Below are positions 1 through 39,106 of a stretch of DNA of 39,106 nt, in pieces (the first letter of the stretch is position 1; each line of letters opens with the position of its first letter). The notes under the pieces were generated by a model. That model made no database searches and was not told the origin of the DNA. It saw only the letters and a list, made by a program, of their open reading frames with translations. Both the position numbers and the translations under genes were made by a program. The stretch comes from Brevinema andersonii (lineage in GTDB: Bacteria; Spirochaetota; Brevinematia; Brevinematales; Brevinemataceae), in contig NZ_FOKY01000008.1 of NCBI RefSeq assembly GCF_900112165.1, forward strand, positions 1 to 39,106. The letters are read 5' to 3'.

Positions 1-68
1 CCTATTGTTTTATTATAACATAGGCTGTTTTTTTGTTAAGCTTTTATTTTTTCTCAAAAATAGAATCA

Positions 69-103
69 ATAACCCTCTCTCAAAAGTATCGAGAGAGGGT
101 TAT
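69..103 (-). terminator. Hairpin terminator after the D12 methyltransferase
   Basis: A perfect 13-bp stem (69-81 with 91-103; core CCCTCTC/GAGAGGG) closes a 9-base loop. On the minus strand it is followed by a T-rich stretch ending in TTTTT. The methyltransferase stop codon at 100-102 lies inside the upstream arm, so the hairpin most likely ends that transcript. Confidence 0.75.
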
Positions 104-789
104 GTTGTTTTTGCCGATCTGTTTAATTTTTTTTGTGTGTGCAGGGGGCTGGTGATGACGAGCTCGGGGGTGTTGGGGTGTTTTTTGGAATTGGCGAGGC
201 CGGAGTATTTGACGGTTGCCTCGGTGATGTGGAAGTCCTTGTAAAGCTCGCGGATAACGGAGTGGTCGCCGTAGGAAAGCATCCAAGTCGCTTTGGAATT
301 TTTGAGGAGTTCGGAGAGCAGAACATGCCACTCGACTCCGAAGTTGATGCCCGGGTAGACGTTTTCTGCTCCGAAGTACGGAGGATCGAGGTAGAGAAAA
401 GTATTTTCCTGGTCCCAGCGTTTGATGCATTTTTCAAAAGATTCGTTTGAGATAGCGAGGTTTCGGAAACGCTCGCGGAGTTCGGATATTTTTGATATTA
501 AAGTTTGCGCGCTGTTGAGGACTTCGAATGCATAAGACGTTCCCTGACCCGAAAAACTCCAGCCGTATTTAATCAAAGTGCCGGCGGCTTTCTGGATGTC
601 GGTGAGATGGAGTGTGTCTTTGTATAATAAAAGCCACGCAATCCCGCCGAATACTTCGACACAGTGTTGAATTTTTCTGTTTTTCATAGGAATATCCTGC
701 TCGGGGATCAGGGCTGCGAGGGTTGGCCGGAGTTTGGACTTGCCGACCATCCATCCAAAGGGCGCGTTGAGGGGTTTGTTTTTTGTTAT
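100..789 (-). pseudogene. D12-class N6-adenine DNA methyltransferase, internally shortened and lacking a normal start
   Basis: Family: Dam/D12 class enzymes methylate adenine N6 using S-adenosylmethionine and are common in prophages. Seen: FGWMVGKSKLR (the FGWxGGKSKL start of the family), VEVFGG, then the catalytic DPPY in FLYLDPPYFG, and a TPELVITSPL end typical of the C-terminus. After YKD the sequence jumps directly to the TDIQKAAGTLIKYGWSF segment. The roughly 40-50 residues that normally lie between (the YNDxN region) are missing, leaving about 229 residues against a usual 260-280. The first ATG (748-750) lies inside the conserved FGW-GKSKL block. An AAGGA ribosome site stands before an ATA codon at 789-787, which would restore the conserved N-terminus. 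The region is clearly richer in G+C than its neighbours, so transfer is likely. Probably non-functional, though translation from ATA cannot be excluded. Confidence 0.8.
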
Positions 790-796
790 GTTTTCT

Positions 797-962
797 TCCT
801 TAAGTTTAATAAGGTTATGGAGCGTTCAGGCAAGATGTAGGTTCTTCAGATCTCAGATGTCGCTGGTTTTCTCTCTTAAATTACCTCTTAAGATCGTTAA
901 CGTTTAGCTTCGTTCGGGTGCCAAACTAAACTTATAATAGTGCCAAATCAAACTTCTCTTAA
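797..962 (-). repeat. 166-bp repeat, copy 1 (leader/promoter of the D12 gene)
   Basis: Read on the minus strand, this segment aligns without gaps to the plus strand of 38759-38925 with 26 differences that I counted by eye (about 84% identity). Near its start are two direct copies of TTTGGCAC, 22 bp apart, with TATTATAAG between them. That arrangement looks like a promoter with paired operators. The repeat ends at the AAGGA ribosome site of the methyltransferase, so here it forms the gene's upstream region. Confidence 0.8.
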
Positions 963-1103
963 CAACATGATAAACTGCTGCTTTAACAGTTCTGGATCAT
1001 TAAAGTCCGGCTGATTAGTAAAATCGTTTTTTGCTGCATCTCCTGAAAGAAAATTTAAAAAGTAATCGAAAATAAACGTTTTTTCCTGTAAAAGATCTCT
1101 CCA
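948..1103 (-). pseudogene. C-terminal remnant of an unrecognised gene ending inside the 166-bp repeat
   Basis: A minus-strand reading frame of about 50 codons runs from just after an in-frame TGA (1104-1106) to a TGA at 948-950. It has no start codon. The peptide begins WRDLLQEKTFIFDYFLNFL and ends in ELLKQQFIMLLREV. It is low-complexity enough in codon choice to be real coding sequence, but I do not recognise the family. The last codons are shared with the repeat, so the repeat begins within or at the end of this gene. It may be the tail of a phage or DNA-metabolism gene upstream of the methyltransferase. It is broken at the 5' side. Confidence 0.4.
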
Positions 1104-1197
1104 TCAGCATTATAACATATGATAAAATTTTTTCTATATTTGATATCTTTGATTTGGATGCTTATATTTTATTTAAATAGTTTCAGAGGAGGGATTC

Positions 1198-2001
1198 ATG
1201 CCTGCAAACAGTAAAAAAATAGGGCGTATTGCACTGCTGACGATGGCGACAATTGTTTTTTTGGGAAGCCTTTACATTAATTATGCAAACGTCCATGCAA
1301 ACAATCACTTAAAATATGGTATATCCAATATTTCCGATAAATATATTAATCTTTTGACTCCGGCGGGATTTACGTTTGGGATATGGGGTATTATTTATGT
1401 TTTTGGGATGTTTTCACTGGGCTTGTGGTGGACAATGATGTTTCAAGCTCCTGGTGCTGCGTTTCCGGGGCAAAAAAAATCAATTATAATCTTCACTTTT
1501 GCAGCGATTTTTAATTCGTTATGGGTTATTGTCTGGATTCAGGATAAAATTCTACTTTCGTGGGTGATGATGTTTATTCTCCTGATTCTTCTGGCTGTGG
1601 AATTTTTCCTTACTCACAAAACGCAGTCTAAATATAAAATGACTTCTTATCTCTTTTTCAACACTTATTTCGGTTGGATTACTGTCGCTTTTGCCGTGAA
1701 TACTGTGGTAGCTTTGGTTGCGCTAGGATGGCAGCCTATGGATATTGAAGGCCAATATATTACAGTACTGATACTTCTCATGGTTTTTGGGCTAGCGTTT
1801 TACATGCTGTGGTTTGAGAAAAATTATCCGTTTGCTCTTGCTGTTATTTGGGCTTTTTTCGGAGTATATATGAAACACCGAAAAATTCCTGGCTCTTATC
1901 CCATTGTTACTAACTCATTACTAATTCTTTGGCTTGTTCTGATGGGAATAACAATTTACAGGGTTACTGATAAATATAGAAATTACCAGGATAATTTTTA
2001 A
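1198..2001 (+). CDS. TspO/MBR-like multi-pass membrane protein
   Basis: A 267-residue, strongly hydrophobic protein with about seven to eight membrane segments and no cleavable signal. The LLTPAGFTFGIWGIIYVFG segment near residue 50 matches the signature of a TspO-related tryptophan-rich membrane family (LFTPAGFTFSIWGxIY). Tryptophans recur at helix ends (LWW, LWVIVWI, LWFEKNYP). TspO relatives bind tetrapyrroles or sterols, but this longer branch has no established substrate, so the function stays open. Start: ATG at 1198 after a strong AGAGGAGGG site. The gene stands alone, between a foreign patch upstream and a terminator 6 bases downstream. I saw no convincing promoter upstream. Alternative: an uncharacterised permease-like membrane protein. 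Confidence 0.7.
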   Translation: MPANSKKIGRIALLTMATIVFLGSLYINYANVHANNHLKYGISNISDKYINLLTPAGFTFGIWGIIYVFGMFSLGLWWTMMFQAPGAAFPGQKKSIIIFTFAAIFNSLWVIVWIQDKILLSWVMMFILLILLAVEFFLTHKTQSKYKMTSYLFFNTYFGWITVAFAVNTVVALVALGWQPMDIEGQYITVLILLMVFGLAFYMLWFEKNYPFALAVIWAFFGVYMKHRKIPGSYPIVTNSLLILWLVLMGITIYRVTDKYRNYQDNF

Positions 2002-2007
2002 GTTATA

Positions 2008-2041
2008 AAAATATGGACGGTAGCAGTGCCGTCCATATTTT
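2008..2041 (+). terminator. Rho-independent terminator after the TspO-like gene
   Basis: Perfect 13-bp stem AAAATATGGACGG / CCGTCCATATTTT around an 8-base loop, starting 6 bases after the stop codon. The A/T-rich lower stem supplies the T tract, and the symmetry could make it work in both directions. Confidence 0.85.
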
Positions 2042-2204
2042 GAAAGAGGTTCCGGAGGGGAGATTGGCTGAAAAATTTTATTTGATCCCGCCATCCGAAA
2101 CAGGGATTTTTGTTAATTACTTGATAACTAATTTTCGTCCTGCTGGGTTTAAACTTTAGGATTTTACAAATTTTTTCTTTTTTAGAATAGTTTTTCGAGC
2201 GTGC

Positions 2205-2232
2205 TTGACTTTAATTTGTTGTTTGTTATAAT
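2205..2232 (+). promoter_or_regulatory. Promoter of the CoA-transferase
   Basis: TTGACT (2205-2210), 16-bp spacer, TATAAT (2227-2232). It lies about 78 bases before the chosen start of the CoA-transferase. Confidence 0.75.
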
Positions 2233-2309
2233 ACGAGAGAGCCTGGATAGAGAAGATCTAACATGCTAATTGTAGTTTGAAAGTAAATATGTTTTATAGA
2301 GGGGCTATT

Positions 2310-3866
2310 ATGAGGGTTCAATTTATCTCCGCAAAAGAAGCGGTCTCCCATATCAAAGACAATGATATTGTTGCTGTTGATGGTTTTATTGGTGCCGTTG
2401 TACCTGAAGAAATCTTACAAGCTATTGAAGAACGTTTTGTATCGACAGGAGAACCTAAAAATTTGACTTTTGTATATGCTGCAGGCGTCGGCGACGGAAA
2501 AAATCGCGGCATGAATCACGTAGCTCGTGAAGGTCTAGTGAACCGTGTCATTGGTGGCCATTGGGGCTTGGCTCCCAAAATGGTTCAACTGGCAGTGGAT
2601 AATAAAATCGAAGCTTATAATCTGCCTCAAGGTGTGATTTCTCATATGTTTCGTGACATTGCTTCCAAACGTCCTGCTACTATTTCGCTCGTTGGACTGG
2701 GAACTTTTGTTGATCCCGAACTTCAAGGTGGAAAGATTAATGATATCACCAAAGAAGATATTGTTTCCAAAGTCAATATTTTAGGTCAGGAATGTTTATG
2801 CTTCAAACTTTTCCCGATTGACGTTGCTATTGTCCGGGGCACATATGCTGATAAAATGGGCAACATTTCACTGGATAAAGAAGCTCTCACTGTTGAAGTG
2901 TTATCAGTTGCTATGGCTGCCAAAAATAGTGGAGGTATTGTTATTGTTCAAGTTGAGTCCGTTGTTGAAAATGGAGCGATCGATCCTAAAATGGTCAAAA
3001 TTCCTGGGATTTTTGTCGATTATGTGGTAGTTGCCGAAAAACCTGAAGATCATATGCAGACTTTTGCAGAAGTTTACAATCCGTCGTTTGTCAAAAATAA
3101 TCCGGAACTTGAAATCCCGTTTACTCCTATTCCTCTAGATGAGCGAAAAATCATTGCACGACGGTGTGCAATGCTTCTCAATCGTTCTATGTCTAACATC
3201 AATTATGGGATAGGTATGCCAGAAGGTATTGCTTCGGTGCTGCATGAGGAAAATCAAGAAATGTACTTTACTTCCAGCGTCGAGCCGGGAGCTATAGGTG
3301 GAACACCGCTTGGTGGTTTGAATTTTGGTGCTTCGTTGTCTCCTCAAGCTATTATCGATCAGCCATATCAGTTTGATTTCTATGATGGTGGCGGTTTAGA
3401 TATAGCATTTTTAGGGCTTGCTCAATGCGATCAATTTGGAAACATTAATGTATCGAAGTTCGGACCGAAAATTGCTGGTTGCGGTGGTTTTATCAACATT
3501 ACTCAAAATGCAAAAGAAGTTGTATTTTGTGGTACTTTTACAGCGGGTGGCCTGGAAGTTGCGATAAACAACGGGAAACTTCAAATTATTCAGGAAGGCC
3601 GAAATAAAAAGTTCCTGCAGCATGTCGAACAAATAACTTTCAGTGGAAAAAATGCATTGCTTGCCAATAAAAAAGTCACTTATGTTACAGAACGTGCTGT
3701 TTTTGTGCTTGTGGAACAAGGATTAATGCTTGTTGAAATTGCTGACGGTATTGATCTGGAAAAGCATATTCTTGGTCAAATGGAGTTTAATCCCATTATT
3801 GCAGATAATCTCAAAATAATGGATATTAAGCTGTTTCATGAAGAAAAAATGGATCTTAAGTTTTAA
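2310..3866 (+). CDS. Acyl-CoA:acetate/3-ketoacid CoA-transferase, fused alpha and beta subunits
   Basis: Transfers CoA between short-chain acyl-CoAs and free acids such as acetate or acetoacetate, in the cytoplasm. The N-terminal half (from VQFISAKEAVSHIKDNDIVAVDGF) is the alpha-type CoA-transferase domain. The second half, from about residue 290, is beta-type with YFTSSVEPGAIGG, whose Glu is the expected catalytic residue, followed by GGLNFGAS. The length of 518 residues fits the fused YdiF/PCT-like class. Start: ATG at 2310 has an AGAGGGG site; an upstream in-frame TTG at 2277 has none and would add residues outside the domain. It sits in the same stretch as a GntP-type permease (4914), which suggests uptake and activation of a short organic acid; that link is inference. 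No truncation seen. Confidence 0.88.
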   Translation: MRVQFISAKEAVSHIKDNDIVAVDGFIGAVVPEEILQAIEERFVSTGEPKNLTFVYAAGVGDGKNRGMNHVAREGLVNRVIGGHWGLAPKMVQLAVDNKIEAYNLPQGVISHMFRDIASKRPATISLVGLGTFVDPELQGGKINDITKEDIVSKVNILGQECLCFKLFPIDVAIVRGTYADKMGNISLDKEALTVEVLSVAMAAKNSGGIVIVQVESVVENGAIDPKMVKIPGIFVDYVVVAEKPEDHMQTFAEVYNPSFVKNNPELEIPFTPIPLDERKIIARRCAMLLNRSMSNINYGIGMPEGIASVLHEENQEMYFTSSVEPGAIGGTPLGGLNFGASLSPQAIIDQPYQFDFYDGGGLDIAFLGLAQCDQFGNINVSKFGPKIAGCGGFINITQNAKEVVFCGTFTAGGLEVAINNGKLQIIQEGRNKKFLQHVEQITFSGKNALLANKKVTYVTERAVFVLVEQGLMLVEIADGIDLEKHILGQMEFNPIIADNLKIMDIKLFHEEKMDLKF

Positions 3867-3891
3867 ATTAGGAAATTAATTAAAGTTTAGC

Positions 3892-3920
3892 TTGCAAATT
3901 ATCTTATAATCTGTTATAAT
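3892..3920 (+). promoter_or_regulatory. Promoter of the small lipoprotein gene
   Basis: TTGCAA (3892-3897), 17-bp spacer, TATAAT (3915-3920), 33 bases before the lipoprotein start. A second TATAAT (3905-3910) lies inside the spacer. Confidence 0.65.
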
Positions 3921-3952
3921 ATATTTATCATATGGTTGATTTGGGAGAGTCT

Positions 3953-4396
3953 ATGAAAAGGTTTTTGATATTTTTTGTTTTTGGATTAGTAGGATGTGAT
4001 ATTATGAGTATTATTCCTGGAGGTGATTTTAATAGTGGTGAGCAAATACCAGAAATAGATCCGGAGCAAGTGAAACTCAATGAAGCGTTTCTAAAAAATG
4101 TAGCAGGAAATTGGACTAATCATTCGGCTACTATTATGAGTCCTGTTGTTTATACTATGACAGATGATGGGCATTTCTTTTTTACAAATTCACAAAATTC
4201 TGGTTCGTTTACATTGCAAACGAATGGTAGTTTTTATGCTGCTCAAAGTGAAATAACGGCTATATTTAGCAATGAAAATAAGAAATTTTTTGGTTTTCGA
4301 ATGAAGGATGGTAATCTCGGAGTTGAATCTAAAGCTTATAATATTCCTAATAAAGCTAATTCATCAATGGGTTATGTTATGTACTTTAGAAAATAA
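3953..4396 (+). CDS. Small secreted lipoprotein, function unknown
   Basis: 147 residues starting MKRFLIFFVFGLVGC. The short basic and hydrophobic signal ends in a lipobox (LVGC), so the mature protein should be lipid-anchored at Cys15. The ATG at 3953 follows GGGAGAG; an in-frame upstream start at 3932 lacks a site and would spoil the signal peptide. The mature part (AGNWTNHSATIM, YTMTDDGHFFFTN, SGSFTLQTNGSFYAAQ) looks like a small beta-rich domain, but I do not recognise a family. A decayed tandem paralogue with the same segments follows immediately (4416-4890), showing a local duplication. Confidence 0.75.
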   Translation: MKRFLIFFVFGLVGCDIMSIIPGGDFNSGEQIPEIDPEQVKLNEAFLKNVAGNWTNHSATIMSPVVYTMTDDGHFFFTNSQNSGSFTLQTNGSFYAAQSEITAIFSNENKKFFGFRMKDGNLGVESKAYNIPNKANSSMGYVMYFRK

Positions 4397-4415
4397 ACAA
4401 ATAAGGTAGAAAAAG

Positions 4416-4890
4416 TTGGTAAAATTTATAGTTTTATGTTTTATTGGCTTATTTATATCATGTTCTGCACTGGTTAATTCTATACCAAATAATGATACTG
4501 CTACAGAACAAAATTCATTGAATCCACCTCAAATGGTTTTTGATAACCCAATTAATACAGCATTTCTGGCAAATGCAGTGGGTTCTTGAACCAACCGTTC
4601 AACTGCACTTTTTGTTAGCTATAAAAATGACAGATGATGGATATTTCTTTTTTTACAAATTCAACAACTACGAGTAGCTCATTTACATTGCGAACAAATT
4701 ATATTTTTTATTGTGCTCTAGAGGCCCAGAAAGATATATTTATTTCTAATGATAATGATCCTAATAAATTCTCTACAATACAAGGGTGTCAGACTTTATA
4801 GCGGTTAATTGGCAATAGAAGGTAAATCCATATACCAACCCAAAAGAGGCTAATTCATCGATTGCTTATACGCTTTATCTTCGAAAATAA
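4416..4890 (+). pseudogene. Decayed tandem copy of the 3953 lipoprotein gene
   Basis: A TTG-initiated frame gives VKFIVLCFIGLFISC, a signal peptide with lipobox, then NTAFLANAVGS matching NEAFLKNVAGN of the intact upstream gene. An in-frame TGA follows where the parent has a Trp codon. Beyond it the matching segments (KMTDDGYFFFTN, SSFTLRTN, NSSIAYTLYLRK-like end) are split over several frames, so frameshifts have accumulated. The stop TAA at 4888-4890 aligns with the parental end. It lies between the intact lipoprotein and the GntP permease and probably makes no product. Confidence 0.75.
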
Positions 4891-4913
4891 AAAATTTAAA
4901 ATGTGAGGAGCTT

Positions 4914-6272
4914 ATGAGTGTCTTATTTATTGTTATTCCTATTGTATTGTTAATTTATCTTGCTTTTAAGGGGTGGCCTATGTTAATTTTAGGTCCTTTG
5001 CTTGCGATGTTAGTTGCTTTATTAACTCAAGATATGCCGGCTCTCTATGCTCTAACAGGTCCGTTTATGAAAACTACAGCAGGATATATTGGCTCATATT
5101 TTCCTATTTTCTTGACGGGTGCCATTTTTGGAAAAATTATGGGAGATACTGGAGCAGCAACTTCCATAGCAATAGGTATTTCAAGAACTTTAGGTGTTAA
5201 ACATGCAATACTAGCTACAGTTGTTGCGACAGCTCTGCTTACTTATGGTGGAGTATCGTTGTTTGTGGTCGTATTTGCAGTATATCCTATTGGAGTCGCT
5301 TTGTTTCGTGTAGCTGATGTCCCTAAACGTCTTCTACCGGGAGCAATTACCTTAGGTGCATTTACTTTTTCAATGACAGCATTACCAGGTAGTCCTCAAT
5401 ATCTTAACTCTATGCCTAATAATTACTTGGGAACGGATATTTATGCTGCGCCTATTTTGGGGATAGTTGCTAGTATTATTATGTTATTTTCAGGAGTTGT
5501 GTGGCTGCAATTTAGGGCTAAATCAGCAAACAAAAATCATGAAGGTTTTGGAGAAGTATCTTTAGGTCAAGAAAAGTTTTCGCTTGAAGCCAAACAAAAT
5601 ATTCCTTCTTTTTTCATATCTATTATTCCTATTTTATTGGTTATTGTGCTGAACTGGCTTTTAGTATCTGTCTATTTTGTAGATACTTCAGTACGTGCTC
5701 GGTATGCTGAGTTTGGTGGTGTTGATGGAAACTGGCCAGTAACGATTTCGTTGTCGTTTGCTATTGTTTTGTCTTTTGTCATTTATAGAAAATATATTCC
5801 TAATTATCTTGAATTACTAAGCTTAGGTGCTCATGGATCATTAGCTCCGATTTTTAATACGGCTGTTATTGTTGGTTTTGGTGGAGTTATTAAGTTTACT
5901 ACGGCTTTCGAGCTATTTAAAGCATGGGTGATTAATTTACCTATTGATGGTTTATTTAAGGTAGCACTTTCTTCTACATTAATTGCAGGTATTGTAGGAT
6001 CATCTTCTGGAGGTATTGGCATTGCTTTGGAAGCACTGTCTACGGATTTTTTAGCAATGGATATTCCACGTCCTGTTATTCATAGAATTTTATTAATTGC
6101 TTCAGGAGGGTTGGATTCATTGCCACATTGTGGTGCTGTAGTAACAGTATTAGCTATCTGTGGAATTAGCCATAAAAAAGGCTATCTTGATATAGGAATG
6201 GTAACTATGGTTTTTCCTGTTCTGGCTTGTATAGCCGTGATTTTGCTTTATTTGTTCACAGGAATATTCTAA
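4914..6272 (+). CDS. GntP-family permease (gluconate/hydroxy-acid:H+ symporter)
   Basis: 452 residues with about 12-14 membrane segments and no cleaved signal, the usual size for GntP. Family marks: the N-terminal LILGPLLAMLVALL helix, GPFMKTTAGYIGSYFPIFLTGAIFGKIMGDTGAA, TALPGSPQYLNSMP, and the conserved C-terminal GGLDSLPHCGAVVTVLAICG. Members import gluconate, 3-hydroxybutyrate or related acids with protons. The substrate cannot be read from sequence. The nearby CoA-transferase (2310) makes a short-chain hydroxy or keto acid attractive, as inference. Start: ATG after GTGAGGAGC. No truncation. Confidence 0.9.
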   Translation: MSVLFIVIPIVLLIYLAFKGWPMLILGPLLAMLVALLTQDMPALYALTGPFMKTTAGYIGSYFPIFLTGAIFGKIMGDTGAATSIAIGISRTLGVKHAILATVVATALLTYGGVSLFVVVFAVYPIGVALFRVADVPKRLLPGAITLGAFTFSMTALPGSPQYLNSMPNNYLGTDIYAAPILGIVASIIMLFSGVVWLQFRAKSANKNHEGFGEVSLGQEKFSLEAKQNIPSFFISIIPILLVIVLNWLLVSVYFVDTSVRARYAEFGGVDGNWPVTISLSFAIVLSFVIYRKYIPNYLELLSLGAHGSLAPIFNTAVIVGFGGVIKFTTAFELFKAWVINLPIDGLFKVALSSTLIAGIVGSSSGGIGIALEALSTDFLAMDIPRPVIHRILLIASGGLDSLPHCGAVVTVLAICGISHKKGYLDIGMVTMVFPVLACIAVILLYLFTGIF

Positions 6273-6286
6273 TTCATAAAATATGC

Positions 6287-6315
6287 TTGACAAGAAGAGA
6301 AAGATTCGGTATAAT
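6287..6315 (+). promoter_or_regulatory. Consensus promoter of the zinc-ribbon protein
   Basis: TTGACA (6287-6292), 17-bp spacer, TATAAT (6310-6315). Transcription should start near 6322. An ATG at 6324 would then be almost leaderless, so the ATG at 6336, preceded by GGAGGG, is the better start. Confidence 0.85.
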
Positions 6316-6335
6316 CTAATAGTATGGAGGGTCTA

Positions 6336-7070
6336 ATGGAGCATCTAGATCGAACAAAAGCAATGATTGCATGGCAAGACTTATATAGAACACAAAGAAA
6401 TATCTTAGCAACTTACGAAGAAGAAGAAAAAAAATTAGATAAATTATATATTGAGTTAAATCATAATAAAAAAGTAAAAGATGATTTTTTAAATCAGAAA
6501 GATGCTTTAGAAGCAAAGATTTTAGCTGAAAATACCAAATTAGAATATATAATTAATCAAATTGCATCGATGGAATCAGAACGCGACAATCTTAAAATGG
6601 CTCGTCAAATTAAATCTTGGGAAAAAGATATGGAAAAGCATATCCAAGATCGTGAAGTAGTAGAAGCACAATATTTTTATGATAAGTCAAAATTAGGTGA
6701 TATTAATCAATATCTAGAAGAATTAAATGAAAAAATTACAAATACACAATCAGAAATTTTACATATAGAAGAAATTCTAAATTCTGTTAAAGCTCAAACT
6801 GCTGGTGAAAGGCAACAAATAGAAACACAGATAAAAGAAATAGCTTCGAAATTTGATACTCATTTTGTTGAATATTTTGAACGCCTTCTTTTAAAAAATA
6901 AAGGTGCTGTAATGTCTTTAATAGAGAAGGATGCTTGTTCAGAATGTAATATACAATTACCATCCTCATTTTGTGGAGGACGAGAAATGCAAGATAAAGA
7001 AGATGCTTCCTTATTACAATGTCCAAATTGTTTTTGTTATCTATATGATCTTGAAATTTATGAATATTAG
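6336..7070 (+). CDS. Coiled-coil protein with C-terminal C4 zinc ribbon (CT398-like)
   Basis: 244 residues. From about residue 15 to 160 nearly continuous heptads rich in Glu/Lys/Gln form long antiparallel coiled coils. The end carries a zinc ribbon with two Cys pairs, CSEC near residue 200 and CPNC near 228. This is the layout of the bacterial family with a C4-type zinc ribbon related to chlamydial CT398, whose members act as scaffolds for nucleic-acid or secretion-related machinery; the exact role is unresolved. Lysine-rich and soluble, with no signal peptide. It stands alone, with its own consensus promoter and a hairpin downstream. Confidence 0.75.
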   Translation: MEHLDRTKAMIAWQDLYRTQRNILATYEEEEKKLDKLYIELNHNKKVKDDFLNQKDALEAKILAENTKLEYIINQIASMESERDNLKMARQIKSWEKDMEKHIQDREVVEAQYFYDKSKLGDINQYLEELNEKITNTQSEILHIEEILNSVKAQTAGERQQIETQIKEIASKFDTHFVEYFERLLLKNKGAVMSLIEKDACSECNIQLPSSFCGGREMQDKEDASLLQCPNCFCYLYDLEIYEY

Positions 7071-7132
7071 CTTTGATTTTTCAGGATCTACTATGAATTA
7101 AATATAGACAATAGATGATATATCGTTATTAG

Positions 7133-7163
7133 AAGATATGCTTTTTTGGGAAAAGCATATCTT
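7133..7163 (+). terminator. Perfect 13-bp hairpin downstream of the zinc-ribbon gene
   Basis: AAGATATGCTTTT (7133-7145) pairs exactly with 7151-7163 around a 5-base loop. It lies 62 bases after the stop codon and probably ends that transcript, although only a weak T-rich tail follows. Confidence 0.55.
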
Positions 7164-7739
7164 GTTGGTTTATGTAGATATAAGATCAATAGATTTTTTA
7201 GATTTAAGAAGATAAGCATAAACTAGAGTTGGTGATGAGGCATGTTATTTATGCTGAAAGGATATTATTTATTAACTGTTCAATATTTAATAATTCTGTT
7301 CATTAATAGTTAAATTTTTTCAAAATAACAAATTTTTAAAATAAGATACAGATTTTAAAAATTTGTTATTTATTGTTTTATTAATAATTTAAATAATATA
7401 TGATTAAGAAATTTTTTGATATTTTTCAAATCGGAATTATTTTAATTTTTATGAGATTTTCACCAAAATAAATATTAAAAGTTTTTTATTAAGATTACTA
7501 TATCTTAATAAAATTTTGAATTAAAAAAAAGAAATTTGCTTTTGTGTTATCTTTGGAAAATAAAAAACTCCCCTATTCTCATAATATTGATGATTTTTAA
7601 CTGAAAATGATATAAGTGCATGGGATCCTATAGGTATTAAAAATAATGCCATTTGATCGTTAGAAATACTTATTATATTCTTAAATTTAGATCTTATTTT
7701 ATGATGATATACTATTTAAATTTAATTTTAAATAGGTTC
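7164..7739. other. AT-rich intergenic stretch with no intact gene
   Basis: No open frame with a start, ribosome site and coding character was found. It contains a strong hairpin at 7323-7371. Around 7600-7690 a plus-strand peptide fragment reads SAWDPIGIKNNAI and then hits stops. That resembles the W-D-P-I-G motif of small uncharacterised proteins, so a decayed gene may lie here. Confidence 0.4.
7323..7371. repeat. Perfect 19-bp inverted repeat
   Basis: 7323-7341 (AAATAACAAATTTTTAAAA) is exactly complementary to 7353-7371, with an 11-base loop. It is unusually long for a terminator and is not next to any intact gene end. It could be a terminator of a lost gene or a small mobile hairpin. Confidence 0.7.
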
Positions 7740-7768
7740 TTGACAAAAAAATCAGAATTTTTCATACT
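7740..7768 (+). promoter_or_regulatory. Probable promoter of the broken MATE gene
   Basis: TTGACA (7740-7745), 17-bp spacer, CATACT (7763-7768), 46 bases before the MATE start codon. The -10 element is weak. Confidence 0.45.
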
Positions 7769-7813
7769 AAATAACTCTCTAAACTGTTCATCCAGAAAAC
7801 TATGAGGTTAATT

Positions 7814-8767
7814 ATGCATAACATGACAGAAAACTGATCTATACATTCTATGTTACAATTTATTTTTCCTTCCATTGTTATGTTGATATTCTTATCTCTT
7901 TATACAATGGTAGATGGAGTTTTTTTAGCTAATTTTTGTTAATGAAGATTGCTTTAACTGCTGTTAATATTGTTATTCCATTTATTTCTTTGGTTATTGC
8001 GGTAGGTGTTATGCTATCCACAGGTGGTAATGCCGTCATTGCAAAAAAAAAATTAGGGGAATGAAATTCCCAGAAAGCGCAACAAAATCTTACTTTAATT
8101 TTTATTGTTGGGACCGGTGCTAGTATTATCATTGCATTAATGGGAATTTTATATACAGATTTTATTATTAATTTTCTGTGAGCTACAGAAAAATTGTCCC
8201 ATTATGCTTACAATTATTTGAAGATATTGGCATTATTTAGCCCTTTTTGTATTTCACAGTCTTTTACTCAAAGCTTTGTAATATCTGATTATATTAACCG
8301 GTCTTGTCAATATTATCTTAGATTATATTTTATTGTGCTTTTCAAAATGTTGATAACTGGTGCAGCATTAGCTACAGGTATTAGTTATATGATATCAGGG
8401 ATGATTGGTATCAGTGACTTTTCCCGAAGCAAACATAGTCTACTCCGTTTTACTAAACCTGAATGGGATTGTTATATATTGTTAGAACATCAGAATTAAT
8501 GACAAAATGGGGATCAAAGCCTGATCTTGATGAATTAGATACAATCCTGCACTGTTTGAATTCTATTTATTTCTTCTAATCCCAATCGGATTCATCAATA
8601 ATAACATTTTTTCTTTGCTTTCCCGGAAAACAAAAACAATTTCTTTGTCAAAAATTTTAGTCAATAGCTTTATAATTCCGAGAGATTTTCTACATTTAAT
8701 ATCTTGAAAATCTTATATATGTCAATCTTTGATGGGTAGCATGACAGATTATTTTTTATTTTTCTAA
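7814..8767 (+). pseudogene. MATE-family efflux transporter, multiply disrupted
   Basis: MATE proteins export drugs and cations using ion gradients. From ATG 7814 (preceded by GAGG) the peptide MHNMTEN hits TGA and continues in frame as SIHSMLQFIFPSIVMLIFLS and YTMVDGVFLANF, the family start. After a frameshift comes ALTAVNIVIPFISLVIAVGV and MLSTGGNAVIAKKKLGE, then a stop, then LTLIFIVGTGASIIIALMGI. Next are YLKILALFSPFCISQ, a second frameshift, and LTGLVNIILDYIL with GAALATGISYMISGMIGI. A final piece in another frame (INNNIFSLLSRKTKTISLSK, then FIIPRDFLHLIS) matches the last third, ending at TAA 8765-8767. About 100 or more residues of the second half are missing. The gene is dead but still recognisable. 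Confidence 0.85.
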
Positions 8768-8840
8768 TGGATAGTTTTAAAAATCTAAGGCAATGTTTTG
8801 TGTTGAGAGGTTTTTCAAATACTGATAGTATATTCATAAC

Positions 8841-8869
8841 TTGACTTCCTTAAGTAAACACTCTATAAT
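8841..8869 (+). promoter_or_regulatory. Promoter of the ROK kinase
   Basis: TTGACT (8841-8846), 17-bp spacer, TATAAT (8864-8869), 63 bases before the ROK start codon. Confidence 0.75.
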
Positions 8870-8931
8870 ATGTTACCAGATTATTAAGAACTATTCTAAT
8901 AAATAATTCTATGAAAAATGAAGAGGCATTT

Positions 8932-9840
8932 ATGAATTTTTTGGCAATGGATCTTGGTGGTACAACTGCTAAATATGCGATGTCTAATGAAAAAGGAGTA
9001 ATTCTTCACGAAGGAAAGTTTTTTACTGCTTCTCAAAATGCCGATGAATTGCTTGATAAAATTCTTAAATTATCTCACGATTTCCATCAAAAATATTGTA
9101 TTCAAGGTATAGGAGTATCTTGTGCTGGTATTGTGCATCCTCATACAGGCCAAATGCTGGGTTCCTCATTTAATATGCCTAAGGGTTGGCATAAAGCTGA
9201 AGTCAAAGCTTATTTGAATAGCCGTCTTGATATGCCTGTTGTTGTCGAAAATGACGTTAATAGCGCTGCATTAGCAGAATTATGGCTAGGTGCTGGGAGA
9301 AATTTGCATACATTTATCTGTCTGGCAATGGGTACTGGTATAGGCAGTGGTATTATCATTGATAAGAAGTTGTATTATGGTGCCAACTACAGAGCAGGTG
9401 AAATTGGCTATATCCATGCCAACAAAGGAGCAACCAGTTATTGGGAAAGGCATGCTTCGACATTAGCTTTGGTGAATAGAGTAAAAATAGCATTCGAAAT
9501 GAATAGGCGCGCTAAAGAAGAAATCGATGTGATCGATGGAAAATATATTTTTGATCTTATTAATAGTGATTCGTTAATCAAAAACATTGTTGATGATTGG
9601 GCTGATATTTTAGCACGCGGCATTGCTGATGCAGCATATATTTTGAATCCTCAAGCTGTTATTTTAGGTGGAGGTATTTCAGAGCAAGGACCAATGCTAT
9701 TGGAGTTGCTCCAACCTAAAATTGATGTCTACTGTGCTCCTGGTTTTACTACTAATATCAAAATAGCCGAATTAGGAAATCATGCGGGTAAGTTAGGTGT
9801 TGTTAAACGCCTTTTAGATGAATATTTTACTATGGTATAA
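8932..9840 (+). CDS. ROK-family sugar kinase (glucokinase-like)
   Basis: 302 residues, the usual ROK length. The ATP phosphate motif DLGGTTAKYA starts at residue 6. The sugar-binding GVSCAGIVHPHTG, the catalytic END (VVENDVNSAALAELWLGAG) and the GTGIGSGIIIDKKLYYGAN loop follow. ROK kinases phosphorylate glucose, fructose or N-acetyl sugars in the cytoplasm, but the Zn-binding CxCGxxGC cluster of many members is absent (YIHANKGATSYWERHAS stands there instead), so the exact sugar is uncertain. Start: ATG 8932 after AGAGG; an in-frame ATG at 8911 has no site. It feeds hexose phosphate to Pgi (25837) and, after isomerisation, GlgC (20371). It is convergent with, and overlaps by 11 bases, the lipoprotein at 9830. 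Confidence 0.88.
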   Translation: MNFLAMDLGGTTAKYAMSNEKGVILHEGKFFTASQNADELLDKILKLSHDFHQKYCIQGIGVSCAGIVHPHTGQMLGSSFNMPKGWHKAEVKAYLNSRLDMPVVVENDVNSAALAELWLGAGRNLHTFICLAMGTGIGSGIIIDKKLYYGANYRAGEIGYIHANKGATSYWERHASTLALVNRVKIAFEMNRRAKEEIDVIDGKYIFDLINSDSLIKNIVDDWADILARGIADAAYILNPQAVILGGGISEQGPMLLELLQPKIDVYCAPGFTTNIKIAELGNHAGKLGVVKRLLDEYFTMV

Positions 9841-10291
9841 TGGTGGTTTGAATTTTTTTGTAATTAGGTGATGTTACTGCACCGTTGACGTTTACTAAAA
9901 ATCGTCGTACGTCCTGGGGAGTTGTATAAACTTGGATGACGGCTGTTGTACCTTGTGCATTAATAAGCCACACCAGCATATATTGCTTGAGAGTTCCGCC
10001 AGGCATTCCGCTAGATATTTCAAAAACCGCTTGATTTTGAGGGTTAGGTTGGACTGTGCCTGTCATTGTATATGGTTGCCAGCTATAATATAATGTTGCG
10101 CCTCTGAGAGATTGAATTAAATTAGTATCAGATTGAAAATACCACCGTTTGTAAGTGCCGTCAAAATCGGAATTAATTTCTTGCCATGTCTCCCCAATAA
10201 GAGTATTTTGATTAACTCCGCCTGTATATTCAGAAATTAATCCTACCTGACAAGTTGCTAATAAAAAAAGCATCAAAGCATACTTTTTCAC
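9830..10291 (-). CDS. Small lipoprotein, function unknown
   Basis: 153 residues beginning MKKYALMLFLLATC, with a lipobox LATC so that Cys14 would be lipidated. It starts at GTG 10291, only two bases after the stop of a 35-codon lipoprotein gene, so translation is probably coupled. The mature part contains TWQEINSDFDGTYKRWYFQS, YYSWQPYTMTG and a long hydrophobic beta-like LKQYMLVWLINAQGTTAVIQ. It resembles small lipocalin-like lipoproteins of about 110-130 residues that measure a glycine/tryptophan-rich barrel, but I cannot assign a family. The 3' end overlaps the convergent ROK gene by 11 bases. Confidence 0.7.
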   Translation of the reverse strand: MKKYALMLFLLATCQVGLISEYTGGVNQNTLIGETWQEINSDFDGTYKRWYFQSDTNLIQSLRGATLYYSWQPYTMTGTVQPNPQNQAVFEISSGMPGGTLKQYMLVWLINAQGTTAVIQVYTTPQDVRRFLVNVNGAVTSPNYKKIQTTIIP

Positions 10292-10293
10292 GG

Positions 10294-10401
10294 CTATTGT
10301 CCGACATTCCCAAAAGGATCTTCACAATAATCTAAAGATGGCGCAGCAACACAAGTATTCAACGCTAATATACAAAATAAAATAGTTAATATTTTACTCA
10401 T
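10294..10401 (-). CDS. 35-residue lipoprotein-like small protein
   Basis: The reading frame gives MSKILTILFCILALNTC, then an 18-residue tail ending in PFGNVGQ. The ATG follows GGAGAGAAAA, an excellent ribosome site, and a TTGACG-N17-TAAATT promoter lies just upstream. The short hydrophobic signal ends in LNTC, so a lipidated peptide of about 19 residues would remain. It lies two bases upstream of the next lipoprotein (10291-9830). It could be a real micro-lipoprotein, an entericidin-like peptide or a translated leader that couples expression of the downstream gene. Confidence 0.6.
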   Translation of the reverse strand: MSKILTILFCILALNTCVAAPSLDYCEDPFGNVGQ

Positions 10402-10417
10402 TTTTCTCTCCCAATTA

Positions 10418-10446
10418 AATTTAGAAAAGGAGAAGAAAAACGTCAA
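10418..10446 (-). promoter_or_regulatory. Promoter of the two small lipoproteins
   Basis: On the minus strand TTGACG (10446-10441), 17-bp spacer, TAAATT (10423-10418). It begins 2 bases beyond the stop codon of trmI. Confidence 0.55.
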
Positions 10447-10447
10447 T

Positions 10448-11281
10448 TTAATTAATATTTTCTGCGATGAAATTATTTTTTCTTAAAGTTCTGTTATTCA
10501 TGACTGTATATTGATTTCCTTTCTGTGCAAAAAGAAGATAAACCGTATGTGCAATCATTCTGTTGTTAGGCCGTAAACGTCCAGGAGTAGGTCTTATTCC
10601 TCTTTCGAGGAGTTCTTTAATACGAATGCGTGTAAATCCTGCATCAGGAAGTTCTCGTACAATACTCGAAAGCTGTTCAGTACAGGGCATAATGAATGCG
10701 GCATGACCTCCTCCTTTGAGTATGCTGTGCACATGTGGCAAAAGTGAAATAGGGTCTGGAACATCAATATAAGCTGTATCTACCTGAATGTCTAATTCAA
10801 ATCCTTTTTCTGCAATGTCATCTTTAAGAATAAACTTAGCATTTTCAAAACGAGCCAGCCGTGAGAAATTTTTCATAGCGACTTCTAAGTGCTCAGATCT
10901 TCTTTCGAAGCTGTAAATACAACCTGTTTCGCCCAAAATACTAGAAATTGCAATCGAAAATGCTGCGGATCCCGTCCCGATTTCTAATACTTTTGCTCCA
11001 CTATAAATATTTGTTTCCATAATGACAGCACCAATATCTTTTGGGTATGAAATCGTTGTGGCACGTTTTGCTTTCATTATGGTGTCAGACAATGAAGGCT
11101 GTAAAATAGTAAATGTTTCACCTGAAGAACTCTGAATACTTTGTCCAAAAGCGAGTTCATCACTAAATTTTATTTCTCCTTTGTGAGTTGATATCGAACC
11201 GTTAGGCATAAAATGGACTAAAAATGATGTTTTTTCATGTGCTAAATATATCAAATCGCCGGGTAATAATTCATTGTTCAT
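10448..11281 (-). CDS. trmI: tRNA (adenine-N1)-methyltransferase, TrmI type
   Basis: Methylates adenine 58 (and in some organisms 57) of the tRNA T loop using S-adenosylmethionine. 277 residues: an N-terminal beta domain (LPGDLIYLAHEKTSFLVHFM), the QP(S/T)..YPKD block (TISYPKDIGAVIMETNIYSG), the SAM motif VLEIGTGSAAFSIAIS, an acidic end of strand 2 (YSFERRSEHLEVAMKN) and the catalytic-strand equivalent DTAYIDVPDPISLLPHV. These positions match bacterial TrmI. Start chosen at ATG 11281 after AAGGAG; a longer frame to 11323 would run deep into xseA. The start overlaps the xseA stop by 11 bases, so the two are translationally coupled. The last codons HTVYLLFAQK are the usual family end, followed by a short extra tail. 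Confidence 0.85.
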   Translation of the reverse strand: MNNELLPGDLIYLAHEKTSFLVHFMPNGSISTHKGEIKFSDELAFGQSIQSSSGETFTILQPSLSDTIMKAKRATTISYPKDIGAVIMETNIYSGAKVLEIGTGSAAFSIAISSILGETGCIYSFERRSEHLEVAMKNFSRLARFENAKFILKDDIAEKGFELDIQVDTAYIDVPDPISLLPHVHSILKGGGHAAFIMPCTEQLSSIVRELPDAGFTRIRIKELLERGIRPTPGRLRPNNRMIAHTVYLLFAQKGNQYTVMNNRTLRKNNFIAENIN

Positions 11282-12416
11282 TTTTTTTCTCCTTAATATT
11301 ATTAATTGTCGCAAGCATTTCATAATTTTCTGTAACGATAGTTAATGAATCCCAGGTTTTTATGTTATTAAGTTTTTTACCGTCCTGTAATCTCAGAGTA
11401 GCGTAGCCCTTTTTAAGAATAGCATCTGGATTATATTGGTCTAACAATGCTTTGTACTGTATTAATGCTTGAGTTTGGTGTTGACGGAATTGATTTAATG
11501 CAGAATTCAGTTTTTCTTTGAGATAATCAAGAGATACTATTTCTTCACGGATTCTGTCATTATATCTATTATATAAGATTTTTCTAGAAATATCGAGTTC
11601 TTTGAGTATTTCATTTTTATCGGGAAACAGCATCATTGCTGCGCCGGTTGGTGTTGGTGCTGAAGCATCGGCAACATAATCTACTAATGTTGTGTCAATT
11701 TCATGACCTACTGCAGAAATTATAGGAATAGCAGAGCTGAAAATGCACCGAACTAAATTTTCATCATTAAACGCTTCCAGATCTTCGCCGCTGCCACCAC
11801 CCCTTCCGATTATAATAGCATCCAGAGGATAGGTAAGGGCTGTTTTCAGAGCTTGCAGAAGCATCGCAGGAGCATCTTCGCCCTGTACTAAACTCGGGAA
11901 AATACTAACTTGTACCATAGGGTATCTGTCTCGTATAATGCGCAAAATATCCTGCAATGCTGCCCCATCCTGAGAAGTAATAATACCAATGTGTTCAGGG
12001 TAGGGAGGAAGTTTTTTTTTATATTTTTGATCAAATATGCCTTCTTGATAAAGCTGGTGTTTTAATTTTTCAAGCTTCGAACGAAGAATACCTGCACCTA
12101 AACTTATTAGATGCTCTGTAAAAAAACTGATTTGGCTGTTCTTTGCATAAAAACTGGGTTGTGCTAGTATAATGACTTCATCGCCATCTTGGACTTGACG
12201 TAAAATCTGTGCTGCTCTGGTTGTTTGGTGAGTTAAGCAGTCGATTTTAGCTTTATCGTCTTTTAGGGAAAAACGAAAGTATGCTGATCCCTCACGTAGC
12301 TGTAGATTGGAAATTTCACCTTTTATAAGCATAGGACCTAACTGATTTTTGACAAGATCGGAAATAAAAAAAGCAACGGCACTCACTGAGAGTGCCGACT
12401 TATGAAAATCTATCAT
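11271..12416 (-). CDS. xseA: Exodeoxyribonuclease VII large subunit
   Basis: The large, catalytic subunit of exonuclease VII, which degrades single-stranded DNA to oligonucleotides. 381 residues. The OB-fold is near the start (LIKGEISNLQLREGSAYFRF). The catalytic domain carries GIITSQDGAALQDILRIIRDRYP, IIIGRGGGSGEDLEAFNDEN, and ISAVGHEIDTTLVDYVADAS with APTPTGAA, all expected. The coiled-coil region is shorter than the 400-450 residues common elsewhere. The usual small-subunit gene xseB is not next to it; trmI takes that place. It starts 8 bases downstream of the rpmE stop codon and is probably co-transcribed from the rpmE promoter. Confidence 0.93.
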   Translation of the reverse strand: MIDFHKSALSVSAVAFFISDLVKNQLGPMLIKGEISNLQLREGSAYFRFSLKDDKAKIDCLTHQTTRAAQILRQVQDGDEVIILAQPSFYAKNSQISFFTEHLISLGAGILRSKLEKLKHQLYQEGIFDQKYKKKLPPYPEHIGIITSQDGAALQDILRIIRDRYPMVQVSIFPSLVQGEDAPAMLLQALKTALTYPLDAIIIGRGGGSGEDLEAFNDENLVRCIFSSAIPIISAVGHEIDTTLVDYVADASAPTPTGAAMMLFPDKNEILKELDISRKILYNRYNDRIREEIVSLDYLKEKLNSALNQFRQHQTQALIQYKALLDQYNPDAILKKGYATLRLQDGKKLNNIKTWDSLTIVTENYEMLATINNIKEKKNEQ

Positions 12417-12424
12417 AAATTCGC

Positions 12425-12628
12425 TTATTTTTTAATATTATAGCGATTTTTAAAACGTTCAACCATGCCACCTCGTTCGGTATTACGAGATTGACCTGTA
12501 TAAAAAGGATGACATTTTGAACAAACCTCTACAGTCATTGTTTCGTTTACTGTTTTTATCTCGAAAGTTTCACCGCAGCTGCATGTGACTTTAGTCATTT
12601 TAAGTTCAGGATGGAGCCCTTTTTTCAT
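12425..12628 (-). CDS. rpmE: 50S ribosomal protein L31, zinc-binding form
   Basis: 67 residues, starting MKKGLHPELKMTKVTCSCGE and ending near NRYNIKK. The four cysteines (CSC at 16 and 18, CSKC at 37 and 40) are the zinc-binding set of C+ L31, and HPFYTGQS and GGMVERFKNRYN are invariant family segments. The ATG at 12628 has an AGGAG site; the longer frame upstream lies in the promoter. First gene of an rpmE-xseA-trmI operon. Confidence 0.96.
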   Translation of the reverse strand: MKKGLHPELKMTKVTCSCGETFEIKTVNETMTVEVCSKCHPFYTGQSRNTERGGMVERFKNRYNIKK

Positions 12629-12658
12629 TTTATTACTCCTATACTTTTTAACAGATAT

Positions 12659-12687
12659 ATTATAATTTTTTTCAAAAATTATGTCAA
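12659..12687 (-). promoter_or_regulatory. Consensus promoter of rpmE
   Basis: Minus strand TTGACA (12687-12682), 17-bp spacer, TATAAT (12664-12659), 31 bases upstream of rpmE. Confidence 0.88.
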
Positions 12688-12781
12688 TATTTGAGAAATA
12701 ATTTTTTTTATTTCTTTGACTACTTGACGTTTCGGGGTGGGGTCTATAATAAAAAGACTCTATTGTTTTCCCGATACTCAA

Positions 12782-12821
12782 AATATAAAACATAAAAATT
12801 GCAATTTTTATGTTTTATATT
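12782..12821. repeat. Perfect 40-bp palindrome between divergent genes
   Basis: Each half is 20 bases (right half CAATTTTTATGTTTTATATT) and there is no loop at all: the centre is TTGCAA. It lies between divergent rpmE and the glycosyltransferase. Its centre and right edge supply the -35 and flank the -10 of the plus-strand promoter. It may be a dimeric-regulator site or a cruciform-prone DNA signal. Confidence 0.75.
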
Positions 12822-12826
12822 ATAAT
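12799..12826 (+). promoter_or_regulatory. Promoter of the glycosyltransferase/yqeK pair
   Basis: TTGCAA (12799-12804), 16-bp spacer, TATAAT (12821-12826), 26 bases before the ATG at 12852. The -35 is the centre of the 40-bp palindrome, so a protein bound there would block it. Confidence 0.55.
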
Positions 12827-12851
12827 ATATAATAACAATAAGAGATTAGAG

Positions 12852-13910
12852 ATGCAGAAAAGATTTTCGATTATTATTCCCGTATATAATACAGAACCTT
12901 TTCTTTTAGGATGTTTGGATTCGGCTGTTAATCAAACATATTCCGATATAGAGATCATTGTTATTAATGATGCGTCTCAAGGGAATTGTGCAGAAATCGT
13001 TGGCAGATATACCGACCCTAGAATCATTTATATCGAACAGAAAACTAATCAGGGTACATTCAAAGCTCGCCAGATTGCAACAAAAAGAGCTACAGGTGAT
13101 TATATTCTTTATTTAGATTCTGATGATCAATTGGATATAAAAATTTGCGAATATCTTCATTCAAAAGTACATAATGATCCGGATTGTATTCTTTTTGAGA
13201 TGATCAGTACCACTAAAAACGGTCCTGAAAAAACACTCGGTGCTAATTCTGGTATTCACCCATTTTATAATCATACTCTTTTTCAAGCGGTTTACACCAG
13301 AAAATTATCATCATGGATGGTTTGTGGAAAAGCATTGAAACGTACATTATGTCTTCAAACCTATGATTTTTTAAATATTGATACTCGCTTAACAATGGGG
13401 GAGGATGCATTATATTTTTTTGTTTTCTCCTACTTTGTCGAGACTACCGAAGCCTTACATAAAGTGGGTTATTATTATAATCTTACTAATACCAGCGCAA
13501 CCCGTGCTGAATATACCTTAGATAAAGCAGAAAATGATCTGAAAAATTTTGCATTTATTATTGAAAAATTAAAAGTATTTTGTGGGCAATATCAATTATC
13601 TTACAATATTTTAAACGACACGATAAAAGAATTTTGTTTTCTTTTCTTTTCGCGGGCATACAATCTAAAAAATGATAAAATATCTACAGAGAAAATAATC
13701 CCTCAAGCTTTACATATTTTTGGTTCGTCAGCATTGGCACCTCTTATTTTCAATCAGGCGCATTTCCAGAAAGATAAAATACGTGTTTTCAGTGATATGT
13801 TTATCCAGAAAATATTGCCGATAAATTCAAAACGTTACTATTTCATGAGAAAATTATTGCTTCCAGTATATCAAGTTTTTAATAAGAAATTTTATGATCC
13901 AGAAATATAA
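12852..13910 (+). CDS. Family 2 glycosyltransferase
   Basis: 352 residues. The GT-A fold is clear: FSIIIPVYNTEPFLLGCLDS at the start, IEIIVINDAS, then TGDYILYLDSDDQLD, where DSDD is the metal and nucleotide-sugar binding DxD. A mid-protein MGEDALYFF acidic motif and Lys-rich C-terminal helices follow. Such enzymes transfer a sugar from UDP- or GDP-sugar to lipid or glycan acceptors at the inner membrane face; the acceptor is not predictable. Start: ATG 12852 fits the fold start; the frame continues upstream to 12810 without a ribosome site. It overlaps the YqeK-like gene by 17 bases, so the two are probably co-expressed. Confidence 0.85.
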   Translation: MQKRFSIIIPVYNTEPFLLGCLDSAVNQTYSDIEIIVINDASQGNCAEIVGRYTDPRIIYIEQKTNQGTFKARQIATKRATGDYILYLDSDDQLDIKICEYLHSKVHNDPDCILFEMISTTKNGPEKTLGANSGIHPFYNHTLFQAVYTRKLSSWMVCGKALKRTLCLQTYDFLNIDTRLTMGEDALYFFVFSYFVETTEALHKVGYYYNLTNTSATRAEYTLDKAENDLKNFAFIIEKLKVFCGQYQLSYNILNDTIKEFCFLFFSRAYNLKNDKISTEKIIPQALHIFGSSALAPLIFNQAHFQKDKIRVFSDMFIQKILPINSKRYYFMRKLLLPVYQVFNKKFYDPEI

Positions 13911-14511
13911 AGAAAATTTGAATAAGCCAGGTTCGTTGAATTTTGATTTTTTAACTTATATGTTACAGGAGTTGTTGCCCGAAAAAAGATTTAATCATGT
14001 TCAAGGGGTACGTTCTGTTGCTTTGGATCTAGCAGGTATATTCATGCTCACACAACAACAAACTTATCAATTAGAGCTAGCTGTCTTGTTTCATGATTTT
14101 GCTAAAGGAATGTCTCAAGAAGAGCTATATTCTTTTGCATTAGAAAATAATATTATTCTTCCTCAAGAATCTCATCTTGCTCCGGCAGTATATCATGCAA
14201 TTGTTGCAGCGTGGATTATGGAATATTGTTTCCACGTGGCAGACCGGTCGGTGATTAATGCTGTATATTTTCATACAACAGGTTCTATTCACCTGGATTT
14301 AATAGGTCAATTATTATATCTTGCTGACTATTTAGATGATAGTCGTGGTTTTGCTACGGCTCATATTTTTCAACTGCTGCCTCAAGAATTAGATAAAGCA
14401 TTATTAACGGTCGTTCAAGAAAAAATAATATTGGTATTGAAAAAAAAGCATTATGTTCACAGTGATAGTATTAATTATTATCACTTTCTTCTGAAAAAAT
14501 GTTCTAATTAA
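13894..14511 (+). CDS. HD-domain phosphohydrolase, YqeK-like (Ap4A hydrolase)
   Basis: 205 residues. The HD metal-site residues are seen in order: RFNHVQGVRSVALDLA (first His), LAVLFHDFAKGMS (HD pair and Lys), a third His in SHLAPAVYHAIVAAW, and AVYFHTTG followed by LLYLADYLDDSRGF (final Asp). This is the pattern of YqeK, which cleaves diadenosine tetraphosphate symmetrically to ADP and is often linked to NAD synthesis (nadD). Here nadD is absent and a glycosyltransferase precedes it with a 17-base overlap. Its 3' end overlaps the convergent PEGA lipoprotein gene by 8 bases with no room for separate terminators. Confidence 0.82.
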   Translation: MIQKYKENLNKPGSLNFDFLTYMLQELLPEKRFNHVQGVRSVALDLAGIFMLTQQQTYQLELAVLFHDFAKGMSQEELYSFALENNIILPQESHLAPAVYHAIVAAWIMEYCFHVADRSVINAVYFHTTGSIHLDLIGQLLYLADYLDDSRGFATAHIFQLLPQELDKALLTVVQEKIILVLKKKHYVHSDSINYYHFLLKKCSN

Positions 14512-16594
14512 ATTTTAATTTGAAATTAGCATACCACTCTTGAGGATGATGTTTGAAATCAAGCCCTAAAAAGATTTCTTTGCTATACAGGTACCAACCC
14601 ATAATTCCACTGGAAATAAACAAGCCCCCAATTGCTGTATATAATGTGGCTTGAGAGGCAATAGCATAAGTACCTGCTTGTTTTATGTAATCATTTTGGA
14701 GGGTACCTGTAGATGTAGTTTGTGCTAGAGCTTTTAATTCGTTAGCTCTGGATTGTGTATAAATACTTATTCCAAAAATACTTAGAGTTGTTAGCCAAGA
14801 AATATAAGTCCCCACCAATAATGCTTTCTGAGAGGGGATTTTATAACGTGTTTCGTAAGTTTTGAACTGGGCATAGAAAGCAATATGTGGTTTTTCTTCT
14901 GTCAGAGTTATTTGTTTGTAAACGGAATTTCTATTTGAACTGATATTTCCTTTAGGATCCAGTACTTCCACACGATATTTAGTGTTCAAACTTAAATTTG
15001 ATACGGTTAACGGCGTTTTTCCGCGGTAAGATGAATTAATATAAACTTCTGAGTCATTAATACTGGATGTGACTTCAAGAAAACCTGTGTTGTTGAGTGA
15101 TGATAAATCAAATGATATACTGTTTGTTTGTCCAGGAATTATGTCTATAACAATTTCTTCTTTGGCAAAACCATCTTTTAGAAAAGCAATCCTTTGTTTG
15201 CCAAGCGGCGCTGTCGGATATATTAAAGGAGCTTTTCCTATATAAAATCCATTCATATAAATCAAAACGTTATCTGGTACAGTTTTTATGTGGAGTACGG
15301 TATAAGGTCTATTGATAATAGTAGCATGAAAATATTTCTGCCAATCCAAAATTTGTATCCCTATTTGATCTTCTCTGACTCGCCCTTTCAATTCCAAGGG
15401 ATGTGTTCTTTTAGGTATTGGTGCAGTAGGGATTTCCGGAGTTTCATAATTGAAATTTGTTGATGCAGCCTCGAACTCGTCTTGCAGGCGCTTTGAAACT
15501 TTTGGCTTTTTGTAAGGTGTCCTTAATAATAATGCTTTGAAACTGTCTTTATCGTTTGGATTAATAGAAGATATTTCTTTCAAAATATCCGACAGCACTG
15601 GCGGGGATGTCTTGAAATTGTTTGTCCACCATTCTTCTCCTGAGCTGTACGGTAAGGAAATATAAACTTTCATTTCTATTTCCAAAGCATCTAAACGTGT
15701 GCGTTTGATGGTTCGAAAATCTCCGTAAATATGATACGTATAACTAAAAGTAGTAGGTTCTTTAATAGAGTCATCTTCTGTAGATTTAGATGGAGTTTTC
15801 CCTTCTGCTTTTAGTTTAGCAGCAAGTTCGGCTGCAGCTTTTGCTTGTTCGACTTGTTCTTTTCTTTTGCGTGCACGCGCTCGTGCTGGAAATCGAATAT
15901 CTTCCCACTGTTGTTTATCTTGAGGTGTAGCACGCCGTATTTCTATAGGTAGATAGCTAAGATAATTTTTCAACTCTGGAAATTCCTCATGAATCATCAG
16001 CAGCATATTAGTGCTAGTCAGTAAATTTCTTTCTTCGATAACGACATTGGTTTTTTCACTGTTTGTAGTTGTTAGCAGGATTTCGTTAGATGTATAGTTT
16101 GTTTTACTGTCCCCGCCCGCAAAGTAAGTATTGGTTAATATGTTGTAATAATTGGTATTTGTTGTGATGTCGTATTCAATCTGTGTGACTTCAACCGGTA
16201 CAACATGCAAGTAGTTTGTAAGATAGCTGAAATAGCTGTCCTGGAAATTGGTATTTGTATTAGTATTGATATTACTTTGCACTTGGAACAGATTGGAAAT
16301 AGTGGACGATACGTAAAATGGCATACCTTCAAAGGGAACATAAGAAAAGGTTTGTTGTAAGGGCTCTAAAACTGCTTCCAGTGAATCAGGAAGTGCTTGC
16401 TCGAGATAGGTGTTTTCAGTATCTGCAGGGTTACGATTTTCAAAATCATGAATTACTACTTCAACTTTATTTGGGAATGTCTTGACAATGGCGTTTTCCA
16501 AACGGCTGCGGAATTCTATTTCGGCTTTGCGCGGAAGCCGGGTACAACTGTTTGCCAAAATAAAGCAGCAAAAAAATCCAATAATTTTTTTCAA
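14504..16594 (-). CDS. Large PEGA-domain lipoprotein with C-terminal membrane segments
   Basis: 696 residues, TTG start with an AGAGGATG site. The signal KKIIGFFCCFILANSC ends in a lipobox, so Cys17 would be lipidated. Residues about 110-200 are rich in Asn-Thr runs (such as NTNTNTN), followed by an Arg/Lys/Ala-rich coiled segment near 240-260. Two PEGA beta-repeats follow: LHIKTVPDNVLIYMNGFYIG with KAPL, and LEVTSSINDSEVYINSSYRG with KTPL. Two hydrophobic helices near 590-615 and 650-670 end the protein. PEGA repeats occur in surface and S-layer-like proteins and mediate protein or wall contacts. Lipid anchor plus C-terminal helices is unusual and suggests an envelope-spanning scaffold. The substrate or partner is unknown. 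It overlaps yqeK by 8 bases tail to tail. Confidence 0.75.
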   Translation of the reverse strand: MKKIIGFFCCFILANSCTRLPRKAEIEFRSRLENAIVKTFPNKVEVVIHDFENRNPADTENTYLEQALPDSLEAVLEPLQQTFSYVPFEGMPFYVSSTISNLFQVQSNINTNTNTNFQDSYFSYLTNYLHVVPVEVTQIEYDITTNTNYYNILTNTYFAGGDSKTNYTSNEILLTTTNSEKTNVVIEERNLLTSTNMLLMIHEEFPELKNYLSYLPIEIRRATPQDKQQWEDIRFPARARARKRKEQVEQAKAAAELAAKLKAEGKTPSKSTEDDSIKEPTTFSYTYHIYGDFRTIKRTRLDALEIEMKVYISLPYSSGEEWWTNNFKTSPPVLSDILKEISSINPNDKDSFKALLLRTPYKKPKVSKRLQDEFEAASTNFNYETPEIPTAPIPKRTHPLELKGRVREDQIGIQILDWQKYFHATIINRPYTVLHIKTVPDNVLIYMNGFYIGKAPLIYPTAPLGKQRIAFLKDGFAKEEIVIDIIPGQTNSISFDLSSLNNTGFLEVTSSINDSEVYINSSYRGKTPLTVSNLSLNTKYRVEVLDPKGNISSNRNSVYKQITLTEEKPHIAFYAQFKTYETRYKIPSQKALLVGTYISWLTTLSIFGISIYTQSRANELKALAQTTSTGTLQNDYIKQAGTYAIASQATLYTAIGGLFISSGIMGWYLYSKEIFLGLDFKHHPQEWYANFKLKFN

Positions 16595-16622
16595 TACATC
16601 CTCTTATTTGCATAATCCCTTA

Positions 16623-16651
16623 ATTGTAAGGGAATCACAAGTATTTGTCAA
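16623..16651 (-). promoter_or_regulatory. Promoter of the PEGA lipoprotein
   Basis: Minus strand TTGACA (16651-16646), 17-bp spacer, TACAAT (16628-16623), 28 bases upstream of the TTG start. Confidence 0.8.
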
Positions 16652-16696
16652 AAATTACTCTCATAATTTATATTGTGAGATATTTGAAATATAAAT

Positions 16697-16725
16697 TTGA
16701 TTTTCTTTTTAAATGTTTGTATTAT
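16697..16725 (+). promoter_or_regulatory. Promoter of the solute-binding lipoprotein operon
   Basis: TTGATT (16697-16702), 17-bp spacer, TATTAT (16720-16725), 26 bases before the ATG at 16752. Confidence 0.6.
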
Positions 16726-16751
16726 ATTAGTATGATATTAAGGAATTCATA

Positions 16752-18251
16752 ATGAATTTATCAAAATTTCTCAGGTTTTATGGTAGACTTAGTTTGGTGT
16801 TTATATTTTTAAGCTGCATGCGTCATCAAAACGATACTGTAGTGGTGGCAGTTACAGGTGAATCGGCGTTATGGGATCCTCATATATCGACAGCTGACCC
16901 ATATGTAGGATTTGTGATATCGTCGATTTTCGATAGGCTTTTGGAACTTCAAGATGATGGATCTTTTATGCCAAGTTTAGCAGTTTCTTGGACGAATACG
17001 GCACCAACAACTTGGGAATTTCAATTACGGACTAATGTTTTGTTTCATGATGGTTTACCATTTACAGCTGAAGATGTGATTTTTTCTATCCAAAGAATGA
17101 AAGCTTCACCAGGGGTTTCGTTTTTGGTGAGTTTTATTCAAACAATAGATGCTCTTAATGAGTACACAGTGCGTATCGAACTTTCGCAACTTTATGCAGA
17201 CTTTCTGAATGATCTAGCACGTCCTCATGCATCTATTGTAAGTAAAAAGTTTACACCGGCTAGAGATTGCAAAATAGGTGATGCACCTATGGGTACGGGT
17301 GCTTATCGTTATGCCAGTGCAACGCCATGGCAGGGAATTAATTTCACTGCTTTTCCTCAGTATTACGGTAATTCTCCTTCGATCAGTAAAAATTTTTACC
17401 GTAATATTCCCGATCCAGCAGTTCGTACTATCGCGCTTGAGACTAAAGAAGTCGATGTTGCTCACACGTTAGGGGCAGACCTTGAAGTTTTGAAAAAAAT
17501 ACGTCATATTCAATTATATTCTTTTTTGGCGCCGAAGACTGAATTTATCGGCTTCAATTTTAAGACTCGACCTAAATTTTCTGACAAGCACCTCCGCGAG
17601 GTTATTGCTATAGCTGTTGACAAGCTGGGCATTATTCGGGTTGGAGTTGATGAAACAGCAGAAGTTGCAGCATCTTTACTTAGCCATCGTATTTCTTATT
17701 ATACCAATCTGCCTCCGAAGCCTTTTGACTTACAGAAAGCGAAAGAATTAATACAAAGTGCTGGTATGCGGGGACAAACTTTTGTTTTGAGTGTTAATGA
17801 AGGGTTTCGAACCAAAATTGCCGAAGTGATTCAAGCGAATCTGAAAGAAATCGGCCTCAATATAGAAATTCAAGTGCTGCAATGGGGGGCACTCCAAGAA
17901 CATTTAGCAAAAGGGTCTTTAGAAATGTATCTTTTCGGATGCACTACTGCTACCCTTGATGCCGATGCTATGCTTTATCCTTTGCTTCATTCGTTCAATT
18001 TTAGTTCCGGCGGCAATGCTGTGGGCTATGCAAACAGTGATTTGGATGTGATACTAGAAAAAGCCCGCAGTGAAACCGATTCCGAAAAAGGAAAGCTTTT
18101 ATATGCTAAAATTCAAATGTTTCTCGATAGTGAATTACCTGTTGTACCTCTATTTTACCCTATTGTTTATACGGCTGTTAGCAAGCGTTTGACAAATTTC
18201 AGTATGGATGTATCTTTGACACCGGTATTTAGAAATATGCGTTTTAAATAG
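16752..18251 (+). CDS. Family 5 solute-binding lipoprotein (oligopeptide/dipeptide type)
   Basis: 499 residues. The signal (LSLVFIFLSC) ends in a lipobox at about Cys22, so the protein should be lipid-anchored outside the cytoplasmic membrane. Family marks: the WDPHISTADPYVGFVISSIFD start, LAVSWTNTAPTTWEFQLR, VLFHDGLPFTAEDVIFSIQR (strong SBP_bac_5 signature), and the GTGAYRY loop. Such proteins deliver peptides, nickel or sugars to an ABC importer. No permease or ATPase gene is adjacent, so it must partner with a transporter elsewhere or act alone. It is followed at 21 bases by a HAD phosphatase and serine dehydratase, which suggests use of imported peptides or amino acids. Confidence 0.9.
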   Translation: MNLSKFLRFYGRLSLVFIFLSCMRHQNDTVVVAVTGESALWDPHISTADPYVGFVISSIFDRLLELQDDGSFMPSLAVSWTNTAPTTWEFQLRTNVLFHDGLPFTAEDVIFSIQRMKASPGVSFLVSFIQTIDALNEYTVRIELSQLYADFLNDLARPHASIVSKKFTPARDCKIGDAPMGTGAYRYASATPWQGINFTAFPQYYGNSPSISKNFYRNIPDPAVRTIALETKEVDVAHTLGADLEVLKKIRHIQLYSFLAPKTEFIGFNFKTRPKFSDKHLREVIAIAVDKLGIIRVGVDETAEVAASLLSHRISYYTNLPPKPFDLQKAKELIQSAGMRGQTFVLSVNEGFRTKIAEVIQANLKEIGLNIEIQVLQWGALQEHLAKGSLEMYLFGCTTATLDADAMLYPLLHSFNFSSGGNAVGYANSDLDVILEKARSETDSEKGKLLYAKIQMFLDSELPVVPLFYPIVYTAVSKRLTNFSMDVSLTPVFRNMRFK

Positions 18252-18272
18252 GCTGAGTTACGGGAGCAAGTA

Positions 18273-19082
18273 ATGAGAAAATTTTTAGCCAGCGATTTAG
18301 ACGGTACATTGATTCATAATTCTGCTTTTAATAAAGAAGATCTTCAAGCGATTCGGCGATTCCGAGAAGAAGGGGGATTTTTTAGTTTGTGCACAGGACG
18401 AACATTAAATTGGACAGTCCCTCTTTTTGATTGGGGTGATCTTGAGTGTGATGCAATGATTTTAGGGAATGGATCTGCTGTTTATACAATTGAAAATATT
18501 GATCCGTTACGATTTACAGAAATTGTTAATAGTAACATTTCTTATCATGTAGGGCTTGAAATTATTCATTTTTTTTATGAATTAGAAGATTTTGCTTTGT
18601 ATTGGAGTGATGGCCAAAATACCTATGAATTAGCGGATAGACTCTTCCTTGAGAAAAACTCTATTGTACAAAATGATTATTCTCGATTTGTCATGATAAA
18701 TGAATTATATAAAAATCCGATAACGTTCAACAGCATAGGGCTTGCTCCGGCGGTTCCTGATGTTGAAAAAACTAAGAAAATGCTACCTATAGTGCAAGAA
18801 AAGTGGGGACATAATATAGAAGTCTTTCGTAATCAGTATTTTTTGGATATCTGTCCTAAAAATAGTTCTAAGGGTTTTGGTATTCGTCAGCTAGCTGAAT
18901 TTTTATCTGAACCTTTTGAATTCTATGCTGTTGGTGATTCGTTTAATGATATTGCTATGTTTGAATTTGTCGGTAAAAATAATGCATTTGTTATGGAAAA
19001 TGCAGAAGAAATCTTGAAAAATCAAGGGTATAAAAAAGTAAAATCTGTCCATGAGTGTATTGAGCATATATTATTGCGTTAG
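18273..19082 (+). CDS. HAD-superfamily phosphatase, Cof type
   Basis: 269 residues. HAD motif I is FLASDLDGTLIHNS at the start (nucleophile Asp8, acid/base Asp10), motif II is in FFSLCTGRTLNW, Lys of motif III in PKNSSKGFGIRQLA, and motif IV is YAVGDSFNDIAMFEFVG. The cap insert of about 110 residues between motifs II and III is the Cof (IIB) type, which acts on small sugar or nucleotide phosphates in the cytoplasm. Start: ATG after GGGAGC. Second gene of an operon with the binding lipoprotein (21 bases upstream) and the serine dehydratase (10 bases downstream). Confidence 0.88.
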   Translation: MRKFLASDLDGTLIHNSAFNKEDLQAIRRFREEGGFFSLCTGRTLNWTVPLFDWGDLECDAMILGNGSAVYTIENIDPLRFTEIVNSNISYHVGLEIIHFFYELEDFALYWSDGQNTYELADRLFLEKNSIVQNDYSRFVMINELYKNPITFNSIGLAPAVPDVEKTKKMLPIVQEKWGHNIEVFRNQYFLDICPKNSSKGFGIRQLAEFLSEPFEFYAVGDSFNDIAMFEFVGKNNAFVMENAEEILKNQGYKKVKSVHECIEHILLR

Positions 19083-19092
19083 GAGGCGTTAT

Positions 19093-20349
19093 ATGTATTC
19101 CTTGAGAGAATTATATAGGATTGGGTTTGGGCCGTCCAGCTCTCATACGATTGGTCCCTTTAATGCGGCTGTAACTTTCAGAAAACAATTTCCTGATGCA
19201 TATACGTTTCGAGTTTCGCTGTATGGCAGTTTAGCAGCGACTGGAAAAGGACATTTTACGGATGGGGCGTTAAAGAAGGGGTTTGAAGGTGTGCCTCTAG
19301 TAATCGAGTGGTATCCAGAAGTTTGGCATGAGCAACATCCTAATGGTCTCTTATTAGAAGCTTTTGATAAAAATGGCCAGCTGATGGGATCGGAATTAAT
19401 GTTTTCAGTGGGAGGAGGTGCAATTGTCAAGGAAGGGCAGAATTTAAGCGAAGGCATTCATGTTTATCCTCATAACAGTATGGATAATATTGTTGCGTAT
19501 TGTAAAGATAAAAGTATACAGCTTTGGGAATATGTTGAGGAATTTGAGGGCCTAGAAATATGGGATTTCTTAGAAGAAATACGTATTACAATGATGCAGT
19601 CAATAGAAAACGGACTTAATAATAAAGATCAATATATGCCTGTTGCTATTCCATTGATCAGAAGAGCACCTACAATGTATGCAGCTGCTATGAGAGAATC
19701 TAATGCTAATATCAAAGAAAATAGTATTCTAATGGCGTATGCACAAGCGGTTTCGGAAGAAAATGGTTCGATGGGTCTTGTGGTTACAGCTCCGACGTGT
19801 GGTGCATGTGGTATTGTACCTGCTGTTTTACGATATTTGCAAGAATTTTATCTCCTTAGTGATCAAGATATACGTTATGCTTTGGCTGTTGCTGGGATTT
19901 TAGGATTGCTGGCGAAGCATAATGCTTCGATTTCGGGAGCAGAAGCTGGCTGTCAAGCAGAAGTTGGAGTTGCGTGTTCGATGGCGGCAGGTGCTGCAGC
20001 ATTTTTGCTAGGGCATAATATTGATTATATTGAGAATGCTGCAGAAATTGCGATGGAACATCATTTGGGCTTGACTTGCGATCCTGTGGGTGGATATGTA
20101 TTGATACCATGCATCGAGCGTAATGCCAATGGAGCAGTCCGGGCTCTTCAAAGTGCTTATTATGTCCGGCTGACTGGTGCAAACCATCTGATCAGTTATG
20201 ATGAAGTGCTCAAAACAATGCTATCGACCGGCAAAGATATGCTTGAAGCCTACCGTGAAACAGCTTTGGGAGGACTTGCTAAAATTTACAGTGAAAAGGT
20301 TGATATTCCTTATCAGAAGGGTGTGATCAATCCGAAAAATTATTGCTAA
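19093..20349 (+). CDS. L-serine dehydratase, iron-sulfur type, single chain
   Basis: Converts L-serine to pyruvate and ammonia using a [4Fe-4S] cluster. 418 residues: the beta-type N-terminal domain (LYRIGFGPSSSHTIGPFNAA) is fused to the catalytic alpha domain, which contains APTCGACGIVPAVL, HNASISGAEAGCQAEVGVAC and LTCDPVGGYVLIPCIERN. These supply the cluster cysteines. Length is slightly below the 450 residues of E. coli SdaA. The chosen ATG follows a near-perfect AGGAGG; a longer frame from 19051 overlaps the HAD gene and lacks a site. Pyruvate made here could feed fermentation together with the CoA-transferase, an inference. Confidence 0.92.
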   Translation: MYSLRELYRIGFGPSSSHTIGPFNAAVTFRKQFPDAYTFRVSLYGSLAATGKGHFTDGALKKGFEGVPLVIEWYPEVWHEQHPNGLLLEAFDKNGQLMGSELMFSVGGGAIVKEGQNLSEGIHVYPHNSMDNIVAYCKDKSIQLWEYVEEFEGLEIWDFLEEIRITMMQSIENGLNNKDQYMPVAIPLIRRAPTMYAAAMRESNANIKENSILMAYAQAVSEENGSMGLVVTAPTCGACGIVPAVLRYLQEFYLLSDQDIRYALAVAGILGLLAKHNASISGAEAGCQAEVGVACSMAAGAAAFLLGHNIDYIENAAEIAMEHHLGLTCDPVGGYVLIPCIERNANGAVRALQSAYYVRLTGANHLISYDEVLKTMLSTGKDMLEAYRETALGGLAKIYSEKVDIPYQKGVINPKNYC

Positions 20350-20370
20350 TTCAAGCAAATCGGGGCATCT

Positions 20371-21681
20371 ATGGAACGTTATAATCGTATTCGCATGAGC
20401 GAAATTATGGGAATTATTTTGGCAGGTGGACAAGGTACACGCCTTGATCCTCTTACTAGGCATCGTTCTAAGCCAGCGGTGCCTTTTGGAGGAAGGTATC
20501 GTATTGTTGATTTTCCTATTACAAACTGCCTGCATTCTGGTATTCAGAAAATATTTGTGCTGACTCAGTTTCATTCGGCATCTCTCAATCAGCACATTAC
20601 TCAAAGTTTTAAGTTTGATTTATTTCATGATTCTTTTGTTGATATTATTGCCAGCGAGGCTTCAAAAGACCCTTTAAGTGATGGTTTTTCACAAGGTACG
20701 GCTGATGCGGTTCGGAAAGGTATGCATCATATAAAAAGTATTCGTCATGTTAATTATGGTCTGATTTTGGCTGGTGATCAGCTTTACCGTATGGATTTCC
20801 GAGAACTGCGTAATATCCACTCAAAATATGATGCAGATTTGACGATTGGAGTGGTTGCTGTTCCTCGATCCCAAGCAGGAGCTTTTGGTATTGTTAAGGT
20901 CAATGAAAATCAACAAATACTGGATTTTTGGGAAAAACCTGGAGATGCTCAATTGGATTCTGATTGGTATATTCCACAAAATCTCAGAGAGCGTTATAAT
21001 TTGCCTGAAGATATGGTTTTTGCTTCAATGAGTATGTATTTAATGAATCTTTGGTTGTTGGAAAGTATTCTCAACGAAAAACGGGAAATGATGGATTTTG
21101 GTAAAGAGATAATCCCTTTTATTATAAAGAATTATAAAGTTCAAGTAGCGGTTCATTATGGTTACTGGGAAGATATAGGCACGCTTGCAAACTTTTTGAA
21201 AGCCAATCTTGATCTTACTTATGAAGCGGATGGCTTTGATATTTATGATCCTGCATGGAATAATTTTTCGCGTCCTAGCTTGCTACCTCCGAGTTCGTTT
21301 AAGGACTGTGAAATTATTTCATCGATTATTGCGGATGGATCCCGCTTTCAAAAATGCACTATTAAAAATTGTGTTATTGGTCAACGTGCTGTCATTAGAG
21401 AAAATACTGTCCTCGAAAATACGGTTGTGATGGGTGCAGATTGGATTGAAACAGAGAATGAAAAAGATCAAAATCGATCAAACGATATTCCTAATATAGG
21501 AATAGGCAAGAATTGCATCATTAAAAATGCTATTATTGACAAAAATGCGCGTATCGGTGATAATGTTCAGCTGATTAATAAGGATAATCTTAATAATGTG
21601 TCTTCTGAATTATATGTAATTAGAGATAATGTTTTGGTGATACCAGCAAAAGCAGTAATTCCGGATAATTTTATTTTATAG
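20371..21681 (+). CDS. glgC: Glucose-1-phosphate adenylyltransferase
   Basis: Makes ADP-glucose for glycogen from ATP and glucose 1-phosphate. 436 residues. The nucleotidyltransferase domain starts with MGIILAGGQGTRLDPLTRHR (with the SKPAVPFGGRYRIVDF block), contains YGLILAGDQLYRMD and the FGIVKVNE-DFWEKP loop, and ends with EDIGTLANFLKANLDL. The left-handed beta-helix (from about 300) has SIIADGSRFQKCTIKNCVIG and IGKNCIIKNAIIDKNARIGD. Both are diagnostic. The start ATG 20371 is accepted with a weak GGGG site; an internal ATG at 20395 lies just before the domain. It begins 21 bases after the serine dehydratase and may be the last gene of that operon. Confidence 0.93.
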   Translation: MERYNRIRMSEIMGIILAGGQGTRLDPLTRHRSKPAVPFGGRYRIVDFPITNCLHSGIQKIFVLTQFHSASLNQHITQSFKFDLFHDSFVDIIASEASKDPLSDGFSQGTADAVRKGMHHIKSIRHVNYGLILAGDQLYRMDFRELRNIHSKYDADLTIGVVAVPRSQAGAFGIVKVNENQQILDFWEKPGDAQLDSDWYIPQNLRERYNLPEDMVFASMSMYLMNLWLLESILNEKREMMDFGKEIIPFIIKNYKVQVAVHYGYWEDIGTLANFLKANLDLTYEADGFDIYDPAWNNFSRPSLLPPSSFKDCEIISSIIADGSRFQKCTIKNCVIGQRAVIRENTVLENTVVMGADWIETENEKDQNRSNDIPNIGIGKNCIIKNAIIDKNARIGDNVQLINKDNLNNVSSELYVIRDNVLVIPAKAVIPDNFIL

Positions 21682-21733
21682 TTTTTGATTTCTATGAAAT
21701 TGTCAGTTGATATTATTTATAGTATTAGATATT

Positions 21734-21758
21734 TAAATTGCTGAAAAAAATCCGATAA
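21734..21758 (+). promoter_or_regulatory. Sigma28-like flagellar/chemotaxis promoter candidate
   Basis: TAAA (21734-21737) and TCCGATAA (21751-21758), seven of eight bases of the GCCGATAA consensus. The spacing is 13 rather than the usual 15 bases, so this is only a candidate. It lies 27 bases before the first of two chemotaxis receptors, where such a promoter is expected. Confidence 0.4.
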
Positions 21759-21785
21759 CTGTAATAATAGTCAAATGGAGGCTTC

Positions 21786-23831
21786 ATGTTTAAGAAAAAT
21801 CAAGACGATATTAATAAGTCTTCGGAATTTCAACATGTTATACCGCTAAGCATTAGAAAAAAAATGTGTTTTTCTTTAAACTTAGAACTTATTATTTTTG
21901 TCATATTTGTTGTTATTCCCGTTGCGATGCTACAAGAACTTTTTCTTGTCAAATCAGGTGGCCGTATGGAAAAATTTTATTCCACTTTTTGGCAGGAATT
22001 TCTTATTTATGCGCGCTATCATAATGTTTTTGGAGCATATGCTATTTTAGCAGTTTTTGCTTGTGTAGGACTACTGATATTTATGCAACCTATTAATAGA
22101 TATCTTTTAACAGGAAAAAATATAAATGCAGCAAGAAAAAGAATTACTCATCCTTTTGTTGTTATTATAGGGTTTATTATTGTTTCTGTATTAAGTAATA
22201 CAGTGAACTTGATAATGGATTATGAATATTTTTTTAGCATTCCTTTAAATTTAAAAATTTTAAGTTTTATTAACAGAGTAGCTTGGCAAATTCTTGTTAG
22301 TTATTTATTTATGTATTTTTTTCGGCTGAAAATTATTCCTGTTAAATATATGTTAGGATTGTTTCATCTTAAGAAAGATGAGAAACATCCTCTCAGTATG
22401 TATAAAGAGCAAATTATTGTTGGTTTATCATGTCTATCTTTATGTATTTTGCTGTCAGAAATTATTATGCTGATTCAAAATAATAAGAATATTTCGAATT
22501 TTTCTCTTTATCTCAAAAATATTGGCATTTGGGCATGGATCAACAGTATTACATTGACGATAGTGAGTACCTTAATGCTGTGGATCAATAGAGTTTCCGA
22601 CCAGCGTATAAGAATATATCTCAATGATGAAACAGAATCGCTTATTCATACAGGTAATTTGAATATTCAAATGGTTTTTAATGATGCCGACAATGTAGGA
22701 TATGTTATTTCTGACTTTAATGGATTTATTCAATCGCTTAAGCGTGATGTTCTTAAAATTGATGATGCAAGAAGAAAATTAGGTAATAGTAATGAGACAT
22801 TGCGTGCAAATACGCATGGACTTATGGAAGCTTTGGAAAATCAAGAAAACAGTGTGTTAAAAATGAATTTTGCTACAGGAGCGGCCAGTAAGACCATACA
22901 AAATCTTGGAGAAGATGTGAATGCTCGTTATGCCAATTTATCCGAAGAATTGACTAATATTGAAGATCTCATTACCGGAACGGATAATATTATTTCAGTT
23001 TTTGAACAAATCGAGCATGAGCATCAATTAAGCCATCAATTTAGTCAAGATGGACAGAAATCTGTTTCTGCCTCACTTCAAAAGAGTATTTTGATGAACG
23101 AAAGGATTCGCGATATTGCAGATAAAATTCGTGAAGCTGGTCAGGAGACAGAAGGAATTGATGAAGTATTGAAAATTATTCAAAATATTTCTGAACAAAC
23201 AAATTTGTTGTCGATGAATGCGGCGATAGAAGCTGCACATGGTGGTGCTTCAGGAACTGGTTTTGCGATGGTTGCTGGCGAAGTCCGAAAACTGGCTAAC
23301 ATGTCTCGTGAAGCGGTTGATAGAATAGCATCACGGCTGCTTTCTATTACACAGTTGATTCATGAGTCGTTTGATATTTCTTTACGTAGTCTTGCACTTG
23401 CTGACAATAATTCGCGAATTAGCAAGCAGCTGGGCGAATCCATGGAAAGAGTGCGTGTATCTTCAGAAATTTTATCTGAAATTACAAAAGAAGCATCTCC
23501 TATAACTCAAAATCAAGGTATATTAACAAAAAAATTTAAAGAGCTGGTTTATGAAGTCTTGGAGTTTTTACAACGCATTCAGGAAGAGCTACGCACTGAG
23601 AATTCTACTTCTGTAACCATGTCATTGAATTTTTCAAATATGACGCAAAATGTGAGAAAAGTCCGGACTGTATTATATGATATGGATTTGACTTTGGAAC
23701 AGCTTACTATTATTGAAAAACGGTTAGCGAATGTGACTCAGGAATTTATTGTAGATAGTGAAACAGAACCTATGAATGATAAACTAGATATATTAAAATT
23801 AGCTCAATCTATTAATATCCCTGAAAAATAA
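21786..23831 (+). CDS. Methyl-accepting chemotaxis protein with six membrane segments
   Basis: 681 residues. The N-terminal 265 residues form about six hydrophobic helices (for example [15 protein letters not shown] and [19 protein letters not shown]) with only short loops, so there is no periplasmic Cache or four-helix sensor. A HAMP-like linker ([20 protein letters not shown]) leads to the coiled-coil signalling domain, whose tip near residues 462-510 reads [20 protein letters not shown] then [12 protein letters not shown], contacting CheA and CheW. It senses perhaps via the membrane itself. Start: ATG after TGGAGGC. It is followed after 16 bases by a second receptor, so the two form an operon. 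Confidence 0.9.
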
Positions 23832-23847
23832 TATCTAAGAGAATTTT

Positions 23848-25836
23848 ATGGAAAATATCAATAATAATATTATTATTACCCCTTATCAACGACGTCAAAA
23901 TAAATTATTTATTATAAAAATAATTTTTATTCTTATCAGTTATCAAATATTTTTTGCATTACCTATTAATATAATACTAATCTTTTTATGGAATTATTTT
24001 GCGTTGTTTTCTGATTTGATTTTTTTCTTTCCCCGATTTTCATTAATTATTGGTACCACTACGACGATTCCTTTTACTTCATGGGAAATGAGTAGCCTAC
24101 TATTCACTTTTTTAGTGCATTTACTTAATATTATTATGTATTTATTATATTTGATTCCTGTATTCCGTTATATTTATAATGGGCAAAATCCTAAAAAAGC
24201 TAAAAAACGTATGTTTGGTGGCTTTAGTATGTTATATGTGAGTGGTGCCTTTTTAATGCTTTTATGTTTTGGTACTTTGTACGTGCGTCCTGAAGTAGCC
24301 AATAAAGGGATAAATTGGTCTTATATAATAAATGATAATATATTTATTTTAATTTATTGGTTTGTTTTGACATTGTTGTATACATTTTTGTGTCGAATCA
24401 TAACAATGCCAGTTCGTGAAAAATTAAATATTAAACATATGTCAAAAAGTGACCTTTCTTTTTTTGACAATGTTATGGGGTTTTTCCCTGTAATTTCGGT
24501 CTTCGGTAGTTTTATTGTGTTTTTTAAGAGAGTGTTAGATTTTCTTTTTTATTATGCAGAGATAAATGATGCCCGGATACCATCTTTGATGTCGCAATTT
24601 ATTTGGATTTTAGCATTACTTTTTGTATTTATGATGATAACGGTATTATTAGTGATGGCAATACAGATTATAGAAGGAAAAACTTTATATCCTCTACAAA
24701 ATCAATTTGTTTCTCTTTCCAAAGGCGGTGCCGATTTAACACATCGTTTTAATATTAATTCAGAAGGTATTTGGGGGATTATTACGTCGAATTTTAACTT
24801 ATTTTTAGAAAAGTTCCAGCGTCAAATTATAAGACTTAAACAAGCCGCTGATGAAATTCTCAAAGGAACTGAAAGTTTGACCAATAATTTTAATGTAATT
24901 TCTCAGTCCACCAAAATTCAAAACGAAGAATTAGCTCCACTAAGCAATTCTGTAGATAGTATCGCTTTGGGAATGCGTAGTTTGATTGCTGATGTGCGTG
25001 AAAAATATAATGATACGTCATCTAATCTTCAATACATCGATAATATATCGAATGGCATCGAAAAAATTATTCAATTGTTTCAAAGTATAAAAAAACAAAG
25101 TTCGCATAGTTTGTCGACGGCTAGTATGGTAATGCGTCAAATTCAAGAGTCATTAGAAAAAAGTACTCAAATGAATCAAGCTATGACGTTGATCAGTAAA
25201 AAAATCCAAGATGCGGGCCGTGAAGCAGAACATATTGATGAAATATTAGTATTAATTCAAGATGTTTCGGAGCAAACAAATATTCTATCGATCAATGCTG
25301 CTATTGAAGCTGCTCATGCAGGAGATGCAGGTAAAGGTTTTGCTATTGTGGCTAATGAAGTACGTACGTTAGCTACTGAATCAGGAAAAGCTGTAGAACA
25401 TATTTCAAGAAAGTTAGTGGATATCCAACAAATTATCCGCAGTTCGGTAGAAATGACAGTTTTTGCTGAACAGGTAACAAATGAAAATAGTATTCTGGTT
25501 GATGAAACTTATCACGTGATCCAAAAAATGATCCAACAGTTTCAAAAGTTAGGTAATATTACAGATAGTGCTTCTGTTATTACTGCTCAACAAGGCACTA
25601 TTACGAGGAATTTTCGTAATCAAGTGAGAGTATTGATGATATTTTTTGAAAATCTTAGGGACTCGATGATTAGTCAGGAAAGCGCTTTTGACGATCTTAC
25701 ACTTACTGTAAAAATATTAAGAGAATCGTTTGAAGAAATTAGTATTTTTAATGAAAAAGTGCAGCAATCGGTTCAAGAAGTCGCAAAAACAGAGCAGATT
25801 TTAACAGATACAGTTTCTGTATTTAAAGTGGAATAG
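23848..25836 (+). CDS. Methyl-accepting chemotaxis protein, tandem paralogue
   Basis: 662 residues with the same plan as the preceding receptor: about six membrane helices (residues 25-290), a HAMP-like segment (TLYPLQNQFVSLSKGGADL), then a signalling coiled coil with [20 protein letters not shown] and FAIVANEVRTLATES at about 466-515. The tip matches the CheA/CheW contact of this family. The N-terminal domains of the two share the plan but little exact sequence, suggesting different inputs. Ribosome site is a modest AAGAGA. It ends one base before the convergent stop codon of pgi, so no terminator separates them. Confidence 0.9.
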   Translation: MENINNNIIITPYQRRQNKLFIIKIIFILISYQIFFALPINIILIFLWNYFALFSDLIFFFPRFSLIIGTTTTIPFTSWEMSSLLFTFLVHLLNIIMYLLYLIPVFRYIYNGQNPKKAKKRMFGGFSMLYVSGAFLMLLCFGTLYVRPEVANKGINWSYIINDNIFILIYWFVLTLLYTFLCRIITMPVREKLNIKHMSKSDLSFFDNVMGFFPVISVFGSFIVFFKRVLDFLFYYAEINDARIPSLMSQFIWILALLFVFMMITVLLVMAIQIIEGKTLYPLQNQFVSLSKGGADLTHRFNINSEGIWGIITSNFNLFLEKFQRQIIRLKQAADEILKGTESLTNNFNVISQSTKIQNEELAPLSNSVDSIALGMRSLIADVREKYNDTSSNLQYIDNISNGIEKIIQLFQSIKKQSSHSLSTASMVMRQIQESLEKSTQMNQAMTLISKKIQDAGREAEHIDEILVLIQDVSEQTNILSINAAIEAAHAGDAGKGFAIVANEVRTLATESGKAVEHISRKLVDIQQIIRSSVEMTVFAEQVTNENSILVDETYHVIQKMIQQFQKLGNITDSASVITAQQGTITRNFRNQVRVLMIFFENLRDSMISQESAFDDLTLTVKILRESFEEISIFNEKVQQSVQEVAKTEQILTDTVSVFKVE

Positions 25837-27498
25837 CTATTGCCGAATTTTTTTATAAGTGTTGATTAAGCCATTAGTCGATGAATCATGAGTATGGATA
25901 GGGATATTATCTTTTAATTCTGGTAATATTTTGTTTGCTAATTGTTTTCCTAACTCTACTCCCCATTGATCAAAGCTAAAAATATTCCATATGATTCCTT
26001 GCACAAAAATTTTATGTTCGTACATGGAAATAAGCGCTCCTAGCGTATAAGGTGTAAGCTCTTTAAATAAAAATGAAGTAGTAGGATGATTCCCAGTGAA
26101 CTCTTTGAATGGAGCTAATTTTTCTGCTTGGTTTTTATTGATACCTGATGCTTCTAGTTCTGCAAGCGCTTGATTTTTTGTTTTGCCAACCATTAAAGCT
26201 TCTGTTTGAGCAAAAAAGTTTGCCAATAGAATTTCATGATGATTACCTATCGGATTAAGACTTTTTGCAGGTGCAAGAAAATCACAAGGAATCATTTTTG
26301 TGCCTTGGTGGATCAACTGATAAAAAGCATGCTGTCCATTGGTTCCTGGTTCTCCCCAAATAATAGGACCTGTTTGGTAGGAAATGGCTTGACCATCGCG
26401 GTTAATGGATTTACCGTTGGATTCCATATCGCCTTGTTGAAAATAAGCAGCAAAACGATGCATATATTGATCATAGGGTAAAATAGCATGAGACTCCGCA
26501 TGAAAAAAATTATTGTACCAGATTCCCAACATCGCTAAGATAACCGGGATATTTTTATTAAAAGGTGTATTTCTAAAATGTTGGTCCATTGCATAAGCAC
26601 CATCCAGGAGCTTGCGGAAGTTTTCAAAGCCAATCGCTAAAACAATAGACAAGCCAACAGATGACCATAAAGAGTAACGACCACCGACCCAATCCCAGAA
26701 TATAAACATATTATCTAAATTAATACCAAAATCGGATACTTTTTGGCTATTTGTTGACACTGCAACAAAATGTTTTTCAATAGCGGATGGATTATCTATC
26801 TGTTGGAGAAACCAAGCTTTAGCACTATTGGCATTAGTCATCGTTTCTTGAGTGGTAAAAGTTTTCGATACAATAATGAATAGAGTAGTTTCTGGATCCA
26901 TATTTTTCAAAGTTTCAACAAGATGTGTGCCATCAATATTGGAAACAAAATATATTTTTAAATGATTGGCATAATGTTTGAGTGCTTCTGTAACCATCAC
27001 AGGTCCCAAATCTGAACCGCCAATCCCAATATTAACAATAGATTGAATCGATTTTCCTGTGTATCCTTTCCATGTCCCTGAAATAACTTGATCAGAAAAT
27101 TCTTTCATTTTATTGAGGGCAGTGTGAACTTTAGGAATGATATTTTCTCCGTCTACCATAATAATATGGTCTTTAGGCGTTCGTAATGCCGTATGTAAGA
27201 CAGATCTATTTTCTGTTGCGTTTATTTTATCACCGGAAAACATTTTATTTATAGCATCGGAAAGGTGGACTTCTTGGGCGAGTTCAGAAAAAAGATTTAT
27301 AGTTGTATCGTTGATAAGATTTTTTGAATAATCAACAAGCAAATTATCCCATTGTATATGAAATTTTTCAAAACGATTAGGGTTCCGGCTATCTTCTTGA
27401 CGGAATAAATCGCATAATGATGTTTTTTTCATATGCTGAAAATGGCTTTCTAGAGCCTGCCATGATTTTGTTGTGAGTGGATTTTTATTGATAAGCAT
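25837..27498 (-). CDS. pgi: Glucose-6-phosphate isomerase
   Basis: Interconverts glucose 6-phosphate and fructose 6-phosphate. 553 residues, the eukaryote/gamma-proteobacterial-size class. Motifs: [54 protein letters not shown] (PGI signature 1 region), and the second signature near the end in [16 protein letters not shown]. The catalytic Glu lies in [18 protein letters not shown]. Start: ATG 27498 with AAGGAG upstream. It is divergent from pncC and convergent with the chemotaxis receptor; the two stop codons abut. Confidence 0.97.
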
Positions 27499-27524
27499 AA
27501 TCAGACTCCTTAAAATATATTTTA

Positions 27525-27553
27525 ATTATAACTTTTTTTATTAACAAATACAA
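27525..27553 (-). promoter_or_regulatory. Promoter of pgi
   Basis: Minus strand TTGTAT (27553-27548), 17-bp spacer, TATAAT (27530-27525), 26 bases upstream of pgi. Confidence 0.6.
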
Positions 27554-27572
27554 ATTTAGGATGGAGAGTATT

Positions 27573-28106
27573 ATGATACAAGAAGTGAGCAAAGAAATAG
27601 TGGAATTATTTTCAGCTAGCGGTAAAACTATATTTACTGCAGAAAGCTGCACTGCTGGATTGATTTGTGCTAGTGTTGCTAGTGTTGATGGGGCTTCAAA
27701 AGTGTTGTTAGGAGGAATTATTGCTTATGATAATATTATTAAAACTTCAATATTAGGAGTTCCGGAAAAGATTCTTCAACAGGATGGTGCGGTAAGTTTT
27801 TCTTGTGCGCAAAGTATGGCAGAAAATGCCTTAAAGAAATCTGGGTCATCTTATGGTATTTCTGTAACTGGGATTGCCGGACCAACTGGGAGTACTCCTG
27901 AAAAACCTATTGGTACGGTATTTATTGGGATTGTTAATCAAAAGGAAGGATGCTTATACAAATATTTATTTACTGGAGGTAGAAATGTAATTAGAGAAAA
28001 AACTGTATTAACTGTTTTCAAATTACTTATTGCATGGGAAAAAAGTCAAGATATTTCTAGTAATTTATATGAAGTACAAGAAATAAGATCATTTATTTTG
28101 CTATAG
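27573..28106 (+). CDS. pncC: Nicotinamide-nucleotide amidohydrolase (CinA C-terminal domain protein)
   Basis: 177 residues, the stand-alone CinA C-terminal form. Seen: IFTAESCTAGLICASVASVD with Ser/Cys active-site region, VLLGGIIAYDNIIKTSILGV, and YGISVTGIAGPTGSTPEKPI then GTVFIGI, all family marks. PncC deamidates nicotinamide mononucleotide in NAD salvage. The longer CinA with a competence-associated N-terminal domain is not present. Start: ATG 27573 after GGAGAG; the ATG at 27561 forms part of that site. The 3' end overlaps the convergent oxidoreductase gene by 14 bases; residues after about 165 are beyond the usual family end and may result from that overlap. Confidence 0.88.
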   Translation: MIQEVSKEIVELFSASGKTIFTAESCTAGLICASVASVDGASKVLLGGIIAYDNIIKTSILGVPEKILQQDGAVSFSCAQSMAENALKKSGSSYGISVTGIAGPTGSTPEKPIGTVFIGIVNQKEGCLYKYLFTGGRNVIREKTVLTVFKLLIAWEKSQDISSNLYEVQEIRSFILL

Positions 28107-29106
28107 ATATAGATAATTTTTGTTGTCGGGCAATATCTTTAAGAATTTCGGCTGCTATTTCCATAGTATATAAATTAGAGTGAGAATCCCAGAGAATGTT
28201 TTTAAATTCTTCAGCATTACTTTTACCATTAGTGGCAGCGATAAAATATTCAAGTTCGAGTTTAAGAGGATTTTCTTTATGGACAAATACGCGGTCGATT
28301 AAATTTTCTTCTCTATATTTTATTGTACCTTGAGATACAGAATATTCGCTATCAGGATTACGATATATCATAAGATCTTGGGAAGAATAATCGAGATAAA
28401 TAAAACTGTCTTTTTGTGAGATAGACATCGTTCGGGCTTTGAAAGAAGAGACTCTACTGGCTGTTAAATTAGCAACGACACCATTCTCGAAATATAATGA
28501 TGCTAATGCATAATCTTCGAATTGTGTAATGACGCTTTGACCAGCAGCAGATACTTCTCTTACTTTTGAGTTAGCAAAGGATAAAATTAAATCGATGTCA
28601 TGAATCATTAAATCGAGAACAACTCCAACATCTAAAATGCGAGATACTGAACCAATTCTTTGAGTTTGAAAGTAGAAAGGATGATCTAATAAATTCCTAA
28701 TTTCTTGTACTGCTCCATTAAAGCGTTCTACGTGTCCAAGGTGCATTATAAGATTTTTTTTGCGAGCTGTTTCATCCATTTCGCGAGCATGTTCTATAGT
28801 ATCTGTTATCGGCTTTTCTACCAAAACATGGCAATTACATGCCAATGCTTCCATTGTATATTCATAATGAAGATATGTTGGTACAGCAATGACAACAGCA
28901 TCTGCATTAGAAAGTAATTCTTGATAAGTATTACAATAGATAACATTATATTCTTGAGCTGTTTTTTGGGCTTGTTCTTTATTGATATCAAAAATAAAAA
29001 CGTTTTTTACATCTACAATTTGGGTCAAAAGGTTAACATGATATCTTCCCATATGACCTACACCGGCAATTCCAATGTTTAATTTCTTGTTGTACGATAT
29101 ATCCAT
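28093..29106 (-). CDS. Gfo/Idh/MocA-family NAD(P)-dependent oxidoreductase
   Basis: 337 residues. The Rossmann start LNIGIAGVGHMGRYHVNLL has the GxGxxG dinucleotide loop, ADAVVIAVPTYLHYEYTMEA follows, and HVLVEKPITDTIEHAREMDE carries the EKP catalytic Lys. The C-terminal alpha/beta domain includes HVERFNGAVQEI and LDLMIHDIDLILSF, the HD pair of the substrate site. Members act on sugars, inositol or nucleotide sugars; a role in UDP-sugar modification (WbpB-like) is possible given the nearby surface-sugar operon, but this is inference. Start: ATG 29106 after GGAGTAAATA. Single gene with its own promoter. Confidence 0.88.
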   Translation of the reverse strand: MDISYNKKLNIGIAGVGHMGRYHVNLLTQIVDVKNVFIFDINKEQAQKTAQEYNVIYCNTYQELLSNADAVVIAVPTYLHYEYTMEALACNCHVLVEKPITDTIEHAREMDETARKKNLIMHLGHVERFNGAVQEIRNLLDHPFYFQTQRIGSVSRILDVGVVLDLMIHDIDLILSFANSKVREVSAAGQSVITQFEDYALASLYFENGVVANLTASRVSSFKARTMSISQKDSFIYLDYSSQDLMIYRNPDSEYSVSQGTIKYREENLIDRVFVHKENPLKLELEYFIAATNGKSNAEEFKNILWDSHSNLYTMEIAAEILKDIARQQKLSISIAK

Positions 29107-29141
29107 TATTTACTCCATTGCTCTTTAGGATTTTACTTGCT

Positions 29142-29169
29142 ATTATAGCATATTTTTTTTATTTTTCAA
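29142..29169 (-). promoter_or_regulatory. Promoter of the Gfo/Idh/MocA gene
   Basis: Minus strand TTGAAA (29169-29164), 16-bp spacer, TATAAT (29147-29142), 35 bases upstream of the start codon. Confidence 0.65.
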
Positions 29170-30049
29170 AGTATTTTTGTTTATATATCAAAATATAGTA
29201 AATATACACTTATTTGTCAAATGTTTTTGCAGTTGAAAAAACAAGTATTAAGGATAGAATATCATCATATTTTGATGATTCATATATCCTTTTAACGGCT
29301 GATTAACTAAACACTGTATTATACATAAATTAATAAGAGTTAACTTCCATATGGAATATGTTGGCTGTTTGTATGCGAAAATTGTATGAAAAATAAATAT
29401 CTCTAATGATAAATGATTGATTTAAAATTATTCAGGGAAATCCAATATTATTGATATTAAAAAAATTTTTTTGTTAATTTCACTACTTATTCTGTTGAAA
29501 GAAATTATAATCTAACGGATTAGAAGAATAAGTTGTAAATCTTTTTTGTAATTCGGATACTTTATTCTCTAATACAAAGAGTTACAAGAGAAAACTGGAG
29601 AAATTAACCAAAAAATAAATGATGATGTAGTATTTTTTGTAAAATTATTATGCTATTACTCACTAAAATAAGATAAATGTACTGATTTTACTTGATTTTT
29701 CAAATATTTCAGCGAAGTCATCAAAGTTTTAACATTTAAATTTGATTGTAAAGATTAATTCAATATGTCTAGACTTTTTAGCTTTAAAGATAATGTAAAA
29801 GAAAATCACAGACATCTGAGATCTTGATTACAACAGGATTTCTCATATTGAGATAAACTATTTTTTAATTTGAATATAATTCCTAGCTCTCAGATATAAA
29901 AAAATTTTCCTGCAAAATTTTTGCACAAAATCCTTAAATTCTGTTTTGTATTCAAAGAATAATCTATTTTTGACGAAGTCTATAATTATATTATATTTGG
30001 TTTTCTAATTTTTCTAGTAAAGAAGTATCATTCAAAAATTATATTTATT
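29170..30049. other. AT-rich intergenic region without an intact gene
   Basis: Stop codons are frequent in all frames and no ribosome site leads into a plausible gene. A small hairpin (ATCATCA 29261-29267 with 29273-29279) and a degenerate piece of the 166-bp repeat family (29781-29827) are the only structures I can point to. The rest may be a fully decayed gene. Confidence 0.5.
29781..29827 (+). repeat. Degenerate fragment of the 166-bp repeat
   Basis: Contains GACATCTGAGATCT, shared exactly with copy 1 (minus strand), preceded by an AGCTTTAAAGATAATGTAAA segment that aligns with AGCTTAAGAGGTAATTTAAG of copy 2. Only the middle of the repeat can be recognised, with a few gaps. Confidence 0.45.
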
Positions 30050-31216
30050 TTAAAGAAAATCAGCCAATAATTTTTTCAGATAGTCTAGCTTTTCACGGAT
30101 ATCATATTGATGGTTCCCAATAAAAAATCCGTATTTATCAAGAATGTTTGCATTGGAAAGTTTATTATGGATTTCATAGTCAAAAAATCTCAAAACTTCA
30201 TTTTTAGCAAAATTCCCAGCAACAATTGGACGACTTTCAATCTGAGCTTCTGTAAGTTTTTTTATTAAATCTAAACGATTTAAGCCACTTTCAGGCTTGA
30301 TAATTAAAGAAAAGCCAAACCAACTCGAAGTTCCGATTTCTTTTTGAATATAAAAGCGATCATCATTTTCAAAAATCTTTGTAAAGTAAGCAGCATTTTT
30401 TCGACGTTCTTTAATAAATTGAGGTAGTTTTTTTAATTGTTCGATTCCAACTGCACCTTCCATTTCAATCGGCCGAACATTATAGCCAGGAAGAATAAAA
30501 CGAAAACTCTCCTCAAAAGCATTATCTGATTTTATGCAAAGTTTATTTTCTTTAGGAAGATTTCTAGTCCATCCATGAGCGCGTAAGCTCAACAAAATAT
30601 GGTAAAGCTCTTCATCATCCGTACAAATAGGTCCTCCTTCCATAGTTGCCATATGATGAGAAAAAAATGTAGAATAAGATCCCATCAAACCAATAGTACC
30701 TGCCATTTTTCCTTGGAACTCTGCTCCAAGAGCTTCACAGTTATCTTCTATTAAATAGATATTCTTACCGGAAATCATTTTTTGAATGGTTTCATAGTCA
30801 TTAGGGTTACCCAAAAGATTGACCGCCATAATCAAACGAGTCCTATCAGATATGGCATTTTGTAGAGCATTAAGATCGTAATTGAGCGTATGAATATCTA
30901 CATCCACGAATTTTAATTTCAATCCGTATTGATACAAAGGATAATATGTTGTTGGCCATGATACAGCAGGCACAATAACTTCATCCTTTATTTTTAGGGG
31001 ATTGTCGTTTTTATAAAATAAAGCAGCTATCATCAATAAATTGGCTGAAGATCCTGAATTTGTAAAGACACAGTATTTACTGCGATTATATGCAGCAAAA
31101 TCTTGTTCAAATTGAGAAACTTTTTCACCCATAGTATACATGCCTTTTTCTAAAACAGAAAGGATTGCATTTTTTTCTGCTTCATCCCATGTTAAACTAG
31201 CTAATTCATACTTCAT
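30050..31216 (-). CDS. colD: PLP-dependent GDP-4-keto-6-deoxymannose 3-dehydratase-like enzyme (ColD type)
   Basis: 388 residues of the DegT/DnrJ/EryC1/StrS fold I family: KYCVFTNSGSSANLLMIAAL, VIVPAVSWPTTYYPLYQYGL, LIEDNCEALGAE (PLP-binding Asp). Where sugar aminotransferases have the Schiff-base Lys, this protein reads FFSHHMATMEGGPICT, with His in that position. A His there is the hallmark of the 3-dehydratases ColD and RfbH/E1, which remove the C3 hydroxyl. With gmd and an fcl/colC-like gene upstream in the same operon, the product would be GDP-4-keto-3,6-dideoxymannose, the precursor of colitose. Start: ATG 31216 after AAGGAT. Last gene of the operon, 15 bases after its neighbour. A CDP-sugar 3-dehydratase is less likely, because the CDP-glucose genes are absent. 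Confidence 0.85.
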   Translation of the reverse strand: MKYELASLTWDEAEKNAILSVLEKGMYTMGEKVSQFEQDFAAYNRSKYCVFTNSGSSANLLMIAALFYKNDNPLKIKDEVIVPAVSWPTTYYPLYQYGLKLKFVDVDIHTLNYDLNALQNAISDRTRLIMAVNLLGNPNDYETIQKMISGKNIYLIEDNCEALGAEFQGKMAGTIGLMGSYSTFFSHHMATMEGGPICTDDEELYHILLSLRAHGWTRNLPKENKLCIKSDNAFEESFRFILPGYNVRPIEMEGAVGIEQLKKLPQFIKERRKNAAYFTKIFENDDRFYIQKEIGTSSWFGFSLIIKPESGLNRLDLIKKLTEAQIESRPIVAGNFAKNEVLRFFDYEIHNKLSNANILDKYGFFIGNHQYDIREKLDYLKKLLADFL

Positions 31217-31231
31217 AGATAATCCTTTATC

Positions 31232-32191
31232 TTATATTTTATGAGCAGTACCAAGAGTGTTGTTGGACAAACGCTCTAAAAAATCAGCATAACTCTTTTT
31301 AAGGCCGACCTTTAAAGAGGTAGATGCTTTCCAGCCAAGAGAATAAATACGGGAACTGTCCATGAGTTTTCTAAGCATCCCATCGGGTTTGGATGTATCG
31401 AATATGATTTTTCCAGTATAGCCGACAATATCAGCAATTAATACAGCGAGATCAGAAATAGAAATATCTTCATTAGTTCCAATATTAATGTGCATTTCAT
31501 CCGAATAATGATTCATAGCAAAAATAACACCATCAGCATAGTCATCCGAGTAAGTGAATTCCCTTCGAGCTTTGCCAGAACCCCATACAATTACTTCAGA
31601 AATTTGGTTTATTTTTGCTTCATGAAAACGCCGAATAAGAGCCCCAATAACATGAGAACTTTTGAGATCATAATTATCATTAGGTCCGTAAAGGTTAGAA
31701 GGCATTGCAGAAATAAAGTTGCAGCCGTACTCCCTACGATAATATGAACATAGTTTAATTCCAAGAATTTTAGAAAGAGCATATCCTTCATTAGTTGGCT
31801 CAAGAAGACCGGTCAGAAGATATTCTTCTTTTATTGGTTGCGGACATTCTTTTGGGTAAATGCATGAAGAGCCTAAATAGACCAATTTTTTAACTTGGGC
31901 TTTATGTGCAGAAGAAATAACATTCATTGTCATAAGGGAGTTGTTATAGAGGAATTCGACCGGCTTTGCTATGTTTGCTGCAATTCCGCCAACCATTCCA
32001 GCACACATAAAAACATATTCAGGATTATGTTCAAGGAAAAAAGCTTCAGTAGCTTGCTGATCAATTAAATTAAGTTCTGAAGAGGTACGAAAAAGTAGAT
32101 TTGTATACCCAAGCTCTGTTAATTTTCTTATAATTGCAGATCCAGCCAGTCCTCTATGACCGGCAATGTATATTCTGGCATTTTTATGCAT
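31232..32191 (-). CDS. GDP-L-fucose synthase / GDP-colitose synthase-type epimerase-reductase
   Basis: 319 residues, short-chain dehydrogenase fold: [18 protein letters not shown] with the NADP GxxGxx[21 protein letters not shown] (Ser and Cys of the site), and [20 protein letters not shown] (Tyr-x3-Lys). The [17 protein letters not shown] and [14 protein letters not shown] blocks are those of Fcl. Fcl makes GDP-fucose, whereas its close relative ColC epimerises and reduces the ColD product to GDP-L-colitose. With the ColD-type enzyme immediately downstream, the ColC role is favoured, but sequence alone does not separate them. Start: ATG 32191 after AGGAAAAC; it overlaps the gmd stop codon by 8 bases. 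Confidence 0.88.
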
Positions 32192-33263
32192 TTTGTTTTC
32201 CTGCAATTTCCAGAGCTTTTTTTCTAGATAATTTAATATCATTTTCAACCATACGACGGACTAACTCATCAAAAGGTGTTTGTGTAGGATTCCATCCTAA
32301 TTCTTTTTGAGCTTTGGAAGGATCGCCGAGCAATTGTTCAACTTCAGCCGGCCGGAAATATTTAATATCAATATCTACTAATATCTTACCAGTGGCTGCA
32401 TCATAACCTTTTTCATCAATACCTGAGCCTTTCCATTTTATTTCAATTCCTGCAGCAGCAAAAGCCTTAGTACAAAATTCCCGGACACTATGCATTTTGC
32501 CTGTCGCAAGAACAAAATCGTCGGCATAATCAAGTTGAAGTATTTTCCACATTCCTTTAGTGTAGTCGGGAGCATATCCCCAATCCCTCAAGGCATCAAG
32601 GTTACCTAAGGAAATTTTATCTGCAATACCTGCTAAAATATCTCCGACCCCCATCGTAATTTTTCTGGTGACAAAAGTTTCTCCACGGCGTTCACTTTCG
32701 TGGTTGAATAAAATTCCATTAGAAACATGTATTCCGTAAGATTCACGGAAATTTTTTGCAATCCAAAATGCATATTGCTTTGCCACTCCATAAGGAGAAC
32801 GAGGATAAAAAGGAGTGGTTTCTTTTTGGGGCACTTCTTGAACCTGTCCGTAAAGCTCGGAAGTAACAGCATTATATATTTTTATATTTTTCCCCAATTT
32901 GAGGGCCCGCACTGCTTCAAGTAAACGAAGTGTCCCCAAAGCAATACTGTCAGCAGTATATTCCGGTATTTCAAAAGAAACTTTAACATGAGATTGCGCT
33001 CCAAGATGATAGATTTCATCAGGTCTAATTTGATCTAGAAGAAGGAAAATACTAGTAAAATCGGTAAGATCCCCGTAATGAAGTTTAAGATTTGTTGATT
33101 TATGCTGCAGTATTTTATCAAAATACAAATACTCGATACGGCCTGTATTGAAACTAGAAGCACGACGAATCATTCCATGAACTTCATAGCCTTTGTCTAA
33201 TAATTGCTCTGCCAAGTAAGACCCGTCTTGCCCTGTAATTCCTGTAATAAAAGCTATTTTCAT
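32184..33263 (-). CDS. gmd: GDP-mannose 4,6-dehydratase
   Basis: Converts GDP-D-mannose to GDP-4-keto-6-deoxy-D-mannose. 359 residues. NADP loop [17 protein letters not shown], then [18 protein letters not shown], the [20 protein letters not shown] block (Thr-Ser-Glu of the active site) and [16 protein letters not shown] (Tyr-x3-Lys). The [14 protein letters not shown] segment and the C-terminal [20 protein letters not shown] are also diagnostic. Start: ATG 33263 follows AAGGGAATTTTA; an ATG at 33296 would overlap the upstream glycosyltransferase gene. First committed step of the deoxysugar pathway encoded here. Confidence 0.96.
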
Positions 33264-33273
33264 TAAAATTCCC

Positions 33274-34050
33274 TTATTTTGGATTATAGCAACCAAATGC
33301 TACTTTAAGTAATTGGATTATGATATGAAAATTACCATTCCAATTTATTTTTGTAGGTGTTGGACCATATTTTGGATAAATTCTTGATTGAGGAATTTCT
33401 GTTACTTTATATCCTAATTTAGGAACACGCGAAGCAATATACCACTGGATTTCCCATGTGACAAAACAATCTCGAAACAAATCCAATCGTGTATCTTTTA
33501 ATATTTCGATAGAAAATCCTCGAAATGCGCTCATTGTTTCGGTATATTTTACTCCGGAAACTAATGACAACAAGGGATTTGAGAAAAATTTAATCGCTAA
33601 AAGCCGTGCTAAAGGGGTATTTTTATGATACCCGCCTTTCATGAATCTCGACCCTTGAACGAAATGAAAGCCTTCTTTGAGTTTTTGCACAAATTGAGGC
33701 ACAATTTCAACGTTATCTTTATTATTTCCATCAATTGTCACTACATACAAATAATTATCTTCGACGGCTTTTGCAAATCCGGTTCTATATGCTCGTCCTT
33801 GACCTTTTTCGAGAATCGTTATCACACCTCGAACCCCCATGTTTTGCAGAAATTCTTTATCTATTGAACCGTCTGTTGTACCTCCATCCATTAAAATAAT
33901 ATCCACTTGTGTATTCACATTGTGTTGTTTCAAAGTTTTCAATTCATTTTGAATTCTTTCTCCTTCATTCCAAGTCGGTATAAGCAATAGAGATTCAGAA
34001 CGCTTAGGGAATAATTCAAAAAATGAATGGTTAGGAACGTGTTTTTTCAT
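33274..34050 (-). CDS. Family 2 glycosyltransferase, dolichyl/polyprenyl-phosphate sugar synthase-like
   Basis: 258 residues. [20 protein letters not shown] starts a GT-A fold, [18 protein letters not shown] is the first Asp region, and [20 protein letters not shown] holds the DxN/DxD metal site. [17 protein letters not shown] and the absence of large membrane helices resemble the DPM1-like soluble group that charges a polyprenyl phosphate, rather than a polymerising enzyme. It may make the lipid-linked sugar donor for the membrane protein encoded just upstream. Start: ATG 34050 with GAGGAC 8 bases before. It ends 10 bases before gmd. Confidence 0.82.
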
Positions 34051-34073
34051 TTATTGTCCTCATGAATACCATT

Positions 34074-36089
34074 TTAAATCGTTGCCATCATTTCATCTTT
34101 GATGATCAGATAAGCTTTAGTTCCGTTTTTTTTTAACGATAAACTAAAAGGTCCACCAGGATTATTACTAGGAATCATCTTATAGAGATGATATTTTGAT
34201 TGATCCGTAATGAAAGTTAACGAAACAGGTTCAATTCTTGGAATTTCTGGATTAGATGCTGACAAAGTCTGTTCTTCAGAAAAAGCCAGATAAAATGTGT
34301 AATCTGATCGAGCTAAAACAGTAAAATTTTCCTCTGAAATCTCATATACTAATGCTCCTGAAAGTTCAGGAGAATGCGTTGTGAGTTTTTCATTGTGGTA
34401 CGAGAGCACTCCATTTTCTTGAATAAGCGCTGTATCGGATATTTTAGGTTTGCTTGGTAAAGAGTCATGAATTAATCTGGTAAGTTGGCCAGGATTTCTA
34501 GACCAATAGAAAATTTGTTTCCATGCTATATCCGAAAGGTATGTACGTGTTATTTTGTCTTGATAGGAAAATCCTAGAAATCCATAGCTATAACTTTTCC
34601 ATTCAGTATTCCTGTAATTGTAATTACTGCCAACATACAAATCATTTAAAGCAGAAAAAGGGTATTTTTTATTAAGGTAGTATGAACCAATAATACAGAA
34701 AAATCCCATGGATACTAAAAAAACACTTTTTTTAGTGTAAGGAATATATTTTTTTATGTTTTTGAAGACAACAAGAAATGCAGTGCCTATAAAAAACGTT
34801 GAAAAATCACCTGGAATCCGAAGAAGAAGTCTTGACATTAATAACATTCCAAACAATAATAGCATATTTTCAGAGATTTTGTACACTTTAGGATTCTTTT
34901 GACCCGGATAAACTTTGAGGAAAGACAGTATACAACACATAATAAAATATCCAGCTGTTAAGTAAAGACCTATATCTTTAATACGATTATTAGGAGAGGC
35001 ATGTCCAGTTTCTAGCGACATTGATATTTGTCCAAAGCCATAAGAAAAAATATATGTAGTCAAAAATATATGAATCCCTTTTCCCAAACTTAAAAGTAGG
35101 AGCATGGGTACGAAAAATATTATAGAGAATAATATTAATCTATTTACATAATAGGCAAACGAAGGAAATTCATCCAAATACTTTCGACTTATAAAAGCAA
35201 GTATGATTTGGAAAGATAGAAAAATTGGAAAAATTGCATATAAAATGCCCATATGTTTTGAGCTCAATGTTTGCATAAAGGCACTGGGAAGTATTTTATT
35301 GGTAACAGTCATAAAAAATAATAACAGAAGAGTAACTAGAACAAAAATGAAATAGAGTATAGAAAAAATAATACTCTGATTTGCTTCTTTTGAGGAGATA
35401 TTGAAAGATTGTTTTAAGGATTTGCTGTGAAGATAGTATGTAAAGGCAACCAGAACAACACCAGGAAGAAATATTAGTTTGGTTATGAAGGCAGCCCCTG
35501 ACAAAAATCCTGTAGCAAGAATGAATCTTTTTTTTTGAGTTTCGGCAGCATATAAAGACACGAACATTGCTGCAGCCCAAAGCATAAACCCCATAGATTC
35601 ATAACGAATAGTAGTAATCGTATATGCGATATTTGAATATCCGGAAAAAACAGCATAACATATAAACAAAGACAAAACAATACGATATTGTAGTGAAGTC
35701 TCTTTGATGTCATCTTTAAACAATTTACAGAAAAACATATAGAGAAATCCAAATCCAATAAAAATATAAGAGATTCTTAAAATCAATAAAAACCAGGCCA
35801 TTTCAGCCAAACCCGGATAAGGATTTAAAGAGAAAAGAAGTTCTGACATAGTTGTTATATTTAAAAGTTTAAATAGTTTTACAAAAGGAAAAATAATCCA
35901 ATATTCAAAAAATAAAGGAAAAGCATTCGGATGAAAAAGATGTTCCGGCATCATTCTACTATTTATAAGTAAACTGTCTATTGTAAATAAAAAAGTAGAA
36001 TCCCAATTCATATAATAAGGAAATTGTTCCTTAAAGAAAAAAGTTAATGTCATAACTATGGGAGAAATTAAAATAAAAAAGCGATTCAT
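34074..36089 (-). CDS. Large polytopic membrane protein, probably a GT-C-type glycosyltransferase
   Basis: 671 residues. About 12-13 membrane helices occupy residues 5-475, and the last 190 residues are a soluble, probably external domain. Near the N-terminus FPYYMNWDSTFLFTIDSLLI carries an acidic loop after the first helix, where GT-C enzymes (GT39-like) keep the catalytic Asp. I cannot name the family with confidence. It is the first gene of the operon, 23 bases before the polyprenyl-phosphate glycosyltransferase-like gene, the usual pairing of a sugar-lipid synthase with a transferase that uses it. Start: ATG 36089 after AGAGGG. Function inferred from topology and context only. Confidence 0.6.
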   Translation of the reverse strand: MNRFFILISPIVMTLTFFFKEQFPYYMNWDSTFLFTIDSLLINSRMMPEHLFHPNAFPLFFEYWIIFPFVKLFKLLNITTMSELLFSLNPYPGLAEMAWFLLILRISYIFIGFGFLYMFFCKLFKDDIKETSLQYRIVLSLFICYAVFSGYSNIAYTITTIRYESMGFMLWAAAMFVSLYAAETQKKRFILATGFLSGAAFITKLIFLPGVVLVAFTYYLHSKSLKQSFNISSKEANQSIIFSILYFIFVLVTLLLLFFMTVTNKILPSAFMQTLSSKHMGILYAIFPIFLSFQIILAFISRKYLDEFPSFAYYVNRLILFSIIFFVPMLLLLSLGKGIHIFLTTYIFSYGFGQISMSLETGHASPNNRIKDIGLYLTAGYFIMCCILSFLKVYPGQKNPKVYKISENMLLLFGMLLMSRLLLRIPGDFSTFFIGTAFLVVFKNIKKYIPYTKKSVFLVSMGFFCIIGSYYLNKKYPFSALNDLYVGSNYNYRNTEWKSYSYGFLGFSYQDKITRTYLSDIAWKQIFYWSRNPGQLTRLIHDSLPSKPKISDTALIQENGVLSYHNEKLTTHSPELSGALVYEISEENFTVLARSDYTFYLAFSEEQTLSASNPEIPRIEPVSLTFITDQSKYHLYKMIPSNNPGGPFSLSLKKNGTKAYLIIKDEMMATI

Positions 36090-36553
36090 AAGATTTACCC
36101 TCTATTATCTAAAATTAAAGCAGTCTGTACTAGATACACATTTTTATTCTGGATTTTGGATCGATTTATCGTTTGTATTTTTATATATTTATTACTAATC
36201 AAATGATTTACTTTTATGTTCTTATTCACACTACAGTAATAGAAAATCTTGTTTAGTGTAAAAGATTGTCATATTGCATCTTATTCTGCAATTAATTCGA
36301 TCTCCTTATCTTATATATTTCGAGTATTGTTAACTAAAAATAAATTATATATGTAATTATGCCAATATCATTTCGAACAAACTACAGAGAAAATTAATCA
36401 ACATAAAAATTCAAGTATTAAGTTTATTTTTACCTATAAGAGGAAACATAAATGATAAAAAGCGAATGCTAATTTTTCATTTTTATTTCTTTTTGATAAA
36501 TAAAATATATTCAATTAATAGCATATACCCTATTTATAGAAAGAGTTTAAAAT
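36090..36553. other. Intergenic region between the sugar operon and the first RNA gene
   Basis: About 460 bases, AT-rich, with no supported gene. No convincing sigma70 promoter for the minus-strand sugar operon was found near 36089, so its transcription could start further upstream, possibly by read-through of the 36720-36554 RNA. Confidence 0.5.
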
Positions 36554-36720
36554 AAAAAAGCTCATAGGGTTGCATGCTGCTTGCCCTTTAGAGCTATGAT
36601 TAACCATATATCCGATAGGACATACAAACCGCTATGAGCGTTGTAATTAAATCCTTTTTCAGGATATATGGTATATGTTTGAAATATATGTAGTGCAGTA
36701 ATCTAGTCTAAAGGGTAAGC
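36554..36720 (-). ncRNA. Structured RNA gene 1 (about 167 nt)
   Basis: No coding frame of value. The predicted RNA starts with G at 36720, six bases after a consensus -10. Its first 14 bases (36720-36707) pair with 36592-36579 except for one A-C mismatch. Inside, 36672-36662 pairs perfectly with 36613-36603 (11 bp). The apical region contains a small hairpin CGCT-CAT-AGCG (36640-36630). The 3' tail (36578-36554) ends GAGC plus six T. Its 36567-36560 segment is complementary to 36639-36632 in the apical hairpin, and AGCTC/GAGCT (36595-36591 with 36563-36559) gives a competing local terminator stem. It is either a free small RNA or a leader that controls read-through into the sugar operon 465 bases away. 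Confidence 0.65.
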
Positions 36721-36726
36721 AAATAT

Positions 36727-36755
36727 ATTCTAAAATAGAAATAATTTTTTGTCAA
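36727..36755 (-). promoter_or_regulatory. Promoter of structured RNA 1
   Basis: Minus strand TTGACA (36755-36750), 17-bp spacer, TAGAAT (36732-36727). It has the same hexamers and spacing as the promoter of RNA 2. Confidence 0.85.
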
Positions 36756-36834
36756 GACATATTATTTAATCAATTTTTATTATATTGGAAATATAACGCT
36801 ATTGACTAATAAAACTAATGGAATGGAAAAATAA

Positions 36835-36865
36835 ACCTCTCATCTTATTTTGGATGAAGGGATTA
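36835..36865 (-). terminator. Possible terminator of the exported-protein remnant
   Basis: On the minus strand CCTTCATC and GATGAGAGG form an imperfect stem around AAAATAA, followed by TTTATTTTT, within about 10-35 bases of the stop codon at 36872. Confidence 0.45.
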
Positions 36866-36871
36866 TTGTGA

Positions 36872-37244
36872 TTAAGGATTGGATTTAGGTAGAGAGCAAG
36901 AAAGATACTGTGAGTTTTTAGACCAATCAATATTAGAGATAGTACGATAACTCGCATACAATTGATCGAATGTAGAAGTGTTTTGCGCGTTGCTTACTTC
37001 CTGGGCAGTAGGATTTGTTTTATATTCAGCTTTCATTAATTTATTATCCGCTGTTAAAATTACTCCGTAATAATGTAGATAAGAGCCTGCAGGTTTTGTG
37101 TATATTGCATTTGTTTCTGTGATAAACAGAATACATATTATAAATGTTATGTTTAACTTCCTGATAAAAGTAACCGTCGGGATTGATTACAGAATTGGTA
37201 TCCGAGGGCTTTCCTTCTGCAATAATTAACATTTTGAATTTCAT
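36872..37244 (-). pseudogene. Exported protein gene, frame-disrupted
   Basis: Two overlapping minus-strand frames. The first starts at ATG 37244 with an AGGAG site (KFKMLIIAEGKPSDTNSV...). The second lacks ATG, begins around 37150 and gives LNITFIICILFITETNA, a clear signal-peptide-like core, then YTKPAGSYLHYYGVILTADN, NPTAQEVSNAQ, and a C-terminal WSKNSQYLSCSLPKSNP to TAA 36872-36874. The 5' frame is therefore joined to a secreted protein by a frameshift, or the second gene has lost its start (an AGGAAG stands before ATA at about 37149). Family unknown. It lies 119 bases downstream of structured RNA 2. Confidence 0.5.
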
Positions 37245-37362
37245 TGGTTTTTTCTCCTAATTTTAATGTCCCAATTCCAACGGTACTAATAATTAAGGAA
37301 GTCTATTATTCATAACCAGTCCCTAAGAAAAAATTCAAACACACAATGAGTTTTTAAAATAC

Positions 37363-37537
37363 AAAAAAGCCCACAGATTTGTACGTTTGAACAACCTTTA
37401 TGAGTTATGAAATACTCCATCTCTTCACTTCTGAACGTACAAATTGCTGTAGGCAAGCTGATAGCATTCGATCCCGTGAAGATATGGTACGTCTGAAATA
37501 GAGATACATGGAGTAAAGTTTCAAGTAAAGGTTGTTC
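37363..37537 (-). ncRNA. Structured RNA gene 2 (about 175 nt)
   Basis: Same architecture as RNA 1. The predicted transcript starts with G at 37537; its first 12 bases (37537-37526, GAACAACCTTTA) pair perfectly with 37400-37389. Inside are ACTCCAT/ATGGAGT (37514-37508 with 37420-37414) and TCTTCAC/GTGAAGA (37482-37476 with 37428-37422). The apical hairpin is TTGC-CTACA-GCAA (37456-37444). The 3' tail (37388-37363) ends GGGC plus six T, and its 37387-37369 segment is complementary to the apical region 37454-37434 over about 19 positions with a two-base bulge. The only shared sequence with RNA 1 outside the promoter is the CCTTTA near the 5' end and its partner. A 37405-37668 reading frame overlapping it has no ribosome site and is probably not translated. 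Confidence 0.65.
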
Positions 37538-37543
37538 GATAAT

Positions 37544-37572
37544 ATTCTATATCGAATTTTGAATATTGTCAA
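37544..37572 (-). promoter_or_regulatory. Promoter of structured RNA 2
   Basis: Minus strand TTGACA (37572-37567), 17-bp spacer, TAGAAT (37549-37544), then six bases to the predicted G start at 37537. Confidence 0.85.
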
Positions 37573-37739
37573 GAGGTGTTTTATATCTGTTTTAGTGAAA
37601 AAATATCTATAAATTAAGTAATCCTTTAAGAAGGATGATAATTCCCATGATATGATTATTGCTGACAAAATTTGAATAGTTTATTAAAATTTAGAATAAC
37701 TTTATTATAACACAAGAGGGTTATAATAGGAGAAATATT

Positions 37740-38159
37740 ATGGGTACAGCATAATCAGCAACACAAATAGCAAAAGCTATCATTAAAGAAACAAAAAACA
37801 AGATTATTAGATTAATATTACAAAAGCTTCAAAAACTTCTTTATATGGTTTATGGTATTTACTTGGTAGAGCATGAGGAAGGATTATTTGATGAAAAGCC
37901 TGTATGCGATAATTACGGGCCTTTATCCCTTTCAACTTATAAAGAGCATAATCAAGGAAATCTAGATATTTCAATAGATTTCAAAGATTATAATGATGTT
38001 CAAGATGAAATAATTAATGATACCATTGAACGTGTTGTAGAAGTTTTCGGAAAATTTAAGGTATCAACTTTATACGATCGGTCTCATAGAGAAAGCGGAG
38101 CTTGGCTAAAACAAGAGAAAAATTCAAAAGTAAGGCTGCGACAGAGATTAATGATGTAA
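37740..38159 (+). pseudogene. Panacea-domain (DUF4065, SocA-like) antitoxin with an early stop
   Basis: From ATG 37740 (AGGAGAAAT upstream) the codons read MGTA, TAA, then an uninterrupted SATQIAKAIIKETKNKIIRL with LILQKLQKLLYMVYGIYLVE, LFDEKPVCDNYGPLSLSTYK and HRESGAWLKQ. The KLQKLLY and W-or-NYGP blocks are the Panacea domain, an adaptor-type antitoxin domain (SocA delivers its toxin to ClpXP; other Panacea antitoxins neutralise varied toxins directly). The end, from 38110, shifts frame: the other frame continues KTREKFKSKAATEINDVKQE and finishes at TAA 38188-38190. So there are at least one nonsense and one frameshift mutation. An in-frame ATG at 37845 would cut off the conserved helix, so residual function is unlikely. 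Confidence 0.75.
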
Positions 38160-38190
38160 AACAGGAATTTAATGAGTTTATGGATAATTA

Positions 38191-38338
38191 ATGGAGAATA
38201 AGAAAAAGAAAGCTGGTTTTCAAGAAATAGGATGATGAACTGAAACGCCGCGAGAAAGAGTTATCAGAAAGAAGACACGGTATTTTTAGAAATTTATTTT
38301 GTTTTGTACAACCAATAACCAATCCTATAACTTTATAG
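38191..38338 (+). pseudogene. Small coiled-coil protein, frameshifted, next to the Panacea gene
   Basis: Starts ATG 38191, directly after the shifted end of the Panacea frame: MENKKKKAGFQEIG hits TGA. In the next frame DDELKRREKELSERRHGIF follows, then RNLFCFVQPITNPITL and TAG. A charged helix leading to a hydrophobic end is the layout of small partners next to Panacea antitoxins. One frameshift seen. It could be the toxin of the pair, but no toxin family is recognisable. Confidence 0.4.
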
Positions 38339-38400
38339 ATTAGTATCGATATGTATATTTTTGTAATTTATCCTGTAAGTTTATTAAATATTGAAATACA

Positions 38401-38532
38401 ATGGTAGGGAATTTTCCTATATCAAAAAGTTTTGCATTAACTGTATCAATATTAGATAGAGTTGGATTATTTTTATTAGGCGCATTAGTGAACTATGTTT
38501 TTATGAAAATTATGCTCAAAAACATCGACTGA
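38401..38532 (+). CDS. Small hydrophobic protein, perhaps the tail of the preceding gene
   Basis: 43 residues (MVGNFPISKSFALTVSILD, then a membrane helix GLFLLGALVNYVFMKIML, then KNID). No clear ribosome site precedes it, so it may be the last membrane segment of the broken gene upstream rather than a separate gene. Its final codons overlap the opposite-strand transposase remnant by 17 bases. Confidence 0.3.
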   Translation: MVGNFPISKSFALTVSILDRVGLFLLGALVNYVFMKIMLKNID

Positions 38533-38749
38533 GTAAAATCTCAAAAGCGCCCTCATCCTGATGATTATAACGTAAGGCGAATTCGTCGATGATATATCTT
38601 TAAGGGTATTTCAGGGAAATATGATGATAAATGCTGGAAATACCCCTTTTCAATATTGCCCAGAAGGATTCTATAGAATTTGTATGAATATTATTTTTTG
38701 GAAATTCGAATTTATGGTTTATTATCTGACGGAAGAATCTAAGGTCTTG
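38516..38749 (-). mobile_element. C-terminal remnant of an IS1595-family (ISXO2-like) transposase
   Basis: Minus-strand peptide DLRFFRQIINHKFEFPKNN, IHTNSIESFWAILKRGISSI, YHHISLKYP, then TAA (38602-38600), then RYIIDEFALRYNHQDEG and FEILLSRCF ending at TGA 38516-38518. The HTNSIESFWxxLKRG and DEFAFRYNxR blocks are diagnostic of the DDE transposase C-terminus of IS1595/ISXO2 elements. Only about 78 codons remain and one is a stop, so the element is dead. The upstream edge lies 10 bases from the start of the 166-bp repeat. Confidence 0.85.
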
Positions 38750-38758
38750 GTTTAAGAT

Positions 38759-38925
38759 GTTAAGAGAAGTTTGATTTGAGACTATTATAAGAATGATTTG
38801 AGACCTGAATGAAGCTAGACGCTGACGAGCTTAAGAGGTAATTTAAGAGGAAAAACCTCGGACATCTAAGACTTGAAGAAGCTGTATCTTGCCTGAACGC
38901 CCCATAACCTTATTAAACTTAAGGA
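38759..38925 (+). repeat. 166-bp repeat, copy 2
   Basis: Plus-strand copy of the element found on the minus strand at 797-962, ungapped, about 84% identical. Here the paired half-sites read TTTGAGAC twice, 22 bp apart, where copy 1 has TTTGGCAC twice. Instead of leading into a methyltransferase gene, it runs into a terminator. Confidence 0.8.
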
Positions 38926-38934
38926 TGGGGCGTT
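38896..38934 (+). terminator. Rho-independent terminator at the end of repeat copy 2
   Basis: AACGCCCCAT (38896-38905) pairs perfectly with ATGGGGCGTT (38925-38934) across a 19-base loop, followed by TCTT. In copy 1 the left arm carries one change and the right arm is absent, so the hairpin is specific to this copy. Confidence 0.7.
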
Positions 38935-39013
38935 TCTTAATTCCAGTTTAATTCCCGACCCTGCGACATTTAAAAAAATGATTGATTTTGAGGCTTAACC
39001 GGCGACATTTTTC

Positions 39014-39106
39014 CTAAGTGTTTGTATTTCTTTGCTTTAGGATGATAGTGATGATGGCTCGGATCCAACGTTCTTTGATTTTGAATTCTTGTGAGAGGTC
39101 GGAATA
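39014..39106 (-). CDS. C-terminal end of a helix-turn-helix protein (Mor-like), partial
   Basis: The window cuts this gene; 30 residues remain before TAG (39016-39014): YSDLSQEFKIKERWIRAIIT, then IILKQRNTNT. The pattern (Y-x-x-L-x-x-x-F-x-I-x-E-R-x-I-R) is that of the recognition helix region of Mor/C-type activators of Mu-like phages, also seen in other small DNA-binding proteins. Together with a D12 methyltransferase at the other end of the window, it hints at phage remnants. The rest of the gene is outside. Confidence 0.4.
   Translation of the reverse strand, partial: YSDLSQEFKIKERWIRAIITIILKQRNTNT

Follow-up and report, generated by a model that had tools for sequence, protein, structure and literature searches.

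Short, dispersed, structured repeats of the BOX, RUP and SPRITE kinds occur in many copies in Streptococcus pneumoniae, are thought to be mobile and can affect neighbouring genes; enrichment of one functional class among the genes downstream was not found (PMC3049150). Mobile or repeat ncRNA motif candidates are defined by their count and by association with transposases, integrases, nucleases or helicases (PMC11109978). These two groups are the closest in kind to a hitherto undescribed RNA family that is confined, as far as tested, to the Brevinemataceae (Brevinema-type spirochetes). Like BOX, RUP and SPRITE, the Brevinemataceae family is dispersed, strongly structured and present in many copies per genome, but its copies have a near-consensus promoter of their own, a predicted pseudoknot and usually a U-run, their closing helix differs in nearly every copy, and the genes 3' of the units are enriched for one functional class. 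The family resembles the mobile ncRNA candidates as a structured motif with multiple copies per genome, although its main neighbours are exported proteins, some copies adjoining integrase genes. The promoter, the covarying and hypervariable closing helix (P1) and a putative pseudoknot terminator distinguish the family from both groups.

Other systems share single features with the Brevinemataceae RNAs. The 5' and 3' ends of type I toxin mRNAs such as hok and AapA1 pair over a long range; this pairing recurs here, but in RNAs that lack a conserved translatable peptide. 6S RNA has a similar size and a closing 5'/3' helix, but the Brevinemataceae RNAs differ in their many dispersed copies and their pseudoknot, and the 6S model (RF00013) has no match in the window's own genome. 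As in attenuators and riboswitch-type leaders, one strand (T) has two possible partners, an upstream element (X) and a downstream one (X2), and the end is terminator-like; unlike such leaders, many copies have no close co-directional gene, and the terminator strand lies within the pseudoknot. MITE-type repeats likewise have dispersed copies with unrelated flanks.

Two members, R1 and R2, lie on the minus strand of the window, the whole 39,106-nt stretch of Brevinema andersonii DNA that was analysed (contig NZ_FOKY01000008.1). The first-pass annotation had proposed that each starts with TTGACA-N17-TAGAAT, six bases and a G, and both promoters are present, at 37544-37572 for R1 (-35 box 37572-37567, -10 box 37549-37544) and at 36727-36755 for R2 (-35 box 36755-36750, -10 box 36732-36727). 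They are the only two TTGACA-N15-19-TAGAAT sites in the 39-kb window, where 0.13 are expected. Counted from the predicted +1 G (37537 and 36720), R1 is a 175-nt RNA (37363-37537) and R2 a 167-nt RNA (36554-36720), and both are very probably transcribed as predicted. Each is recognised by covariance models and folds far better than dinucleotide shuffles (MFE z -3.71 for R1, -4.96 for R2), which bears out their earlier description as structured RNA genes.

The closing helix lies where it had been annotated, its 5' strand (P1a) at 37537-37526 in R1 and 36720-36707 in R2 and its 3' strand (P1b) at 37400-37389 and 36592-36579; its pairing energy is matched by 1 of 1000 shuffles for R1 and by none of 1000 for R2. 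Inside it lies the P3 arm (R1 37476-37483 with 37419-37428; R2 36662-36672 with 36603-36613), placed, as P1 is, by the fold and by comparing pairing within and between copies. The apex of P3 holds X (R1 37434-37454; R2 36620-36639), and directly 3' of P1b sits T (R1 37387-37369; R2 36578-36560), followed in the sequence by a U-run (R1 37363-37368; R2 36554-36559). X and T are defined by their pairing: GCCUACAGCAAUUUGUACGUU with AACGUACAAAUCUGUGGGC in R1 (-26.4 kcal/mol) and GCUCAUAGCGGUUUGUAUGU with AGCAUGCAACCCUAUGAGC in R2 (-25.4 kcal/mol, as strong in none of 1000 shuffles). The folding plan first drawn for the two RNAs holds for the closing helix and misses the pairing of the tails after it with the apical loops. 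Nor are the two sequences almost unrelated, as had been thought; X and T are common to both, and so are covariance-model matches across the family. X2, a second complement of T, follows the U-run of R2 (36519-36534; z -3.46 versus shuffles); the corresponding element of R1 is weak and not significant (37334-37351; z -1.9, p 0.08).

R1 and R2 are almost certainly members of a real, structured, multi-copy RNA family. A DNA search of the three other Brevinemataceae genomes (G001, G002 and G003) matched an 87-nt stretch of R2 at 78% identity and returned several short matches, and the recurrent X and T pair was recognised on reading the matched loci. RNAalifold, applied to 12 long copies from the sister genus, picked X:T as the main helix unprompted. 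A long-type covariance model built from 12 long sister-genus copies, with the window sequences left out, recovers both RNAs in their own genome, R2 with an E-value of 3.6e-4 and R1 with one of 3.6e-3. A short-type model built from six short copies finds further copies in the window's genome, recognises the long type too, and matches R1 and R2, which were included in its building. The search of related genomes that the first-pass annotation had suggested did recover further copies: the family comprises about 54 full copies with predicted RNA lengths of 162-355 nt, at 11 loci in the window's genome and with 3, 15 and 25 copies in G001, G002 and G003, so that the four genomes range from 3 to 25.

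The long-type model matches nothing in nine further genomes of the order, and the short-type model, run with Infernal's stricter filters on 296 Spirochaetota genomes, has 0 matches in the 292 beyond the four Brevinemataceae. Pattern matches in genome contigs outside Brevinema are scattered over phyla and probably due to chance, the pattern being short; the sole pattern match in a viral-contig search sits at the end of an unrelated gene. The earlier statement that R1 and R2 match no known RNA family is upheld by 4227 Rfam families, which at the gathering cut-off give no match for R1, R2 or the copies within 20 further loci; a permissive Rfam search of R1 and R2 yields sub-threshold matches only, none on the sense strand. 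The literature search found nothing on RNAs of such kind in Brevinema. Dozens of highly structured, separately transcribed RNA genes in one bacterial genome are rare, and this family joins strong comparative proof of structure to a poorly studied host group.

X consists of a small hairpin at the apex, YNGC-UCAUA-GCNR in type, and the UUUGUAY that comes after it; T, of the type RYRUACAAA-CUAUGRGC with U's next to it, is its reverse complement, and their pairing forms a pseudoknot. Every one of the 53 copies measured has X:T, which averages 18.7 bp and -24.6 kcal/mol. In the short-type alignment 11 of 18 pairs are changed on both sides, all of them in X:T, and in a mostly long-type alignment 16 of 23 are, in X:T and two small helices. 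None of 500 shuffles and no slid control attains the covariation score of either alignment; these alignments were fitted to the model, unlike the tests of pairing within and between copies. In 38 of 53 copies T is followed by a run of five or more U's, and the remaining copies still keep X:T. A near-perfect sigma-70 promoter, like TTGACA/TATAAT, precedes 44 of 46 copies (score at least 10.5 of 12.5), with a spacing of 17 nt in almost all. Comparison across the copies demonstrates a conserved, covarying, pseudoknotted RNA in the predicted fold; its predicted promoter is strong, and a U-run is usually present.

P1 and P3 covary as X:T does. P1 comprises 15-20 bp and begins 0-2 nt from the predicted +1. 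The compensatory changes in the 5'/3' helix that had been anticipated in further copies are found: P1 strands of the same copy pair at a mean of -27.2 kcal/mol versus -8.4 between copies, and a strand's own partner is its best in 44 of 46. Across the outer 12 bp, 636 pairs include 2.8% G-U and 11 interruptions, and most positions use three or four Watson-Crick types. P3, an arm that varies between copies, pairs at -24.4 kcal/mol within a copy versus -11.3 between copies. An alternative hairpin, P4, has no self-over-cross signal and was rejected as an antiterminator on that ground.

P1 is also hypervariable. In the copies G2C44, G2C46 and G2C8 (loci L041, L128 and L127), the RNA bodies are 89-94% identical and the outer P1 only 50-64% alike; both P1 strands are replaced together. 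Conversely, some distant RNA bodies carry nearly identical P1. The variability may reflect diversifying selection on P1 or gene conversion that swaps interiors between copies, and the family allows study of why a helix of this length changes wholesale between copies with bodies up to 94% identical.

The family is dispersed as a unit. BLAST blocks between loci typically extend from the -35 region as far as the U-run, and the flanking sequences are unrelated. In the window's genome, two copies form a 366-bp unit with one mismatch and different flanks (L172:1-366; G000, ends of C23, C3 and C18), and therefore represent a recent duplication. Because copies share only the promoter-to-U-run unit and one unit was duplicated recently, the unit is dispersed and probably mobile, and the family makes the spread of a structured RNA unit testable. 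The ends of the 366-bp unit show no terminal inverted repeats or target-site duplication, which sets it apart from MITE-type repeats. Copies occupy intergenic chromosomal DNA and sites beside tRNA genes, beside integrase genes and next to a phage tail gene. In G003 a full copy is followed by tandem 3' half-units (L144:5882-6252 and L139:307-551), which run from X to T, lack both promoter and P1a, and each bear a different P1b sequence. The assembly is interrupted at four contig ends by the 366-bp unit, one copy of which immediately precedes a tRNA cluster. A repeat of the uptake-sequence type was considered and rejected, GCTCATAG not being over-represented in the window.

The genes downstream suggest a functional bias. 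A signal peptide, called by a simple heuristic, is predicted for 17 of 27 same-strand downstream genes versus 30 of 186 genes taken as background from these loci (p 8e-7), and upstream neighbours show no such enrichment. The bias is seen in the sister genus; the downstream genes of the window's own genome show no link to exported proteins, and copies there other than R1 and R2 precede genes that presumably encode a prolyl-tRNA synthetase and a flagellar switch protein. Among the 39 downstream neighbours that were checked, 12 are encoded on the other strand; some genes downstream possess a promoter of their own or lie beyond a further terminator. The presence of a U-run is not linked to an exported downstream gene. 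Lipoproteins are encoded among the downstream genes, as are a possible outer-membrane barrel protein (its Pfam match lies below the cut-off) and, after several copies, a secreted small nuclease family of GmrSD_C/HNH type (L053:714-1124 and relatives); the gene downstream of R2 encodes a 671-aa protein without Pfam match. A hairpin that includes the ribosome-binding site often stands directly before the ATG of the GmrSD_C/HNH-type genes. At p<=0.05, 17 of 45 copies, among them R2, have an X2 no more than 150 nt downstream; in several copies X2 sits in a downstream hairpin overlapping the ribosome-binding site. If the exported-protein link holds, the family may add a layer of surface-protein control in host-associated spirochetes.

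The leading interpretation, held tentatively and at somewhat less than even confidence, is that X:T, serving as a pseudoknot terminator, sets free a stable RNA and attenuates the gene next to it. Polymerase would first transcribe P1a and the P3 arm; T, on emerging, would capture X, and the transcript would stop, releasing a closed RNA with both ends in duplex. X:T and the U-run would double as an intrinsic terminator helix, which would couple folding to termination. Where capture fails, polymerase would run into the next gene, in the sister genus often one for an exported protein, and after read-through T could pair with a downstream X2. The unit would then serve as an attenuator in dispersed copies and, in addition, as the source of a stable RNA. 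Among the features of such an attenuator, X:T with a U-run is present in 38 of 53 copies and X2 in 17 of 45, most copies being without X2, and P4 gives no signal. The family makes a pseudoknot as intrinsic terminator open to testing. A broader proposal, unlikely as a whole, is a new class of mobile regulatory RNA, in which a cassette of promoter, RNA and pseudoknot terminator spreads through the genome, puts surface and secreted protein genes under RNA-controlled read-through, and acquires a new closing-helix 'address' per copy through paired strand replacement.

Rather than the neighbouring gene, the released RNA with both ends duplexed could be what matters, as a protein sponge, an RNP scaffold or an sRNA whose P1b-T strand stays hidden until opened, its neighbours being incidental. 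The copies' own promoter and, in most, a U-run would suit such a trans-acting RNA, as would the window's genome, where copies and downstream genes are set apart, in one case with an additional terminator in the gap. P1b-T of G3C118b, a short-type copy, has a long bipartite match to the leader of the next gene, which encodes a lipoprotein (L138:3680-4120, minus strand). A guide role for P1b on the downstream leader was considered on such matches, striking in G3C118b and strong in G2C26 and G0C1; they are not general, 12% of copies falling in the lowest 5%. T, moreover, drifts with X and is therefore no fixed seed, and a trans-acting product would leave the enrichment of exported proteins downstream unexplained; on balance this alternative is somewhat unlikely. 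More doubtful again is a selfish or decaying interspersed repeat, mobile, transcribed and structured without host function. The 3 to 25 copies per genome, the unit bounded by the -35 box and U-run between unrelated flanks, the recent 366-bp duplication, the copies by an integrase gene and in a prophage, and the partial and tandem half-copies would all fit it. Selection on the RNA is nevertheless implied by old, divergent copies, in which promoters are still near-perfect and helices compensated; terminal repeats and target-site duplication are lacking, and the exported-protein enrichment again speaks against this reading.

Two further possibilities are highly improbable. A type I toxin mRNA of the hok/AapA1 kind, with its 5' and 3' ends paired, would account for the long-range pairing and for the short hydrophobic open frames of some copies, and is largely refuted by the coding content: no single frame both has a start codon and stays open in the majority of copies, an ATG frame of at least 20 aa occurs in only 17 of 53, and none has a Pfam match. 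A variable 5' strand on a conserved scaffold resembles a guide RNA at first sight, as for an RNA partner of a reverse transcriptase or TnpB-type nuclease (retron, DGR or omega RNA), but PF00078 and PF07282 (TnpB/Cas12f) are absent from all four genomes, control genomes being positive, and no Rfam family matches. Retron, DGR or group II intron RNA and TnpB omega RNA are excluded on this evidence for the reverse transcriptase and TnpB/Cas12f protein families only. Two observations concern the surroundings of R1 and R2. A decayed repeat follows R1 in the interval between the two RNAs (36871-37075) and shares 72% identity with sequence close to where contigs C5, C16 and C17 start, the C5 copy having no intact frame. 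Downstream of R2, the minus strand of 30050-34050 reads, by eye, like a nucleotide-sugar and glycosyltransferase cluster.
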